The position numbers and the translations under genes were made by a program. The notes under the pieces were generated by a model. That model was not told the DNA's origin. It did not search any database and saw only the letters and a program-made list of their open reading frames with translations. From contig JAAETI010000394.1 of assembly GCA_024228555.1 (NCBI GenBank), forward strand, positions 1 to 64,000: a DNA stretch of 64,000 nucleotides, given 5' to 3'. Below are positions 1 through 64,000 of this stretch, piece after piece; the stretch's first letter is position 1, and every line of letters begins with the position of its first letter. The DNA comes from a bacterium. GTDB taxonomy: Bacteria; Actinomycetota; Acidimicrobiia; Spongiisociales; UBA5794.

Positions 1-763
1 CGCTGGTGATGCCGGCTGCCGAGAGCTTTTCGATGTCGCCCTCGAATATGGAGCTGTTGTCGTCAGTAAAGTCTGTTCCGTTGGTTGCGGTGAGGTTGAG
101 GGCTCTGACCAGCATGGCTGCCATTTCACCCCTGGTCAGGTTGCTGTTGGGGCAGTAGCGGTTATTAGCGGGTGGGTTACAGCCGTTGGTGATGCCGGCA
201 ATCGCCATTGCCTCGATATCGGCCTCAAAGACTGAGTTGTCATCGTCCCAGAACAATCCCTCACCCTCGACTCCGGGCGCCTCGTAGCTTGACGAATTGA
301 AGAACAGTTCGGCGACCCAGGTGCCGTTGCTCCCTATGTACACGCCGAGCGACACGAACATCTTGTTTGCGCTCAAGATATTGGCGCGGTGTCCTGACGA
401 GTTCATGAACATGCTGTGGATTGTGGAACAGCCAACCAGGTTGGGGCTGCCGTGGAAGGCAACGTTCTCGCCCCACGTGGAGGTACCCCCGGGAAGGATG
501 GGGTTACGCTCGCTAGAGGTCATGTGCCGCAGCGTGCCCTCGCCGGACATCTTCTGGGAAAAGGCGCGCACATCGACGTTGAGATCGTATGCCATTTCGA
601 GGGTGCCGACACCATTGGCTTGGCGGTCGGTATTGATCAGATCGAGCAGGCATTCCTCGAACTCCTCAGCGCTCAGCGCGGCAGAGGCCGGGGTAGAGGT
701 GATTGCGGATGTCGCTAGCAGCAAGACGGCCAGCGCGGCAGTTGCTTTTTGGAGAAGACGCAT
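1..763 (-). CDS. Secreted CAP-domain protein with S-layer homology units (partial)
   Basis: Reading left from ATG at 763, the frame stays open for 254 codons to the window edge, so the C-terminus is missing. A signal peptide opens it: basic MRLLQK, then a hydrophobic run ending near TPASAA at about residue 28. Residues ~35-150 form a CAP (SCP/PR-1) domain, seen as TWGENVA and SGHRANIL. From ~residue 170, two units of the type DDNSxFExDIExxxxxGIT flank a helix RGEMAAMLVRAL, the pattern of SLH repeats. CAP domains are secreted and functionally varied, and SLH units bind cell-wall polymers, so a wall-attached exported protein is inferred. The substrate is unknown. Confidence 0.85.
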   Translation of the reverse strand, partial: MRLLQKATAALAVLLLATSAITSTPASAALSAEEFEECLLDLINTDRQANGVGTLEMAYDLNVDVRAFSQKMSGEGTLRHMTSSERNPILPGGTSTWGENVAFHGSPNLVGCSTIHSMFMNSSGHRANILSANKMFVSLGVYIGSNGTWVAELFFNSSSYEAPGVEGEGLFWDDDNSVFEADIEAMAIAGITNGCNPPANNRYCPNSNLTRGEMAAMLVRALNLTATNGTDFTDDNSSIFEGDIEKLSAAGITS

Positions 764-919
764 TCTATCCAACGTTCGACGGTTAGCTGTTCACATACAG
801 CTTCGGCACCTCTGAGTGACTACTTGACTACTTAGTGTGGTCGTCCATACTACGGAAACGGGTGGCCTAGGAGACATCGAGACCACGCTTGCGGGCACTT
901 CGCCGGTAGCCTGACCCCT

Positions 920-1183
920 ATGGAGCCAAGAACGCATTGGGAGAAGGCTAAGGATTTCCACACCGTTGAGCTGGAGTTCGTTGGCAACACTGTGATCTAT
1001 AAGGACTGGTGGGATCCCGGCCATGATCCCAATCGGACCGAGATGACTGTTCCAGAGTTTCTCGATGGGCGGATGCACTACGAGATCAACAAGGAGCTCG
1101 GACCTCACATCTTGGCCGAGGCCCTGGAAACGGTCGAGCGTCTTACCTCCGGTGGTCCCGGTGTGGCCGAGCCCCCTGACTGA
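920..1183 (+). CDS. Small conserved-looking protein of unknown function
   Basis: 87 codons starting at ATG 920. I do not recognise the family. The product is acidic and soluble, with an aromatic stretch (VIYKDWWDPGHDPN) and a C-terminal amphipathic helix (LGPHILAEALETVERL). There is no signal peptide or membrane segment. No Shine-Dalgarno precedes it. A TAGCCT box lies about 7 bases before the ATG, which would fit leaderless transcription. It is divergent from the CAP/SLH gene across a 156-base gap. The coherent hydrophobic patterning supports a real gene, but function cannot be inferred. Confidence 0.6.
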   Translation: MEPRTHWEKAKDFHTVELEFVGNTVIYKDWWDPGHDPNRTEMTVPEFLDGRMHYEINKELGPHILAEALETVERLTSGGPGVAEPPD

Positions 1184-1257
1184 AGATCCGTCCTACAGCC
1201 TCGAGTGCAGCCATATGCCATCACCACACCCACCTCGGGGCATGTTTGGCGAGTCCC

Positions 1258-1713
1258 CTAGGTTCGGATCTTGACGAGCACCGCTTGACCTCGGGCAGTG
1301 ACGACACCACCGGCGCTCAGCTCTGTCGCAACCACAACCTTGCGTTCCCCGATTTCGAGTGGTGTTCCGACCAGGTGCAGGGGGGCGAGCGGTGTGGGCG
1401 CCACGTAGTCGACCTCCAGACGGGCTGTCACAAAGCGAGGTGTGGGCTCGACACCGATGCTTTGGCCACGCTCCCGCATCCAGAAGATCGCCGCCGATCC
1501 GGTTGAGTGACAGTCGATGAGGCTGGCCACGATCCCCCCGTAGGCAAACTGACCGGCGGCCTTGTGGAACGGTTCCGGCTCGTGATCGGTGACCGTCTCA
1601 TCGGCGACCAGATATGTCTTGATCTGCATCCCGTGCTTGTTGTTTCTGCCACATCCGTAGCACTCAGCGAAGTCCGGGGGGTATGTGTCCTGTACCGCAG
1701 GCTGGCTATTCAT
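1258..1713 (-). CDS. PaaI-type hotdog-fold thioesterase family protein
   Basis: 151 codons. After an N-terminal segment with CYGCGRNNKHGM comes AYGGIVASLIDCHSTGSA, which matches the hotdog motif where a Gly-Gly turn leads into the central helix with its acidic residue. The C-terminal half is the expected run of beta strands (RLEVDYVAPTPL, ERKVVVATELSAGG). Families of this kind hydrolyse acyl-CoA thioesters in the cytoplasm, usually as dimers or tetramers. The substrate cannot be read from the sequence. The CxxC-like cysteines near the N-terminus recur in some actinobacterial members. The gene is divergent from the malic enzyme gene. Confidence 0.75.
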   Translation of the reverse strand: MNSQPAVQDTYPPDFAECYGCGRNNKHGMQIKTYLVADETVTDHEPEPFHKAAGQFAYGGIVASLIDCHSTGSAAIFWMRERGQSIGVEPTPRFVTARLEVDYVAPTPLAPLHLVGTPLEIGERKVVVATELSAGGVVTARGQAVLVKIRT

Positions 1714-1824
1714 CGCACCATCATTGCAGGCAGCTTCTCGACTGTGACAAATGGCCCTAGCGCGATGTATCCCATGAGGCGCACGCTTGATGGTGGTACC
1801 GGCCCCGAATCGGAGGATTCAATC

Positions 1825-3531
1825 TTGAAGTACCGCATCGAGCGTAGCCGCAACGGTGAGTGGATCGTCGCCGACGTTTGGAAGCGCGGATCAGGTCTAC
1901 TGTCCGACCCTCTTCTCAACAAGGGGACGGCGTTCAGCAAGGAGGAGCGCGAGCTATTTGAGCTTGACGCGATGCTCCCGTACCAGCCGACGGACCGTGC
2001 GCACCAGGTGCAGCGCGCCTACGAACATCTCCAGGATCGTGGTGATAACGCACTGGAGAAGTATGTCGCGATGACCGGTCTCATGGATCGCAATGAGACG
2101 TTGTTCTATCAAGTGCTGGCGAACAACGTTGAGGAACTTCTTCCCATCGTCTACACCCCGACGGTTGGAACGGCAGCGATGGGCTACAGCCACCTGTTCC
2201 GGCGGGGCCGTGGCCTGTGGATCACGCCCGAGCACAAGGGCCGCATCTTTGAGATTCTCGGTCATGCCCGCAGCGAAGACGTCAAACTCATCGTTGTAAC
2301 TGACAACGAGCGCATTCTTGGGCTCGGCGACCAGGGTGTCGGTGGCATGGTCATCCCTATCGGCAAGCTGGCGCTGTACACGCTTGGTGCCGGAATCCAT
2401 CCCGCCTACACACTTCCGATCAGTCTCGACGTTGGCACCAACAACGAACGCCTGCTCAACGACGACCTGTATGCCGGATGGCGTCACCCCCGCTTGCGTG
2501 GTGACGAGTACTACGAGCTTGTCGACGAGTTTGTCGACGCCATCGAACGCCGATGGCCGCAGGCGGTTCTGCAGTGGGAGGACTTCAAGAAGATCAACGC
2601 CTTTACGCTGCTCGACCGCTACCAGGATCAATTGCCGAGCTTCAACGACGATATCCAGGGCACCGCAGGGGTAGTCGTGGCCGGGATCCTGGCGGCGTGC
2701 CGGGCAACGGGGACCAAACTGGCTGATCAGCGGGTGTTGCTGGTTGGCGCCGGCGCCGCAGGCGTTGGGATCGCCCGACACCTCCGTCATGAATTGGAGC
2801 AGTCCGGGGTTTCAGGCAACGACCTTTGTCGAGCGGTGTCGCTTCTCGACACCTCTGGACTCGTTGCAACCGACCGGGCCCAGCTCGATCTCCACAAGCA
2901 AGACGTGGCGTGGCCAGCGGAGCTTGCGAGCCAAAACGGTCTGTCTGGCGAGTCGCAGCTCATGGACGTCATCAAAGCGGTCCACCCCACGGTGCTCATT
3001 GGGACCACCGGGGAGGCCGGTGTGTTCTCTGAGTCGGTAGTCCGCACCGTCGCTTCATACGTGGAACGCCCCGTGGTCATGGCTCTGTCGAACCCGACCA
3101 GCAAGACCGAGGCGAAGCCGGCGGATGTTTTTGAGTGGACGGAGGGTCGCGCCCTCATGGCCACCGGTAGTCCATTCGATTCCGTTGAGTACGGAGGCAA
3201 GACCCTTCGGGTATCGCAGGGCAACAACGTTTATGTGTTCCCTGGTGTTGGGTTGGCCGCAATCATCACCGGGGCAAAGCAGGTGACCGACTCGATGTTT
3301 GCGGCTGCGGCAAATGCTCTCGCCGATCTAGTCTCGGAAGAGGATCTGGAAGCCGGTGTTCTCTATCCACCGCTTGCCGACCTGCGCACCATCAGTCGAG
3401 CTATCGCCCGTGCCGTTGCCAGGGCGGCGTGCGAAAGTGGCGTTGGCAGGCAAATGAGCGACGAGGACATCGAAGCCGCACTCGACCATGAGATTTGGGA
3501 CCTGGACTACCCGACACTCCGACCCGTATAG
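1825..3531 (+). CDS. NAD-dependent malic enzyme (oxaloacetate-decarboxylating)
   Basis: 568 residues with the chosen TTG start at 1825, which sits 8 bases after a clear CGGAGG. In-frame ATGs at 1765 and 1774 lack such a site, and longer frames would run into the opposing thioesterase gene. Family landmarks are LLPIVYTPTVGTAAM, the metal/substrate region LPSFNDDIQGTAGVV, the Rossmann loop LLVGAGAAGVGIA, and MALSNPTSKTEA. The length matches the ~565-residue bacterial NAD malic enzymes. It converts malate to pyruvate and CO2 in the cytoplasm, linking the TCA cycle to gluconeogenesis. Its stop lies 3 bases from the stop of the convergent aminotransferase gene. Confidence 0.92.
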   Translation: MKYRIERSRNGEWIVADVWKRGSGLLSDPLLNKGTAFSKEERELFELDAMLPYQPTDRAHQVQRAYEHLQDRGDNALEKYVAMTGLMDRNETLFYQVLANNVEELLPIVYTPTVGTAAMGYSHLFRRGRGLWITPEHKGRIFEILGHARSEDVKLIVVTDNERILGLGDQGVGGMVIPIGKLALYTLGAGIHPAYTLPISLDVGTNNERLLNDDLYAGWRHPRLRGDEYYELVDEFVDAIERRWPQAVLQWEDFKKINAFTLLDRYQDQLPSFNDDIQGTAGVVVAGILAACRATGTKLADQRVLLVGAGAAGVGIARHLRHELEQSGVSGNDLCRAVSLLDTSGLVATDRAQLDLHKQDVAWPAELASQNGLSGESQLMDVIKAVHPTVLIGTTGEAGVFSESVVRTVASYVERPVVMALSNPTSKTEAKPADVFEWTEGRALMATGSPFDSVEYGGKTLRVSQGNNVYVFPGVGLAAIITGAKQVTDSMFAAAANALADLVSEEDLEAGVLYPPLADLRTISRAIARAVARAACESGVGRQMSDEDIEAALDHEIWDLDYPTLRPV

Positions 3532-3534
3532 CGG

Positions 3535-4656
3535 CTATCTGCCGAGAACCTCTTTGAGGTTGGATACCAACCTCGAGACAACCGGAGCCGTTGCGTTCGT
3601 CCCCATCAATCCGATTCGCCAGGCTTTCCCTGCAAGGGGCCCAAACGCTCCGCTGATTTCGATACCTCGTTCCAGCATGGAGCCACGAATGCTGGCATCA
3701 TCGACGCCCTCTGGGATCTCGACGATATTGAGCATCGGGGCACGATGCGTCTCGGGTGTGAATAGCCCAAGCCCGATCTCGGCCAATTCAGCGACGAGGA
3801 GATCGTGAGCCTGCTGGTGTCTGGCGAAGCGAGCCTCCATGCCTTCGGTGTGGATAAGGCGCAACGCCTCACGGAATCCGTAGATGTTGGCGATCGGGGC
3901 AGTGTGGTGGAAGACCCGGGCCCGGCTGCTGTCCTCTTCGCCCCAGTACGAGAACAGTCGCCGCAGGTCGAAGTACCAGCTGGCGACTGGGACGGAGCGA
4001 TGATGAATTGCATCGATGGCCCGTGGGCCGACCGTGATCGGCCCAAGCCCTGGAGGAGCACCCAAGCACTTCTGGCTGCACGATCCAGCGGCATCGATGA
4101 GCCAGCCATCCGCATCGACGGCGACCCCACCCAACGAGGTGACAGCATCGACCATGAGCAGTGAGTCGTTTTCTCTAACGATTCTTCCGATATCGGCGAG
4201 TGGCTGGAGTGCTCCCGTGGACGTCTCGGCGTGAACCAAAGCGACGACCTTGGCAGGGCCCCGCTCGAATTCCCTGGCAATCGCCTCCGGATCGAGTACT
4301 TCACCCCAGCCGACCTCGACCGGTCGCACCACCCCTCCTGCCGCGATGGCGAGTTCGGCGAGACGCTGGCCGAAGTACCCGATACCGCCCACGATGACCT
4401 CATCGCCCGGCTCCACGAGGTTGAACATCAGGGTTTCGAGACCCCCGGTTCCAGTGGCTGATATCGGGACGGTGTGGTGGTTCGAGGTTTGATACAGGGC
4501 GCGCAGATCGGTCATCGTCTCTTCCATGACGGTCAGGAAGAACGGGTCAAGGTGACTGACGAGGGGAGCGGACATCGCGACGCTGACTGCAGGGTGCGGG
4601 TTGGACGGTCCGGGACCCAAGAGCAGGATCTCGGGAGGATCAAGTGGAGCACGCAT
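3535..4656 (-). CDS. Class V pyridoxal-phosphate aminotransferase (alanine/serine-glyoxylate type)
   Basis: 373 residues from ATG 4656, which follows GAGGTAACCGT, a good ribosome site. A longer frame to 4761 adds 35 residues that look non-coding. LLGPGPSNPHPAV at the N-terminus, ATGTGGLETLMFNL, LLMVDAVTSLGG (with the cofactor-binding Asp) and CSQKCLGAPPGLG (with the Schiff-base Lys) mark the class V fold-type I family. The closest named relatives are alanine-glyoxylate and serine-glyoxylate transaminases. Phosphoserine aminotransferase-like activity cannot be excluded. It is a cytosolic enzyme with no operon partner. Its stop abuts that of the malic enzyme gene. Confidence 0.88.
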   Translation of the reverse strand: MRAPLDPPEILLLGPGPSNPHPAVSVAMSAPLVSHLDPFFLTVMEETMTDLRALYQTSNHHTVPISATGTGGLETLMFNLVEPGDEVIVGGIGYFGQRLAELAIAAGGVVRPVEVGWGEVLDPEAIAREFERGPAKVVALVHAETSTGALQPLADIGRIVRENDSLLMVDAVTSLGGVAVDADGWLIDAAGSCSQKCLGAPPGLGPITVGPRAIDAIHHRSVPVASWYFDLRRLFSYWGEEDSSRARVFHHTAPIANIYGFREALRLIHTEGMEARFARHQQAHDLLVAELAEIGLGLFTPETHRAPMLNIVEIPEGVDDASIRGSMLERGIEISGAFGPLAGKAWRIGLMGTNATAPVVSRLVSNLKEVLGR

Positions 4657-5131
4657 ACGGTTACCTCGGGTTGCGACACTCCCAGCGTACCGCGTTGTGA
4701 GCCGGGTCAGCCTTCGGTGTTGCCTCGCGGCGAACGGACCGATGCACGGACTTCCGCCCACTCCTCGTTAACCCAACGGATCCGACCCTCGGTCAGCTGG
4801 AATCAGGGAGCCCGCCACCCGACGGAACCCAACCCGGATCGTTCGACCAACCGCGGTGTTTGCCCAGATATCACCAACGCCACACAGATCCTCGAGGCCC
4901 TCGTGGGCACCAAGGACGACATCTGCCCCGCATCCAGCAGGGCAAGTACGCCGTCGGTCAGCGGCGGCAACACCACGTCGTGCCCCTGGCAGCAGCGCAG
5001 TCGCCATCATCCAGATGGCGATCGTGCGGGGGGAAGGTGATTAGGCGTCGTTGGACTGAATCTGGCGTCGGCATGGCGGCAGACTATCTGGATTGAGCGG
5101 CGAGGTTTGGTAGGGGTCAGTCATATGTATC
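4657..5131. other. 475-base stretch with no supportable gene
   Basis: It lies between the aminotransferase start and a membrane-protein gene. Short frames exist on both strands, none with a good start and ribosome site. On the minus strand at about 4800-5040 one open frame has plausible hydrophobic patterning (e.g. DGVLALLDAGQM, ICVALVISGQ) but is broken by a stop, so a decayed gene is possible. Nothing else is evident. Confidence 0.4.
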
Positions 5132-6040
5132 GTGATTCGTAGCCGATCTACAAACAAGATGAAGAGCCCTCAACCATCACATAGCGCCAGCGCATTGGGT
5201 CGAACCATCGACTTCGAGTACCCGTCGAACGTCGTAGCCGTTTTCGGATCGCTGGCGACAGCAACCCTATTCGGCAGCTACAACATCCTTGCGTCAGCAC
5301 CGCTGCAAACGTCCTGGGGCGCAGCGGGTATGGGTGCGTTCCTCGCTTGGGCTATCGCCCGCGAGTTGGACCCAGACAACACCCGTTCGGCTGCCATCGC
5401 TATTGCAGTCTCGACAGTGGTGTCGCTGGTGGCTACTCCGTCGCTTCTGACCGCGCTGGGGATCCTGCTCGGTGTTCGACTTCTGACCGGAAGCGTCGAT
5501 GTGTCGATGGGTCGTCTTGATCCGATTCTCCTGGTGGGACTCGGAGCTCTCTTGGGTGCTGGGCGGACGACACCGGCGGCGATACCGGTGCTGCTTGCCG
5601 GGATTGTGGTGTTCGGCGACCGCTCACGGCGTTCGATTCTTGTCGCAGCGGCTGCAGCCGGGGCCGCTGTTGCAACGCTGATATTGACGCAACCGCTCGT
5701 TACGTGGCACCGTCCGGACGCTTGGACTGTTGCCTTTCTCGTAGCAACAGTTGGTGTGGCGGTCCTGATCATCCCCGCGCCCGAACCGGTGTCGCAGACC
5801 GATTTTGGTGAGCAACGATTGGTCGGGTGGAGGGTCAGTGCTGCACGCGGGGCCGGGGCTGGCACCGTTGTGATTGCATTCTTGTTGAGTGGTGAGACTG
5901 GGACGAAGGATGTCTACGCCACTGTCGGTGCCGCTCTGGTTGGGGTAGCGGTCGCCTGGTTGGTTGCGAGGCGGCACAAGTCAAACGACGAGGCACCGAT
6001 CCCCGAGCAGAACGCAGACCAGGAGTGGGAGTCGGGCTGA
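5132..6040 (+). CDS. Integral membrane protein of unknown function
   Basis: 302 residues from GTG 5132, or 293 from ATG 5159. A polar N-terminus of ~35 residues is followed by a series of hydrophobic segments (around FGSLATATLFGSYNI, AAIAIAVSTVVSLVA, ILLVGLGALLGA, LVAAAAAGAAVATLIL, VAFLVATVGVAVLII, AGTVVIAFLLSG, VGAALVGVAVAWLV). That suggests about eight helices, ending in a charged cytoplasmic tail. I recognise no transporter or enzyme motif. The gene stands alone and is convergent to the rhodanese gene. It could be a small permease or an actinobacterial membrane protein of unassigned role. Confidence 0.7.
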   Translation: MIRSRSTNKMKSPQPSHSASALGRTIDFEYPSNVVAVFGSLATATLFGSYNILASAPLQTSWGAAGMGAFLAWAIARELDPDNTRSAAIAIAVSTVVSLVATPSLLTALGILLGVRLLTGSVDVSMGRLDPILLVGLGALLGAGRTTPAAIPVLLAGIVVFGDRSRRSILVAAAAAGAAVATLILTQPLVTWHRPDAWTVAFLVATVGVAVLIIPAPEPVSQTDFGEQRLVGWRVSAARGAGAGTVVIAFLLSGETGTKDVYATVGAALVGVAVAWLVARRHKSNDEAPIPEQNADQEWESG

Positions 6041-6058
6041 GAGGCGTTTCGGTGACGG

Positions 6059-6940
<882 letters not shown>

Positions 6941-7043
6941 TGAGATCTCCTTGTGGCGGGCCGTGTCGAAAACAATCTAGACAAGCATGGACCGGAGAAA
7001 GACGGTATCGCAACTGTGGGGGATGTCGTATCGTTTGGGGTGT

Positions 7044-7481
7044 ATGACAGCCCCGGCAAAACTCCAGCAAATCGTCGACCTGTTTGGGGCCGCTTCTCGT
7101 GACGTGAAGCTGCAGGCTCTCCTCGACTACTCGCGACGGATTCCGCCGCTTCCTCCTGAACTGCAGGGTAGGCAGGAGCTGTTTGAACGGGTCGAAGAGT
7201 GCCAATCCCCGTTCTTTCTCAAGGTTGATGTCGGCGCCACCGGCGAGGTGGACATGTATTTCGATGCCCCTGCCGAAGCTCCGACCACACGCGGCTACGC
7301 CGGCATACTCGCCGAAGGGCTATCCGATTCAAGTGCAACCGAGATCTTGGAACTATCGGATGATTTCTATCTGGGCTTGGGGCTTGGCGACGTGATCTCA
7401 CCGCTGCGACTGCACGGCATGGCTGCGATTGTGTTTCGTCTCAAGCGTCAGATCAGACAGCAGCTTCAGCCTGCCGACTAG
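7044..7481 (+). CDS. sufE: SufE-family cysteine-desulfuration protein
   Basis: 145 residues from ATG 7044. Frames starting at 6987 or 7023 add poorly conserved residues. The core reads LQALLDYSRRIPPLP, then VEECQSPFFLKV, where Cys53 is the sulfur acceptor, followed by GYAGILAEG and FYLGLGLGDVISPLR, all standard for SufE. The family accepts persulfide from the desulfurase SufS and passes it to the SufBCD scaffold. No suf operon is in the window. Its stop TAG and that of the convergent FabH-like gene overlap in one CTAG (7478-7481). Confidence 0.9.
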   Translation: MTAPAKLQQIVDLFGAASRDVKLQALLDYSRRIPPLPPELQGRQELFERVEECQSPFFLKVDVGATGEVDMYFDAPAEAPTTRGYAGILAEGLSDSSATEILELSDDFYLGLGLGDVISPLRLHGMAAIVFRLKRQIRQQLQPAD

Positions 7482-8515
7482 AACTGAACTGCGGCCGCTG
7501 CCCAATGAAAGCCGGCTCCAAAGGCGGTCAACGCAACCAGGTCCCCTTCGGTGATGCGACCGGTCTCCTTTGCCTCCCAAAGCGCAAATGGGACGGTTGC
7601 CGAGCCGGTGTTGCCGTAGTCGTGCACGTTGACATACAGACGGTCCTCGGTGACACCCAGCTGGTTTCGGACCGCGTCAATGATCCGTTTGTTGGCCTGG
7701 TGGGGGATCACCAATGAGACATCGGAGACCGACCTATCCACACGCTTCAGGACATCGGTAATGGCACCAGACATACGGTGAACTGCCTCGCGAAACACGC
7801 GTCGACCGTCCATGTCGAGGCGATGGTATGCACCACTGGCCAGTGACTCCTCGTTGAATGGATGACGGGTACCACCGGTCTTCAAAGTGAGGATGTCGGT
7901 CTTCGATCCGTCGGTTCCCGCCACAACGTCCAGAATCTCCGCCTGGCCACCTTCAGGACCAAGGACTACGGCACCGGCGGCGTCGCCGAACAGGACACAG
8001 AAGGAACGGTCCTCCCAACTCATAAGTCGGGAGATGAGTTCCACTCCGACCACCAGGACCCGTTTCGGTTCCAGCATCATCCGCGCCCGCGCCACGTCGA
8101 GTGCTTGGACGAAGCCGGCGCAGCCGCTTCCTCCAAGGTCGTATGCGGGTACCTCGCGGCAGCCGAGACGGTGCTGCAGGAAGGACGCAGTGTCGGGGGT
8201 GTAGGCCTCGGGGGTATCTGTAGCGACGATGATCTCGTCGATGTCCGCTGCCTCGAGACCGGCATCGGCCAGGGCAGTTTCAGCAGCGTGTGCGGCAAGA
8301 TCGACGGTTGCCTCATCGTCGGCTGCAAAACGGCGTTCTTGGATTCCGGTCCGCGACGTGATCCACTCATCTGTCGTGTCGATGAATTCCGACCAGTCGT
8401 GGTTGCCAAATCGTACTCGTGCCGTGGAGCCGCCCGCCCGGTGACCCCCTGCAGCGGCTGCCATGACCGACGTTGTCATGGAGGGTGTGGTCAGCTTGCT
8501 CATGGCTGGGGACAT
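7478..8515 (-). CDS. 3-oxoacyl-ACP synthase III (FabH-like ketosynthase)
   Basis: About 345 residues. The start is uncertain: ATGs at 8515, 8503 and 8479 all lack a Shine-Dalgarno, and the frame opens as far as 8587. IDTTDEWITSRTGI, the active Cys in GGSGCAGF, the catalytic His in PHQANKRI and the Asn in YGNTGSATVP give the Cys-His-Asn triad of FabH. Such enzymes condense acyl-CoA with malonyl-ACP to start fatty-acid synthesis. The N-terminal 30 residues (AAAAGGHRAGGSTARVRF) are unlike the usual FabH strand. There are no fab neighbours, so a secondary or specialised KASIII role is possible. Confidence 0.85.
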   Translation of the reverse strand: MSPAMSKLTTPSMTTSVMAAAAGGHRAGGSTARVRFGNHDWSEFIDTTDEWITSRTGIQERRFAADDEATVDLAAHAAETALADAGLEAADIDEIIVATDTPEAYTPDTASFLQHRLGCREVPAYDLGGSGCAGFVQALDVARARMMLEPKRVLVVGVELISRLMSWEDRSFCVLFGDAAGAVVLGPEGGQAEILDVVAGTDGSKTDILTLKTGGTRHPFNEESLASGAYHRLDMDGRRVFREAVHRMSGAITDVLKRVDRSVSDVSLVIPHQANKRIIDAVRNQLGVTEDRLYVNVHDYGNTGSATVPFALWEAKETGRITEGDLVALTAFGAGFHWAAAAVQF

Positions 8516-8644
8516 GACATCGCAGATAGCGGTCTGGAGATCGCAGCCCAGAATCCCGGTGTGAACGCAAACGAACTGAATCCACACGATGTGCTGGATC
8601 CGCTGCCTGGGAACGCCACGCTCACTGCGATTCCGGTGCAGTTG

Positions 8645-9022
8645 TCAGCCTGAGTGGGTTTGCGGCCAGGCAGGATCGAGAAACCGTTGCACCTCGACTA
8701 GGAAGCCGTCTGGATCCCGGTAGAAGGCGTGGTAGACGTTGTAGGTCGCGTTGAGCTGCGGGTCCTTCTCGCACGGGACGCCAGTCGTCACGAGCTTGCG
8801 GTGGTAGCCGTCAACGTCGTCGGTGACGAACGTGACCAGTACGGCGTCTGTATCGCGGGGCCCTTCTCGCTCGCAGATCCCAACAAAGGCTGTGTCGGTC
8901 ACTCGCAGAATCCGGCAGTCGCCCTGGTCAAGAACGATTTCGAGGCCAAAGGCCTCCTGATAGAACCGTGTGCTGCGCTCCAGGTCTTCGACAAGGAGGA
9001 ACGTGACTTGTTGGTTGATCAT
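8645..9022 (-). CDS. VOC-superfamily (glyoxalase/dioxygenase-like) protein
   Basis: 125 residues from ATG 9022, which overlaps the stop of the upstream oxidoreductase gene as ATGA, so translation is probably coupled. It shows the paired beta-alpha-beta-beta-beta modules of vicinal-oxygen-chelate proteins: FLLVEDLERSTRFYQEAFG in the first half and FYRDPDGFLVEVQRF in the second, whose Glu is a typical metal ligand. The family includes lyases, dioxygenases and resistance proteins, so the reaction is not predictable. Coupling with a Gfo/Idh/MocA oxidoreductase suggests a shared small-molecule pathway. Confidence 0.85.
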   Translation of the reverse strand: MINQQVTFLLVEDLERSTRFYQEAFGLEIVLDQGDCRILRVTDTAFVGICEREGPRDTDAVLVTFVTDDVDGYHRKLVTTGVPCEKDPQLNATYNVYHAFYRDPDGFLVEVQRFLDPAWPQTHSG

Positions 9023-10017
9023 GCCCATCCCGATGGGCCTGTTGCCGCCAGCACCCTCTCGATGACCTTCATGTTGCCGATAATGTCGGCACCAGAATCG
9101 GGCACCTCCACTCCGTCAAGCACGGCCGCTGCAAACGCCTCGGCCTGCAGCGTGTACTGATCGACGGGGTCGAACTCGACGACCTTCGTACCGGGCTCAG
9201 TCGGCGGATTGCCCCCGGCGATGACCGACAATCGGGTCGGGCGATCGATTGGGATGTTGAACGGAATCTCGATTGAGATACGTCCCTCAGCCCCATAGAT
9301 GTCGACGCGCTGGTCGGGTTCGGCGCGGGTCGAGCAGCCGAAAGTCGCAACCATCTCTCCGAACTCGAGGATGGCCGTCGTCAACGTATCGACGCCGAGA
9401 CTCGGATCCCTCTGCACTGATGCCTTGATGGACGTCGGCTCTCCTCCGGCAAGCATGCGTGAGAGGTGAATCGAGTAGCAGCCGATATCCATCAGAGCGC
9501 CGCCGCCGTATTCGGCGATGTTGCGGATGTTGTCGACATCGTCATTGAAGTACGAGAACCAGCTGTCGATGGCTAGGACATCTCCGATACCGCCCTCGTC
9601 GACGATCTTGCGAGCGGCCACCCAACTCGGATGGAATCTATACATGAATGCTTCGCGGACCACGACCCCGGCCGCATCTGCTGCAGCGGCCATCGTTTCG
9701 GCTTCCGCTGAGCTGAGTGCAATCGGCTTCTCGCAGAGCACGTGTTTGCCATTCTCGGCAGCCGTGATCGTCCATTTGGCATGCATGTGGTTGGGGAGCG
9801 GGACATAGACGGCATCGATGTCGGGATCGTGCAGCAGTTGACCGTAGGAGCCGTAGGACTTGGCGATACCGAGATCCGCGGCGAAAGCGGAAGCCTTCTC
9901 GAGACTGCGGGAGGCAACGGCGACCACCTCGCACCGTTCTGCGGCCTGGATAGCCGGCACAACCTGGTGTCTGCCGATGTTGGCGGTGCTGAGAATTCCC
10001 CACCGAATACTGTCCAT
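9019..10017 (-). CDS. Gfo/Idh/MocA-family NAD(P)-dependent oxidoreductase
   Basis: 332 residues from ATG 10017, preceded by GGGAGGTAGCC, a strong ribosome site. The frame reaching 10371 is rejected as non-coding. The N-terminal Rossmann domain reads WGILSTANIGRHQVVPAIQ. The family signature CEKPIAL follows at about residue 95, then the C-terminal beta-sheet domain with MDIGCYSIHLSRML, containing the usual catalytic-region Asp and His. Members oxidise or reduce sugars, inositols or trans-dihydrodiols. The substrate is unknown. The stop codon overlaps the start of the VOC gene. Confidence 0.9.
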   Translation of the reverse strand: MDSIRWGILSTANIGRHQVVPAIQAAERCEVVAVASRSLEKASAFAADLGIAKSYGSYGQLLHDPDIDAVYVPLPNHMHAKWTITAAENGKHVLCEKPIALSSAEAETMAAAADAAGVVVREAFMYRFHPSWVAARKIVDEGGIGDVLAIDSWFSYFNDDVDNIRNIAEYGGGALMDIGCYSIHLSRMLAGGEPTSIKASVQRDPSLGVDTLTTAILEFGEMVATFGCSTRAEPDQRVDIYGAEGRISIEIPFNIPIDRPTRLSVIAGGNPPTEPGTKVVEFDPVDQYTLQAEAFAAAVLDGVEVPDSGADIIGNMKVIERVLAATGPSGWA

Positions 10018-10135
10018 GGCTACCTCCCAGTCGAGTGACTTCGTCGCCGATCTAGGCAGAGAGTAGTTGGCACAGGAAGGCCCGGAACGAGAATCGAGGT
10101 AGTTGGTGTTGTGCTGGCGAGCAGAGTCGGCAACC

Positions 10136-10705
10136 ATGCTGACAATGCGCTGGCTTGCCCAAAGATACGTGAAGCTTCGAGGATGGGAATTCGTTGGCTC
10201 AGCCCCGCCGTTCGCCAGATTCGTCGCGGTGGGTGCGCCGCACACATCCAACTGGGATTTTGTCTTCTTCCTGGCCGTTGTCTCTCGCCTCGGGATTCCG
10301 GGACGGGCAGTAGGCAAGATTGCGCTGGTCCGATGGCCGTTCGGAACTCTGATGCGTCGGCTCGGCATCATCCCGCTCGATCGAGACTCGGGTCAGGGTC
10401 TTGTTGGACAGATGGTTGACGAGTTTGCCGCCACCGACGAGATGGCCCTTGTCGTGGCTCCCGAGGGAACCCGCAGGAGAGCCAACTATTGGCGCTCTGG
10501 CTTCTACCACATCGCAATCGCTGCCAATGTGCCCATTGTGCTCACCTTCATCGACTTCAAGACCAAGCAAACCGGTATTGGCCCCACCATCCAGCCGACC
10601 GGCGATATCAGCAGGGACATGGAGAAGATACGCGAGTTCTACTCCGAAATCACGGGACGTCACCCCGAGAATCAGGGCCCGATCTTGCTCCGCGAAGAGC
10701 TGTAG
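10136..10705 (+). CDS. PlsC-like lysophospholipid/glycerol-phosphate acyltransferase
   Basis: 189 residues from ATG 10136. GTG/TTG starts at 10103-10109, just behind GAGGT, are an alternative. The acyltransferase block I motif appears as APHTSNWD (HxxxxD). GIIPLDRDSG and the block III motif APEGTRRR follow in order, as in the short soluble or peripheral PlsC-like family. It is expected to move an acyl group onto a lipid or glycolipid acceptor at the membrane face. At ~190 residues it is shorter than classical PlsC and nearer to the short acyltransferase family common in actinobacteria. It is divergent from the oxidoreductase gene. Confidence 0.85.
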   Translation: MLTMRWLAQRYVKLRGWEFVGSAPPFARFVAVGAPHTSNWDFVFFLAVVSRLGIPGRAVGKIALVRWPFGTLMRRLGIIPLDRDSGQGLVGQMVDEFAATDEMALVVAPEGTRRRANYWRSGFYHIAIAANVPIVLTFIDFKTKQTGIGPTIQPTGDISRDMEKIREFYSEITGRHPENQGPILLREEL

Positions 10706-10790
10706 ACGGAAGCAGGGGCCTTCCCGGGACCATTTGCCCATTCTCCGGAGGCCTCAAACCCGATTGCGTTTCCGGTAGAAGGAGGTTCCT

Positions 10791-11036
10791 ATGGATGCTG
10801 AGGGATTCATCCTCGATGCAACCCCGGCTGACGGCGACTTCCTGGAGAGACTCGGTCATCCTGTCTTGGTGTGTCATGGCCCTGAGATGAGCCATCTGTA
10901 TCCGATCCTGAAAGATGGATGCGAGATGGTGAACACAGCACACGGAGTCCTGTTCCGGCTCGGTCTCGAGCGACCGCAGCTCGTAGCTGGGTTTCAGGGT
11001 CAGTCTTGGTCGAGCGCAGTGTCCACGGCTCTCTGA
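10791..11036 (+). CDS. Small protein of unknown function
   Basis: 81 codons. The start is well supported by AGAAGGAGGT ending 5 bases before ATG 10791. There is no signal peptide or membrane helix. The segment ERLGHPVLVCHGP, then CEMVNTAHGVLFRLGLERPQ, contains two cysteines and two histidines, but I recognise no fold. The last 12 codons overlap, tail to tail, the end of the convergent formiminotransferase gene (11000-11036). I cannot assign a function. Confidence 0.7.
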   Translation: MDAEGFILDATPADGDFLERLGHPVLVCHGPEMSHLYPILKDGCEMVNTAHGVLFRLGLERPQLVAGFQGQSWSSAVSTAL

Positions 11037-12655
11037 ACGTCGGCGGCCAGTTGCTGAGCTGCCTCAAGGGCAGCATCGTGTCGTTTCATCAAGTCGCCAC
11101 CGGCAGCGGGTTCGAGCTGAGGCAAGTTGATTCGCACGTTGAGTGACGCTCCTTGAGCCGCCGCCAGCGCACATATGCCAGCCACGCCCGCGTCGGACAC
11201 AGAATTCGGATTGCCGTCTGCCGCCGCCGTGTGCGCCAGCTTTAGTGCGCTGACCGCGTTCTCCATTACCTCGAGCGGGACGATGGCCGCTGCAAGGTTG
11301 GCTTTGATCATTGCCTCGGTGCGGGTGGCGAGGTCGTCTTCGGTCTTCTTGGGCATTCTGATGGCCGCCATCACCGCGTTGAAGGCGGCGGTGTCACGGT
11401 CTATGGCCGCAGTGAACCAGTCCTTGAGTTGCTGCGCCTCTTCTCCGAGCGCCACCATTTGCTCTTGGCGGTCCTCCCACCCCTTCTTGTCGTGGCTCAG
11501 CGCCGCCACCATCGCGGTCAAGGATCCCGAGAGCGCTCCGCAAAGCGCAGATACACTGCCGCCGCCCGGTGCGGGCGAATCGCTCGACACTTCGTCAAGG
11601 AAGCCATCGACACTCAGGTTGATGAGGTCTACATCACCGGAGCCGTATCGGTACTCCACTACTTTCTCTGCTGGATCAAACGGAGCCAGCTCGCTCAGGC
11701 CGAGTGAGAGAACTGCGGCATGAATGCGCTCCCTCTCGGTAACACCTGTTGTCTTGCCTTGCCGCCGTAGATAGTGGTCACCAGCCGCAAGTAGGGCCGC
11801 CAAGGGGATGAGGCCAACGATCTCGCTTCCGGTCACTCGCATCCCGCGCAGCGCTGCTTCCTCCCGGCAAGCATCGAAGACCGCATGCATCGAGGTCACA
11901 TGGAAGTCAGTCAGATTGATCGACACCTGGGATCGGCCGTACTCCTCGAGGTACCAGCCAACTGCCTTGCACTCCTGGAAGCGGCCAGGCGTGAAGACGG
12001 TCTTACCCGAGTCGTTCTTGACCAACTTGCCGTTTTCGTCGCGCTGTGGCGTGCCCAGCTCTCTGACGGCCTGGGCGACTTGGTGGGCGAGTCGCCGGTC
12101 TTTGGTATTCAGATTGACGTTGTAGGCGATGAGGAACTCACGAGCGCCGATTGCGGTCGCACCGCTCCTTGGATTGGATCGTGGACCGAAATCGGGAGGG
12201 TCGGTGCGATCGGCAAGACCTTCATATTCGCCGCGCCGAGCGTCGGCAAGCGAGCGGCGGCCGTCGGTGGCAGCGTGCTCGTAGAGGTACACCGGGACGC
12301 CGAGTTCGTTGCCGACGCGGGTTGCCAGATCCCTGGCTAGTTCAGCACATTCCTCCATGGTCACACCGGTAACGGGCACAAATGGGCAGACGTCAGTTGC
12401 TCCCATGCGGGGGTGAGCTCCGGTGTGTGATTCCATATCGATGAGCTCGCCGGCCTTGACGATGGCGTGGAAGGCTGCATCGGAAGCGGCTTCGGGGCTC
12501 CCAACGAAGGTGACAACCGTACGATTGGTGTCAGCGCCCGCATCGACGTCGAGCAACTCGACACCTGCCACTGCTGAGATCTCGGCAGTGATCGCATCGA
12601 TAACGGCCCGGTCACGACCTTCGCTGAAATTCGGGACACATTCGACGAGCCTCAA
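11000..12655 (-). CDS. Bifunctional glutamate formiminotransferase / formimino-THF cyclodeaminase
   Basis: 551 residues. The best start is TTG at 12655, 5 bases after AAGGAGG, giving MRLVECVPNFSEG, the usual N-terminus. The frame runs back to an ATG at 12703. Residues ~1-300 are the formiminotransferase (VPNFSEGRD, SHTGAHPRMGATDVCPFVPV). Residues ~355-551 are the cyclodeaminase (APGGGSVSALCGALSGSL). Together they convert formiminoglutamate and THF to glutamate, ammonia and methenyl-THF in histidine breakdown. The length matches animal FTCD (~541). No other hut genes are nearby. Confidence 0.9.
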   Translation of the reverse strand: MRLVECVPNFSEGRDRAVIDAITAEISAVAGVELLDVDAGADTNRTVVTFVGSPEAASDAAFHAIVKAGELIDMESHTGAHPRMGATDVCPFVPVTGVTMEECAELARDLATRVGNELGVPVYLYEHAATDGRRSLADARRGEYEGLADRTDPPDFGPRSNPRSGATAIGAREFLIAYNVNLNTKDRRLAHQVAQAVRELGTPQRDENGKLVKNDSGKTVFTPGRFQECKAVGWYLEEYGRSQVSINLTDFHVTSMHAVFDACREEAALRGMRVTGSEIVGLIPLAALLAAGDHYLRRQGKTTGVTERERIHAAVLSLGLSELAPFDPAEKVVEYRYGSGDVDLINLSVDGFLDEVSSDSPAPGGGSVSALCGALSGSLTAMVAALSHDKKGWEDRQEQMVALGEEAQQLKDWFTAAIDRDTAAFNAVMAAIRMPKKTEDDLATRTEAMIKANLAAAIVPLEVMENAVSALKLAHTAAADGNPNSVSDAGVAGICALAAAQGASLNVRINLPQLEPAAGGDLMKRHDAALEAAQQLAADVQRAVDTALDQD

Positions 12656-12748
12656 AGGATCCTCCTTAGCCTTTTCGGGCAAGCCTACTGAGCCGGTGGC
12701 CATCGCTGTTTACCTCAACCTGTTGATCTTTCTGCCGACACCACCTAC

Positions 12749-15700
12749 ATGGCCGTATTGGACTACAGCCCAAGTGTGCCCGAAAGGGAATCGAGCGATG
12801 GTTGGGAGCTGAGCCTGGCGAACGCGATCGTCCAGGCTCAGAACGATTACTTCGACCACGTTGATCCACGCCGCCTGTTCTCGCGAGTTCTAGACACAGT
12901 TATCGAACTCACCGGTGCGGTCGGTGGATATGTTGGCGCCGTCATTGTTGAGGCGGATGGCTCTCTTGGTATCCAGCCGTACGCCGTTGCGGGGATGCCA
13001 TGGGACGAGGGCGAGGCCGAGTTGGTGGATCGTGCGCTGGCAAGTCGGTCGACTGCGTACGACGATGACGATGGTGGGGCTGTGTGTCAGCCGCTGATCT
13101 CCGAGGGTGAAGCGCACGGTGTGCTTGTCATCGCGGGGGCCAAGCCGGAACAGTTGCCAAGCCTCCAACCCCTCACCGACACGGTAGGACGTCTCTTGGG
13201 GAGGATTCGCGCGGATTCAGAACACGAAGAGATAACTGTTCCCGACGCGATGATGAGCGCAGTTGTTGCCGAAGCGCCAATTGTCATCTTCTCGATCGAC
13301 AAGAGAGGGTCCTTCACGTTCTCCGCAGGGCGTGACTTGGCACTGATGGGTGTCGGTGATCGCGGGTTAACCGGGATGACCGTGCGTGACCTCGAAGGCA
13401 TCGAAGGCTGGCACGAGGTCTATGAAGCCGCTCGCGGCGGGCAGAGTCAGTCTGAAGCTGTATTTGCCTTTGGTCGCCGCTGGCAGCTGCAGCTCAGCCC
13501 TCGACTCGACAAGGACGGACACATCTCGCAGATTGTTGGCGTCGCCACCGATGTGACGGACCGTGAACAGCTCGAGCGGGCGCTCGACAGGAGCCGCTCC
13601 CGTCTCCAGGTAATCCTGGACGCCACCTCTGATCTGATCATCACTCTTGACGGCAACGGCGTCTTTCGTTTTGCGAGTCCGTCGGTCACCGTGTTGCTCG
13701 GTTGGTCGATTGAGGAGGTTGTCGGGCGAGAAGCCATCGAGTTTATGCACCCGGAAGATGTCGAACTGGTCGTTGGAGTGGCGACGGCAACCCCCCCTGG
13801 TGAGGTTACGGTCCCGGTGCAGCATCGCATAAGACACAAGGACGGAAGCTGGCGCTATTTCGAGTCCGTTGGTGCCAACCGCTACAAGGACCCGCGGGTG
13901 CGCGGCTTTGTGATCACCGCCCGTCCGATCGACCAACGACGCAAGTCCGAGGAGGCCCTCCGATCAAGCGAGGAACGCTTCCGGCTCCTTGCCGAGAATT
14001 CGACCGACATCATTTCGCGGCGCGGCCCCTACGGTTCGATCAGTTACGTTTCGCCATCTGTTCAGACTGTTCTTGGGTATGAGCCTGGAGCGATGGTCGA
14101 TGTAGATACAGCCGATCTGGTGCACCCCGACGACGTCGAGGCATACCGTCGGTTTGTGATGCCTCAGGGTGACAAACCGTCCAAGGCCACCTATCGGATG
14201 CGGCACGTTGATGGCCACTACGTGTGGCTCGAAGGTAGCTCGCGTTTGGTCCGCGATCCCGACAGCGGGCTCCCGCTCGAGTACCAGGTGGTGTCGCGCG
14301 ATGTGACCGAGCGTCACCAGGCAGCCGAGGAGTTGCGTGCCGCCAAGGACGCTGCCGAGGTGGCCAACGTGGCCAAGTCTCAGTTCCTCGCCAACATGAG
14401 TCACGAGATTCGCACGCCGATGAACGCCATCTTGGGGATGACCGATCTAGCCCTGTTGACAGAACTGACCGTCGAACAGCGTGACTACCTCACGACCGTT
14501 GGTCAGGCGTCCAATGCACTTCTTGATCTGATCAACGACATCCTTGATCTCGCCAAGATCGAGGCAGGTCGGCTGTCGCTCGAGACTATTCCATTCAGCT
14601 TGCGCGACACGGTCGCCGATACCGTGGCCACGATGTCAGTACGCACTCGGGATCAGGGCATCACGCTTGAGGCCGATATCGATCCCGACCTACCGCACGG
14701 CTTTGCCGGCGATCCGGGCCGCGTTCGACAGATTCTGTTCAACCTCATCGGTAATGCGGTGAAGTTCACACACGTCGGAGGGGTGACCGTTCGTATCACG
14801 TCGGTGTCTGCTGACGCCGCCAAACACATCATTCGATTCGAAGTCACCGATACCGGCATCGGGGTCCCCGAGGAGCGATTGGACGCGATCTTCGAAGCGT
14901 TCTCGCAGGCCGACTCGAGCACGTCGCGAAAATATGGCGGTACCGGTCTTGGTCTTGCTATCACGGCGGAGCTCGTCGGGATGATGGGCGGCAAGCTGAC
15001 CGCAACCAGCACCGTCGGCGAAGGCAGCACATTTGCCTTCGACATCCCGCTCGAGGCGGTGGATTCGAACGCCATCGGACCAGTGCGCCACGGCAACACG
15101 GGGGACGCTCAGGTTCTTGTCATTGCGGATGTCGAGACTCGCGGCCTGCAGGTGGCGACAACGCTCAATCGGTCCGGGATGGTCACCACTGTCGTTGATA
15201 GCGTTGCTGATGCTTCGCAGAGGATCGAGGCAGGGGAGCTTTCGTTCGACGCTGTTGTCCTGGCGACCACCGACCGTTCCGTCGTGTCTGCAGAAGATCT
15301 TGGTACCGCAGGCATCGTCGAGCGGATTCCGACAATTGCTGTCACCCCGAGTGGGCAACGGGGTACCGCAAGCCGCTATCGCCAGCTCGGTTTTAAGGCG
15401 TACCTGGCCGAGCCATTGGGTCCAGGGAGTCTCGTCGAGGCGCTGCTGTTGGTGACAGCCGACGGCATCGGCGACACCGAGATGATTACCCGGCACTGGC
15501 TGCGGGAACGGCGCAAAGAGCTGCGCGTCCTGCTGGCCGAAGATTCGGCGATCAACCAGAAGCTTGCCGTTCGCCTCCTGGCACGACGCGGTCACGAAGT
15601 CACTGTCGTTGAGGACGGTACCAAGGCAGTCGCCGCCTTCCGCGACGGTACGTTCGACATCATCCTGATGGATATACAGATGCCCGAGCTGGATGGGTTC

Positions 15701-16288
15701 GGTGCGACAGCGGAAATCCGCGCCATGGAAGCCGAATTGGGTGGCCGGATTCCGATTATTGCGCTGACCGCCCATGCGATGGCTGGGGACGAAGAGCGCT
15801 GCATCGATGGGGGAATGGACGCCTACGTCTCGAAGCCATTCCGTCCCGAGGAGTTGTTCGTGACGGTCGAACAGTTGGCTGGCGGCAACGAGCCCCCTGA
15901 TCTGGCTGGTCCTGAAGCCGAAGAGGAGAGCAACGTGGTTGTGTTCGACAAGGCACAGGCGATGGCACAGTTCGGTGAAGATGCCGACTTTTTGGCCGAG
16001 ATTGTCAACATCTTTTTCGAGGAGTCGGCAAGCTTGATCGATGACGGCAACGCAGCGGTGACCACGACTGACACCGCGTCGCTTGGCAAAGTGGCGCATC
16101 GTTTGAAGGGCGCTTGCGGGCAGATGATGGCCGAAGAGTCGCAGCAGGCGGCCTATGCGGTCGAAATGGCCGCCAAGGCGGGCGAGCGCGAGGAAGCAGA
16201 AGAGCTTTGGAGCGAACTAGTCGCAGCCCTGGTTCGACTACACCCGATACTGCAGGAGCTACTCCCGTCTTCCGAGGCCGCCGGATAG
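12749..16288 (+). CDS. Cytosolic hybrid histidine kinase (GAF-PAS3-HisKA-HATPase-REC-like-REC-HPt)
   Basis: 1179 residues with no membrane helix. The order is GAF-like (~30-155), three PAS domains (~165-280, 285-400, 410-525), HisKA with His552 in SHEIRTPMNAILGM, HATPase (~655-765; DTGIGVPEERL, KYGGTGLGLAI), a degenerate receiver (~785-905), a full receiver with Asp975 in IILMDIQMPELDG, and an HPt domain with His1117 in AHRLKGACGQM. It is a four-step phosphorelay in one chain, sensing something inside the cell. A partner regulator is not adjacent. The ATG at 12749 has no clear ribosome site. Confidence 0.93.
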   Translation: MAVLDYSPSVPERESSDGWELSLANAIVQAQNDYFDHVDPRRLFSRVLDTVIELTGAVGGYVGAVIVEADGSLGIQPYAVAGMPWDEGEAELVDRALASRSTAYDDDDGGAVCQPLISEGEAHGVLVIAGAKPEQLPSLQPLTDTVGRLLGRIRADSEHEEITVPDAMMSAVVAEAPIVIFSIDKRGSFTFSAGRDLALMGVGDRGLTGMTVRDLEGIEGWHEVYEAARGGQSQSEAVFAFGRRWQLQLSPRLDKDGHISQIVGVATDVTDREQLERALDRSRSRLQVILDATSDLIITLDGNGVFRFASPSVTVLLGWSIEEVVGREAIEFMHPEDVELVVGVATATPPGEVTVPVQHRIRHKDGSWRYFESVGANRYKDPRVRGFVITARPIDQRRKSEEALRSSEERFRLLAENSTDIISRRGPYGSISYVSPSVQTVLGYEPGAMVDVDTADLVHPDDVEAYRRFVMPQGDKPSKATYRMRHVDGHYVWLEGSSRLVRDPDSGLPLEYQVVSRDVTERHQAAEELRAAKDAAEVANVAKSQFLANMSHEIRTPMNAILGMTDLALLTELTVEQRDYLTTVGQASNALLDLINDILDLAKIEAGRLSLETIPFSLRDTVADTVATMSVRTRDQGITLEADIDPDLPHGFAGDPGRVRQILFNLIGNAVKFTHVGGVTVRITSVSADAAKHIIRFEVTDTGIGVPEERLDAIFEAFSQADSSTSRKYGGTGLGLAITAELVGMMGGKLTATSTVGEGSTFAFDIPLEAVDSNAIGPVRHGNTGDAQVLVIADVETRGLQVATTLNRSGMVTTVVDSVADASQRIEAGELSFDAVVLATTDRSVVSAEDLGTAGIVERIPTIAVTPSGQRGTASRYRQLGFKAYLAEPLGPGSLVEALLLVTADGIGDTEMITRHWLRERRKELRVLLAEDSAINQKLAVRLLARRGHEVTVVEDGTKAVAAFRDGTFDIILMDIQMPELDGFGATAEIRAMEAELGGRIPIIALTAHAMAGDEERCIDGGMDAYVSKPFRPEELFVTVEQLAGGNEPPDLAGPEAEEESNVVVFDKAQAMAQFGEDADFLAEIVNIFFEESASLIDDGNAAVTTTDTASLGKVAHRLKGACGQMMAEESQQAAYAVEMAAKAGEREEAEELWSELVAALVRLHPILQELLPSSEAAG

Positions 16289-16338
16289 CTGACGCTCCTT
16301 GCGTCGGGCTTCCTCGAATTGAGGTCGTCTAGTGGCGA

Positions 16339-17661
16339 TTGTCGGCGGTCCCCCTTGCCACCTATGATCCCCGCACCTTGCTGACTAGATCCCGTTCGAT
16401 GTTGCTCGCCGCGATCGCCTTTTTGGCGATCGTGTCTATGCCGCTGGCTGCTCTTGCGGAAAACGAGACGATAAAGGGCACGCTTGAGAAGATCGACGCG
16501 GACGCTCGTGAACCGGTCGAGGGCGTGACCATCACGGTTGAGCAAGGTGGTGACCTCATTGGCAGCGCCGTCTCAGACCAGAACGGCGCCTGGGAGATTC
16601 CAGTGCCGGGTGCAGGGGAGTACGTCGTGCGGCTCGAGGTAGAGACGCTTCCAGATGGCGTGGCCCTCACTGACCCCGAACGCTTCGAGCTTCCCGACGT
16701 GAGCGTTCGCGAGAACCAGAACAAGACGGCCCGATTCAATCTGGGGCCAGGCTTGTCGTCGGGAGTCAGCGCCTGGAACCGTATCGGGTCACTCTTTGTC
16801 ATTGGACTCAAGTTCGGTGCGATCGTCGCGCTCTCTTCTGTCGGTCTCTCGCTGATATTCGGAGTGACCGGTTTGGTCAACTTCGCCCACGGCGACTTGG
16901 TCACACTGGGTGCCGTCGTCGCCTTCTTCTTCAATTCCCCTGATCTTGGCGGGGGCTGGCACATCCTCATCGCAGCGATACCTGCTGTGTTGCTCGTCGC
17001 TGGTTTTGGCGGACTCCAGGAGATCGGGCTGTGGCGCCCCTTGCGGAAGAGGAACACCGGTCTGGTTTCGCTGATCGTGGTTTCGATCGGTCTTTCGTTC
17101 GTAATCAGGTACGGAATCCTCGTTGCGTTCAGTGGATTGCCCCGGCCCTATCTCAACTATGCCATCCAATCCGACATGCAAATTCTCGGGATCACGACCG
17201 TTCCCAAGAACCTGGCCATCATCGGCTTCACGCTGGTAGTTCTCGCTTTGATTGGGCTATTCCTCACCCGCACCAAACTTGGTACGGCCATGCGAGCTGT
17301 GTCTGACAACGCCGACCTTGCGGAGTCATCGGGGATCGACGTATCACGGGTAATCCTCGTCACATGGGTAGTCGGGGCGGGGCTCGCCGGTCTCGGCGGC
17401 GTCATGTTCGGCATCTCTGAGCAGGTGCAGTGGGACATGGGCGCCAAGCTGTTGCTTCTGATATTCGCCGCCGTGATCCTGGGAGGTCTGGGAACAGCTT
17501 TCGGTGCCATGCTGGGAGGCTTCATCGTCGGGGTGGCAATCGAGATGAGCACGCTGGTCATCCCGGTTGAATTCAAGACGGCCGTCGCCCTCGCCATCCT
17601 TGTGGTGATGCTGTTGGTCCGACCACAGGGTCTGCTGGGTACTAAAGAAAGAATTGGCTGA
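16339..17661 (+). CDS. livH: LivH-type ABC permease with an extra secreted N-terminal domain
   Basis: 440 residues from TTG 16339; TTG 16378 or ATG 16399 are possible starts. After a basic segment, a signal-like helix (MLLAAIAFLAIVSMPLAALA) leads into ~95 residues patterned like a CarboxypepD_reg/transthyretin-like beta sandwich (GVTITVEQGGDLIGSAVSD, NGAWEIPVPGAGEYVVRLE). A permease of normal LivH type follows from ~residue 150 (SVGLSLIFGVTGLVNFAHGD; RAVSDNADLAESSGID). LivH is one of two permeases of branched-chain amino-acid-type importers. It heads livH-M-G-F, and its stop overlaps the livM start by one base. Confidence 0.9.
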   Translation: MSAVPLATYDPRTLLTRSRSMLLAAIAFLAIVSMPLAALAENETIKGTLEKIDADAREPVEGVTITVEQGGDLIGSAVSDQNGAWEIPVPGAGEYVVRLEVETLPDGVALTDPERFELPDVSVRENQNKTARFNLGPGLSSGVSAWNRIGSLFVIGLKFGAIVALSSVGLSLIFGVTGLVNFAHGDLVTLGAVVAFFFNSPDLGGGWHILIAAIPAVLLVAGFGGLQEIGLWRPLRKRNTGLVSLIVVSIGLSFVIRYGILVAFSGLPRPYLNYAIQSDMQILGITTVPKNLAIIGFTLVVLALIGLFLTRTKLGTAMRAVSDNADLAESSGIDVSRVILVTWVVGAGLAGLGGVMFGISEQVQWDMGAKLLLLIFAAVILGGLGTAFGAMLGGFIVGVAIEMSTLVIPVEFKTAVALAILVVMLLVRPQGLLGTKERIG

Positions 17662-18647
17662 TGGACTGGGTGAAGATCCTTATCGATGCGGGAAGGGCAG
17701 CAGTGGGTGTTCCTGCCGCGGCGTATGCGCTTTCCGCGATCGGGCTCAACCTCCAGTTTGGCTACACCGGTCTGCTCAACTTCGGACACGTTGCCTCGAT
17801 GATGGTCGGAGCCTACGGAATGGCGATAACGGTCGACCGGGGCGGTTCCATGTGGCTTGGTGTCATCGTCGGCATCCTGCTTGCCCTCATCCTCGGGCTG
17901 ATCCTGGGAATTCCCACACTCAGGCTGCGGGCCGACTATCTGGCCATCGTCACCATTGCCGCGGGTGAGATCTTGCGGATCCTGGTCAGGTCGTCATGGG
18001 CTGAACCAGTGACGAACGGGATCCTGGGGATCCAGGCTTTCGCCGATGAGTTCTTTGATCTCAATCCCATACCAGTTGGGTTGTATGGGATTGGAAGATT
18101 TCGCTTCGATGAGCGGACCGTTTGGGTGATGATTCTTGGCTGGGGCTTGGTGGCTGTTGTCACGCTCTTCATGTGGAAGCTAACCCGTAGCCCGTGGGGA
18201 AGGACGATTCGGGCCATCCGCGAAGACGAAGATGCGGCCCTCAGCCTTGGCAAGAACGTGTTTGGCTACAAGCTGCAGAGCTTGATGGTCGGTGGTGCGA
18301 TCGGCGCTTTGGCCGGCATGTTCCTGGCCATCGATCAGCAGAATGTGACCCCCGATACCTATATCCCCCTGCTCACTTTCTATGCGTTCACGGTCGTCAT
18401 CATCGGTGGACCAGGCTCGTTGCTTGGGCCAATCACCGGTTCGATGATCTTCTGGTTCCTCTTCGAGTTCCTTGATGGGGTTATGACCGGTGCTGTTCTC
18501 AACGACTGGTTCTTTGGCTGGTTCGAGGCGACTGACATCGGTCCCATTCGCTTTGCCCTATTTGGCGTTGGGCTGATGTGGCTGATGATCTATCGACCCC
18601 AGGGGCTCTTTGGGAGCCATGAGGAGATGCTGATCGATGCCCAGTAG
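17661..18647 (+). CDS. livM: LivM-type ABC permease
   Basis: 328 residues. ATG 17661 shares a base with the livH stop. It has about 8-10 membrane segments and the LivM landmarks LQFGYTGLLNFGHVASMMVGAYG near the N-terminus, the coupling-helix region RAIREDEDAALSLGKNVFGYKL, and VVIIGGPGSLLGPITGSM near the end. It pairs with LivH to form the membrane channel of a branched-chain amino-acid, amide or urea-type importer. The solute cannot be told from the permease. Its end overlaps livG by 11 bases. Confidence 0.93.
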   Translation: MDWVKILIDAGRAAVGVPAAAYALSAIGLNLQFGYTGLLNFGHVASMMVGAYGMAITVDRGGSMWLGVIVGILLALILGLILGIPTLRLRADYLAIVTIAAGEILRILVRSSWAEPVTNGILGIQAFADEFFDLNPIPVGLYGIGRFRFDERTVWVMILGWGLVAVVTLFMWKLTRSPWGRTIRAIREDEDAALSLGKNVFGYKLQSLMVGGAIGALAGMFLAIDQQNVTPDTYIPLLTFYAFTVVIIGGPGSLLGPITGSMIFWFLFEFLDGVMTGAVLNDWFFGWFEATDIGPIRFALFGVGLMWLMIYRPQGLFGSHEEMLIDAQ

Positions 18648-19464
18648 CGAAGCCCCTCTGGACGATCTGGCCCGTACCCCTGGTGTTCCCAAGCCGGACC
18701 CGATCTTGATAGTCGACAATGTGCAGCGGACCTTTGGCGGCCTGCAGGCGGTCAACGTTCAGTCACTGCAAATCCAGCGGGGCACAATCACGTCGCTCAT
18801 CGGCCCCAACGGCGCCGGCAAGACGACTCTGTTCAATCTGCTCACCGGCTTTGACCGCCCGCAGCACGGTGACTGGCATCTCAACGGCGGTGCCCTCGTC
18901 GGCATACCTTCCTTTCGAGTTGCCCGTCGTGGCATGGTGCGCACCTTCCAGCTCACCAAGTCGCTGGCCCGGCTGACGGTGCTCGAGAACATGCTTGTCG
19001 CCGCCAAGGATCAGGTTGGCGAGAGCTTCTGGGGTGGTTTGTTTGGCCGCTGGCGCCATATCGAGGCTGCCAATGAGGCGAAAGCCATGGCTTCGCTGGA
19101 ACGGTTCGGGTTGGATCATATGGCGAGCCATTACGCCGGGAGCCTCTCAGGCGGGCAACGCAAGCTGCTCGAGATGGCGCGTGCCCTCATGGTCGAACCT
19201 GAGGTCATCATGCTCGATGAGCCCATGGCCGGGGTGAACCCTGCGCTGACCCAAACTCTGCTCGGCCACATTTCGGCGCTGCGGGACGACGGCAAGACAG
19301 TCGTATTCATCGAGCACGACATGGATGTCGTTCAGGAGATCAGTGATTGGGTGGTCGTGCTGAGCCAGGGGACGGTCATCGCCGAAGGCCCGCCCGCTCA
19401 CATTGCGTCCAATCATGACGTCATCGATGCGTATCTCGGGTTGCATCATGGGGAGAAGCCATGA
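18637..19464 (+). CDS. livG: LivG-type ABC ATPase
   Basis: 275 residues from ATG 18637. Walker A GPNGAGKTT is at about 56-64, the signature SGGQRKLLEMARAL at ~171, and Walker B VIMLDEPMAGVNP at ~190. The LivG-specific features TFQLTKSLARLTVLENM and the H-loop FIEHDMDVV are present. A ~25-residue N-terminal lead before the first strand is slightly longer than usual. It is one of two non-identical cytoplasmic ATPases of the importer. Its stop overlaps the livF start as ATGA, so translation is coupled. Confidence 0.94.
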   Translation: MPSSEAPLDDLARTPGVPKPDPILIVDNVQRTFGGLQAVNVQSLQIQRGTITSLIGPNGAGKTTLFNLLTGFDRPQHGDWHLNGGALVGIPSFRVARRGMVRTFQLTKSLARLTVLENMLVAAKDQVGESFWGGLFGRWRHIEAANEAKAMASLERFGLDHMASHYAGSLSGGQRKLLEMARALMVEPEVIMLDEPMAGVNPALTQTLLGHISALRDDGKTVVFIEHDMDVVQEISDWVVVLSQGTVIAEGPPAHIASNHDVIDAYLGLHHGEKP

Positions 19465-20195
19465 CGGATTTCGAGCCCATCCTCGTCTCGGAGGAGGTGG
19501 TTGCCGGGTATCTGCCTGGCGTCGATATCCTCAACGGTGTTGACCTCACTCTCGGTGACGGCGAACTGGTAGGGATTATCGGCCCTAACGGTGCCGGCAA
19601 GTCGACATTGGTGAAGGCCATCTTCGGGCTGGTAACGGTGCGCAGCGGGGTCGTCTTGCTGCGAGGCGAAGACATAAGCAACCTGGCCGCCCACGAGTTG
19701 GTGGCGCGGGGGGTCGGCTATGTCCCGCAGCGAGAGAATGTTTTCTCGACTCTCACCGTCGAAGAGAACTTGCGTATGGGTTTGTACCTGCGACCGGAGA
19801 TCTGGGACGAGCGGCTCGCTGCCGTTCACGAGTTGTTCCCACTGCTGGCGGACCGCAAGCATCAACGTGCCGGGTTCCTCTCTGGCGGTGAGCGGCAGAT
19901 GCTCGCCATGGGTCGAGCGCTCATGATGGACCCCAGGATGATTCTGCTCGACGAGCCGTCTGCGGGATTGTCACCAGCGAACCAGGACCTCGTCTTCGAG
20001 CGAGTTCGCCAGATCTGCGACAGCGGCGTTTCAATCATCATGGTGGAGCAGAACGCCAGACGGTGTCTCCAGATCTGCGATCGCGCCTACGTTCTCGAAC
20101 AGGGCAAGAACGCCCACACCGGCGCAGGGCGTGACCTGCTCCACGACCCCAAGGTGATCGATCTATATCTGGGCACTCTTGGGCGAGCCGACTGA
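19461..20195 (+). CDS. livF: LivF-type ABC ATPase
   Basis: 244 residues from ATG 19461 (4-base overlap with livG). Walker A GPNGAGKSTLV is at ~41, GYVPQRENVFSTLTVEENL follows, then SGGERQMLAMGRALM and Walker B MILLDEPSAGLSP. LivF is typically the shorter, more compact ATPase of the LivG/LivF pair. It is the last gene of the operon. A long inverted repeat just after the stop probably ends transcription from both this side and the convergent binding-protein gene. Confidence 0.94.
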   Translation: MTDFEPILVSEEVVAGYLPGVDILNGVDLTLGDGELVGIIGPNGAGKSTLVKAIFGLVTVRSGVVLLRGEDISNLAAHELVARGVGYVPQRENVFSTLTVEENLRMGLYLRPEIWDERLAAVHELFPLLADRKHQRAGFLSGGERQMLAMGRALMMDPRMILLDEPSAGLSPANQDLVFERVRQICDSGVSIIMVEQNARRCLQICDRAYVLEQGKNAHTGAGRDLLHDPKVIDLYLGTLGRAD

Positions 20196-20204
20196 AGCTT
20201 GACA

Positions 20205-20250
20205 TAGACGAAAGAGAAGGGGCCCGACGCGTGTCGGGCCCCTTCGTCTA
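20205..20250. terminator. Bidirectional terminator between livF and the binding-protein gene
   Basis: A perfect 12-base stem has arm AAGGGGCCCGAC (20217-20228), loop GCGT and return arm 20233-20244. It is extended outside a 4-base bulge by TAGACGAA and TTCGTCTA. It lies between two convergent stops, as a shared terminator would. No long U-run follows on either strand. Confidence 0.8.
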
Positions 20251-20269
20251 TTCAGATAGTCAGTAGTCC

Positions 20270-21631
20270 CTACGGAACGCTGACGGTTTCGTCGGTATTG
20301 GCAACACCCTCAGCGTCATACGTGAAGATGTCGTACGCACCGGCTCCCGGCTCGCCGGCGTCGACGAAGTCGAGAGGACCGCTGGCGCCGTCGTAGTCGA
20401 TGTCGGCACCCGCCTGCAGCAGTGCGTGGCACGCTGCGTAGGAGGTGCACTTCTCTCCACCTTTGGTCACGTCGTTCACCGCAGCTGCGATATCGACGGA
20501 GTTCGTGGACCCGGCCACCTCAGCTGCGAGTACCAGGATGGTGGCGCAGTCAAAGGAGTGCGACGAGAAGATCGTCGGTACGTCGGGGGCGAAGGCCGCA
20601 AAGCGGTCTGTGAACGTCGCCTCACCGTCGGGCGGTGCCAATGACGGGTAGGTCCCGCGGGCACCGTCGAGGACGGCGAGGTTGTTCGGGTCGATTGCAT
20701 CGGCGGTCACGCTGTCCTTGAAGCCATCGGCCACATACAGCTGAATCGCGTCTGGTCCGGCGCCGGCTTCGATGAGCGCCTGCACAAAGGCGGCACCTTC
20801 GGCGAACGGAATCAACGAAATTGCATCGACGCCTGCAGCCGCGATCTGGGCGGCTTCAGCATCGAAGCTGGTGCCGTCCTTGTCGAATTCCACAAATGCG
20901 CCAACGGTGACACCGTTGGACTCGAGCTGGTCCTTTACCGCGTTGGCAAGGCCACGACCGTACTCATCGCCGCGGAAGGCGATGGCAACGCTGGAAGCAC
21001 CGTCGTCGGTGATCATGTCAGCGTGCACGACACCCTGGAGGTTGTCCGGGGGAGCGGTGCGGAAGTAGTAGCCACCATCGTCGTAGGTGGTGAAGATGGC
21101 ACCAGTGTTCGAGGGGGAGCACATCGGGATCTCGCTACCCGTGATGCGGTCGATGACCGACAGGGAAACGCCCGTGCCAGCGGGGCCGATGATCGCATCG
21201 ACCTCGTCGTTGATGAGCTGCTCGACCGAAGCCGAGGCAACCTGGGCATCGGTGCCTGAGTCGGTGGGGATGACCTTGATAGTCGTGTTGCCGGCGGCTT
21301 CCATCTCAGCGAAAGCCATTTCGACGGGCTTCACGAGTGCATCGATGATGACCGAAAGGCCACCGGTCGATGGCAGTACGTAGCCGATGGTCAGCTCACC
21401 GTCATACAGAGCCTCATAGGAAGGGGCTGCCGTTGTCTCTGGCGGAGCCTCGGTCGTCTCCGGTGCCTGGGTTGTCTCTGGCGGAGCTTCGGTCGTCTCC
21501 GGTGCCTCCGTCGTCTCCGCGGCGGGGGGCGCAGTAGTGGTATCGCCGCTGTCGTCGTCGCCACATGCCGCAGCTATTAATGCGAATGCAACGAGCGCCA
21601 GCAAAAGGCGATAGCGCTTTGTGATAGTCAT
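20270..21631 (-). CDS. Branched-chain amino-acid-type ABC substrate-binding lipoprotein
   Basis: 453 residues from ATG 21631, which follows CGGAGGTAACTCAACC. The lipoprotein signal ends in LIAAAC with the lipid-carrying Cys at about residue 22. A low-complexity tether follows (TTEAPPETTQAPETTEAP), encoded by 39-base DNA repeats at 21432-21509. The periplasmic-binding type I domain starts at ~75 (LTIGYVLPSTGGLSVI). It is the binding partner of LivHMGF but is transcribed convergently to them from its own promoter. The ligand may be an amino acid, amide or similar solute. Confidence 0.92.
   Translation of the reverse strand: MTITKRYRLLLALVAFALIAAACGDDDSGDTTTAPPAAETTEAPETTEAPPETTQAPETTEAPPETTAAPSYEALYDGELTIGYVLPSTGGLSVIIDALVKPVEMAFAEMEAAGNTTIKVIPTDSGTDAQVASASVEQLINDEVDAIIGPAGTGVSLSVIDRITGSEIPMCSPSNTGAIFTTYDDGGYYFRTAPPDNLQGVVHADMITDDGASSVAIAFRGDEYGRGLANAVKDQLESNGVTVGAFVEFDKDGTSFDAEAAQIAAAGVDAISLIPFAEGAAFVQALIEAGAGPDAIQLYVADGFKDSVTADAIDPNNLAVLDGARGTYPSLAPPDGEATFTDRFAAFAPDVPTIFSSHSFDCATILVLAAEVAGSTNSVDIAAAVNDVTKGGEKCTSYAACHALLQAGADIDYDGASGPLDFVDAGEPGAGAYDIFTYDAEGVANTDETVSVP
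21432..21509. repeat. Two 39-base direct repeats in the lipoprotein linker
   Basis: 21432-21470 and 21471-21509 are nearly identical copies encoding a 13-residue Thr/Pro/Glu/Ala unit of the tether. Such in-frame repeats vary in number by slippage and alter only the tether length. Confidence 0.85.
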
Positions 21632-21812
21632 GGTTGAGTTACCTCCGTTAGTCGCAAGACGAGGTAGGTCGGCTTGCGTGGCCGAGAGCATACCCGTGCG
21701 TCTTCCAATCTGCAGCAGATATCTTTGGATTGTCCAGAACCTGGATATCTGTCACATTTGGGCTTCTCTTGTGCCACAATGCGATTACCAGAGAGAGGAG
21801 GTGGTCCCAAAA

Positions 21813-21857
21813 ATGTCTGAAAGTCTTTACAGGACCCTGGAGGTGGCCGAGCGCTAA
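21813..21857 (+). CDS. 14-residue ORF, possible leader peptide of arginine deiminase
   Basis: ATG TCT ... TAA encodes MSESLYRTLEVAER. It is preceded by GAGGAGGTGG ending 8 bases before the ATG, one of the strongest ribosome sites in the window, inside an otherwise gene-free 412-base gap. Its stop codon touches a 9-base-stem hairpin. Two arginine codons in a 14-codon peptide upstream of an arginine-degrading enzyme would fit a leader-peptide control system, but this is inference. It could also be a stand-alone small protein. Confidence 0.45.
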   Translation: MSESLYRTLEVAER

Positions 21858-21885
21858 CGGCTACTCGGTTATTTCGGAGTAGCCG
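21858..21885 (+). promoter_or_regulatory. Hairpin directly after the 14-codon ORF (attenuator candidate)
   Basis: Arm CGGCTACTC (21858-21866), a 10-base loop, and the exact return arm at 21877-21885, followed by CTTTG. It starts one base after the small ORF's stop. A terminator or attenuator 160 bases before the arginine deiminase start is possible. The rest of 21632-22043 shows no further gene. The promoters for the divergent lipoprotein gene must also lie here. Confidence 0.5.
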
Positions 21886-22043
21886 CTTTGCAGGTGGCGA
21901 CTCCAACTCGGACCACCGGAACCCGGAGATCTGCAATTTGGTCCTATTGCAGCGGTCATCGACCGAAGATGCTCCGGGTTCTTCCGCGTCCAGAGTGATC
22001 TCGTCTGCCCGGGGGTCGTACCAACCACTAGGGTCCGGATTCG

Positions 22044-23267
22044 ATGAACACAACGAAGATCAGCAGCGAAATCGGACGTCTTCGGACCGTCATGGTGCAC
22101 CGTCCTGGGATTGAGATTGCCAGGATCACGCCAGAGAACAAGGAAGCACTGCTATTCGACGACCTCTTGTGGCTCGAACGCGCTCAGGAGGAGCACGATC
22201 GGTTCACCGACCTGATGACGGACCGGGGCGTCGAGGTGCTCTATTTCGAAGATCTCCTGCGCGACGTCCTCAATTTCGAGGACACCAAGGGTGTGATCAT
22301 CGATGACATCATCACGCCGGCTCGGTGCGGGGCGAATGTAGCCGAGCGTCTCCGCAAGACCATGCGCGAGGCGCACTGTGATCGTGTGGTTGACGTTCTG
22401 CTGGGTGGATTGTTGGAGCGAGAACTGCCGGAGTGGGGGGTCGATCCATTGTTTGCGGACCTCATTTCAGATCGCTTCCACTACGTGTTGCGTCCTCTAC
22501 CCAATCTTCTGTTTATGCGTGACAACGCATCGTGGGTGAATGGCGGTCTGATGCTCAATGTGCTGGCGACACCTGCTCGCGAGCGCGAATCGATCTACAT
22601 GCGTGAGATTTACCGGCACCACCCCAGGTTCCGGGATCACCACTTCCCGGTTTGGTACGGCAACGGGACTGACGAGCACTATCCCGCCAGCATCGAGGGC
22701 GGCGATGTTCTGGTGCTGGCGGAAGACACCGTGATCATCGGACTCGGTGAACGGACCGCACCGGCAGCCGTTGAACTATTGGCCCGGTCGTTGTTCGCCG
22801 GGTCGAGTGTGCAGAACATCATCGTGGTTCATTTGCGGCAGGAGCGCGCCGTTATGCACCTCGACACGGTGTTCACGATGATCGATCGGTCGATCTTCAA
22901 CGTATTCCCCGGCCTGCTCGAACGGATCGACGTCCACATAATCACCGCCGATGACGGGGCCCTGACCGTCGCCAAGGTCGATGGGTTAGAGGCTGCTCTC
23001 AAGTCGACCCTTCACCTTGATGAGATAACGTTTGTTTCGACGGGTGGAGACGCGATCGGCCAGCTGCGTGAGCAGTGGGATGACGGCAACAACACGCTCG
23101 CCCTTGCACCCGGCGTTGTCATTGCCTACCAGCGCAACCAGGAGACCAATCGGCGGCTGCGCGATGCCGGTATCGAAGTGCTTGAACTCGATGCCTCCGA
23201 GTTGTGCCGGGGCCGCGGCGGGAGTCGCTGCATGACCCAACCTGTGCTGAGAGATCCGGTGGAATGA
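22044..23267 (+). CDS. arcA: Arginine deiminase
   Basis: 407 residues from ATG 22044. The guanidino-modifying fold is shown by LRTVMVHRPGIE, FMRDNASWVNGG (substrate Asp), the SIEGGDVLVL block, MHLDTVFTMID with the catalytic His, and GRGGSRCMTQP with the nucleophile Cys396 at the C-terminus. It hydrolyses arginine to citrulline and ammonia in the cytoplasm. The arcB, arcC and arcD genes are not in the window, so the rest of the pathway (ATP from citrulline) is not shown here. Its stop overlaps the start of the mec-like gene. Confidence 0.93.
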   Translation: MNTTKISSEIGRLRTVMVHRPGIEIARITPENKEALLFDDLLWLERAQEEHDRFTDLMTDRGVEVLYFEDLLRDVLNFEDTKGVIIDDIITPARCGANVAERLRKTMREAHCDRVVDVLLGGLLERELPEWGVDPLFADLISDRFHYVLRPLPNLLFMRDNASWVNGGLMLNVLATPARERESIYMREIYRHHPRFRDHHFPVWYGNGTDEHYPASIEGGDVLVLAEDTVIIGLGERTAPAAVELLARSLFAGSSVQNIIVVHLRQERAVMHLDTVFTMIDRSIFNVFPGLLERIDVHIITADDGALTVAKVDGLEAALKSTLHLDEITFVSTGGDAIGQLREQWDDGNNTLALAPGVVIAYQRNQETNRRLRDAGIEVLELDASELCRGRGGSRCMTQPVLRDPVE

Positions 23268-23677
23268 CCCTGGAACAGTTGCAGTTGCCCGAGCAGATCC
23301 ATGTTGCGATGATCGCTCACGCCGAGTTCTGTCTTCCCGAGGAAGCTTGCGGCTTGATGGCCTTCGACGATGCCGACGCTTTGCAGATGGTCTATGCAAC
23401 CACGAACTTGGACCGGTCCAAGGTCAGATTCACTGTCGCCCCTGAGGAGCATTTTGGTGCGATCCGCCACGCCGAGAGCCGTGGCTGGCGGATCGCCGGT
23501 TCATTCCACTCGCACCCTGAGTCGGCGGCGTTTCCGTCGGCTCGTGATATCGCCGGTGCGTTGGACCCAGAGTGGCTTCACGTGGTCGTTGGGTTGGCCA
23601 ACGGCATGCCGGAGGTCCGTGGGTTTCGAATTCGGGACAATGGGGTCTCTGAGGTCAGTCTTGTGGAGATACCGTGA
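23264..23677 (+). CDS. mec: JAMM/MPN+ (M67) metallopeptidase, Mec-like
   Basis: 137 residues from ATG 23264, overlapping the arcA stop. The zinc motif appears as SFHSHPESAAFPSARD (HxHP-x6-PSxxD), with the upstream Glu in LPEEACGLM. By known mycobacterial order (mec-cysO-cysM-...-MBL-rph-rdgB), this is most like Mec, which releases cysteine from the CysO carrier. Here cysO, cysM and murI are absent between it and the MBL gene, so a different carrier partner, or one encoded elsewhere, must be assumed. The symbol rests on synteny and motif. Confidence 0.8.
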   Translation: MTLEQLQLPEQIHVAMIAHAEFCLPEEACGLMAFDDADALQMVYATTNLDRSKVRFTVAPEEHFGAIRHAESRGWRIAGSFHSHPESAAFPSARDIAGALDPEWLHVVVGLANGMPEVRGFRIRDNGVSEVSLVEIP

Positions 23678-23928
23678 CGACGCCGCAGCGTTCCGACCAT
23701 CTCACAATGTACGGCCTTGTTGGTGTTGCCGTGCTTGCGGTCGTTGGGATCTTGATTGCGGCATCGTTCTCAGTGATCTCAGGTGGGTGGATGCTGGTGC
23801 TTGGGCTTTTTTGGGTAGCGGCGGCAGCAGCCGGTGGGGCATTATGGAAGCGGACGGTGTGGATTCCACTCCTGGCATCAATCATGCTGTCCGGTCTGCG
23901 GATGGTGGTCTTCTTTGGGAGCAGGTGA
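23674..23928 (+). CDS. Small membrane protein (about three helices)
   Basis: 84 residues from GTG 23674, overlapping the previous stop. Hydrophobic segments lie at about 13-32 (GLVGVAVLAVVGILIAA), 37-55 (GWMLVLGLFWVAAAAAG) and 62-80. There are no charged motifs. It is translationally coupled inside the mec-MBL-rph-rdgB operon, in the place where mycobacteria carry a rhomboid gene and murI. No function is recognised. Confidence 0.75.
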   Translation: MTTPQRSDHLTMYGLVGVAVLAVVGILIAASFSVISGGWMLVLGLFWVAAAAAGGALWKRTVWIPLLASIMLSGLRMVVFFGSR

Positions 23929-23932
23929 TGTG

Positions 23933-24682
23933 ATGCAGCTGGATGTGTTGGGGAGTTCGGGCACCTATCCGACAGCCGACCACCCGGCGTCAGGGTATCT
24001 GGTTAGCCACGCCGACACCCACATCTTGTGCGACATCGGATTTGGGGTGTTTGGTGAGCTAACCAGGCGGATGGACCCGGATCGATTGGACGCCGTCGTT
24101 TTGTCGCATCGACACCCCGACCATTGCGCCGACTTCCTTGCTCTGTTCCACGCCTTGGCTTACGGACCATTTGAGCGGACTGGGATACCTGTGTTCCACG
24201 CTCCGGGGGTCGTGAATCGGTTGGCTGATTTCATTGGAGCCGGCTCAGGCCACATCTTCCATGAAATATTCAGCTTCCATGAAGTCGGTGAGAGCAACCA
24301 CGTCGTTGTGGGATCCGTGGACCTGAGGTTTGCCGTTACTGCCCATTCTGTTCCCACGATCGCGACCCGGTTTGAGGCGGGTGGGCGCTCATTGGTGTAC
24401 TCGGCCGACACCGGTCCCGGCGGAGGTTTCCCTGAGTTGTGCACGCAAGCGTCTGTGGTCCTTGTTGAGGCATCCATCCCCGGTGAACGCGACGAGCATC
24501 AGTTCGCCCACCACCTGACCGCGGCAGAAGCCGGAGCTGTGGCTCGCGAGGCTGGTGCCCACACTCTGATTCTGACCCACCTGCGGCCTACTCTGGACAA
24601 ACAGCGGTCGATCAACAATGCCCGCGCCGAATTCGAGGGCCGGGTCGCCATCGCCGCTCCTGCCGACGTGTACCAAATCTGA
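23933..24682 (+). CDS. MBL-fold metal-dependent hydrolase (RNase Z-like)
   Basis: 249 residues from ATG 23933. It begins LDVLGSSGTYPTADHPASGY, then VLSHRHPDHCADF, the HxHxDH metal site. Later ligands are in TAHSVPTIATRF and YSADTG, with a final ILTHLRP. The family includes cyclic-nucleotide phosphodiesterases and RNase Z-like enzymes. The mycobacterial equivalent next to rph (Rv1339) is described as an atypical cAMP phosphodiesterase, so that is one candidate role. Rph follows 21 bases downstream. Confidence 0.88.
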   Translation: MQLDVLGSSGTYPTADHPASGYLVSHADTHILCDIGFGVFGELTRRMDPDRLDAVVLSHRHPDHCADFLALFHALAYGPFERTGIPVFHAPGVVNRLADFIGAGSGHIFHEIFSFHEVGESNHVVVGSVDLRFAVTAHSVPTIATRFEAGGRSLVYSADTGPGGGFPELCTQASVVLVEASIPGERDEHQFAHHLTAAEAGAVAREAGAHTLILTHLRPTLDKQRSINNARAEFEGRVAIAAPADVYQI

Positions 24683-24703
24683 AACGCAAACTAAGGACAA
24701 GCT

Positions 24704-25405
24704 ATGAGAGACGATCGCCAAGTCGACGAATTGCGCCCTGTGGTGCTCCACCGCGGTTTCACCGAGATGACGCCCGGGTCCGTGCTGGTCGAGATGGGAA
24801 GGACCAGGGTTCTGTGCACCGTCTCCATCGAGCAGGATGTCCCACCGTGGATGCGTGGAACCGGCAAGGGTTGGGTGACAGCGGAGTATTCGATGCTTCC
24901 CGGGTCGAGCCGGGAACGGGTTTCTCGTCGTTCCATCAGTGGCGGTCGGACCAAGGAGATCCAACGTCTCATCGGACGGTCGCTCCGCGCCGCGGTTGAC
25001 GAGAAAGCGATGGGGGAGTTGATGGCTCGCATTGACTGTGACGTGCTGCAAGCCGACGGAGGCACTCGCACCGCATCGATTACCGGAGCCTGGGTTGCGC
25101 TTGCGGATGCCTTCGACAAGCTGGTCGACGATGGAGTCCTCGAGAAGTCGCCGATTGTGCAACACATTGCCGCCGTTTCAGTTGGAGTTGTCGACGGCGA
25201 AGTCCTGCTCGATCTCGAGTACAAAGAGGATGTCAACGCCGACACTGACTGCAACGTGGTCATGACTGGTGACGGGGATTTTGTCGAAGTGCAGGGCACC
25301 GCCGAAGGTGTTGCCTTCGACCGAGACGAGCTGAATCGCATGCTGGACCTGGCCGCGGCGGGGATCGAGACGTTGGTTGGACATCAGAAGTCGGCCCGGA
25401 GCTAG
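24704..25405 (+). CDS. rph: Ribonuclease PH
   Basis: 233 residues from ATG 24704. R-x-DGR is relaxed to [13 protein letters not shown], but the core [33 protein letters not shown], and [20 protein letters not shown] with its catalytic Asp are intact, as is [19 protein letters not shown]. It trims the 3' ends of tRNA precursors by phosphorolysis, as a hexamer. It is followed 3 bases later by rdgB, the standard actinobacterial pair. Confidence 0.95.
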
Positions 25406-25408
25406 CCG

Positions 25409-25990
25409 GTGGATCTGTCCCGCCTCGTAATTGCCTCCAAGAATGAGCACAAGATTGTCGAAATCCTCGATGTCCTCGATTCGATCGGTCTTGACGTGGA
25501 GCTGGTGCGAGATGCCGATTGGCCCGACGTTGCGGAGACCGAGGCGACACTCGAGGGCAATGCGCTGCTGAAGGCGCGATCGGTACGGGCGGAAACTGGT
25601 TTCGCCGTCATCGCCGATGACACCGGGCTCGAGGTAGATGCTCTGGACGGAGCGCCCGGGGTGAGATCTGCTCGGTTTTCCGGGGCGCACGCAACCTATG
25701 AGGGTAACGTCGACAAGCTGCTCGACGTGATGGACGGTGTTGCGAACCGTTCTGCTCGATTCCGCACTGTGATGGTGCTCATCGACGACAACGGAACTGA
25801 GTTGGTCGTAGAAGGCGTCATGAACGGATCGATCACAAACGAACGGCGCGGCAACAATGGCTTCGGCTACGACCCGGTCTTTTTGGTGGGGGACCGGACT
25901 TTTGCCGAGATGCCCACCGCAGAGAAGAACGCGATCTCGCATCGCGCCCAGGCATTGCGGGCATTGGCCGGGGAGCTTGCCGCCAACTAG
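25409..25990 (+). CDS. rdgB: dITP/XTP pyrophosphatase (HAM1/RdgB)
   Basis: 193 residues from GTG 25409. LVIASKNEHKIVEILDVL, ADDTGLEVDALDGAPGVRSA, GNNGFGYDPVFLV and EKNAISHRAQALRAL are the four blocks of the Ham1 family. It hydrolyses dITP, ITP and XTP to monophosphates and keeps them out of nucleic acid. It is the last gene of the operon. Its TAG stop overlaps the TAG of the convergent 120-residue gene within CTAG at 25987-25990. Confidence 0.95.
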   Translation: MDLSRLVIASKNEHKIVEILDVLDSIGLDVELVRDADWPDVAETEATLEGNALLKARSVRAETGFAVIADDTGLEVDALDGAPGVRSARFSGAHATYEGNVDKLLDVMDGVANRSARFRTVMVLIDDNGTELVVEGVMNGSITNERRGNNGFGYDPVFLVGDRTFAEMPTAEKNAISHRAQALRALAGELAAN

Positions 25991-26349
25991 GTGTTGAGGG
26001 CGGCGACCAGCTTCTTTGGTGACAACATGCCGTAGTCAAACACGAAGACGGCATTGTCGGTCATCGTCACGACGGCCTTCTTCATCAGACCCTTCTTGAC
26101 TTGCTCGGCGCTCCTGATCCCCGAGCGTGGCAGCTTGATCGTGAACTCGGTGTCGGTGTCACGGAGGTAGGCATGGCTTCCGCCGCTTGCCGCAAAACTC
26201 GCCGCCGCTCCGAACACGCCTTTGATGACCTCCATGTTTGAGGAGTCATACAGGCCTTCGAAGCAAACCTCTTCTTGACCAACGGTCAGCTTGCCGGTGA
26301 TGCGGCCTCCATCGGTTGGCAAGTAGTTGACGGTCCAGGTGTCGCTCAT
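25987..26349 (-). CDS. Small soluble protein of unknown function (PH/GRAM-like pattern)
   Basis: 120 residues from ATG 26349, preceded by GAGGAGACAGCACA. The frame to 26574 is longer, but the ribosome site decides the start. The chain alternates beta strands (GRITGKLTVGQEEVCFEGLYD; TEFTIKLPRSGIR; KAVVTMTDNAVFVFDYG) and ends in a helix (SPKKLVAALNT). That resembles bacterial PH- or GRAM-like domains, but I cannot confirm it. There is no signal peptide. It shares a CTAG stop junction with rdgB. Confidence 0.7.
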   Translation of the reverse strand: MSDTWTVNYLPTDGGRITGKLTVGQEEVCFEGLYDSSNMEVIKGVFGAAASFAASGGSHAYLRDTDTEFTIKLPRSGIRSAEQVKKGLMKKAVVTMTDNAVFVFDYGMLSPKKLVAALNT

Positions 26350-26475
26350 TGTGCTGTCTCCTCGGTGGATGCTTGATCTTCTATCGGCTGAGGCACAACT
26401 CGGCTGCAGTGCCGCGTTTTGTGGGCAACACGTCGTCAGCGCGATACTTTGGACTGACGATGCGAAGGAGTGACG

Positions 26476-26745
26476 ATGGCAAGGCAAATGTGTGAGAGCT
26501 GTGGCATGCCGCTCAAGGATGGTGTCAGGGGAACCGACGCCGACGGGTCCGCTAGCGACCGATACTGCGTTCATTGCTACAAGGAGGGTGCGTTCACCGC
26601 ACCCGACGCCACCGTGGATGAGATGAGGAAGTACTCAATCCAGGGCATGACCGAAAGCGGTTGGCCCCGATTCCTGGCGAAGTTCGTGACCAAGAACACC
26701 GGCCGACTGCCCCGCTGGCAGAAGTCGGACACGTCTGTTCCGTGA
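26476..26745 (+). CDS. Zinc-ribbon domain protein
   Basis: 89 residues from ATG 26476, just after GAAGGAG. CESCGMPLKDG, then YCVHCYKEGAFTAP, gives a CxxC...CxxC zinc site of the Zn_ribbon_2 type. The C-terminal half (MTESGWPRFLAKFVTKNTGRLPRW) is a basic helical segment. This small family is found in many bacteria, often as a single-domain protein of unknown role. It is not linked to any operon here. Confidence 0.8.
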   Translation: MARQMCESCGMPLKDGVRGTDADGSASDRYCVHCYKEGAFTAPDATVDEMRKYSIQGMTESGWPRFLAKFVTKNTGRLPRWQKSDTSVP

Positions 26746-26871
26746 CCCCCACTACGGGCTAGCTCCCGATTTGCCTCTCAAGTTGGGACCATTCGCGCCG
26801 ACAGGATGCGGGTAAAGGATTGGTAGTGAAATCCCCAGCGAACACCTGGGGCGACACCAAGGATGCCTGCG

Positions 26872-27321
26872 ATGACGTTGCTAATGGTCAAGCCCGATTT
26901 CCCCCAACCAGACATCGGCCGCGTGTTAGATGTCCTCGCACACCACCGCCCCATCGAGTTTCATTGCGTCTGGTCACCTGTGCGTGCCGACGTCTTCTGC
27001 GTTGACACGAGACAGGAGCTGGAGACCCGACTCGAGGAACTGTTCCCGTTCCGTGCCTACATGGCACCTGTCGACGACAAGAAGCGGATCGCAGTAGATA
27101 TCGCCCTTGCGAGCGGCCCACCTATCAGCGGCGACGGCGAGAATCTGGCTGCGGCACTGCGGAACTTCCTACAGAACGCCCTGGACTACATCGCGGAGTG
27201 GGAGCGTTCATTGCGGTTCGGTGCCGACCATCAAAAGTACTGGGGTTGGGTGTATCGACTCCATCTTGCTGGTGATGAGGACCACATACTGGCGACGCTG
27301 CTCGGCGAGTCGACCAACTGA
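26872..27321 (+). CDS. Protein of unknown function
   Basis: 149 residues from ATG 26872, 8 bases after AAGGA; ATG 26863 is an alternative. It is a soluble, mixed alpha/beta-looking chain with segments IGRVLDVLAHHRPIEF, RQELETRLEELFPF, LRNFLQNALDYIAEWERSL and YWGWVYRLHLAGDEDHILA. I recognise no motif or family. It is flanked by the zinc-ribbon gene and an orphan permease, both in the same direction with separate spacing. Confidence 0.55.
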   Translation: MTLLMVKPDFPQPDIGRVLDVLAHHRPIEFHCVWSPVRADVFCVDTRQELETRLEELFPFRAYMAPVDDKKRIAVDIALASGPPISGDGENLAAALRNFLQNALDYIAEWERSLRFGADHQKYWGWVYRLHLAGDEDHILATLLGESTN

Positions 27322-27365
27322 CGACCCGGGGCTCCGGGCGGTGCTGGTCGGTAGATTTGGCTCCC

Positions 27366-28322
27366 ATGACCCGAGCGGCGGTCCATGATCGAAACCGATC
27401 AATCGCAAACGGGCAGGCGTTGCTCAGCCCGAGACTCCGGCGATTCCTCGATCGCTTCCCAACCTGGCTGCTCTTTCTCGTAGCGGGGCTATGGACGCTC
27501 CCGAGCGCCGGGTTTGTCGTGTCGTCGCTGAGGAGATGGCCCGAGCAAGAGGCGGGTTGGTGGACCAACCTACTCAACACCGAGACTTGGACCCTCGACG
27601 CCTACCGCAGCGCACTGTCCGTGTCGGTCAATAACTCCTTCGCTGACGGTCTGTTCAACTCACTTGCGATCGCGGTGCCTGCCACGCTGATTCCGCTGTT
27701 CATAGCTTCGCTTGCTGCATACGCAATTGGCTGGATTCCGTTCCGGGGCAAGACATTCACGTTCTTCGGTTTGGTTGCTCTGATGGCACTCCCGGTGCAA
27801 GCTGTGCTGATTCCACTGCTGCAGACCTATTCGGGTGGAGCCCATATCTCGATTCCGATCCTTGGCAAGACGGTGACGGTGTTTCCGGACTTGGACGTGG
27901 CTGGCACCCTGCCTGCGGTCTGGCTCACCCATATCGGTTTTGCGTTGCCTTTTTCGATCTTCCTGCTGACTGTTGCCATGACTCGGCTTCCTCGATCGCT
28001 GATCGACGCTGCTCGCGCCGATGGGGCCTCCCATCTGCAGATCTTCTGGCATGTAGCTACCCCGTTGGCGATCCCTACTGTGGCGGGATTGGGGGTCCTG
28101 CTGTTTCTGTGGAGCTGGAACGAATACCTGATCGGTCTGACGATGATTGGTGGCGGCAACCCCGCGGCATTGCCGGCGACGGTTCGGTTGGTTGCGTACT
28201 CGGTGCCGACTGGAGGGGCGAGCATTGCAGCGGCCGCATGTCTTCATTCGGCCGTATCGATTGGCGTGTTTCTTCCACTACACCGCTATTTCGCTCGGGC
28301 GCTTGTTCTGAGTGCTGAGTAG
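27366..28322 (+). CDS. Orphan carbohydrate-type ABC permease (MalG-like)
   Basis: 318 residues from ATG 27366. Six membrane segments and the EAA loop DAARADGASHLQIFWHVATPL mark a binding-protein-dependent permease of the MalG/AglG type. The start may be leaderless: TAGATT lies about 10 bases before the ATG. The matching MalF-like permease, ATPase and binding protein are absent from the flanks: an unknown gene lies upstream and asnA downstream. Either the partners are elsewhere or the gene is a remnant of a lost operon. Confidence 0.85.
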   Translation: MTRAAVHDRNRSIANGQALLSPRLRRFLDRFPTWLLFLVAGLWTLPSAGFVVSSLRRWPEQEAGWWTNLLNTETWTLDAYRSALSVSVNNSFADGLFNSLAIAVPATLIPLFIASLAAYAIGWIPFRGKTFTFFGLVALMALPVQAVLIPLLQTYSGGAHISIPILGKTVTVFPDLDVAGTLPAVWLTHIGFALPFSIFLLTVAMTRLPRSLIDAARADGASHLQIFWHVATPLAIPTVAGLGVLLFLWSWNEYLIGLTMIGGGNPAALPATVRLVAYSVPTGGASIAAAACLHSAVSIGVFLPLHRYFARALVLSAE

Positions 28323-28433
28323 GCGATCTAGCTTCCCAGGAACCGAGCCCTTCTCGGGACGACAAGGGCAGAACGTCCCTGGTTGTGCTCCTCATCAATT
28401 GATACGTTGGATCAGTTCTAGACAGGAGGCTTG

Positions 28434-29564
28434 ATGACCGACAAGACCGCCGACCTAGCCGGACCGGGGATTGGCAACTACCCCGACCTCGCCAAAGTCC
28501 TTCCCGACGACTACGAGTCCCTTCTCACCCCACGGGAGACGATGGATGCGTTGTTCGCGGCCAAGGCATACATCGAAGAGAACCTGTGCAAGGAACTGAA
28601 CCTGATGATGGTCCAGGTTCCCCTCATCGTGGACTCGGAGAGTGGTGTCAACGACATGCTGGACAGGGACGGCTCCCGAAGCCCTGTCGGCTTCCACATC
28701 ACCAACGACCACGACAAGCATCCGATCGATGCGCAGGTTGTGCAGGCTGCTACCAAGTGGAAAAGGACGGCGTTGGCCCAGTTTGGGTTTGAGGTCGATG
28801 AAGGTCTCTGTACCGACATGAAGGCGATACGCAAGGACTACTTCCTCGACCATGACCACTCTGCATACGTAGACCAGTGGGATTGGGAGAGGGTTATGTC
28901 GCCACAGGAACGCAACCTTGACTTCCTGACTGGGATCGTCAAGAAGATCTGGAGTGTTCTTGTTGGTGCCGAGAAGCATGTCCAGGAGCTATACCCGCAG
29001 CTCAACACGCCGAAGTATCCGAATCTGCCGGAGGAGCTCACGTTCCTTCACGCCGAGGAGATTCTCGACATGTATCCCGATCTTCCCCGCAAGGAACGGG
29101 AGACGCGGATCGTGCAGAAGTACCCGGCGATCTTCATCTACGGCATCGGCTGGCCACTCGCCGACGGCTACCCGCACGAGATGCGGGCTGCAGACTATGA
29201 CGATTGGATCACCGAGACGGTGTCTGCGGCCGGGGAGCCAACTCACGGTCTGAACGGGGACATCCTGGTTTGGAATCCGGTGACGAGACGGCGCCACGAG
29301 CTCACGTCGATGGGGGTCCGGGTCACGAAGGAGACCCTGGTCTCGCAGCTGGCCATGACCGGACAGCTCGACTTCCTCGACCTCCCCTATCACCAGGCGA
29401 TCATGAACGACGAGATACCTTTGTCGATCGGAGGCGGGATCGGGCAGTCACGGACCTACATGATGCTGCTGAAAAAGGCGCATCTTGGTGAGGTTTCCGT
29501 GACCGTCTGGCCCAAGGTACTGAAGAATCTGTGTGCCGAGAGGAGCATCTTCGTACTGGAGTAG
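28434..29564 (+). CDS. asnA: Aspartate-ammonia ligase (asparagine synthetase A)
   Basis: 376 residues from ATG 28434, with AGGAGG immediately upstream. The class II synthetase-like core shows KELNLMMVQVPLIVDSESGVND, FHITNDHDKHPIDAQVVQA, DQWDWERVM and LSIGGGIGQSRTYMMLL. It makes asparagine from aspartate, ammonia and ATP. It is about 45 residues longer than the E. coli enzyme (330), mostly as an N-terminal lead plus an insert around NTPKYPNLPEELTFLHAEE. Actinobacteria mostly use the glutamine-dependent AsnB, so AsnA is notable here. Confidence 0.93.
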   Translation: MTDKTADLAGPGIGNYPDLAKVLPDDYESLLTPRETMDALFAAKAYIEENLCKELNLMMVQVPLIVDSESGVNDMLDRDGSRSPVGFHITNDHDKHPIDAQVVQAATKWKRTALAQFGFEVDEGLCTDMKAIRKDYFLDHDHSAYVDQWDWERVMSPQERNLDFLTGIVKKIWSVLVGAEKHVQELYPQLNTPKYPNLPEELTFLHAEEILDMYPDLPRKERETRIVQKYPAIFIYGIGWPLADGYPHEMRAADYDDWITETVSAAGEPTHGLNGDILVWNPVTRRRHELTSMGVRVTKETLVSQLAMTGQLDFLDLPYHQAIMNDEIPLSIGGGIGQSRTYMMLLKKAHLGEVSVTVWPKVLKNLCAERSIFVLE

Positions 29565-29626
29565 CGGAGCCGGGCTAGAGGCAGCAGAGGTGTGGCGATA
29601 CCTGGATGGGGCTGTGCGATATATTG

Positions 29627-29710
29627 TGCGGGCGAAGGGACTCGAACCCCCACGAGCAATAGCTCACCAGGACCTAAACCTGGCGCGTCTTCCATTTCCG
29701 CCACGCCCGC
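29627..29710 (-). tRNA. tRNA-Leu (UAG)
   Basis: Acceptor GCGGGCG pairs with CGCCCGC (29628-29634), with a long variable arm as expected for leucine. The anticodon loop reads TTTAGGT with TAG. The discriminator is A and CCA is not encoded. It lies 42 bases downstream of tRNA-Lys on the same strand. Confidence 0.95.
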
Positions 29711-29752
29711 GTACTCGCCTCCACCACAAGGGATTCTCACAGTGGAGGCGGT

Positions 29753-29829
29753 TGGTGGGTCGCCTGGGAATCGAACCCAGAACCTATCGGTTAAGAGCCG
29801 ATTGCTCTGCCTGATTGAGCTAGCGACCC
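29753..29829 (-). tRNA. tRNA-Lys (CUU)
   Basis: Acceptor GGGTCGC (29823-29829) pairs with GCGACCC. The anticodon loop is CTCTTAA with CTT. The T loop TTCGATT is present. The 3' end ACCA is encoded (29753-29756). Confidence 0.95.
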
Positions 29830-29850
29830 GGAGCGAGTGTAGCAACGGAT

Positions 29851-30555
29851 TCATGCCATGTGTTCGCCGACGTACTCAATCCATGCCATCGTGCGATTCC
29901 AGTGATTCGACGAGCGGAGCACTCTGACCCTGCATACGCCGGCCGGCAATTGGTTCTTCCGATGGCCGGTACCCTTGGGCTTGATGAATGTCTTTGTGAA
30001 GAGCGCTCCCGGTAGGCACAATTCTGTCCTCCAGTGGGTCTTGGCTGCCAGCTCGTCATTTCCTTCATGCAGGTGCAGGCTCAGTCGGAATTCTGCCGTG
30101 CTGTCGAGATACTTGCGCACCCATCCAACAAACAGTCGCAGGGCTCGCGCATCGGTATTGGCCAGAGCAAAGCCATTTCGCCACTTGGACCCCTCGGCCC
30201 AGTACAGGACTACACCTGCAACGAAGAACGAATCTGTCATGTGAGTCGAGGCGTACGTGTTGGCCTCGCTGCGGATAGCGTCGATTTCCTTGCGGCGTCG
30301 CCACTGAGTGTCCTTGGGAACCCCTTTCTGTGTGGGCGTTCTCGTCTGGATCTCCCGCTTCTGGAGATCCGATAACGCGACTTCCCGACACCAGTTGGAG
30401 AGGGTTCCCTTTGGAACCGGAATGATCTCTCGGATCTCTCCGTAGGTCAGGCCGAGGCGGCGCAGTTGCTTTCCTAGCTCAGATCGCTCCCACCGATGCA
30501 GTTCGTTCCACTGGCCTGCCTGGGCGAGCAGGTTCCTGGGGATCTTCGGTTTCAT
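29851..30555 (-). CDS. HTH protein with LAGLIDADG-endonuclease-like C-terminal half
   Basis: 234 residues from ATG 30555. Residues ~25-60 form a Sigma-70 region 4/HTH-like unit (LRRLGLTYGEIREIIPVPKGTLSNWC). The C-terminal half has VVLYWAEGSKWRNGFALANTD, then RLSLHLHEGND and FIKPKGTGHRKN, a pattern I associate with LAGLIDADG-like proteins (YWAEGSK for the acidic core helix). It sits between tRNA-Lys and tRNA-Pro, a common place for mobile or homing genes. Nuclease activity is inferred only. No intron or intein is seen nearby. Confidence 0.6.
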   Translation of the reverse strand: MKPKIPRNLLAQAGQWNELHRWERSELGKQLRRLGLTYGEIREIIPVPKGTLSNWCREVALSDLQKREIQTRTPTQKGVPKDTQWRRRKEIDAIRSEANTYASTHMTDSFFVAGVVLYWAEGSKWRNGFALANTDARALRLFVGWVRKYLDSTAEFRLSLHLHEGNDELAAKTHWRTELCLPGALFTKTFIKPKGTGHRKNQLPAGVCRVRVLRSSNHWNRTMAWIEYVGEHMA

Positions 30556-30617
30556 TCATCCAAGGTATCGACTCGGTACGACAGACCGTGGAGAACGTGC
30601 CACAATGTCGCCCTCAA

Positions 30618-30694
30618 CGGGCTGTAGCGCAGCTTGGTAGCGCACCTGCTTTGGGAGCAGGGGGTCGCCAGTTCAAATCTGGCCAGCCCGACCA
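30618..30694 (+). tRNA. tRNA-Pro (UGG)
   Basis: CGGGCTG pairs with CAGCCCG. The anticodon loop is TTTGGGA with TGG, and the T loop is TTCAAAT. The 3' end ACCA is encoded. The last 22 bases are antisense to the end of the 120-residue Cys-Cys ORF. Confidence 0.96.
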
Positions 30695-31035
30695 TCCGTC
30701 ATCCGGGTCGACCGTGTGGGCACGAGTTGTGCCTTGATCAGGTTCTCGAGTATCTCTGCATACAGCGGCAGCCGGTCCGGTGCACAGCATCCAACCTGCA
30801 GCCGACCAACCTGCGCCCCCGCTTCTTCGAGCGTGCTCATCGCCGCAGGCAGGCCAGATCCGGGGTCGATTGTCACCGCCCGCACTTTGACGCGAGCCTC
30901 AGTCAGCGTTGCAGCGAGTTCCGCCATTCGGGGGCTTCGCCCCGGCTCACAGCATTTCATATCGAGCTCGCCGAGAGCCCCCGTGCAGGCATCGAGAGCG
31001 TCAAATGCGGGCTCGATTGCCTCAATTGATGTCAT
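30673..31035 (-). CDS. Unknown protein with a duplicated Cys-Cys motif
   Basis: 120 residues from ATG 31035. Two halves share a pattern: LGELDMKCCEPGRSPRMAEL and VGRLQVGCCAPDRLPLYAEI, i.e. L-x-(3-4)-CCxPxRxPxxAE, about 55 residues apart. This implies internal duplication and a paired-cysteine metal or redox site (inference). There is no signal peptide. Its start overlaps the stop of the 64-codon ORF as TGA/ATG. The last 7 codons lie antisense to tRNA-Pro. Not matched to a family I know. Confidence 0.55.
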   Translation of the reverse strand: MTSIEAIEPAFDALDACTGALGELDMKCCEPGRSPRMAELAATLTEARVKVRAVTIDPGSGLPAAMSTLEEAGAQVGRLQVGCCAPDRLPLYAEILENLIKAQLVPTRSTRMTDGRAGQI

Positions 31036-31226
31036 GCCGCGACCCTAGCGGGACCGGACACCAGGGAACCCCGTGCCCACGCCCCAACCGCACCCGCTGC
31101 GGCCACGAGCCACGGCCGCCTCTCCATCACAAGTGCGACCACCAACACCGCAAGTGACCGGTCGTGTGCCCACTCCGCCCAAGACGGCATCGGGCCATGG
31201 AACGCAAACGAGCTTCCGGCATTCAT
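31032..31226 (-). pseudogene. Short membrane ORF, possible remnant of a ceramidase-like membrane protein
   Basis: 64 codons from ATG 31226. The open frame continues upstream without a good start to about 31300 (CELIRAGFWGQP just before the Met). SSFAFHGPMPSWAEWAHDRS resembles the conserved GSxxFHGxxxxxAxxxHD segment of the alkaline-ceramidase-like membrane family. Only one or two helices remain (LAVLVVALVM, WLVAAAGAVGAW), against seven or more in the family. A truncated or internally deleted gene is inferred. It is coupled to the Cys-Cys gene by a 4-base overlap. Confidence 0.3.
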
Positions 31227-31445
31227 CGGCTGGCCCCAGAACCCCGCTCGAATCAGTTCACAATCGCTCGCCGCCAGCGTTGAGCCGGCCTATCGCGGCT
31301 TCGAGTCGACACGCGACCTGAAGCGAGTAATCTTGCGCCCCGTAGGGGTCTGTTGAATGGCGCCGGTTCCGACTTGGCTGTACGTGAGGAGATCGATCCA
31401 ACGTGTGCCGCCGAGCCTCAACGGCGATCGTTCACCAGCCTCCAT

Positions 31446-31516
31446 GCGGATGTAGCTCAATGGCAGAGCTCCAGCCTTCCAAGCTGGCTACGCGGGTTCG
31501 ACTCCCGTCATCCGCT
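31446..31516 (+). tRNA. tRNA-Gly (UCC)
   Basis: GCGGATG pairs with CATCCGC. The anticodon loop is CTTCCAA with TCC, and the T loop is TTCGACT. No CCA is encoded. It is the first of three tandem tRNAs upstream of tig. Confidence 0.96.
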
Positions 31517-31568
31517 CGGTTGGACGCCGCCGGTTGGCCGCATGCCTATCCTTTGGCGTCCTTGGTGT

Positions 31569-31641
31569 GCCCCCGTAGCTCAGGGGACAGAGCAGGAGCC
31601 TTCTAAGCTCTTGGTCGAGGGTTCGAATCCTTCCGGGGGCG
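31569..31641 (+). tRNA. tRNA-Arg (UCU)
   Basis: GCCCCCG pairs with CGGGGGC. The anticodon loop is CTTCTAA with TCT, and the T loop is TTCGAAT. No CCA is encoded. Confidence 0.96.
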
Positions 31642-31687
31642 CGCCTATCGGCGAGCCCGATAGGTACAGCGGAACAATCCGCTTCAT

Positions 31688-31765
31688 GGTGGTCGTAGCT
31701 CAGTTAGGCAGAGCACCTGGTTGTGGTCCAGGAAGTCGCGGGTTCAAATCCCGTCGGCCACCCCA
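31688..31765 (+). tRNA. tRNA-His (GUG)
   Basis: GTGGTCG pairs with CGGCCAC, with one G-U pair. The extra 5' G (31688) faces C at 31762, the histidine identity pair. The anticodon loop is TTGTGGT with GTG. CCA is encoded. Confidence 0.96.
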
Positions 31766-31776
31766 CCGTCGCAGCG

Positions 31777-31801
31777 GCACCGTTCCAATTTGGAACGGTG
31801 C
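31777..31801 (+). terminator. Hairpin after tRNA-His
   Basis: A perfect 11-base stem (arm GCACCGTTCCA) with a 3-base loop ATT, 12 bases after the tRNA. No U-run follows. It probably ends the tRNA transcript or separates it from tig. Confidence 0.7.
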
Positions 31802-31838
31802 GGCTCGGCCTTTGTTGACTAGAACCGAGGAGTCGTCC

Positions 31839-33221
31839 GTGCAAACCGATATCAAAGACGCAGGTCCGTTCGAGCGGATCCTCACGATCAAGCTGGAGGA
31901 AGCAGATCTCGAGTCGGCAAAGAACAAGGCTGCTCGCAAGATGTCGGAATCGATGAAGATCAAAGGCTTTCGACCCGGCAAAGCGCCGCGTTCAATCGTC
32001 GAGCGCATGGTTGGGGAGGCAACCCTCCGCTCCGAGGCGATCGAAGAGGCACTTCCCGAGTTGGTTGGGCCCGCGATCGAAGAGGCAGAGCTGGAGCCGG
32101 CGACCACCCCACGGGTTGAGGAAGTCCGCGATGCTGAGGGCGGCGGTGTCGACGTCGATATCAAGGTAACGCTGTGGCCACTTCTCGACGCAGTGCCCGA
32201 CTTCAGTGGACGCAAGGTCACCATCGATTCTCCGTCGGTTCAAGACGAGGAGATCGAAGAGCAGATCGATCGGTTGCGCGACCAGTACGCCGAGCTTGAA
32301 GACGTCGAGCGACCGGCAACAGACGGCGACTTCGTCATGATCAACATCTCGGCCGCCATTGATGGCGTCGACATTCCCGAAGCGACCGCAGAAGACCTGC
32401 TCTACGAAGTCGCATCGTCATCGTTCATCCCAGGTCTCGATGATCTCCTGGGCGGCTCGTCCGCCGGTGACATCCGCCAGGGTCCCGGTACCCTTCCCCC
32501 CGGCTTTGGCCAAGAGGAACCCCGCGAGGCCGACCTCAAAGTCCTCGTCAAGGGAGTGCGGGCGAAGAAGCTTCCCGAGGTAACCGATGATTGGGTCTCG
32601 GATGTGTCCGAGTTCGACACCGTTGCCGAGCTCACCGACCGGATCTCCGCCAATCTCACCGTCATGAAGCTCGACGGTGCCGACAACGAGTTCCGCAGCA
32701 AGCTCATCGAGGAGCTGGGCGAGGAGCTATCGCTCGAGATTCCTGCAGCGCTGATTGACGCTGAGATGGAAGCCGCATTCCACAACCTGGCGCACACGTT
32801 GGAGCAACAGGGACTTGATTTTGGCAACTATCTCCGCATCGTTGGTCAAAGTGAACAGGATTTTGTTGAGGAGATCAAGCGTCGTTCCGAGCAAACCCTG
32901 AAGACTCGTATCCTCCTTGACAGCATTGTTGCTATCGAGGGGATAGAACTGGCCGACGGGGACTTGGATGACGCCATCGAGGCGATGGCAACTGATGTGA
33001 ACCAGGAACCGGCGGCCCTGAAAGAGGCTCTTGAGACGAGTGGTCGAATAGAGGTGCTGACCGGTGATATCCTTCGTCGCAAGGCACTTGATCGAATCGT
33101 TGCCTCCGCGGACGCGGTAGATGACGAGGGCCAACACATCGATCTAAGGCCACCAGAGGTAGCCGACGATAGAGAAGAAGGCGAAGACTCAGCCGATGAG
33201 TCCGACGCCGAAGAGGATTAG
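31839..33221 (+). CDS. tig: Trigger factor (ribosome-bound chaperone, prolyl isomerase)
   Basis: 460 residues from GTG 31839, a few bases after CCGAGGAG. The open frame reaches 31353, but that part only translates through the three tRNAs. The ribosome-binding domain includes the signature [15 protein letters not shown] near residue 45. The FKBP-like domain (~155-250) is modified ([13 protein letters not shown]). A helical C-domain and a very acidic tail ([15 protein letters not shown]) complete it. It shields nascent chains at the exit tunnel. Seven bases separate it from clpP. Confidence 0.94.
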
Positions 33222-33228
33222 GAGAAAC

Positions 33229-33837
33229 ATGAGTTATTTGGTGCCGACAGTTGTGGAGAACACTCCCCGTGGGGAACGTGCTTTCGACATTTACAGTCGC
33301 CTGCTCAAGGACCGCATCGTGTTTCTCGGCACGCCGATCGACGATGGCGTCGCCAACGTAATCATGGCGCAGTTGCTGCACCTCGAGGGAGAGGATCCCG
33401 ACAAAGACATCTCGATGTACATCAACTCACCGGGTGGGTCCACCTATGCACTGATGGCCATCTACGACACGATGCAGTTCATCAAAGCCGACGTGGCCAC
33501 CTACTGCATGGGTCTGGCCGCATCAGCTGCTGCCGTATTGCTTGCAGGCGGGGCTCACGGCAAGCGGTATGCGCTTCCCCATTCACGGGTGATGCTCCAC
33601 CAACCCCACATCTCAGGTTTGGCAGGACAGGCAACCGATATTGAGATCCACGCTCGGGAGATTCTCAAGACACGGGAAGAGATCAACGAGATTCTCACGC
33701 TTCACTCAAAGCAGGACTTGGCCAGGGTTTCTGACGACACCGAACGGGACTACTGGATGAGCGCAGCGGAGTCGGTCGAGTACGGGGTCATTGACGAAGT
33801 GCTCGCACGGCGTACGCTAGAGGCTGTCGACGGGTAG
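33229..33837 (+). CDS. clpP: ATP-dependent Clp protease proteolytic subunit
   Basis: 202 residues from ATG 33229, after TTAGGAGAAAC. Catalytic Ser99 lies in [13 protein letters not shown] and His124 in [27 protein letters not shown] is the oxyanion and substrate-cleft segment. It forms the 14-mer chamber fed by ClpX. Actinobacteria usually carry two clpP genes in tandem here, but only one is present between tig and clpX. A second copy may lie elsewhere. Confidence 0.95.
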
Positions 33838-33852
33838 GGAAGAGAGAGCGAC

Positions 33853-35124
33853 TTGGCTAAATACGAAGGCGGCGAGCTTCTCAAGTGCAGCTTCTGCGGT
33901 AAATCGCAGAAGCAGGTGCGCAAGCTCATTGCGGGTCCGGGTGTCTACATCTGTGACGAGTGCGTTGAGCTGTGCAACGAGATCATCGAAGAAGAACTGG
34001 CCGACACCGAGGAAGTCAGCTTTGCTGAACTTCCCAAGCCAAGCGAGATCTACGAATTCCTAGACGGATATGTGGTTGGCCAAACCAAGGCCAAGCGTGT
34101 GCTGTCGGTGGCCGTCTACAACCATTACAAGCGAGTCCGCGCCGGCCAGAAGGCCAAGGACGAAGATGTCGAGCTTCAGAAGTCGAACATCTTGATGGTC
34201 GGCCCCACGGGTGTCGGCAAAACGTTGCTGGCCCAGACTTTGGCCCGCAGACTCAACGTTCCCTTCGCCATTGCGGATGCGACCGCACTTACGGAAGCGG
34301 GATACGTTGGTGAGGACGTCGAGAACATCCTGCTCAAGCTGATTCAGGCCGCTGACTTTGATATCAAGCGAGCCGAGACCGGCATTATCTATCTCGACGA
34401 GATTGACAAGATTGCCCGCAAGGCCGAGAACCCGTCCATCACCCGTGACGTGTCCGGCGAAGGCGTGCAGCAGGCACTCCTCAAAATTCTCGAAGGCACG
34501 GTCGCATCGGTTCCGCCGCAGGGTGGCCGTAAGCATCCCCATCAGGAATTCCTCCAGATCGACACCACAAACATGTTGTTTGTCTGTGGCGGTGCTTTTG
34601 CCGGCCTCGAAGAAGTCATTCGCAAGCGTGTTGGCAAGAACTCCGTCGGCTTTGGTGCTGAGGTGCGGTCTCTCGACAGCCGCAACGACACCGAGATCTT
34701 TGCCGAGGTCATGCCAGAAGACTTGATTTCCTTCGGGCTCATTCCCGAATTCATCGGACGTCTCCCGGTTGTAACCACCGTTGAGAGTCTTGACCTCGAT
34801 TCGCTGGTGCGGGTCCTCCAAGAGCCTCGTAACGCTCTGATCCGTCAGTACTCGAAGTTCTTCGAAATGGACGGAGTCGAGCTTGTTGTAACCGACGCTG
34901 CTCTGTTGGCTATCGCCGAGCAAGCTCTCAACCGGGGCACTGGCGCTCGTGGCCTCCGTGCCATTCTCGAGGAAGTGCTTCTCGACACCATGTACGAGCT
35001 TCCCTCCCGCACCGACATCGCTCGCGTCGTCATCGACGAAGACGTCGTCCGCGAGAAGGTCAACCCGACGCTGGTCCCCGTCCAAGACCTTGGCTCATCC
35101 GAGGCGCAGGAACGCTCGGCCTAG
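33853..35124 (+). CDS. clpX: ATP-dependent Clp protease ATP-binding subunit ClpX
   Basis: 423 residues from TTG 33853. The N-terminal zinc domain has Cys12, Cys15, Cys34 and Cys37 (CSFCGK...CDECVELC). The AAA+ core shows [17 protein letters not shown], the pore loop [13 protein letters not shown], Walker [14 protein letters not shown], and sensor region [11 protein letters not shown]. It unfolds tagged proteins and feeds ClpP. It is the end of the tig-clpP-clpX group. Immediately after its stop begins the hairpin array. Confidence 0.96.
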
Positions 35125-35127
35125 GTT

Positions 35128-35377
35128 TCGGGCGAATCAGGATTCGCCCGAGTTTCTCCGCCGTGGCCTTCGGCACGGCTTCGTAGCGGTGCGGCCTCTC
35201 GGCCGCTCCCTTTCGTTCGGACGGGCGGAGCCCGTCCTCTCGACATGAGGGGGCCTGCGGGAACTCACCTTTGGTGAGTTCCTTGCGAGTTTGCTCCGCA
35301 AACTCGGGCTTATGTCTGCGAGATTGCGAGCTGCAGTTCCGAAGGAACTGCCAACGAACTCGGCAAAGCCGAGTTCG
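35128..35377. repeat. Array of eight perfect or near-perfect short hairpins
   Basis: Hairpins, with arm and loop: 35128-35151 (TCGGGCGAATC, 2-base loop); 35160-35179 (GCCGTG, bulged G, inner loop TTC); 35191-35206 (GCGGCC, TCTC); 35219-35237 (GGACGGGC, GGA); 35260-35282 (GGAACTCACC, TTT); 35286-35306 (CGAGTTTGC, TCC); 35333-35351 (GCAGTTCC, GAA); 35355-35377 (CGAACTCGGC, AAA). All follow clpX, in a gap (35125-35435) with no gene. The first may terminate clpX and the last may do so for the convergent amidohydrolase gene. The middle ones share AACTC/GAGTT in their arms. Confidence 0.85.
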
Positions 35378-35435
35378 CCGCCTCAAACTCCCCCGTCAGA
35401 GTTGCTTTGTCAGTCCCCTGTTTTGGGGAAACTCC

Positions 35436-36668
35436 CTAGGCGGGACTCTTAACCAGCTCCCCGGCTTTCCAGACGTGGGTTACTCGATCTGGGTTGCCCC
35501 ATACGGTTATGTCGTCGAGCGGGTTTACATCGAAGGCGATGATGTCGGCGTCGTAGCCTTCTCGCAGTTGGGCGGACATGGGGGCTTGCGGGCCGAGGGT
35601 GAGGGGACCGGTGGCGGTCGCGGCTTCGATGGCTTCTAGGGGAGTCATGCCGGCGTCGATGAGGTACTTCACTTCGAGGCTGTTGGTGCCGTACATGGGG
35701 CCGCTGACGAAGATGTCGGTTCCCATGGCGATCTTGACACCGGCGGCGACAGCGATCTTGAGAGCCATTGCATGTCGATCGGCAATCATGACGCCCTTGC
35801 GATATGCGTACGGAGGCAGGATGTCTTCCATCTGCAGCAGTGCTGCCACCACAAAACGCGTCGGGACGAGGATCGCATCACTATCGATCATCATCTGAGC
35901 GCTTTCTTCGGAGAGATACGAACCATGCTCGATGGTTTTCACACCCGCCTTGAGCGCAGCGACGATCCCGGGATCGCCGTGACAGTGGGCGGCCACGATG
36001 CGGTCGGCTCGGGCCGCCTCCTCGACCACTGCCACCAGCTCTTCGTGGGAGAATTGTTGGTGAATCGGATGGTCGATCTCGCTGAGGACACCACCGGATG
36101 CACAGATCTTGATAAGTTGTGCTCCTCGGCGCAGTTGCTTGCGTACGGCTAGCAGGCAGCCGGGGACACCGTCGGCAAGCTCGCCGAACTTGAAGCCGCG
36201 TGTTTCGAGGCTGTGGACGAAGTCCAAGGGGAGACCGTGGATATCGGCGTGGCCGCCTGTGGTCGACAGGATCGATCCAGCGGCGTAGATACGAGGCCCG
36301 GGGATCGTGCCTTCGTCGATAACGGGCTTGAGCGAGATACCTAGGCCGCCGACCTCGCGGAGGCTGGTGATGCCACCATTGAGGGTGGCCGCAGCATCGG
36401 CCGTGGCTCGGGCGATGAGCGTGCCTGGGTCGGCGGCGGCCATCTTCTCGAGATCAGGAATGGGGGAGCCAACGAAGTGGCCGTGCGCTTCCCACATGCC
36501 GGGCATTACTGCTGGCACGGTTGTCTCATGATCGCCTGGCGTTGTGGGGGGAGCGGTGGCGGACGGGCCGGCGTAGACGATGTTGTCACCGTCGGTGATG
36601 ACGGTCCCGTCGCTGATCGGGTCTCCCTTGCCAGGGATCAGAACGTCGGCCGAAATACGTGTCGCCAC
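35436..36668 (-). CDS. Metal-dependent amidohydrolase (imidazolonepropionase/prolidase-like)
   Basis: 410 residues from GTG 36668, after AAAAAGGAGTCATCT. VMPGMWEAHGHF carries an HxH metal pair, KICASGGVLSEIDHP has the bridging-region Lys, AAHCHGDPGIVAAL and TIEHGSYL supply further His ligands, and MGTDIFV the Asp. This is the cytosolic amidohydrolase family that includes imidazolonepropionases, prolidases and aryldialkylphosphatase-like enzymes. The substrate is unknown. It interrupts the usual clpX-valS neighbourhood on the opposite strand. Confidence 0.88.
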   Translation of the reverse strand: MATRISADVLIPGKGDPISDGTVITDGDNIVYAGPSATAPPTTPGDHETTVPAVMPGMWEAHGHFVGSPIPDLEKMAAADPGTLIARATADAAATLNGGITSLREVGGLGISLKPVIDEGTIPGPRIYAAGSILSTTGGHADIHGLPLDFVHSLETRGFKFGELADGVPGCLLAVRKQLRRGAQLIKICASGGVLSEIDHPIHQQFSHEELVAVVEEAARADRIVAAHCHGDPGIVAALKAGVKTIEHGSYLSEESAQMMIDSDAILVPTRFVVAALLQMEDILPPYAYRKGVMIADRHAMALKIAVAAGVKIAMGTDIFVSGPMYGTNSLEVKYLIDAGMTPLEAIEAATATGPLTLGPQAPMSAQLREGYDADIIAFDVNPLDDITVWGNPDRVTHVWKAGELVKSPA

Positions 36669-36746
36669 AGATGACTCCTTTTTCTCCGTGCTTCGAATCT
36701 AATCGGTGCGTCGCCATGCTGAATCTGAGCGGTCCCTTCAGGGTGA

Positions 36747-36780
36747 CTAGACACTATGCGCCACTACTCTTTGTGTCTAG
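36747..36780. repeat. Inverted repeat upstream of valS (wide loop)
   Basis: Arm CTAGACAC at 36747-36754 with its exact return at 36773-36780 and an 18-base loop. It lies in the 355-base gap between the amidohydrolase start and valS (36669-37023), which has no supportable gene but is rich in structure. Confidence 0.6.
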
Positions 36781-36814
36781 ATGACCACGGAACGTGGCGG
36801 TAGGTTATTGGAGA

Positions 36815-36830
36815 TAGGTCGATCGACCTA
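36815..36830. promoter_or_regulatory. 16-base perfect palindrome, possible operator
   Basis: TAGGTCGATCGACCTA reads identically on both strands, about 190 bases before valS. It has no loop, so a dimeric DNA-binding protein site is more likely than an RNA hairpin. The regulator is unknown. Confidence 0.4.
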
Positions 36831-36919
36831 GTCCGCAGACGGCGGGCCACATGAATAGCTGACTCGGTTCGGGCAAGCAGGGGGAATGCTTGGGGGCGAC
36901 GGGTAGGAAGGCTAGACGA

Positions 36920-36957
36920 CGAAGAATCCGGGTCCAGAAATGGACCCGGATTCTTCG
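36920..36957 (+). terminator. 17-base-stem hairpin with GAAA loop before valS (terminator/attenuator candidate)
   Basis: Arm CGAAGAATCCGGGTCCA, loop GAAA and exact return: the longest perfect hairpin in the window. It ends 66 bases before the valS ATG, followed by GCGTTATC rather than a U-run. As it lies inside the valS leader, attenuation is possible. I do not see the T-box consensus, so the class of leader is open. Confidence 0.6.
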
Positions 36958-37023
36958 CGTTATCATGCGCGGCCCATCCCTGCGTCACCCGACATCGGAT
37001 GGACCAATCGATCTAGAGGAACG

Positions 37024-39621
37024 ATGGAAGCTTCTTACGACCCCCAGGCTGTTGAATCCCGCTGGTACCAGGTTTGGGAGGACGCAGGTGTATTCCGTCC
37101 TGAGATCAACCCCGACGGCAAGCCGTTCTCGATCGTAATTCCACCGCCCAATGTCACCGGTGTCCTGCACATCGGCCACGCTCTCAACATGTCGATCCAG
37201 GATGTGATCATCCGCCGCAAGAGGATGCAGGGCTACGCCGCCCTCTGGCTCCCCGGAACGGACCACGCCGGTATCGCAACGCAGAACGTTGTCGAGCGTG
37301 ACCTCGCCAGGGAAGGCCTCAGCCGTCATGATCTAGGGCGTGAGCAATTCGTCGGGCAGGTCTGGACGTGGAAGGCGAAGCACGGCAACCGGATCAAAGA
37401 GCAGGTCCGTCGACTCGGGTTTTCGACCGACTGGAGCCGGGAGCGATTCACGCTTGATGACGGCCTCAGCGACGCCGTCGGCCACGTCTTTGTCGAGCTC
37501 TACAACCAGGGTCTCATCTACCGCGGCGAGCGGATCATCAATTGGTGCCCTCGCTGTCACACCGCGCTGTCCGAAATCGAGGTCGAACATGAGGATGAGG
37601 TCGGCGAGCTGACCCACATTCGATACGACTTCTCCGACGGCACCGGGTCAGTTGTCGTGGCCACCACTCGGCCCGAGACCATGCTCGGAGACACTGCAGT
37701 TGCCGTTCATCCGGATGATGACCGCTACAAGGATGCCATCGGCAAGACCGTCATCGTCCCCCTTATCGGTCGCGAGATTCCGATTGTGGCTGACGAGGGC
37801 GTTGAACTCGAGTTTGGTACAGGTGCGGTCAAGGTGACGCCAGCTCATGATCCACTGGATTTTGAGATCTCACAACGTCACGATCTGCCGGCGCTGAAGG
37901 TCATCGATACCGAAGCGAAGATCACCGAGGCCGGTGGAGAGTTCTTTGGCCAGGATCGCTTCGAGGCACGCGAGGCTGTGCACCACGCTCTCAAGAAGCA
38001 GGGCTACATCGTCGAGGTCGAGGACCACCATCACTCGGTCGGGCACTGCTCGCGATGTGGGACGGTTGTTGAGCCGATGCTGTCCCTGCAGTGGTTCGTC
38101 AAGGTCGGCCCAATGATCGAGCCGTCGGTCGCTCCTATCAAGGATGGGCGCGCTCGCTTTGTCCCCCAACGCTGGGAGAACAACTACTTCCGCTGGATGG
38201 AGAACCTCCGTGACTGGTGCATTAGTAGGCAGCTGTGGTGGGGTCACCGCATCCCGGCCTGGTACTGCAACGGGTGTGGTGAGACCGTGGTCTCGGTTGC
38301 TGCGCCAACTACGTGTGACGGCTGCGGGGCTTCATCGTTTGAGCAAGAACAGGATGTCCTCGACACCTGGTTCTCGTCGCAGCTGTGGCCGTTTTCGACG
38401 ATGGGTTGGCCTGAAGAGACTGCAGACCTCGCCAAGTTCTACCCGACCAACGTGCTCGTCACCGCCTATGACATCATCTACTTCTGGGTCGCTCGCATGA
38501 TCATGATGGGTATTCACTTCACGGACTCAGAACCGTTCCAAGACATCGTGATTCATGGGCTGGTGCGGGCCGCCGACGGGCGCAAGATGTCCAAATCGAC
38601 CGGCAATACGATCGATCCCTTCGACATCGCCGATGAGTACGGGGCCGATGCCCTCCGGCTTGCTCTGCTGCAATCAGCGGCACCCGGGCATGACATCCCC
38701 CTCAATATCGAGTGGATCGATGCGGCGCGACGCTTTGGCAACAAGATCTGGAACGCGGTCCGCTTCACCCTCAACCATGTCGATGCGGGGACGGTCCCGG
38801 CAGCCGGCGGCTATCCCGGCGATCCCGAGCCCGCCGACGCCTGGATCCTGTCACGACTTGGAGAAACGATCACCGAATACGATCGATTGATCGATGAGTA
38901 TCGGTTCTCCGATGCGGTCGGCCTCCTTTACAATTTTGCCTGGTCCGAAGTGTTCGACTGGTACCTCGAAATGGCGAAGACGTCGCTGCGTGACGATGCA
39001 ACCGCAGCGGCGACCCGCCAAACCCTTGGCGTTGTCATGCGTGACCTGCTTGCCCTCTTCCACCCTGTAATTCCTTACGTCACTGAGGAGTTGTGGTCGG
39101 AGCTAGTCGGCGATGGTCTCGTGGCCGCAGGAACCTGGCCAACTCCGGTCGACGTCAGTGCACCCAACGGGATGGACGAGCTGCAGGCATTGATTGTCTC
39201 GGTCCGCCGCTTCCGTGCCGAGCACCAACTCTCACCAAAGCGCACTATTGAAGCGCTCGTTGATGACCCGGATGATGTTGCAGCAGATTGGTGGAAGGAC
39301 CAGCTGGCTGCGATGGCCAATGTTGCCGCGGTGTACACCGGGCCACCCGATGTGGTTTCGGGGCATACCCGTCTCACGGCGGGGGCCATGCAGGTGTTTA
39401 TCCCACTCGACGGTCTTGTTGACGTCGCAGCCGAGCGGCCCCGGCTCGAGAAAGCGATTGCTGAGACCGAGAAGATGTTGGGGCGATCTCACGCCAAGCT
39501 CAACAATCCGAATTTCGCCGAGCGGGCCCCCGCAGAGGTCGTCGCCGCCGAACAGCAACGAGTCGCCGAGTCATCGGCAAAGCTCGAGAAGCTGCGCACG
39601 CAGCTCGACGAATTGTCCTAG
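37024..39621 (+). CDS. valS: Valyl-tRNA synthetase
   Basis: 865 residues from ATG 37024, behind GAGGAACG. The class I motifs are VLHIGHALNMS (HIGH) and DGRKMSKSTGNTIDP (KMSKS). TTRPETMLGDTAVAVHP marks the editing domain, with a C-terminal coiled-coil arm (ERPRLEKAIAETEKMLGRSH...). It charges tRNA-Val. folC follows 5 bases later, the standard actinobacterial pair. Expression may be controlled by the structured leader upstream. Confidence 0.96.
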   Translation: MEASYDPQAVESRWYQVWEDAGVFRPEINPDGKPFSIVIPPPNVTGVLHIGHALNMSIQDVIIRRKRMQGYAALWLPGTDHAGIATQNVVERDLAREGLSRHDLGREQFVGQVWTWKAKHGNRIKEQVRRLGFSTDWSRERFTLDDGLSDAVGHVFVELYNQGLIYRGERIINWCPRCHTALSEIEVEHEDEVGELTHIRYDFSDGTGSVVVATTRPETMLGDTAVAVHPDDDRYKDAIGKTVIVPLIGREIPIVADEGVELEFGTGAVKVTPAHDPLDFEISQRHDLPALKVIDTEAKITEAGGEFFGQDRFEAREAVHHALKKQGYIVEVEDHHHSVGHCSRCGTVVEPMLSLQWFVKVGPMIEPSVAPIKDGRARFVPQRWENNYFRWMENLRDWCISRQLWWGHRIPAWYCNGCGETVVSVAAPTTCDGCGASSFEQEQDVLDTWFSSQLWPFSTMGWPEETADLAKFYPTNVLVTAYDIIYFWVARMIMMGIHFTDSEPFQDIVIHGLVRAADGRKMSKSTGNTIDPFDIADEYGADALRLALLQSAAPGHDIPLNIEWIDAARRFGNKIWNAVRFTLNHVDAGTVPAAGGYPGDPEPADAWILSRLGETITEYDRLIDEYRFSDAVGLLYNFAWSEVFDWYLEMAKTSLRDDATAAATRQTLGVVMRDLLALFHPVIPYVTEELWSELVGDGLVAAGTWPTPVDVSAPNGMDELQALIVSVRRFRAEHQLSPKRTIEALVDDPDDVAADWWKDQLAAMANVAAVYTGPPDVVSGHTRLTAGAMQVFIPLDGLVDVAAERPRLEKAIAETEKMLGRSHAKLNNPNFAERAPAEVVAAEQQRVAESSAKLEKLRTQLDELS

Positions 39622-39626
39622 TCATC

Positions 39627-40982
39627 GTGGGTAGTGACTATCCCGGCGACTATGAGGCCGCGGTTGCATTCCTGGATCGACGAATCGGCGACGGCATCCG
39701 ACCTGGGTTGGAGCGAATTGAGCACCTGATGGGTTTGATGGGGGACCCGCATCGTGCGTATCCGGTTATCCATGTCGCGGGGACCAACGGCAAGACGACC
39801 GTGGTGCGGATGATTGCCGACATTCTCGGGGCGCACGGCCTATTCACCGGTGCGTTTACGTCACCGCATCTGCATCGAGTCGAAGACCGGTATTCGACGG
39901 GTGGCGCATCATATGGGCCAACCCACCTCGCCCGTGCTGTCGAGGACATCGCCCCCTTTGTCGTAATGCAGGAGGAGCAGTTCGACGAGAGTCCGACCTA
40001 TTTCGAGTTGACGGCCGCCGTTGGTTTTGCTGCCTTTGCGGTGGACGCCGTCGACGTTGCGGTAGTCGAGGTAGGACTCGGCGGCCGCTACGACGCGACC
40101 AACATCGTTCAAGCCGACGTTTCGGTCATCACCGGGATTGCTTTCGACCACATGTCCTATCTAGGCGATACCCAGAGGGAGATCGCCGCCGAGAAGGCTG
40201 CGATCGTCAAGCAGGGTGGCAGGTTGGTGACGGGTCCGATGAGCGCAGAAGCGCTGGAGTCGGTTGCGGAGAGGATCGACGAGACGGGGGCATCGTGGCA
40301 CCGTGCCGGGTCCGAATTCGAGGTTGTCTCCACCGATCGAGATGAAAGGGGTTGGGTTGTGACTGTGCAAGGGATGCACGGTCGGTATGAGGACCTGGTG
40401 CTCGGAATTCACGGGCGTCACCAAACCGTGCACTTGGGGACGGCCATTGCTGCATGCGAGGCGTTACTCGGACGTGCGCTCGATGATGCTGCGGTACGAG
40501 AAGCCGCCGCAACCGTGCGCTCGCCTGGGCGGCTAGAGGTAGGTGGTCTAGCCCCGACCATCCTGATCGATGGGGCCCACAACGAAGAGGGCTTCCATGG
40601 ATTGGTGACTGCCATCGACGAGGAGTTCGATGAGGGCAGCTGGGTCTTGGTGATCGGGGTGCGTGGTGACAGGGATATTGGCGCTTTGGTTTCGAGTCTC
40701 GACGGCAAGGTGTCCCATATCGTCGCAACCCAGGCAGACGATCATATGGCGGTCGCCGCAGACAAGGTCGCAGAGGCCGCCGCGGCGTCCCTTCATGCGC
40801 CGGCCGAGGCGGTAGTACCTGTCGCGGAGGCAATCGAGCATGCAATCGCTATGGCAAAGGGCGACACCGGTGTGGTGGTCGCCGGCTCCTTGTACGTGAT
40901 CGGTGAAGCCCGACACGCACTGAGCCTCGACAACAGTGCGTCACCCGTCCACCGCCGATTCGAAGCTGAAATACCTGAATGA
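39627..40982 (+). CDS. folC: Bifunctional folylpolyglutamate / dihydrofolate synthase
   Basis: 451 residues from GTG 39627. HVAGTNGKTTVVRMIADIL is the ATP-binding P-loop of Mur-ligase-like FolC. FTSPHLHRVEDR, VGLGGRYDATNI and GIAFDHMSYLGDT follow, with ILIDGAHNEEGFHGL in the C-terminal domain. It adds glutamate to dihydropteroate and folates. It probably shares a transcript with valS (5-base gap). Confidence 0.95.
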   Translation: MGSDYPGDYEAAVAFLDRRIGDGIRPGLERIEHLMGLMGDPHRAYPVIHVAGTNGKTTVVRMIADILGAHGLFTGAFTSPHLHRVEDRYSTGGASYGPTHLARAVEDIAPFVVMQEEQFDESPTYFELTAAVGFAAFAVDAVDVAVVEVGLGGRYDATNIVQADVSVITGIAFDHMSYLGDTQREIAAEKAAIVKQGGRLVTGPMSAEALESVAERIDETGASWHRAGSEFEVVSTDRDERGWVVTVQGMHGRYEDLVLGIHGRHQTVHLGTAIAACEALLGRALDDAAVREAAATVRSPGRLEVGGLAPTILIDGAHNEEGFHGLVTAIDEEFDEGSWVLVIGVRGDRDIGALVSSLDGKVSHIVATQADDHMAVAADKVAEAAAASLHAPAEAVVPVAEAIEHAIAMAKGDTGVVVAGSLYVIGEARHALSLDNSASPVHRRFEAEIPE

Positions 40983-41205
40983 TCCAGCACGAATCAGGAT
41001 TCGAGCGAAACCTCATGGGCTGTCTCTCGATGTCGCGGCCGCAAAGGGCGGCCGTCGAGATATCGGTAGGGGCGCGGGGATGGCGCCGGTACGAGGTCGC
41101 CGGTGGCGTGGTTGCCGGCATGCTCCGTGGTAGCTTGATCGCGACGGAGTGCTCTGCGAAAACCTCGCGGTGCGATGTAGTTGAAGCAAGGTACTGAGGT
41201 GGATG
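40983..41205. other. Gap between folC and the DUF1858-type gene
   Basis: 223 bases without a convincing gene. At 40990-41003 the 14-base sequence CGAATCAGGATTCG repeats the core of the first hairpin after clpX (35128-35151), a hint that this element is dispersed. Otherwise I see nothing. Confidence 0.4.
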
Positions 41206-41733
41206 ATGGCTGACCGACCGCCGATCACAAAAGACACAAGGGTCGCCGCGCTGCTGCGCGATTACCCGGAAACCGAAGAACTGCTCATTGGGATGTCGCC
41301 GGCGTTCACCAAGCTCCGCAACCCGGTCCTGCGGCGAAGCGTTGCGCGAGTCGCGACGCTCGGTCAGGCTGCCGCCGTGGGGCGGATACCGGCGACCGTC
41401 TTGGTGAACGAGCTGCGCGCTGCTGTGGGCCAAGACCCAATTAGAGACGATGATGAGGACAGTGTCGACTACTTTGGGGTTCAGCCCGAGTGGTTTGATC
41501 CTGAGCTGGTTGTCACCGTGTTGCGTGACGATGAGCTCGACCCGGATGTGATGCCCATCAACCCGTTGCTTCGAGTCGTCAAGGATTTGGAGGATGGTCA
41601 GATTGCCGAGCTTGTGACTTCCCATCTGCCCGCTCCCGGTATCGACATCTTGCGCCGCAAGGGCTACTCGACCTGGACAACCGAGGACGACCAGACGATC
41701 CGAACCTTCGTGTTGAAGGAACCCGCAGGCTGA
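41206..41733 (+). CDS. DUF1858/DUF2249-type two-domain protein
   Basis: 175 residues from ATG 41206 (ATG 41203 overlaps), after GAGGTGG. The first half matches DUF1858: TRVAALLRDYPETEELLIGMSP, then KLRNPVLRRSVARVATLGQAA. The second half (VMPINPLLRVVKDLEDGQ, SHLPAPGIDILRRKGYSTW) looks like DUF2249, a compact beta-alpha domain. In other bacteria these domains occur with anaerobic nitrogen-oxide metabolism and hybrid-cluster proteins, but their biochemical role is unclear. It is inserted between folC and ndk. Confidence 0.8.
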   Translation: MADRPPITKDTRVAALLRDYPETEELLIGMSPAFTKLRNPVLRRSVARVATLGQAAAVGRIPATVLVNELRAAVGQDPIRDDDEDSVDYFGVQPEWFDPELVVTVLRDDELDPDVMPINPLLRVVKDLEDGQIAELVTSHLPAPGIDILRRKGYSTWTTEDDQTIRTFVLKEPAG

Positions 41734-41992
41734 CAATGACACGAACTCGGCGATGGTTGCGGTCCACATTGTGAAGGGCCCGAATTGGTCAGAGTTGGGT
41801 TCAGTGACCGGGGCTGTGAAAGGTGAGGGTGTCGTCGTTGACCCAAATAGTGGTGGATACCCTCAAGCCCCCCAGGAACTTGCCTTCTTCTTCTCCTGCT
41901 TGAGGCTCTTGCAGCCATGGGTTGTGGAGCAGACTCGCCGACCGGCCGGAGGACTACTATCTGGCGCCGGAACTTGAGATTTGGAGGAAGTT
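41734..41992. other. Gap between the DUF1858-type gene and ndk
   Basis: 259 bases. A 74-codon open frame exists at 41753-41977, but it has no ribosome site and an irregular composition, and I do not accept it. It must hold the ndk promoter. No clear motif was seen. Confidence 0.4.
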
Positions 41993-42397
41993 GTGGCGGT
42001 TGAGCACACGTTTGTGATGGTTAAGCCGGATGGGGTTAGGCGTGCTGTGGTCGGTGAGGTGATCAGCAGGTTTGAGCACAAGGGCTTGAAGCTGGAGAAG
42101 ATGCGCATGCTGCTGATCGATGAGGAGCTTGCGGGCAAGCACTATGCCGAGCACACCGAGAAGCCGTTCTTCGGCGAGCTCGTTGAGTTCATCACATCTG
42201 GGCCGGTTGTTGCGATGGAATGGTCCGGCGAGGGTGCGGTTGCCGTCGCCCGTACGCTGATGGGAGCCACCAACGCTGCGGAAGCGGCTCCAGGTACGAT
42301 CCGTGGCGATTTTGGCCTGATCATGGCGGAGAACATCGTCCATGGGTCCGACTCACCAGAGAGTGGTGTGCGTGAACTGGGACTGTTCTTCGGCTAA
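41993..42397 (+). CDS. ndk: Nucleoside diphosphate kinase
   Basis: 134 residues from GTG 41993, 5 bases after [25 protein letters not shown] opens it. The phosphorylated histidine is His117 in [12 protein letters not shown], and [14 protein letters not shown] and [20 protein letters not shown] are standard. It balances nucleoside triphosphate pools. Length and spacing are as in other actinobacteria, where ndk lies between folC and rng. Confidence 0.96.
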
Positions 42398-42526
42398 TCG
42401 CCTGCCCGTGAATTTGGGGTAACCCACAGCCACATATACGGTATGACCCACCCGGAGCCGGTGTTCTCGCGACGTCGGCGGTGGCACTTGGGTAAACTGA
42501 ACGCTGTCCCACCATTGTGAGCAAGA

Positions 42527-43561
42527 ATGCTTGACAACCTCTTTTCGGTCGCTGGCCGCGATATGGCTATCGATCTCGGCACCGCCAACACGTTGGTGTT
42601 CGTGCGCGGGATGGGCATCGTCCTGAACGAGCCCTCTGTTGTTGCGATCAACACCCGCGACAACAAGCCGCTCGAGGTGGGGATGGAAGCCAAGCGGATG
42701 ATTGGGCGAACCCCTTCGCATATCCAGGCAATTCGACCCCTTCGCCATGGTGTTATTGCGGACTTCGATATCACTGAAAAGATGCTCCGCTACTTCATCA
42801 ACAAGGTGCACAACCGCCGGTTTGCAGCTCGGCCCCGCATTGTGATTTGCGTTCCTTCCGGCATCACCGCTGTGGAACGCAGGGCTGTTGAGGAGGCCGC
42901 CTATCACGCCGGCGCCCGCCGTGCCTACACGATCGAGGAGCCGATGGCGGCGGCGATCGGTGTCGGTCTCCCCGTTCATGAGCCGTCCGGATCGATGGTC
43001 GTCGATATTGGCGGTGGCACCACCGAGGTGGCTGTTATCTCATTGGGCGGCATCGTCGTCTCCAAGAGCACCCGCATCGGTGGTGATGAGCTCGACGAAG
43101 CGGTCATGGCCTGGGTCAAGAAGGAATACAACCTCATGCTCGGAGAACGCACTTCCGAGCAGGTCAAGATGGCTATTGGCTCTGCCTTTCCATTCCCAGA
43201 TGAACCATCGGCTGAAGTAAGGGGCAGGGACTTGGTGAGCGGTCTACCGAAGACCGTCGTGCTCAGTGCGGCCGAGATTCGTGAAGCGATCGAAGAGCCG
43301 GTGCAGCAGGTCGTAGATGCTGTCAAGTTTGCATTGGACAAGACGCCACCGGAGCTCGCAGCCGACATCATGGATCGGGGCATTGTCCTAACCGGGGGAG
43401 GGGCCTTGCTACGTGGCCTCGATCAGCGGCTCGCCAACGAGACCGGGATGCCCATCGTCACAGCAGACAAGCCTCTGCAGTCGGTGGTCATGGGGTCGGG
43501 TGCGTGTCTCGAGGAGTTCGAGGTCCTCCATGTCGTGCTTTCTTCAAGCGGCCGTCGTTAG
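42527..43561 (+). CDS. mreB: Rod-shape-determining actin homologue MreB
   Basis: 344 residues from ATG 42527. The actin-fold blocks are MAIDLGTANTLVFVRG (phosphate 1), MVVDIGGGTTEVAVISLGG (phosphate 2) and GIVLTGGGALLRGLDQRL (adenosine). It polymerises under the membrane and guides lateral wall synthesis. It heads mreB-mreC-mreD-mrdA-rodA. A TAAACT box 30 bases upstream of the start, in TTGGGTAAACTGA, is a possible -10 element. Confidence 0.96.
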   Translation: MLDNLFSVAGRDMAIDLGTANTLVFVRGMGIVLNEPSVVAINTRDNKPLEVGMEAKRMIGRTPSHIQAIRPLRHGVIADFDITEKMLRYFINKVHNRRFAARPRIVICVPSGITAVERRAVEEAAYHAGARRAYTIEEPMAAAIGVGLPVHEPSGSMVVDIGGGTTEVAVISLGGIVVSKSTRIGGDELDEAVMAWVKKEYNLMLGERTSEQVKMAIGSAFPFPDEPSAEVRGRDLVSGLPKTVVLSAAEIREAIEEPVQQVVDAVKFALDKTPPELAADIMDRGIVLTGGGALLRGLDQRLANETGMPIVTADKPLQSVVMGSGACLEEFEVLHVVLSSSGRR

Positions 43562-43609
43562 CCACGCGGCCCAACACAGCCGCGGCCTACAGCCCTCCTG
43601 GGATAACTA

Positions 43610-44566
43610 GTGCAATCATTCCAGAGATTTGACCGGTCCACCTCACTGTTCATTGTGTTGCTTGTCGTTGCTTTCATGCTCGCAACGTTCGACGTGCGTA
43701 GCGATGGAACCGGAGTGGGGACGACGATGCGTGACGGTGCGCAAACCCTCTTCTCGCCGCTGCAGGAAGCGGCATCGGCCGTCACTCGACCCGTCGTGGG
43801 CTTCATCGACGCTCTTTCGGACATTGCCAGCCTTCGTGAGGAGAACGACGAGTTACGTGAGGAGAACGACTCTCTGCGCGCTGAGGTGGAGGAATTCGCC
43901 GGCGTCCAGGCCGAGCTCGAACTTCTCCGCGAGCTCAATGGCGTGGAAGTACCCGATGACCTGCCAACGGTTGTTGCTCGGATCACATCCCCAGGTTCGA
44001 GTTCGTTCGACCTTGACCGATGGATAAACAAGGGCTCTGACGACGGAATCTCTATTGGTGATGCCGTGATCGTCGAACAGGGCCTCGTGGGGCGTATCGA
44101 TCAAGTCTTCGATGGTTCGGCCCGGGTCCGTCTCATCCTCGATCCGAATGTCAGAGTCGCGGTGCGTGATGCCGTGACCGACCAGGCGGGGTTTGTCACG
44201 GGCAACAACACCGACCCGCTTGTTTTGAGGATATTCCAAGCAGAAGAGGCAGCAATAGCGGGGACGATTGTGGAAACGGCCGGAAGCCGATTCCCTTCGG
44301 GCATCGTCGTCGGCACCGTGATTGAAACCGCGGCCGACGAGGCTGGCTTTGGCCTTGTCGCTGAAGTAGAGCCGGGCGTTAGCTTCTCGAGCCTCGACTT
44401 TGTGATCGTGATCGTGGGGTACTCGCCACTCGATGCTCAGCCCCAAGATGACCTTCTCGAGCAAGATCCTGTCGAGTCCGAGGAGCAGCCAACCGACACT
44501 ACGGAGCCCGGTGCGGAGACCACAGAACCGAGTTCTGAAACCGCGACGACCGAGGGTTCACCGTGA
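43610..44566 (+). CDS. mreC: Rod-shape-determining protein MreC
   Basis: 318 residues from GTG 43610. A single membrane helix (TSLFIVLLVVAFMLATF) is followed by a coiled coil (SLREENDELREENDSLRAEVEE) and the beta-rich core (INKGSDDGISIGDAVIVEQGLVG). The extracellular tail is low-complexity Thr/Glu/Pro (QPTDTTEPGAETTEPSSE). It bridges MreB and the PBP2-RodA synthase. Its stop overlaps the mreD GTG. Confidence 0.94.
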   Translation: MQSFQRFDRSTSLFIVLLVVAFMLATFDVRSDGTGVGTTMRDGAQTLFSPLQEAASAVTRPVVGFIDALSDIASLREENDELREENDSLRAEVEEFAGVQAELELLRELNGVEVPDDLPTVVARITSPGSSSFDLDRWINKGSDDGISIGDAVIVEQGLVGRIDQVFDGSARVRLILDPNVRVAVRDAVTDQAGFVTGNNTDPLVLRIFQAEEAAIAGTIVETAGSRFPSGIVVGTVIETAADEAGFGLVAEVEPGVSFSSLDFVIVIVGYSPLDAQPQDDLLEQDPVESEEQPTDTTEPGAETTEPSSETATTEGSP

Positions 44567-45075
44567 CGGGGCGCGACGTCAGTCTTGCGCTTCTGATGGT
44601 GGTCGTCGCGGTCGTCATTCAGACCGCGGTTTTTGGCGACGGACGTATCAATCCGTTTGGCTCATCTCCCGCATTCGTCCTGGTTGTGGTCCTGGCTTGC
44701 GCCAGGTACATCGATCCAGCACCAGCGCTGCTGCTCGGTTTCACTGCGGGGATGCTGCTCGATCTTCTCGGCGGGTCGCCCTTGGGATTGTGGGCCATGT
44801 CGTACACCGTCGTGGTGTATGTCTCACTACGGTTTCGTGACCGTGCCGACGACGGCCCCCTAGTCATCGGCGTCGGGGTCTTTGCCTTGACCCTGCTCGC
44901 CAACGCGTTATTCCTGATCGTCGGTACTCTTTTTGGCGAGAGATTCTTTACGAGTACCGCAGTGATCAAGAACATCCTTTTGCCCGCCGTCTACAACTTG
45001 GCCGTTGCCTCGGTCGTGTTCCCTTTGGTCACGCGCCTTCTTGGCAGCCGGCGCCACCTTGGCTGGTCCTCATGA
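44563..45075 (+). CDS. mreD: Rod-shape-determining membrane protein MreD
   Basis: 170 residues from GTG 44563 (overlap with mreC). It has about five membrane helices, with the MreD segment LLLGFTAGMLLDLLGGSPLG. It is a small membrane partner of MreC in the elongation complex. Its end overlaps the mrdA ATG. Confidence 0.92.
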   Translation: MTGRDVSLALLMVVVAVVIQTAVFGDGRINPFGSSPAFVLVVVLACARYIDPAPALLLGFTAGMLLDLLGGSPLGLWAMSYTVVVYVSLRFRDRADDGPLVIGVGVFALTLLANALFLIVGTLFGERFFTSTAVIKNILLPAVYNLAVASVVFPLVTRLLGSRRHLGWSS

Positions 45076-47048
45076 AGTCAGGCTGGCGTCTCGGCGCTGT
45101 TGGATTCGTCTTCAGCGTGATGTTCGGCATCCTCACGCTGAAGCTGTGGCAGGTTCAGGTCGTTGAGAGCTCCGAGTACCTCGAGGATGCCCAAGCATCA
45201 CAGGTCAAGGTTGTCCATACCCCCGCACCGCGCGGTCAGATCGTCGATAGTGCTGGGCGCGAGCTTGCCGGAACCACCGCGACTCTCTCTGCGGTTGTCG
45301 ATGGCGCATTGGTGCCAGAAGAGGCCGAGGACGGTCTCGTATCTCTTCTTGCGGCGTTCACGGGAATGCAGGCTGACGATGTGGCTGACATCGTTGGTGA
45401 TGCCCGCACCCGAGGTGATCGGCGCGTGGTCGTGTCCAATCTCGAAGCCCAAGATGCCATCTATCTGGCAGAGCATCGCGAGGACTTTGCCGGCGTTTCC
45501 GTTGTGCCCATTCCGCAACGCACATACCCGTATCGGTACCTTGCCTCCGGTGTCCTCGGCTACATCGGCCAGCCTTCGCCCGCCGATATCGAGGCCGGAG
45601 CCCGGCCGACCGACATACTCGGTAAAGCAGGGCTCGAGAAGACGTACGACTACGCCCTCCAGGGGGAGCAGGGGTCCATCTACTTCCAGGTAGACGCCTT
45701 CCGCACCGTTCTCGATGTTGTCGGCAAGGAGTTCCCCCAGCCAGGGAACACGCTGATCCTCGAACTCGACATCGAGCTTCAGCAAGTGCTGGAGAAGGCC
45801 CTTGTCGATGGGCTCGACATCGCTCGCCACGAGTACAACGAAAACGGTTGTGAGCCCGGTGATGCCGATGAGGGTACCGAGGACAAGGGGTGCCCTGTCC
45901 GGGCAGTAGGTGTGGTGCTCGGCGTCAACGACGGGTCGGTGCATGCGATGTCGTCGGTGCCCAATTTCGACCCATCAGAACGCGCCGAGTTTGCCAACCT
46001 GCCTGATGGTGCCCTCACAAACTTTGCCGTCCAGGGTCAGTATGCGCCCGCTTCAACCTTCAAGGCCCTGACCTATGTCATGGCGATGGAGGAAGGCATC
46101 GCCCCTGAAGGCGTCAACTCCGTAGAAGACGAAATCTTGTGCTCCGGCCAGCTTGCCAAGCCGCTCGGTGAGGGCAGCCAGCAGGTGTTCAACAACTGGA
46201 CCCGCAAGGACGACGGAATGCAGGACATCCACGCCGCCCTCATGCGCTCCTGCAACACGTATTTCTGGGAAGTCGCCTATGACTTGTGGAATGTCAACAA
46301 GGGCACCGAGCGAGAGAACCTTCTCCAGAACTGGGCCCGCGAAGTCGGCTTCGATGCCAAGACCAATATCGATCTTCCCTTCGAGAAGTCAGGGCTCATC
46401 CCCGACCGTGACCTCTTTGTGCGATGGGCAGACGAAGATGACCCGCGGCTTGACCCAAGCCGGCTGGCTTTCGAGAGTCCGTGGTTCGGTGGCGACCTAT
46501 TCCAGGCCGCGGTTGGACAGGGCTCCGTTTTGGCGACTCCCGTGCAGCTGGCTACGTCGTATGCAGCGCTGGTCAACGGCGGCACAGTGTGGCAACCGCG
46601 GGTTGTGCGGGAGATTCGCAACGAGGACGGTCTCTTGGTCGAGAGCAACGAGCCGACGGTCCTCAACGTTGTCGAAGAGCTCGACGCCTCGACAGTGCGG
46701 GCATTGCGTAACGACCTACAGAGTGTCGTCAACAACCCACGAGGTACCGCCTACTCGGCGTTCACCGACTTCGGTTCGGCGATCGGCCAGGTTGGAGGCA
46801 AGACGGGCACGGCCGAAATCATCAAACGGAGCGTGGATGCGGAAACCGGCGATGTGATCCAAGACTCGGTGACGACGGCTCTGTTTGTTGGCGTCGCCCC
46901 GATCGCTGACCCCGAGTATGTCGTTGTCATCATCGTCGAGAGAGGGGGCAGCGGTGGCGGTATCGCAGCCCCGACAGCCAAACCTGTTCTTCAGTACCTC
47001 CTGGGCCAGCCTGTGACAGACGTTTCGGTCGGTCTGGAGGCAGACTGA
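45072..47048 (+). CDS. mrdA: Penicillin-binding protein 2 (transpeptidase of the elongasome)
   Basis: 658 residues from ATG 45072. An N-terminal membrane helix is followed by a dimerisation domain and the transpeptidase domain. Nucleophile Ser328 is in PASTFKAL (SxxK), SCN is in LMRSCNTYFW, and KTG is in GGKTGTAEI. An acidic insert, CEPGDADEGTEDKGCPVRA, holds two Cys that may form a disulfide outside the cell. It cross-links peptidoglycan made by RodA. Its stop touches the rodA start. Confidence 0.95.
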   Translation: MKSGWRLGAVGFVFSVMFGILTLKLWQVQVVESSEYLEDAQASQVKVVHTPAPRGQIVDSAGRELAGTTATLSAVVDGALVPEEAEDGLVSLLAAFTGMQADDVADIVGDARTRGDRRVVVSNLEAQDAIYLAEHREDFAGVSVVPIPQRTYPYRYLASGVLGYIGQPSPADIEAGARPTDILGKAGLEKTYDYALQGEQGSIYFQVDAFRTVLDVVGKEFPQPGNTLILELDIELQQVLEKALVDGLDIARHEYNENGCEPGDADEGTEDKGCPVRAVGVVLGVNDGSVHAMSSVPNFDPSERAEFANLPDGALTNFAVQGQYAPASTFKALTYVMAMEEGIAPEGVNSVEDEILCSGQLAKPLGEGSQQVFNNWTRKDDGMQDIHAALMRSCNTYFWEVAYDLWNVNKGTERENLLQNWAREVGFDAKTNIDLPFEKSGLIPDRDLFVRWADEDDPRLDPSRLAFESPWFGGDLFQAAVGQGSVLATPVQLATSYAALVNGGTVWQPRVVREIRNEDGLLVESNEPTVLNVVEELDASTVRALRNDLQSVVNNPRGTAYSAFTDFGSAIGQVGGKTGTAEIIKRSVDAETGDVIQDSVTTALFVGVAPIADPEYVVVIIVERGGSGGGIAAPTAKPVLQYLLGQPVTDVSVGLEAD

Positions 47049-48211
47049 TGGTGTTGACCGCCCGACGTACCGAGCCGGTCACCCTCCTCCAGCGAGAAAG
47101 AGCGCTGCGACCTGATGTCCTCCTTATCCTCTCGTACCTGGCGCTAACGGGTCTTGGACTGGTGATGATCTATTCGGCGTCGGCACCCCGTCTGCTCGCC
47201 GATGGTGAGAGCCCGACTTCACTGGTCAGAAGGCAGATGATCTTTGCGCTCGTCGGCATCGTGGCGTTCGTTCTCGCTTCTCTGATTGAGCACCGCACTC
47301 TGAAGATGCTTGCTCCCATCGCCTACGTCGGCAGTCTCATCTCGTTGATCGTCGTGCTGTACATGCCGGTGGTCTCTGGAGCGAATCGGTGGATCGAGCT
47401 TGGATTCTTCCAGTTTCAACCTTCGGAGCTGGCCAAGGTGTCGCTGATTCTCGCCTTAGCTGCGCTATTGGCGGCGTCGAAGGACAAAGCGCTGCATTGG
47501 ACCGAGATCGCACGGGCGGTGGTTCTGGTCGCAGTCCCGGCGTTCCTCATCTTCCGCCAACCTGACCTGGGAACCATGCTTGTGTTCGGGTTTGTCGCGG
47601 TCGTGATGGTGTTTAGCGCCGGAACTACCTGGCGGCAGTTCGCATTCATGACGATTACTGCGGTGCTTGGATCGGCGCTCTTGTTCAAGGCCGGCTGGAT
47701 CGCTGAATACCAGCTGACTCGGATCACTGCGTTCCTCGATGAGACGTCCGATGTGGTCGACAGCAACTACAACCTCATCCAGAGCAAGATCGCCATCGGG
47801 TCGGGTGGCTTGTTTGGCAGAGGACTTTTTGAGGGCGCACAGACCAACCTGTCGTTCGTGCCCGAGCAGTCGACCGACTTCATCTTCACCGCGATAGGCG
47901 AGCAGCTCGGCTTTGTCGGTGCGACCGTCGTGATCGGGTTGTTTGCCCTGATCACATGGCGGTTGCTCGTCGCCGCAGCCAATGGGCGCGATCGATTCAG
48001 CCAACTCGTGGCGATCGGGGTGGCGGCGATGCTTGTCTTCCACGTCTTCGTCAACATCGGCATGACTGTTCGAATCACCCCGGTGACCGGGCTGCCGCTC
48101 CCATTCCTCAGCGCGGGGGGAACGGCGTTCATTGCCATGAGTCTTGCCCTGGGGTTGGGTCATTCAGTCTGGATGCGTCGTTCCCCTGTGCCGGTCGATG
48201 TCGATATTTAG
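47048..48211 (+). CDS. rodA: SEDS peptidoglycan glycosyltransferase RodA
   Basis: 387 residues from ATG 47048, sharing a base with the mrdA stop. It has about ten membrane helices. SEDS landmarks are VSGANRWIELGFFQFQPSELA, FRQPDLGTMLVF, EQSTDFIFTAIGEQLG and TPVTGLPLPFLSAGGT. It polymerises glycan strands with PBP2. It is the last gene of the mre operon and convergent to tdk. Confidence 0.95.
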   Translation: MVLTARRTEPVTLLQRERALRPDVLLILSYLALTGLGLVMIYSASAPRLLADGESPTSLVRRQMIFALVGIVAFVLASLIEHRTLKMLAPIAYVGSLISLIVVLYMPVVSGANRWIELGFFQFQPSELAKVSLILALAALLAASKDKALHWTEIARAVVLVAVPAFLIFRQPDLGTMLVFGFVAVVMVFSAGTTWRQFAFMTITAVLGSALLFKAGWIAEYQLTRITAFLDETSDVVDSNYNLIQSKIAIGSGGLFGRGLFEGAQTNLSFVPEQSTDFIFTAIGEQLGFVGATVVIGLFALITWRLLVAAANGRDRFSQLVAIGVAAMLVFHVFVNIGMTVRITPVTGLPLPFLSAGGTAFIAMSLALGLGHSVWMRRSPVPVDVDI

Positions 48212-48247
48212 CCGAACCAAATCCTCTTCTCCTCCGTATTGGTCGGC
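48212..48247. terminator. Imperfect hairpin between rodA and tdk
   Basis: GCCGA-CCAA pairs with TTGG-TCGGC across a 15-base loop, with single bulged A residues. It lies between convergent stops. No U-run is seen, so this is only a weak terminator candidate. Confidence 0.35.
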
Positions 48248-48268
48248 AGATCCTACGGCCGGCAACGC

Positions 48269-48862
48269 CTAGTCGTCCTGGACCAACTGCAGTTTGGTCT
48301 GGGTGGCTTCGTTGGGGTCGTAGCAACGTCGGCATCGTGCCTCGTATGCGTCGATTGCGCCGAGAACGACGAGTTCGTCAGACTCAACAACACGTTGAGT
48401 AAACAAGCCGGGCCCGCCGCAGCGATGACATACGGCGAGACTCTTCGTCACATACTCGGCTCTCAGCATCAGCGAGGGGATCGGCTCGAACGGACGGCCG
48501 AGGTAATCTAGGTCGAGACCGGCCACGATGACCTGTTTGCCCGCGTTGGCAAGCATTGTGGCCACTTCGACAAGACCGATATCGAAGAACTGGCCCTCGT
48601 CGATACCGACGACGATGGTGCGGTCTTCGACTGCCGAGAGCAGTTGCGCAGAGTCGTTTACCGGCTCTGCCTCCGTCGAGAGGTTGCTGTGCGAAACGAC
48701 CTTCTTGTCTGCATACCGAGTGTCAAGCTCGGGTTTGAAGGTCTGCGTGGGTACCCGAGCGAGGTGATAACGGGTGACACGCCGAATCAACTCTTCGCTC
48801 TTGCCGGAAAACATAGGGCCGGAGATGACTTCGAGCCAACCCTGTTCGGAACGTCGGTGCAT
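48269..48862 (-). CDS. tdk: Thymidine kinase
   Basis: 197 residues from ATG 48862. GPMFSGKSEELIRRVTRY is the P-loop, VVGIDEGQFFDIGLVEV carries the catalytic Glu, and VAGLDLDYLGRPFEPIP is the lasso region. The zinc site uses CHRCGGPG and CRRCYDPN, typical for type II TK. It salvages thymidine. Its insertion between rodA and rng on the opposite strand is not part of the conserved order I expected. Confidence 0.95.
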   Translation of the reverse strand: MHRRSEQGWLEVISGPMFSGKSEELIRRVTRYHLARVPTQTFKPELDTRYADKKVVSHSNLSTEAEPVNDSAQLLSAVEDRTIVVGIDEGQFFDIGLVEVATMLANAGKQVIVAGLDLDYLGRPFEPIPSLMLRAEYVTKSLAVCHRCGGPGLFTQRVVESDELVVLGAIDAYEARCRRCYDPNEATQTKLQLVQDD

Positions 48863-49173
48863 GACGGGTGAGCGTAGCAGCGCCGTGCTATCCGCGGCAT
48901 ATCCTCCAGGAAAGGCTAGGATTTCGCGCCTTTTTCTGCTACTCTACGGAGCCGTCGAACCGCATTGGGATGCGGTCGAGTCACTCGAATCAGGGATAGG
49001 GATGCGGGCCAGCTTCGCACATCCAAGCTCATCTATATACCCTAGTTTTACTGGGTTCTTTGCCGTCCTGGCCAGTTGGACGGCTTGTAGCTTCTTCGAG
49101 ACTGCTCATTCGGCCCCGGCCTTCCGGTCGGCAACACCATCTCGCCCAAATGGGCGTCTCAAGGAGATCATTA
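48863..49173 (+). promoter_or_regulatory. Structured upstream region of rng
   Basis: 311 bases without a gene. They hold a hairpin with arm ACCGCAT and loop TGGG at 48959-48976, and a tight stem CGCCCA/TGGGCG at 49143-49156, whose end is 4 bases before the AAGGAG ribosome site. A TACTCT box near 48941 could be a -10 element for a long leader. RNase E genes of other bacteria have autoregulatory leaders; a parallel is possible but unproven. Confidence 0.45.
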
Positions 49174-50703
49174 ATGGCATTGTTCCGCAAGAAAACCGCG
49201 CGGGTTGTCCGCCGGGGAGCGGTCGAGGAACCAAAGAGTGCACCGAAGGAGAAGAAGGCATCCGGCTCTAAGAGCCGGAATAGCCAGCGATCCAACCAGC
49301 AGCGTGTTCGCTCTCCAAAGCGCAACAACAACCGTGGGGGTAACACGGCACGGCGTGGCTCATCGGGTCACTCCAGCGCCTCCAAGCGCCCCCGACCGCA
49401 TCTAGAGGTCGTCCCCCCTCCCAACACCGCCCGTAAGCAGATGTTGGTTCGGTCGAGCCCCCACCAGACTCAGATCGTGGTGCTCGAAGGTCCCGTACTC
49501 GTCGAGCACTACGTCGCCCGCTCCGACCAGAAGTCCCTTGTCGGAAATGTATATCTCGGAAAGGTGCGCAACGTTCTCCCCGGCATGGAAGCCGCTTTTG
49601 TCGACTTCGGTGAGGGCAAGAATGGGGTTCTCTACGCCGGTGATGTGAACTACGACGATGCCGAGATAGTGGGCAAGGCTCGCCGCATCGAGATGGTCAT
49701 GAAACCGGGCGACACTGTTTTGGTACAGGTTGTCAAGGATGCACAAGGTCACAAGGGCGCTCGACTCACTAATCAGATCAGTCTGGCCGGCCGCTATCTC
49801 GTTCTTGCTCCCAACTCTGATGTGCGGGGAATCTCGCGACGGCTTCCCGATGACGAGCGCAGAAGACTGCGGGCTGTGATCGGCGAGGTACGTCCGAAAG
49901 GGATGGGCGTCATCGTCCGTACTGCGGCAGAGGGTGCCTCCAAGGAAGACATCCAGGCCGATATCAAACGCCTTCTCGGGATATGGAGCGATATCGAGGA
50001 GGCCGGTGATACCAAGGCACCAAAGCTCGTCCACGAGGAACCGCCGCTTGTGCTGCGGGTAATCAGGGAGCATTTCACCAGCGACTTCCGTCGTTTGCTG
50101 GTGGACGATCCCAAGACCTACAAGCGGGCTCTGGCCTACCTCGAAGGTACCGAAGCGGATTTGCTCGACAAGGTGAAGATGTATGAGGACGAGCTTGGGC
50201 TGTTTGAGCGTTTCCACGTCGAGGACCAGTTGCGCAAGGCGCTCGATCGCAAGGTGTGGCTGCCGTCTGGCGGACACCTGGTCATCGATCGTACTGAGGC
50301 TCTTACCGTCGTCGACGTCAACACGGGTCGCTTCGTTGGTCGTTCCAACCTCGAGGAGACCGTTCTCCAGAACAACCTCGAAGCTGCAGAAGAAGTCGCT
50401 CGCCAGCTTCGGTTGCGTGACATCGGCGGGATCATCGTTATCGACTTCATCGATATGGAGATCGCCAAGAACCGTGATGCCGTGTTGCTGCGACTACGTG
50501 AGCACCTCGCCAAGGACAAGACGCGGACCCAGGTGTTCGACGTGTCGAACCTCGGTCTGGTCGAGATGACTCGCAAGAACGTTGCCGCAGGTCTGTTGGA
50601 GTCGTTTAGCGATGTGTGCTCACACTGCAACGGACGTGGCGTGTTGCTGTACGAAGAGGCTGCAACCGCAGGTGCGCCGCTACCGGTCTCAGAAGAAGCA
50701 TAG
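49174..50703 (+). CDS. rng: Ribonuclease E/G family endoribonuclease
   Basis: 509 residues from ATG 49174, 7 bases after AAGGAG. The first ~85 residues are basic and low in complexity (RSPKRNNNRGGNTARRGSSG), probably RNA-binding. The S1 domain begins at VGNVYLGKVRNVLPGMEAAF. The DNase I-like catalytic part shows TVVDVNTGRFVG and VIDFIDMEIAKNRD with the Asp pair. CSHCNGRG is the Zn-link. It starts mRNA decay and processes rRNA. It lacks the long C-terminal scaffold of E. coli RNase E. Confidence 0.95.
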   Translation: MALFRKKTARVVRRGAVEEPKSAPKEKKASGSKSRNSQRSNQQRVRSPKRNNNRGGNTARRGSSGHSSASKRPRPHLEVVPPPNTARKQMLVRSSPHQTQIVVLEGPVLVEHYVARSDQKSLVGNVYLGKVRNVLPGMEAAFVDFGEGKNGVLYAGDVNYDDAEIVGKARRIEMVMKPGDTVLVQVVKDAQGHKGARLTNQISLAGRYLVLAPNSDVRGISRRLPDDERRRLRAVIGEVRPKGMGVIVRTAAEGASKEDIQADIKRLLGIWSDIEEAGDTKAPKLVHEEPPLVLRVIREHFTSDFRRLLVDDPKTYKRALAYLEGTEADLLDKVKMYEDELGLFERFHVEDQLRKALDRKVWLPSGGHLVIDRTEALTVVDVNTGRFVGRSNLEETVLQNNLEAAEEVARQLRLRDIGGIIVIDFIDMEIAKNRDAVLLRLREHLAKDKTRTQVFDVSNLGLVEMTRKNVAAGLLESFSDVCSHCNGRGVLLYEEAATAGAPLPVSEEA

Positions 50704-50726
50704 GTTTCTGCGTCTATGGGCTTGCC

Positions 50727-50749
50727 CGAGCTTGACTACGTCAAGCTCG
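50727..50749 (+). terminator. Hairpin after rng
   Basis: A perfect 10-base stem (arm CGAGCTTGAC) with loop TAC, starting 24 bases after the rng stop and 155 bases before rplU. It is followed by GCAAGGCGAGTT, not a U-run. It is similar in build to hairpins after clpX and tRNA-Ala. Confidence 0.6.
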
Positions 50750-50881
50750 CAAGGCGAGTTCCCCGCTTTGGGCCCGTTGTGAGGTGTACTATCATGCGCC
50801 GGCGCTCACCTGAGGGGCATGTCTGCTCGCGGCGTGAGCGTGTACCGGACCGATACGTTGTCCGGGGATCTCGGAGGAATG

Positions 50882-51253
50882 ATGTACGCGATTATCCGCG
50901 CCGGCGGAAAACAATCAAAGGTAAGTGAAGGCGATGTTCTCGATGTGGAGCGTCTCAAGGCGACCGGTGAGGTCAGCTTCACTCCATTGCTGATCGTCCA
51001 AGACGACGGCACCGTCATTTCCGACGCCAAGAAGCTGGAGAAGGCCAAGGTGACCGTTGAGGTCATGGGCGAGCATCGTGGCGACAAGATCGAGGTCTTC
51101 AAGTACAAGAACAAGACCGGCTACCGCAAGCGATCCGGACATCGTCAGACCTACACCACCATTGAGGTGAAGAAGATCTCGATGCCCGCCGCCAAGAAGG
51201 CCGCCAAAAAGGCTGCAGCTAAAGAAGAAGCTCCAGCCGCTGAGGAGAAGTAG
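50882..51253 (+). CDS. rplU: 50S ribosomal protein bL21
   Basis: 123 residues from ATG 50882, behind GGAGG (ATG 50879 is too close to the site). MYAIIRAGGKQSKVSEGDVL and KYKNKTGYRKRSGHRQTYT are diagnostic. The usual ~100-residue protein is extended by an Ala/Lys/Glu-rich tail (PAAKKAAKKAAAKEEAPAAE), as seen in several actinobacteria. It binds 23S rRNA. It is 3 bases from rpmA. Confidence 0.96.
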   Translation: MYAIIRAGGKQSKVSEGDVLDVERLKATGEVSFTPLLIVQDDGTVISDAKKLEKAKVTVEVMGEHRGDKIEVFKYKNKTGYRKRSGHRQTYTTIEVKKISMPAAKKAAKKAAAKEEAPAAEEK

Positions 51254-51256
51254 CTC

Positions 51257-51511
51257 ATGTCTAAGACAAAATCGGGTGGATCAACCCGGAACGGTCGCGA
51301 CTCAGCGGCGCAGCGGCTCGGGCCCAAGGCCTTTGACGGCCAGACAGTAACTGCCGGTTCGATCTTGGTTCGCCAACGTGGCACCAGGATTCACCCCGGT
51401 CTCAATGTCGGTCGTGGCAGTGACGACACGCTGTTCGCCAAGAGCGACGGGGTGGTCGAGTACGGGACCCGCAAGGGTCGCCGCCAGGTGAGCATCCTCG
51501 TCGAGGACTAG
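51257..51511 (+). CDS. rpmA: 50S ribosomal protein bL27
   Basis: 84 residues from ATG 51257. [20 protein letters not shown] and [17 protein letters not shown] are the bL27 core. The N-terminus is MSKTKSGG rather than the common MAHKKGGG, so the tail that reaches the peptidyl-transferase centre is slightly changed. It is encoded between bL21 and Obg as usual. Confidence 0.96.
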
Positions 51512-51573
51512 AGGGCTGTCCGGCAGAAGAGGCGGAACTGGCATTGTCCAGCAAACCCTGAGAGGGGCTCCGC

Positions 51574-52869
51574 GTGGCTTCCTTTGTTGACCAAGTCGTA
51601 ATTCATGTCCGCGGTGGCTCTGGCGGGGCGGGCGTTCCATCCTTTCTCAGGCAGAAGGGCAAGCCGCGCGGCAAACCGGTCGGCGGATCCGGTGGAGCCG
51701 GCGGCTCAGTGATCGTCGTCGCGGATGACTCTGCTTCGACGTTGTTGCGTTATGCCAGAAAGCCGCATTGGAAGGCTCCTTCTGGCACCCATGGTGAGGG
51801 GGAACTCCGTCACGGTCGCGCCGGAGAGGATCTGATGCTCGAGGTGCCGCTCGGAACTTTGGTTCGGGATCTCGACCAGACGTTGCTGGCGGACCTTGTC
51901 GAACCTGGTCAGCAGGTGACGATCGCCAGGGGAGGTCGAGCCGGGCGTGGCAATGCAGCCCTTGTGGCGAGAAACCGCAAGGCTCCGACGTTCGCCGAAC
52001 AGGGCGAATACGGGGAGGAGCTGTCGGTCATCCTCGAGCTCAAGCTCATTGCCGATGCCGCGTTGGTCGGGTACCCAAATGCAGGCAAGTCAACCTTGAT
52101 TTCCCGTGTGTCTGAAGCCAAACCGAAGATTGCCGACTACCCGTTCACCACACTCACTCCGAACCTTGGAGTCGTGGCAATTGGTGACAACGAGTTCGTG
52201 CTGGCCGACATTCCTGGCCTAATTGAAGGTGCTGCCGACGGCAAGGGTCTCGGACACGAGTTCTTGCGTCATGTCGAACGGGCTCGGGTTCTCGTTATCT
52301 TGCTCGATCCGACACCGCTGCAAACGGTCTCGCCGCAGGAGCAGTATGCGGTGTTGCTGAGAGAGCTCGAGGAGCATTCCCCTGAGCTGGCGGCCCGGCG
52401 ACGGGTTGTCGCACTCGCCAAGGCCGATGCGCTGGATAGCGTCGCTGATTATGAGGAATGGGCAGCAGCGAATCACATCACGCTGTATCCGATATCCGGT
52501 GTTACCGGAGACGGCGTAGACGCACTCATGTACGCCGTTGCCGACGAAATCGAAGGCCACCTCCGGGAGTCTCCGGATCGTGCTGGGTATGTCTTGCATC
52601 GTCCGCTGCCAGATGGCTATTCCATCAGCCGGGTTGGCGAGGAATGGGTCGTCTCCGGCAGAGCTGCAGAGCGCGCCGTCAACCTCGACGACCTAACGGT
52701 TGCTGAGGCAGCTGATTTTGCAGCTAGACGGCTGGCTCGGATCGGGGTCAACAAGGCACTTGTGGATGCTGGTGCTGTCCCCGGCGATGACGTGCGGATT
52801 GGCGATATTGTGTTCACCTACGATCCGGGTCTCGGTGACGACGACCAAGAGAACGGGGAACAGCTTTGA
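51574..52869 (+). CDS. obg: Obg/CgtA GTPase
   Basis: 431 residues from GTG 51574. The glycine-rich Obg fold (residues 1-158) includes RGGSGGAGVPSF and GGSGGAGGSVIVVAD. The G domain has GYPNAGKSTLISRVS at ~166, DIPGLIEGAADGKGLGHEFL, and the ALAKADAL guanine site. A C-terminal OCT domain (~345-425) follows. It monitors late 50S assembly and stress. Its end overlaps proB. Confidence 0.95.
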   Translation: MASFVDQVVIHVRGGSGGAGVPSFLRQKGKPRGKPVGGSGGAGGSVIVVADDSASTLLRYARKPHWKAPSGTHGEGELRHGRAGEDLMLEVPLGTLVRDLDQTLLADLVEPGQQVTIARGGRAGRGNAALVARNRKAPTFAEQGEYGEELSVILELKLIADAALVGYPNAGKSTLISRVSEAKPKIADYPFTTLTPNLGVVAIGDNEFVLADIPGLIEGAADGKGLGHEFLRHVERARVLVILLDPTPLQTVSPQEQYAVLLRELEEHSPELAARRRVVALAKADALDSVADYEEWAAANHITLYPISGVTGDGVDALMYAVADEIEGHLRESPDRAGYVLHRPLPDGYSISRVGEEWVVSGRAAERAVNLDDLTVAEAADFAARRLARIGVNKALVDAGAVPGDDVRIGDIVFTYDPGLGDDDQENGEQL

Positions 52870-53966
52870 GAACTCAGGTGGCAGCCGGGCGACCCGTCGT
52901 AGTGAAGGTTGGCTCCTCGAGCCTGGCTTCGCCGGGTGGCGGGATCAACCACGAGGGCCTAGAACGAACCGTCGAGCAGGTGGATGCGTTGTGGCAGCAG
53001 GGCCATCCGACTGTGCTGGTGTCGTCCGGCGCTGTTGCCGCAGGGCTTGCTGCGATGGGCCTCAGCCGGCGCCCTTCTGACCTTCCCGGTCTCCAAGTCG
53101 CTGCCGCAGTCGGCCAAAGCAAGCTTGTCGAGAAGTACGCCGGCGAATTCGCCAAGCGCGAGCGGATCGTTGGCCAGGTACTCATAACCCGAGACGTCGT
53201 TGCCGGTCGTGGCCAGTATCTCCATGCCCGCGAGGCGCTGGACAGGATGCTCGGACTTGGCATCGTCCCCATTGTCAACGAGAACGACACGGTTGTTGTG
53301 GACGAGCTCAAGTTCGGCGACAACGACCGGCTTGCGGCCATCGTCTCGCATCTGGTTGACGCAGCCATGCTCGTAATCCTGACCGACACTCCCGGTCTCT
53401 ACGACAACGATCCGAGACTCGACGGCGATGCACAGTTGATCAAGGCGGTTCGTGACACCGACGACGTTCTAGATGCCTTGCACCGCAGTCGCACCGCGGG
53501 TTTGCTGGGCTCAGGTGGTGTCGCCACCAAGATCTCTGCCGCTCGAATGGCAGCATGGTCAGGGATACCAACCGTGATCGCCGATGCTGGCGATTCTGAG
53601 GCCTCGGTCAAAGCTGCACAAGGTTCCGAGGTCGGCACGTGGATCGCACCCAAGGAGAACAAGCTGGCGGCACGCAAACTGTGGATTGCGTTCGGTCTGC
53701 CTTCGTGGGGACGCATCGCCGTCGATGACGGGGCGATCGCGGCTCTGCGGGACCGGGGTGGTTCGCTACTGGCCGTCGGTGTCATCGGGGTCGAGGGCGA
53801 CTTCACCGAAGGAGACGCTGTGGAAGTCGTCGATGGGGAGGGCGAGCTGGTGGCGAAGGGCCTGGCGGGCCTGAGCGCCTCCATGCTGGAGCGTGTGGTC
53901 GGCCAGCACACCTCGGAGGCGGGTGGAGAGGTCATCCACCGCGACGACCTTGTGCTCCTTGTCTAG
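52866..53966 (+). CDS. proB: Glutamate 5-kinase with PUA domain
   Basis: 366 residues from TTG 52866, overlapping the obg stop. VVVKVGSSSLASPGG opens the amino-acid kinase fold. PIVNENDTVVVDELKFGDNDRL, LTDTPGLYDNDP and GGVATKISAARMA follow. The C-terminal PUA domain (~275-360) ends ...REDLVLLV-like (HRDDLVLLV). It is the first enzyme of proline synthesis. Its TAG stop lies in CTAG 53963-53966, shared with the convergent methyltransferase. Confidence 0.96.
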   Translation: MRTQVAAGRPVVVKVGSSSLASPGGGINHEGLERTVEQVDALWQQGHPTVLVSSGAVAAGLAAMGLSRRPSDLPGLQVAAAVGQSKLVEKYAGEFAKRERIVGQVLITRDVVAGRGQYLHAREALDRMLGLGIVPIVNENDTVVVDELKFGDNDRLAAIVSHLVDAAMLVILTDTPGLYDNDPRLDGDAQLIKAVRDTDDVLDALHRSRTAGLLGSGGVATKISAARMAAWSGIPTVIADAGDSEASVKAAQGSEVGTWIAPKENKLAARKLWIAFGLPSWGRIAVDDGAIAALRDRGGSLLAVGVIGVEGDFTEGDAVEVVDGEGELVAKGLAGLSASMLERVVGQHTSEAGGEVIHRDDLVLLV

Positions 53967-54775
53967 TCCGCCATCTTGGCTGCGATCACTTCACCGTGAA
54001 TGAAACTGAACCAACCACCCGGTGCGGCTGCCCATGTTCGCCATGCGTCAGCGATCGCCGCAATGTCGTCATCGCTCGCTAGCTGCAGATCGACGACTTT
54101 GTTGCGGAATCGGGGTAGGGCGATGCGTTCGGCCCACAATTCTGCCCATGAGGTCCTGGCAGCGGGCGCGGCATAGGTCCATGTCGAGGTCGTGACTTCC
54201 GGGTTGCCGAATCCGGCATCGTTCACCCATTCGGGCAGGCGTCGACCCGCATCGGGCTCTCCACCATTGGCCCGCGCCACCTGGTGATACAGATCAAGCC
54301 ATCGAGTGATCCCCGGCTGATGGGGGTGGTGAGTCATCGTTGCGTAGTCGGCGTCGCGAACGGCAACCACGCCTCCAGGCTTGAGGACTCGCCGCACCTC
54401 ACGGAGAGCGGCGACCGGATCACCGAGGTGTTGCAGGACTTGGTGACCGTAGGCGATGTCAAAGGTGTCGCTCGGCAGAGGAAGGTCGTACACGGAGCCT
54501 CGCACATAGTCGAGATTGCCGGCGGCGGCATCGTGTCGAGCGATCTCGAGCGCGGCCTGGCTGCTATCCACACCTACGACCGAGCCGCTCGGGGCAAGGC
54601 GATGAGCGAGGTCGACGGTTATGGATCCCGGGCCGCATCCGAAATCGAGCAGATGGAGTCCGTCGGCGAGCCGTGGGATGAGGAACGCTGCGGAAGTGGC
54701 CACCGACCGTTCCGCATGCGCCCCGACGACCACAGCATCGTGGCCGTGGGTATAGAACTCGTCTGCGGTTGGCAT
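53963..54775 (-). CDS. Class I SAM-dependent methyltransferase (UbiE/MenG-like)
   Basis: 270 residues from ATG 54775. A frame to 54886 exists but would cross the start of the divergent proA gene. Motif I HLLDFGCGPGSITVDLA, then VVGVDSSQAALEIAR and LPLPSDTFDIAYGHQVLQHL (motifs II-III), and EVRRVLKPGGVVAVRDAD are clear. The C-terminal 110 residues are less typical. The target is unknown; it could be a quinone, a lipid or another small molecule. It sits between proB and proA on the opposite strand, which splits the usual pair. Confidence 0.88.
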   Translation of the reverse strand: MPTADEFYTHGHDAVVVGAHAERSVATSAAFLIPRLADGLHLLDFGCGPGSITVDLAHRLAPSGSVVGVDSSQAALEIARHDAAAGNLDYVRGSVYDLPLPSDTFDIAYGHQVLQHLGDPVAALREVRRVLKPGGVVAVRDADYATMTHHPHQPGITRWLDLYHQVARANGGEPDAGRRLPEWVNDAGFGNPEVTTSTWTYAAPAARTSWAELWAERIALPRFRNKVVDLQLASDDDIAAIADAWRTWAAAPGGWFSFIHGEVIAAKMAD

Positions 54776-54817
54776 CTGCGCCAGCCTACCCACCAATAGA
54801 GCGGCTACCGTTGCCCC

Positions 54818-56317
54818 ATGACTGATCGATTGACACATCTGCAATCTGGCATGGCCGTCCTCTACGGCGGGGACAAGGTCACTCAAGTCTCGTCTGAACT
54901 GGCCGCTTCATTCCAACCTGGCGATCATCTCATCGTGGTCCAGTCAACGGGCGACCTGCTCCATGTGCCGGCCGCCGTGCATAAGACCGCGACTGATGCG
55001 GTTACCGCAGCGGCTCGCGGCTTCCAGTCTATCGGTGGCGTTTCCGATGAGCAGATCACCACTTTCTACGCCGAGTTTGCGGCAAAGCTCGCCGACGACG
55101 ATGCCTTCGCCGAGATTGCGCTGGCGAATGAGCGCGATGTCGAAGCGGCCCGTGGCCGTGGCCGATCGACGACCCGGCTGGTGCTGTCCGCACAGATGCG
55201 ACAAGACATGATCGATGGCCTCAAGATCTGGCAGAAGACGGCTTCTGTACGTAATCAGGTGCTCGACACAGTTGCGCACGAGGGTTGGCAGGTCGATTTG
55301 ATGAGGTCAGGGCTCGGGATCGTCGGATTCATCTTTGAAGGTCGACCCAACGTTTTTGCCGACGCCACCGGTGTGCTTCGCAGCGGCAATGCCGTCGTCT
55401 TTCGTATCGGATCGGATGCGCTCGGTACTGCCCGAGCGATTGTGAGACACGCCCTCGCCCCCGCGGTTGCCGCCGCCGGTTTGCCTGATGGCATTGTCTC
55501 TCTCGTCGATAGCCCGGCCCGAGCAGCCGGATGGGCCCTGTTCTCCGACCCCCGTCTGGCGCTGGCGGTGGCCCGCGGCTCGGGAGCCGCTGTCGGCCAA
55601 CTCGGTGCGGTAGCTCGCCAGGCCGGTATCCCGGTCAGCCTGCACGGCACCGGTGGTGCATGGATCGTTACGGGGGCGACAGCCGATGCCGCTAGATTTG
55701 CGGCCGCGGTTGAGAACTCTCTTGATCGAAAAGTATGCAACACGCTCAACACCTGTTGCATTTTGGAATCCCGAGCAGCCGAATTGGTGCCCGTGTTTCT
55801 CGACGCCCTTGACCGTGCGGGCAGCAACTGCGGATCGATATCCAAGTTACATGTGACGGCAAACGCCAAGCCCTTTGTGCCAGACGGGTGGTTCAGTGAG
55901 GTTGCTATTGGTCGGGCTGAGGGAGACGTTGTCGAGCCACGGGCAGAACTGATCGAAGCGGATCAACTCGGGCTGGAGTGGGAGTGGGAGGCGAGTCCCG
56001 AGGTGACTCTGACCGTCGTTCCCGACCAGGAGACTGCCGCAACGTTGTTCAACGAACAGAGCCCGCGTTTCGGGGCGAGCCTCATTGCTGAATCAGAGGA
56101 GGAACACGAGCGCTTCTGGGCGACAGTTGATGCACCATTCGTTGGCAACGGCTTTACGCGTTGGATTGATGGCCAATACGCATTGAACCGCCCGGAGCTC
56201 GGTCTTTCCAATTGGCAGGGAGGACGCCTCTTCGGTCGAGCCGGTGTGCTCAGCGGCGACTCGGTGTTCACGGTAAGAACTCGAGCCACCCAGACTGATT
56301 CAAGGCTGCGTCGTTGA
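54818..56317 (+). CDS. proA: Glutamate-5-semialdehyde dehydrogenase (extended form)
   Basis: 499 residues from ATG 54818, against ~420 for typical ProA. The first ~65 residues (SGMAVLYGGDKVTQVSSELA) are extra and could be a small added domain. The aldehyde-dehydrogenase core carries LGIVGFIFEGRPNVFADA, GNAVVFRIGSDA, SLDRKVCNTLNTCCI with the candidate catalytic Cys, and FVGNGFTRWIDGQYALNRPELGLS cut short in the usual place. It makes glutamate semialdehyde for proline. The position after proB supports the call despite the divergence. Confidence 0.88.
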   Translation: MTDRLTHLQSGMAVLYGGDKVTQVSSELAASFQPGDHLIVVQSTGDLLHVPAAVHKTATDAVTAAARGFQSIGGVSDEQITTFYAEFAAKLADDDAFAEIALANERDVEAARGRGRSTTRLVLSAQMRQDMIDGLKIWQKTASVRNQVLDTVAHEGWQVDLMRSGLGIVGFIFEGRPNVFADATGVLRSGNAVVFRIGSDALGTARAIVRHALAPAVAAAGLPDGIVSLVDSPARAAGWALFSDPRLALAVARGSGAAVGQLGAVARQAGIPVSLHGTGGAWIVTGATADAARFAAAVENSLDRKVCNTLNTCCILESRAAELVPVFLDALDRAGSNCGSISKLHVTANAKPFVPDGWFSEVAIGRAEGDVVEPRAELIEADQLGLEWEWEASPEVTLTVVPDQETAATLFNEQSPRFGASLIAESEEEHERFWATVDAPFVGNGFTRWIDGQYALNRPELGLSNWQGGRLFGRAGVLSGDSVFTVRTRATQTDSRLRR

Positions 56318-56330
56318 CTGCGGGGGCGTA

Positions 56331-57188
56331 ATGGAGACTTGGAACAGCGCCGAAGAGGTTTCGCTTGCTCTGGAGAAGGCTGGCTACCTGTCCGATGACC
56401 GCATCGCCCAGGTGGTCTTTCTGGCGGGGCGACTGGAGAAACCCATACTCGCCGAAGGGCCAGCAGGTGTCGGCAAGACCTCACTCGCCCTGTCGATAGC
56501 TGAAGCCACCGGGAGGCGTCTCGTCCGGTTGCAGTGCTACGAGGGTCTCGACGAAGCCAAGGCGCTCTATGAATGGAACTATCACAAGCAACTCCTTCGG
56601 CTCCAGAGCGACGAAGGAAAGGCGTGGCATGAGATTGAGGGAGACATCTTCACCGAGGAGTTCCTTCTGGAGCGCCCACTCCTGGAGGCGATCCGCTCCG
56701 AAGACCCTGTGGTGTTGCTGATAGATGAAGTGGATCGGGTGGAGATGGAGACCGAAGCGCTCCTGCTCGAGGTGCTGGATGCTTTCCAGGTGACTGTTCC
56801 CGAGCTTGGCACCGTGGTCGCCAATCACCGGCCGATCGTTGTGCTCACGTCGAACAACACCCGGGAGCTCTCGGAAGCGTTGAAGCGGCGATGTCTCTTC
56901 CTCCATATTGACTATCCGACGGTCGAGCGTGAGAAGCAGATTCTGGCTGCAGGCGTTCCGGAGTTGTCTGAAGCGATGGCAGACAAGATCGCAAGAACCG
57001 TTCGGTCGATTCGCAAGCTCGCGATACGCAAAGCGCCATCAGTCAGTGAATCCCTCGATTGGGCTCGCACCTTGCTGGCGCTCGGCATTGAGGACATCGA
57101 CTCTGGAGTTACCAAGGGGACCCTCGAAGTCTTGCTCAAGTATCGCTCTGACATCGAGAAGGCTGAGAGGGAGCTACTCGACTCGTGA
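56331..57188 (+). CDS. MoxR/CoxD-type AAA+ ATPase
   Basis: 285 residues from ATG 56331. Walker A is GPAGVGKTSLA at about residue 43, Walker B VVLLIDEVDRVEMETEALLL, and sensor 1 PIVVLTSNNTRELSEALKRR with the arginine finger region. It is of the MoxR class, which works with a VWA protein as a chaperone for metal-centre insertion or complex assembly. The VWA partner overlaps its stop. The CO dehydrogenase or other client genes are absent here. Confidence 0.9.
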   Translation: METWNSAEEVSLALEKAGYLSDDRIAQVVFLAGRLEKPILAEGPAGVGKTSLALSIAEATGRRLVRLQCYEGLDEAKALYEWNYHKQLLRLQSDEGKAWHEIEGDIFTEEFLLERPLLEAIRSEDPVVLLIDEVDRVEMETEALLLEVLDAFQVTVPELGTVVANHRPIVVLTSNNTRELSEALKRRCLFLHIDYPTVEREKQILAAGVPELSEAMADKIARTVRSIRKLAIRKAPSVSESLDWARTLLALGIEDIDSGVTKGTLEVLLKYRSDIEKAERELLDS

Positions 57189-58588
57189 TCGACACCCTCA
57201 GCTCGTTTGTTGGTGAGCTGCGTGCCGTTGGTCTTCCGGTTTCCACAGCTGAGGCCCTTGATGCGGCCAACGCGCTACTCCACATCGACGTCGGACGGCG
57301 GAGCGCGGTGCGGGAGACCCTGGCGGCGACTTTGATCAAGATGCCGCGACACCGCAGTGCGTTCGACACTGCTTTTGATGTGTTTTTCAGTGTCGGCGAG
57401 ATGCCGGAAGCACTGGTACCTGACGCCGAGCAGGTGCAAGCCGCAAGTACCGGTGCCGGCGACTCGGATCAGGGACTCGCGGACCTCATGACGCAGCTTG
57501 CCGGGGCGCTGCAGGGAGGTGATAGTGATGTGCTGCGGCGGGCTGTCCGGGAGGCAGTGTCGCGGCTGTCCGGATTCCAGCCGGGCCGACCAGTCGGCGG
57601 GCGCTACTACCTGTACCGGGTTCTACAGCGCCTCGATGGGATCGAAGAGATGTTGGGTGACGGTGGTGATGAAGCAGGGCTCGCTGCGCAACTCGACGAA
57701 GATGACGTTGCCGCGCTCATGGAGCTACTTCGAGCCGAACTGCGCCGCGAGATCGTGCGGAGACTCGTCGCAGACAGGGGAGCGGAGCCGGTCGCAAGGA
57801 CTTTGCGGGAACCTCTGGCAGAAGACATCGACCTGATGCATGCGACCCGCGAAGAGCTGCAGCGCGTTGAGGCTGCAATTGCACCCTTGGCTAGGAAGCT
57901 GGCGACCCGGCTTGCGCAACGCCGGCGGCGGGGGCGGCAGGGACGTCTTGATCTCCGCCGGACCATCCGGCGGTCGCTTGCGCACGGGGGTGCATTGATC
58001 GAGCCTCAATTTCGACCGCCGCGACGATCCAAGCCCGAGATTGTGTTGCTGTGCGATGTTTCGGGGTCAATGGCTACGTTTGCCCGTTTCACCATGCAAT
58101 TCACCTATGCAGTCGGGAGCCAGTTCTCTCGTGTGCGGTCCTTTGCGTTCATCGACGAGGTCGATGAAGTCACGGGATACTTTGGGCCTGGAACTGATTT
58201 TGTCGACAGCATGGATCGTTTGTCACAGGAAGCCCGAATCGTCGGCCACGATGGCCACTCCGATTACGGAGTAGTGCTGCGCAGCTTTGCCGGCAAATAC
58301 GAGGATGCGGTCACCTCTCAATCGACGCTGATAGTGACTGGCGACGCCAGGAACAACTATCGGGACGCCGAGAACGCCCTGTTCCATGAGCTCGCCGCTA
58401 CCGCTCGCTCAGTGGTCTGGCTAAACCCAGAGGCCCGCCGCTTTTGGGATACCGGCGATTCGGTGATGTCGCAATACGCCGCTGCCTGTGACGATGTCTA
58501 TGAGGTCAGGACGCTTCGCCAACTCGAGGAGTTTGTTGCAGCTGTGGCGTTGCCGGTCCCAAGAAGTCGGTCAGAGTTCCTTAACTGA
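57185..58588 (+). CDS. CoxE-type VWA domain protein
   Basis: 467 residues from GTG 57185, overlapping the AAA+ gene. The N-terminal ~200 residues are helical and acidic. A basic stretch (KLATRLAQRRRRGRQGRLDL) precedes the VWA domain, whose MIDAS begins LLCDVSGSMATF (Asp291), with a later Thr/Asp pair near TGDARNNYRDAENA. Such proteins bind metal through MIDAS and act with MoxR ATPases. The client is unknown, and no signal peptide is seen, so it acts inside the cell. Confidence 0.9.
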   Translation: MIDTLSSFVGELRAVGLPVSTAEALDAANALLHIDVGRRSAVRETLAATLIKMPRHRSAFDTAFDVFFSVGEMPEALVPDAEQVQAASTGAGDSDQGLADLMTQLAGALQGGDSDVLRRAVREAVSRLSGFQPGRPVGGRYYLYRVLQRLDGIEEMLGDGGDEAGLAAQLDEDDVAALMELLRAELRREIVRRLVADRGAEPVARTLREPLAEDIDLMHATREELQRVEAAIAPLARKLATRLAQRRRRGRQGRLDLRRTIRRSLAHGGALIEPQFRPPRRSKPEIVLLCDVSGSMATFARFTMQFTYAVGSQFSRVRSFAFIDEVDEVTGYFGPGTDFVDSMDRLSQEARIVGHDGHSDYGVVLRSFAGKYEDAVTSQSTLIVTGDARNNYRDAENALFHELAATARSVVWLNPEARRFWDTGDSVMSQYAAACDDVYEVRTLRQLEEFVAAVALPVPRSRSEFLN

Positions 58589-58663
58589 CCTCGCATCCTG
58601 TCGACAGTTATGACTAGACACAGGTTCCTTCGGGAACCACCCCACAATCGGTCTGGAACAGAC

Positions 58664-59065
58664 ATGCATAAACAGCGTGCCCTAGTAGTCGATGATTCCG
58701 AGGTTCTGCGTCGCCTTATTGAGATGTGCCTGAAGCCGGCCGGGTTTGAGATTGCTGCCGCGGGGTCCGGCGGGGAGGCGCTTGCCATGGCGGCTGAATT
58801 CGACCCTGATTTGATCCTGCTTGATATCGGCCTGCCGGATATGACCGGGTGGGAGGTTCTTGCCGCGATCCGTGAGTCTGAGGGATCGGCTGCCGCCAAG
58901 GTGTTGATCCTGTCCGGCTATGAGGATGTCCACACGGAAGCGAAACGGCTCGGTGCAGATGGTGCACTCGTCAAGCCGTTCCGCAACGATGAGCTCCGCA
59001 AGGTTGCCGTGGAAATGGTCAGCGACAGTTTCGCCGATACCGCAGGGGCAGGCGCTCCCTTCTAG
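58664..59065 (+). CDS. Single-domain response regulator
   Basis: 133 residues from ATG 58664; an upstream ATG at 58610 adds a non-conserved lead. It is a receiver domain only: acidic pair VVDDSEV, phospho-acceptor Asp54 in LILLDIGLPDMTG, Ser in LILSGYED and Lys in LVKPFRN. It has no output domain, so it must act by protein contact or as a phosphorelay shuttle. A partner kinase is not adjacent; the hybrid kinase at 12.7 kb is one candidate in the window. Confidence 0.9.
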   Translation: MHKQRALVVDDSEVLRRLIEMCLKPAGFEIAAAGSGGEALAMAAEFDPDLILLDIGLPDMTGWEVLAAIRESEGSAAAKVLILSGYEDVHTEAKRLGADGALVKPFRNDELRKVAVEMVSDSFADTAGAGAPF

Positions 59066-59174
59066 ATCGGGATTGGCAGCAAGCCTCTTCATTCCTGACG
59101 ATCGTTTCGATATCTTGACGCTGCGGTAGTGGCGGCAAGGATGCGACGTCGGTTCTCTTCTCTCTTTTCTCGTC

Positions 59175-60200
59175 GTGGCGACGCTCTTTGCCCCTATCGC
59201 CGAGTGCCCTGGTCTCGAACCACCGGTCGGCGGGAATATCGCCCGATCGTTTGCACCTGTCGGTAGGTACGCCGGGCATTGGGGTGTCGACTTCTCAGTA
59301 GCTGTTGGTTCGGAGGTACGTCCAGCAGCCGCTGGTGTCGTGACCTTCGCCGGATCGGTCGCGGAGGTCCTCTCGGTAACTGTTGACCACGGTGGCGGGC
59401 TGCGTACCTCGTACTCGTATCTCAACGAGATCGAGGTCACCGTTGGGCAAGGGGTGCGCGGCAGCTCAACCCTTGGTCGAAGCGGATTGGACCACGATCT
59501 CGCCGCGGTCCACTTCTCCGTTCGAGTCGATGGGGTCTATCAGGATCCGGTTCGATGGCTTGGGTGTTTCGCAGCACCTCACCAGGGCCTGTCGCTCGTG
59601 CCTATCCTGCGGGCCGTGCGACGCGGCATCCTTGGCGGAACCTTCGACCCACCTCACCTCGCCCACCTGTTTGCGGGGGAGGCTGCTTACCGCGACCTCG
59701 GCCTCGATGTCGTCACGTTCATCCCGGCTGGCGCTCCTTGGCAGAAGGCGGGTCGTCGTATGACTTCTCCAGAGGACCGGTGGCGGATGACTGAACTGGC
59801 CATCACCGATATCCCGTACTTCGAGGCGGATGATCGGGAGGTGCGTAGAGAAGGCTGGACGTATACCGTCGACACGCTGCATAGTTATCCGGAGGACGAG
59901 CAGCTCTTCCTGATTCTCGGAGCGGATGCTGCCCGTGGCGTGACGACTTGGCAGTCAGCCGGGGCGGTCCTGAAACGGGCAACCATCGCGGTGATCCCGA
60001 GACCGGGGGTCGAGCGAGATGAGGTCGACGAGGCCTTGGAGGGCGGCGACGTAGTCTGGCTGGAGACGCCCGATGTGCGGCTCAGCGGGACGATGCTACG
60101 CCGTCAGGCAACTGCAGGGCGGAGCATCCGCTTTCTGGTTCGTGACAAAGTGTGGCGGTATGTCCTGGACAATGGGATCTACCAGCCCGAGACACGGTGA
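59175..60200 (+). CDS. nadD: M23/LytM-like domain fused in frame to nicotinate-nucleotide adenylyltransferase
   Basis: 341 residues from GTG 59175 with no stop between the parts. Residues 1-140 are M23-like (HWGVDFSVAVGSEVRPAAAG, VHFSVRVDGVYQDPVRWL), but YSYL and AAVHF replace the usual YxHL and HLHF, so the zinc site is probably broken. Residues ~148-341 are NadD: RRGILGGTFDPPHLAHL, FIPAGAPWQK, SGTMLRRQATAGRSIRFLV. In-frame GTGs at 59598 and 59616 could start NadD alone (194 residues, normal length). NadD makes NaAD in NAD synthesis. nadD-rsfS is the normal neighbour pair. Confidence 0.85.
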   Translation: MATLFAPIAECPGLEPPVGGNIARSFAPVGRYAGHWGVDFSVAVGSEVRPAAAGVVTFAGSVAEVLSVTVDHGGGLRTSYSYLNEIEVTVGQGVRGSSTLGRSGLDHDLAAVHFSVRVDGVYQDPVRWLGCFAAPHQGLSLVPILRAVRRGILGGTFDPPHLAHLFAGEAAYRDLGLDVVTFIPAGAPWQKAGRRMTSPEDRWRMTELAITDIPYFEADDREVRREGWTYTVDTLHSYPEDEQLFLILGADAARGVTTWQSAGAVLKRATIAVIPRPGVERDEVDEALEGGDVVWLETPDVRLSGTMLRRQATAGRSIRFLVRDKVWRYVLDNGIYQPETR

Positions 60201-60254
60201 CCGGGCCCTCGCAGGCCTCTATCATTGACCTTTGCCTAACGAAGGAAACGAGCA

Positions 60255-60629
60255 ATTAGCGCGACATCTGAAGCCATCGAGGCCGCTCTGGCTGCGGCTA
60301 CCGCGATTGACGATAAGAAGGGCCTCGATATTGCTCTACTGGATGTTTCCGAGCTCATCGTCGTGACCGACGTATTCGTTATCGCATCCGGTACGTCCAA
60401 CCGTCATGTCCGATCCCTCGCCGACGATGTCGAGGGCAAGCTGAAGGCAGAACTGGCTCGTCAGCCGCTGCGGCGAGAGGGACGTGACTATTCGCGTTGG
60501 GTGCTGCTGGACTATGGCGACATGGTGGTTCACGTATTTGATCAGGAAACGCGCGGCTACTACCAGCTCGAACGATTGTGGGCCGATGCGCCTGTGATCG
60601 ACTTTGAACCGGCGCCCTCAGAAGCCTGA
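60255..60629 (+). CDS. rsfS: Ribosomal silencing factor RsfS, apparent ATT start
   Basis: 124 residues. The frame holds no ATG, GTG or TTG between its upstream stop (60237) and GTG 60363, which lies inside the fold. ATT 60255, 8 bases after GAAGGAA, aligns with the normal N-terminus (SATSEAIEAALAAATAIDDK). The core is DIALLDVSELIVVTDVFVIA, SNRHVRSLADDVE, WVLLDYGDMVVHVF and YYQLERLWADAP. It binds uL14 and blocks subunit joining. It follows nadD by 54 bases, as in other actinobacteria. Confidence 0.85.
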   Translation: MSATSEAIEAALAAATAIDDKKGLDIALLDVSELIVVTDVFVIASGTSNRHVRSLADDVEGKLKAELARQPLRREGRDYSRWVLLDYGDMVVHVFDQETRGYYQLERLWADAPVIDFEPAPSEA

Positions 60630-60650
60630 TACAATCACGACCCGTTTCAC

Positions 60651-60724
60651 GGGGCTGTAGCTCAGCTCGGCAGAGCGCCTGCATGGCATGCAGGAAGTCA
60701 GGGGTTCAAATCCCCTCAGCTCCA
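60651..60724 (+). tRNA. tRNA-Ala (GGC)
   Basis: GGGGCTG pairs with CAGCTCC, with one G-U pair. The anticodon loop is ATGGCAT with GGC, and the T loop is TTCAAAT. The discriminator is A; CCA is not encoded. Confidence 0.96.
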
Positions 60725-60726
60725 CG

Positions 60727-60749
60727 GGAACTCGATGAAATCGAGTTCC
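60727..60749 (+). terminator. Hairpin immediately after tRNA-Ala
   Basis: A 10-base perfect stem (arm GGAACTCGAT) with loop GAA, 2 bases after the tRNA. An overlapping 6-base stem (CCTTGG/CCAAGG, 60748-60765) could form instead. It is probably a terminator without a strong U-run. Confidence 0.7.
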
Positions 60750-60778
60750 TTGGGAGGATCCAAGGGATTCTCCAGGCA

Positions 60779-60803
60779 GAACCCGATCCATGCGGTCGGG
60801 TTC
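60779..60803 (+). repeat. Second hairpin after tRNA-Ala
   Basis: Arm GAACCCGA with its exact return at 60796-60803; with a G-U pair the stem extends to 10 bases around loop CATGC. The rest of the 60725-60997 gap holds a short palindrome AACGATCGTT near 60899 and no gene. It must carry the promoter of the large secreted protein. Confidence 0.55.
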
Positions 60804-60997
60804 CTCTGCGTCTAGAGCGGACTCACGGTAATGGTGACTAGTCAACTCGTGTGCGGCATTTCGTTCGCAAGTCCCAAGATCATTGCCGTTTGGCCCTAGC
60901 AAACGATCGTTCGTTTGGGTGAACTGAACGTGCAGGCAATGGTGGCCACTGGCGTCGTGCGAGCAAGCTGTCCAGCATGTTCTTAGGGAGCGGCGAC

Positions 60998-63900
60998 ATG
61001 AGGCCACCAGTCACTCGATGGGGATACGACAACGAGTTCGTGCGGATGGTGATGGTCACCATTGCCTTCTTGACGGGGGTAGCCGTTCTCTCGGGGGTCT
61101 TGCCGACGTCAGAGGCAGACGCTCAGGTTCCGGGTCCGACCATCACCGTGTCCACTTCCTACGGTTCGATCTGGGCCGAGTCATTCACCCCGGACGACTC
61201 GGTGACGATCACCATTGACTCCACGGAGATCGGCACCTGGCCGACTGACGAGTGGGGCAATTTCGACGGCAATAACTACGGTTTGACATTTGACGTCTCA
61301 CCTGGCTCCACGGTCTACGTCAACGACGGAACGAACTTCGAGGACCTCTACCTCGAGGACCTGAGCGCCACCCTCGACACATTCGATGAGGCGTCCTTGA
61401 CTGTCACCGGGACTACCGGTACTCCTGATACCCCGGCTGGCCCGATGTTGATGGTGCGCTTCGGACCGGCTTGGCGGTCGGTGGAGGTCATCGGGGGCGA
61501 ATGGACCGCTGACTTCGAGAATCTGCCGGCGGACCCTGCCGATGGCGAAGAGATCCTGCCGTCATTCGGCGCAGCCATGGGTGGATCGGTCAGTGTGGCG
61601 GACGTCGACGGTGACACCACACAATGGAACTGGTCAAGTGCATCGATCCACGCCAGCCCGGTCGACGACTATTTGTGGGTGAACGGGTTCGCTCCGGGGG
61701 AGGTGTCGCTGACCATCGGCGGTACCCCCGTCGACCCCTCCCCGGTTGCCGACCAGGACGGCCATTTCTATCTGGATTTCGCCAGCACGGGCATCGATCT
61801 CCAGCCTATTCAGGAGATCGTGGCCCATCAGAATCCGTGGACGGCAGAAGTCACTCTCGTTGATCTCGCCGTCACAGACGTCAACACCGCGACAGGTGTG
61901 GTTTCCGGCAATGCCCCCGCGGGAGCGTTGGTCGACGTTCACGCCTGGACGTACGACGGCGGTTACGCAAGCCGGGTGACAACGGCCATCGTTGACAATA
62001 CTTTCAGCGTCAGTTTTTCAATACCTGGAGGACCGGATTCCTGGGGACAGGATGTCCTTGCTCTCGATCCCGGGACTGACCTCCGGGCCCATATCTACGA
62101 CGACCGAGACCTCCCCGAGCACGACGCAACGATCAGCGACTGGCACATCCCGAGGCCGCGCTTCAAGGCGAGAGTCGACGACAACGGTTTCAGCGGATGG
62201 GATTGGACACCCAACTCCACTGTGACCGTCACCGTGGACAGCGCCCCCACGTTCGATTTCCTGGTGGACGAGTGGGGCAGCTTCGACGGTGAGGTCGACA
62301 TCGACCTGGTTGTCGGCCAGTACGTCGAAGCTGGCGACGGGGTGCTCTACAAAGACTTCATCATCCGCAATCTCGTCATCACAGACATCGACGCAGACAA
62401 TGATCTCGTGCACGGCACGTCCGAAGCCAATGACCTTCTCCACATTGGCCTCCACACCGACCAAGGCAATTACCGCGAGGTGACTGCCGACAGTTCGGGC
62501 GTCTGGACTGCCGACTTCAGTGCTCCGTGGGAGGACCAGGACGCCTACGACATCGTCTTGGGGACCAGCGGTAATGCTCACTACTGGGAGCCGGACGGCG
62601 ATGAGACGCAGAGGACGTTTCGCGTCTCCGATCCGTACATAACGGCGCAGGTCATCCATGAGGAGATCTGGGCCACCGACTTCCCAGACGAGCCTGCAGG
62701 GCAGGTCCTGTATTACCGGCTCAACGACCCAGCGACCGCCGAAGTCGATTTTGAGAGCGACATGCCGCTCATCGTCAGCAACGGCTGGACTGAGGCCGGC
62801 GACCGCTCCTTCGGTCGCTATGACGTTCAGGCGGGGCAGATCTTGACCATTCGTAATCGGCCGTTCGACCAGCCTCTGGGCGACGGTATGGAGCGAGTAC
62901 TGAATGTCTCGCACATAGAGGTAACGGGTGTCGATGGCGACGCCGACACGATCTGGGGCTACGCAGACCCACTCGAGGGCGACTACGTCTGTGTGTGGAG
63001 CCAGGATGAGCAGTTGTGCAGCGACCAGCCTTCCTTCACATGGAATGGGGACGGCACATGGCTCGCAGACTTCGGGGCCGTCGGTAGCGACGTGAAGCCC
63101 GGCCATTGGAACGCGGCTTCACAGTACGAAGATGACGGTGACGAGACCCACCATTGGTGGAACCTCCCGCCTTGGGTCGTCGTCGAGCAGGCACAGAAAG
63201 ACGACTTGGGCAACTTGCTGTGGCCCGATGCGGTTCGCGCCGAATCCTGGACCGGCCCAGTGGTGACCCTGACCATCAACGGCGGCTACGTCGATGAATG
63301 GACTGGGACCGGTGACTACAGATTCGAACTCCCCGGGGTCGATATCGTGCCAGGGGACGTGGTAACGCTGTCCGACTCAACGGACTCCAAGACCATCACC
63401 GTCAGGCCGCTCACTGTTGATCAGATCAACTTCGCCGACGACTCGCCGCCGAATGCGGTTTATGGCACGGCCGACCCGTATCAGAACCTTCGAGTCCATG
63501 CTTCTGCAAGCGTCGGCGGATGGTGGGCAGAGCGTTGGGTAAACGGCGACGATGCAGGCGACTATGTCGCCGACTTCGACAATCCCGGCAACGGATGGCG
63601 TGAGCAGTGGACGGCGGACTTCGGTGGCGCCGAAGGCCTCGGCCGAAATATGTACGCAGAGTTCTATGACGAGGAAAACGATCGCGTCGAGACCTTCACC
63701 TGCCAGGGGGTACCGCGGCTCGAGATCGCTCGCAGCGACGGCCGCGTGGATGCGATTGACTTCCCCGAAGGCGCAACGGTCACGCTCGAGATCGATGATC
63801 CGGCAACACCCGAGGCGGTTGACTACACCGACTCCGGTGTGGCAGTGAGGAACCCTGACAATCCGTGTGAGACGATCGTCGAATTCGATCTCGGCGAATT

Positions 63901-64000
63901 CGAGGTTCCGGATGACGCGACCGTAGAGGCAAGCGACGGAACACCAGAAGGAACGGTCACCACGGTGGTCGTTGCCTTCACGATCGACGGTGCGGATCCA
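60998..64000 (+). CDS. Very large secreted repeat protein (partial, runs off right edge)
   Basis: 1001 codons from ATG 60998 (after AGGGAG) and still open at the window end. A signal peptide covers about residues 1-42 (MVMVTIAFLTGVAVLSGVLP, then EADAQ). The rest is acidic, Trp/Asp/Gly-rich, beta-strand-like, and built of alternating modules. One type contains DEWGxFDG (near 85 and 428). The other ends in W/Y-x-ADF (near 169, 503, 688, 856 and 871), preceded by xVxDxDxDxxxG. No catalytic motif is recognised. An exported adhesive or surface protein is inferred. Confidence 0.85.
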   Translation, partial: MRPPVTRWGYDNEFVRMVMVTIAFLTGVAVLSGVLPTSEADAQVPGPTITVSTSYGSIWAESFTPDDSVTITIDSTEIGTWPTDEWGNFDGNNYGLTFDVSPGSTVYVNDGTNFEDLYLEDLSATLDTFDEASLTVTGTTGTPDTPAGPMLMVRFGPAWRSVEVIGGEWTADFENLPADPADGEEILPSFGAAMGGSVSVADVDGDTTQWNWSSASIHASPVDDYLWVNGFAPGEVSLTIGGTPVDPSPVADQDGHFYLDFASTGIDLQPIQEIVAHQNPWTAEVTLVDLAVTDVNTATGVVSGNAPAGALVDVHAWTYDGGYASRVTTAIVDNTFSVSFSIPGGPDSWGQDVLALDPGTDLRAHIYDDRDLPEHDATISDWHIPRPRFKARVDDNGFSGWDWTPNSTVTVTVDSAPTFDFLVDEWGSFDGEVDIDLVVGQYVEAGDGVLYKDFIIRNLVITDIDADNDLVHGTSEANDLLHIGLHTDQGNYREVTADSSGVWTADFSAPWEDQDAYDIVLGTSGNAHYWEPDGDETQRTFRVSDPYITAQVIHEEIWATDFPDEPAGQVLYYRLNDPATAEVDFESDMPLIVSNGWTEAGDRSFGRYDVQAGQILTIRNRPFDQPLGDGMERVLNVSHIEVTGVDGDADTIWGYADPLEGDYVCVWSQDEQLCSDQPSFTWNGDGTWLADFGAVGSDVKPGHWNAASQYEDDGDETHHWWNLPPWVVVEQAQKDDLGNLLWPDAVRAESWTGPVVTLTINGGYVDEWTGTGDYRFELPGVDIVPGDVVTLSDSTDSKTITVRPLTVDQINFADDSPPNAVYGTADPYQNLRVHASASVGGWWAERWVNGDDAGDYVADFDNPGNGWREQWTADFGGAEGLGRNMYAEFYDEENDRVETFTCQGVPRLEIARSDGRVDAIDFPEGATVTLEIDDPATPEAVDYTDSGVAVRNPDNPCETIVEFDLGEFEVPDDATVEASDGTPEGTVTTVVVAFTIDGADP

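Follow-up and report, generated by a model that had tools for sequence, protein, structure and literature searches.

The 311-nt gap that separates clpX from the convergent gene downstream raises the question of why so many hairpins should be packed behind a single coding region when, as the original prediction pointed out, one terminator would suffice there. Within the window analyzed here, a 64,000-nt stretch of an actinobacterial contig, all eight predicted inverted repeats were found between 3 nt past the clpX stop codon and the end of the array (Table 1), and the five triloops listed for them (GGA, TTT, TCC, GAA, and AAA) are exact. The identity of the convergent neighbor had to be corrected, however, since the gene closing the gap encodes an amidohydrolase-like protein and valS, named in the prediction, lies beyond it (clpX, amidohydrolase, BCCP, LuxR, secA, fumarase-type, and permease are names that we assigned by reading the protein sequences). 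The gap folds strongly, with z = -7.4 for RNA of the plus strand and z = -9.2 for DNA of the minus strand, and an Rfam search over the array gave no family match at the gathering score. Comparison with shuffled sequence, which had been proposed as a check, revealed an excess of hairpins at both scales considered. The window contains eight perfect hairpins with arms of at least 10 nt versus 0-1 in Markov shuffles, three of the eight being in the clpX array, and 864 kb of the genome contain 22 perfect intergenic triloop hairpins (arms of at least 9 nt) versus 1.0 expected, an approximately 20-fold excess that may be slightly high, as this sample consists of contig stretches known from earlier matches. 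Elsewhere in the window, a perfect 17-bp hairpin with a GAAA loop (36920-36957) is located just upstream of valS and overlaps the first ATG of its open reading frame, so that the true start is probably further in, and positions 21787-21988 match Ms_IGR-5, an actinobacterial sRNA family (45.5 bits, gathering score 45).

Table 1. Features of the clpX locus, other family members in the window, and hairpins containing a stop codon (G000, the genome studied here; G001 and G005, congeners; R1, covariance model; hp1 and hp2, first and second hairpin of a unit)
Feature	Position or locus	Strand	Remarks
clpX	33853..35124	+	Open reading frame and translation; congener orthologs 90-95% identical in the C-terminal part
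Hairpin A, TCGGGCGAAT-CAGG-ATTCGCCCGA	35128..35151	+	Belongs to a second, shorter repeat family
Hairpins B, C, D	35160-35179, 35188-35209, 35219-35237	+	Rest of the block common to C377:73773-73908
Double-hairpin unit 1	35260..35306	+	R1 66.8 bits
Unit 1 hp1, GGAACTCACC-TTT-GGTGAGTTCC	35260-35282	+	
Unit 1 hp2, CGAGTTTGC-TCC-GCAAACTCG	35286-35306	+	Preceded by the TTG linker
Double-hairpin unit 2, inverted	35333..35377	-	R1 57.7 bits
Unit 2 parts	hp1 35355-35377; linker 35352-35354; hp2 35333-35351	-	Linker CAA (TTG on the minus strand)
Amidohydrolase-like gene	35436..36668	-	Convergent, closes the gap; named from protein sequence; same neighbor in G003 and G004
Truncated relative	50727..50762	-	Intact hp2-like hairpin 50727-50749, CAA, single hp1 arm (GGCGAGTTCC)
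Third unit of the window	60727..60773	+	R1 60.4 bits; directly after tRNA-Ala (60651-60725): discriminator A, C74, G, hp1
Stop-containing perfect hairpins	L225, L235, L236, L242, L286 (G005); L151, L152 (G000); L208 (G001)		

The array proved to be neither a single terminator nor a set of eight independent elements. Its right half (35260-35377) consists of two copies, inverted relative to each other, of a double-hairpin unit, and its left half (hairpins A-D) is part of another repeated block, found again at C377:73773-73908 with 79% identity by blastn and with substitutions that preserve the pairing. Hairpin A has an exact copy at C377:73775-73798 and a variant with compensating changes in the arms at C912:5585-5608, each located 3 nt past a stop codon. 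A decayed copy (CGAATCAGGATTCG) was observed at 40991-41004 of the window, just past the stop codon of a gene ending at 40982.

The double-hairpin units form a dispersed family. A blastn search with the array against its own genome (G000, a metagenome-assembled genome, or MAG, of 5.38 Mb in 1027 contigs) identified 14 other places, and palindromes of the form GAACTC..GAGTTC occur at 34 sites, against 3 for a reversed control pattern. With covariance model R1, built from 19 units and applied to a capped set of candidates, the number of two-hairpin copies in the MAG is estimated at about 50. The unit of 41-49 nt is composed of hp1 (GGAAC..nnn..GTTCC), the TTG linker, and hp2 (SNAGTT..nnn..AACTNS), mostly with triloops, and with its flanks reads G, hp1-TTG-hp2, RGG. 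The G at position -1 is present in 49 of 50 copies, the RGG past hp2 is weak, and no tetranucleotide tag of the GTAG or CGTC type was detected in the flank composition of the same 50 copies. The conserved outer ends, the TTG linker, and the fixed order of hp1 and hp2 imply common descent of the approximately 50 copies. Tandem duplications of 70-103 bp spanning a unit and its flank were seen at C243:82774/82844, C377:87631/87718, C486:129993/130096, and C517:25/105. In addition, a second dispersed palindrome family, CCGATCCCCCC-ATCAA-GGGGGGAT, at times adjoins a double-hairpin unit; its sites in this genome are C123:15625, C304:3067 and 3205, C377:7248 and 47503, and C519:60685.

The placement of the copies is strongly oriented relative to genes. 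Among 41 usable copies of the genome, 16 begin 5 nt or less from a gene 3' end on the same strand (3.4 expected; at most 10 in 20,000 random placements), and 20 start no more than 10 nt past such an end (5.8 expected; at most 14 in 20,000), as judged with our own simple codon-usage gene calls and ARAGORN. The hairpin facing the gene end is hp1 in 20 cases and hp2 in two. Near protein genes, the copies lie 0-9 nt past the stop codon or, in eight cases, around it. About half of all copies are more than 10 nt from a gene end, many of the distant ones being second units in the same gap. Adjacent to tRNA genes, all 16 copies, from ten genomes, share one register (discriminator, C74, G, hp1) on nine types of tRNA: Ala, Arg, Ile, Met, Lys, Ser, Tyr, Phe, and Glu. 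An apparent excess of TAG stop codons beside the copies was dropped, since TAG already makes up 41% of stops in this genome.

Examination of related genomes revealed a patchy distribution. At least one match (E <= 1e-5) was found in 40 of 99 of them, and copy-rich genomes (at least 42 copies in G000 and G062, at least 40 in G017, 28 in G055, 26 in G018, and 21 in G032, all counts being lower bounds from MAGs) stand among genomes of their own family that have zero matches. In a class-wide sample of 148 genomes, the eight with matches all fall within the same order. A scan of named genomes gave three MAG contigs, two labeled Acidimicrobiaceae or Acidimicrobiia and one Acidobacteriota, and a search of viral contigs with two patterns produced no match. 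The clpX gap itself varies among congeners. In G004, the gap between clpX and the amidohydrolase gene is about 75 bp long and carries no array, in G003 it is occupied by unrelated palindromic repeats, and in G002 and G006 another sequence follows clpX. The LuxR-secA site is empty in G004 and G006, as are the tRNA-Arg and tRNA-Ile sites in G003. At other loci, double hairpins with different arms stand in the same place, namely past LuxR (G001), tRNA-Ala (G005), BCCP (G001 and G005), and the fumarase-type gene (G005), which could mean that units inserted there repeatedly or that they were maintained for a long time while their arms underwent compensated changes. Other palindromic families were also noticed at such gene-end sites (CCTCCCTTTGGGAGGGACGGGGCG... 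/ CAGTCCCCCCGCAGAGCGGGGG...; L117 in the G003 clpX gap and L183 past LuxR in G005). The copy-number change between relatives that the original prediction proposed to look for does occur, and its proposal of dispersed palindromic elements inserting side by side agrees with the genome-wide copies and the variable clpX gap; the repeating unit, however, is not a single palindrome but a pair of hairpins joined by a linker fixed at 3 nt.

Positions after genes and between convergent genes, combined with strong folding, are also what would be expected of tandem intrinsic terminators without U-tracts, of the I-shaped or stacked mycobacterial types, in which case the similarity of the copies would reflect convergence or old duplication. 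Such a tailless I-shaped type has been discussed for M. tuberculosis (PMC5335608). We consider this explanation unlikely, since the ordinary terminator-like hairpins of the same genome are of a different kind, with arms of 10-18 nt, 4-nt loops, and a distance of mainly 12-35 nt from the stop codon, and neither the shared ends, linker, and hairpin order of about 50 copies nor the patchy presence with empty orthologous sites fits it well. The unit hairpins are followed by TTG or RGG and have no U-rich tail; a scan for U-tract terminators in the 120-160 nt downstream of the units scored none, but its sensitivity is low, as it picks up about 9% of the convergent ends used as controls. At tRNA-Ala, a terminator-like hairpin directly follows the tRNA in G002 and G003, which have no unit, and in G000 the double hairpin is located between the tRNA and such a hairpin; lying upstream of an apparent ordinary terminator, this unit is not needed as one.

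The stop codon of the upstream gene falls inside hp1, at positions 3-5, at eight sites, of which two belong to G000, one to G001, and five to G005. All these hairpins begin exactly 2 nt before the stop codon, the last codon is G-S-S in all eight, and beyond the hairpin come a short linker and an hp2 that mostly belongs to the same type. At the 592 gene ends considered in G005, five such hairpins were found versus 0.15 expected, and the stop is TAA in four of the five, compared with 6% of G005 genes. At the two comparable loci, BCCP and the fumarase-type gene, the congener protein without the hairpin is equally long. At first it looked as if the host gene end had been copied into the right arm. 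The predominance of TAA in G005, the G at position -1, and the uniform G-S-S last codon are better explained if the element itself supplies the stop codon, as is probably the case judging from these sequences; the offset of 2 nt then follows automatically. Some GTAG REP ends have been said to provide a stop codon as well (PMC3733652).

The arms of the units covary; absence of covariation had been named by the original prediction as a ground for rejecting it. In the 19-unit alignment, whose members were chosen partly for good hairpins, 13 of the 19 pairs change on both sides, a number reached by none of 500 shuffles. The core GTTC[CG]TTG[CG][GC]AG, a pattern with no pairing requirement, is flanked by hairpins on both sides in 13 of its 15 occurrences in the 864-kb sample. 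In 85 copies drawn from G000 and its relatives, the 1405 pairs divide into 1368 Watson-Crick, 7 G-U, 14 A-C, and 16 of other types. The closing pair of the triloop is C-G in 134 of 141 cases, and 91 of the 141 triloops are GNA or TNC, compared with 12.5% expected. TNC stands on the gene strand in 78 triloops, which corresponds to GNA on the other strand, and DNA mini-hairpins of the GCGAAGC type are exceptionally stable (PMC4686876). As G-U pairs are not favored on the gene strand, where they are even rarer than A-C, the arms appear to be kept up as DNA or on the two strands alike. Template switching is able to create and repair perfect stems (PMC8794818) and, by rewriting both arms together, would be the most economical account of the Watson-Crick double changes.

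This pattern of pairing bears on two further explanations. The units could be functional RNA elements, such as a small structured RNA or a processing signal at mRNA and tRNA 3' ends, maintained by selection on the transcript and duplicated together with genes without being mobile. Their single orientation relative to genes, the register shared by nine types of tRNA across ten genomes, and the different-armed double hairpins at orthologous sites of some congeners are in agreement with such a role. Nevertheless, we regard it as improbable, because gene-strand G-U pairs are outnumbered by A-C (7 versus 14), the DNA-stable GNA-type loop is on the non-gene strand, the upstream genes are unrelated, and the closest relatives lack units at many sites. 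Likewise, the stacked RNA structure originally suggested would suit the placement at transcript ends, but the near absence of G-U pairs speaks against it. As for a putative protein-binding or nucleoid site, comparable to those enterobacterial REPs and BIMEs that bind host proteins, extruded hairpins would be conceivable given the unusual stability of the GCGAAGC type; the arms vary, however, and the pairing alone is kept, which disfavors a sequence-specific double-strand site, and we rate this explanation as very unlikely. Neither this suggestion of the original prediction nor that of a recombination spot gained support.

No candidate for the mobilization of the units emerged. The Y1/RAYT transposase (PF01797) is absent from G000 and from 98 of the 99 genomes searched, including all copy-rich ones, these being incomplete MAGs. 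Reverse transcriptase (PF00078) and the IS110 transposase (PF01548) were considered and rejected, as neither is associated with copy number. No target duplication was recognized at the units.

Taken together, these data are probably best explained if dispersed palindromic repeats have accumulated in the array specifically in this species, and if its main part belongs to a lineage-specific REP-like family located at gene 3' ends and kept palindromic by template switching. A unit would become established in one orientation at a gene 3' end, either past tRNA C74 or at, or a few nucleotides from, a stop codon, and the gap may then receive more copies, the units presumably spreading by insertion. 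The arms would be held perfect by template-switch (quasipalindrome) correction, in which both are rewritten at once with no G-U intermediates. Judging from their position, the copies may persist as compact hairpins at transcript ends that are tolerated or useful; in line with proposals made for REPs, they might hold up 3'-5' exonucleases or serve as weak terminators that lack a tail and act in both directions. The different-armed double hairpins at congener sites stand against this explanation, as they could mean vertical maintenance under selection instead of repeated insertion, and so do the lack of a mobilizer or target duplication among the results and the roughly half of the copies located farther than 10 nt from a gene end. 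A more far-reaching possibility, which we put forward as speculative and on balance doubtful, is that the units represent bacterial mobile hairpins that are independent of both Y1 transposase and reverse transcriptase, are targeted to gene 3' ends (after C74 and at stop codons), and can carry a stop codon in the first stem. If so, insertion would be guided by transcript ends, or hairpins would be born by fold-back DNA synthesis at the ends of genes. To the question of how small palindromes spread without RAYT transposases, the family brings a sharp anatomy, an exact register, many genomes with and without copies, and orthologous empty sites, which open both mobilization and the origin of perfect stems by template switching to direct tests. 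The family is also relevant to how transcript ends are annotated in these actinobacteria, which have been little studied.

Several known systems share features with this family. Like the units described here, the actinobacterial tailless (I-shaped) and tandem terminators (PMC5335608) are hairpins past genes without a U-tract, but the units constitute one dispersed family and lie nearer to the stop codon than the terminator-like hairpins of the genome. An archaeal tRNA-linked palindrome likewise keeps a constant spacing to tRNA 3' ends, but in one species, at tRNA genes only, and as a single motif at 10 bp. The double-hairpin elements of fungal and sponge mitochondria (PMC2800124) also comprise two adjacent dispersed hairpins with complementary substitutions and have no known function or mobilizer; the likeness is structural only, and the family considered here differs in its bacterial chromosomal location, fixed 3-nt linker and hairpin order, and oriented anchoring at gene 3' ends. 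The REPs, including the GTAG- and CGTC-tagged types, BIMEs, and REPINs (PMC3733652, PMC2817692, PMC3116915), are similarly short intergenic palindromes dispersed in tens of copies; they lie close to the 3' ends of genes and in convergent gaps, frequently in pairs or clusters, and their arms vary in a complementary manner. Differences from REPs include the lack of a GTAG or CGTC tag, the fixed double-hairpin unit with its TTG linker, the exact start past tRNA C74, the near absence of G-U pairs (GTAG REPs frequently show G-T pairing; PMC3733652), and the absence of Y1/RAYT from the copy-rich genomes, although CGTC REPs have no RAYT association either. This combination is best read as a new family of REP-like repeats, whose dispersed hairpins would lie at transcript ends.
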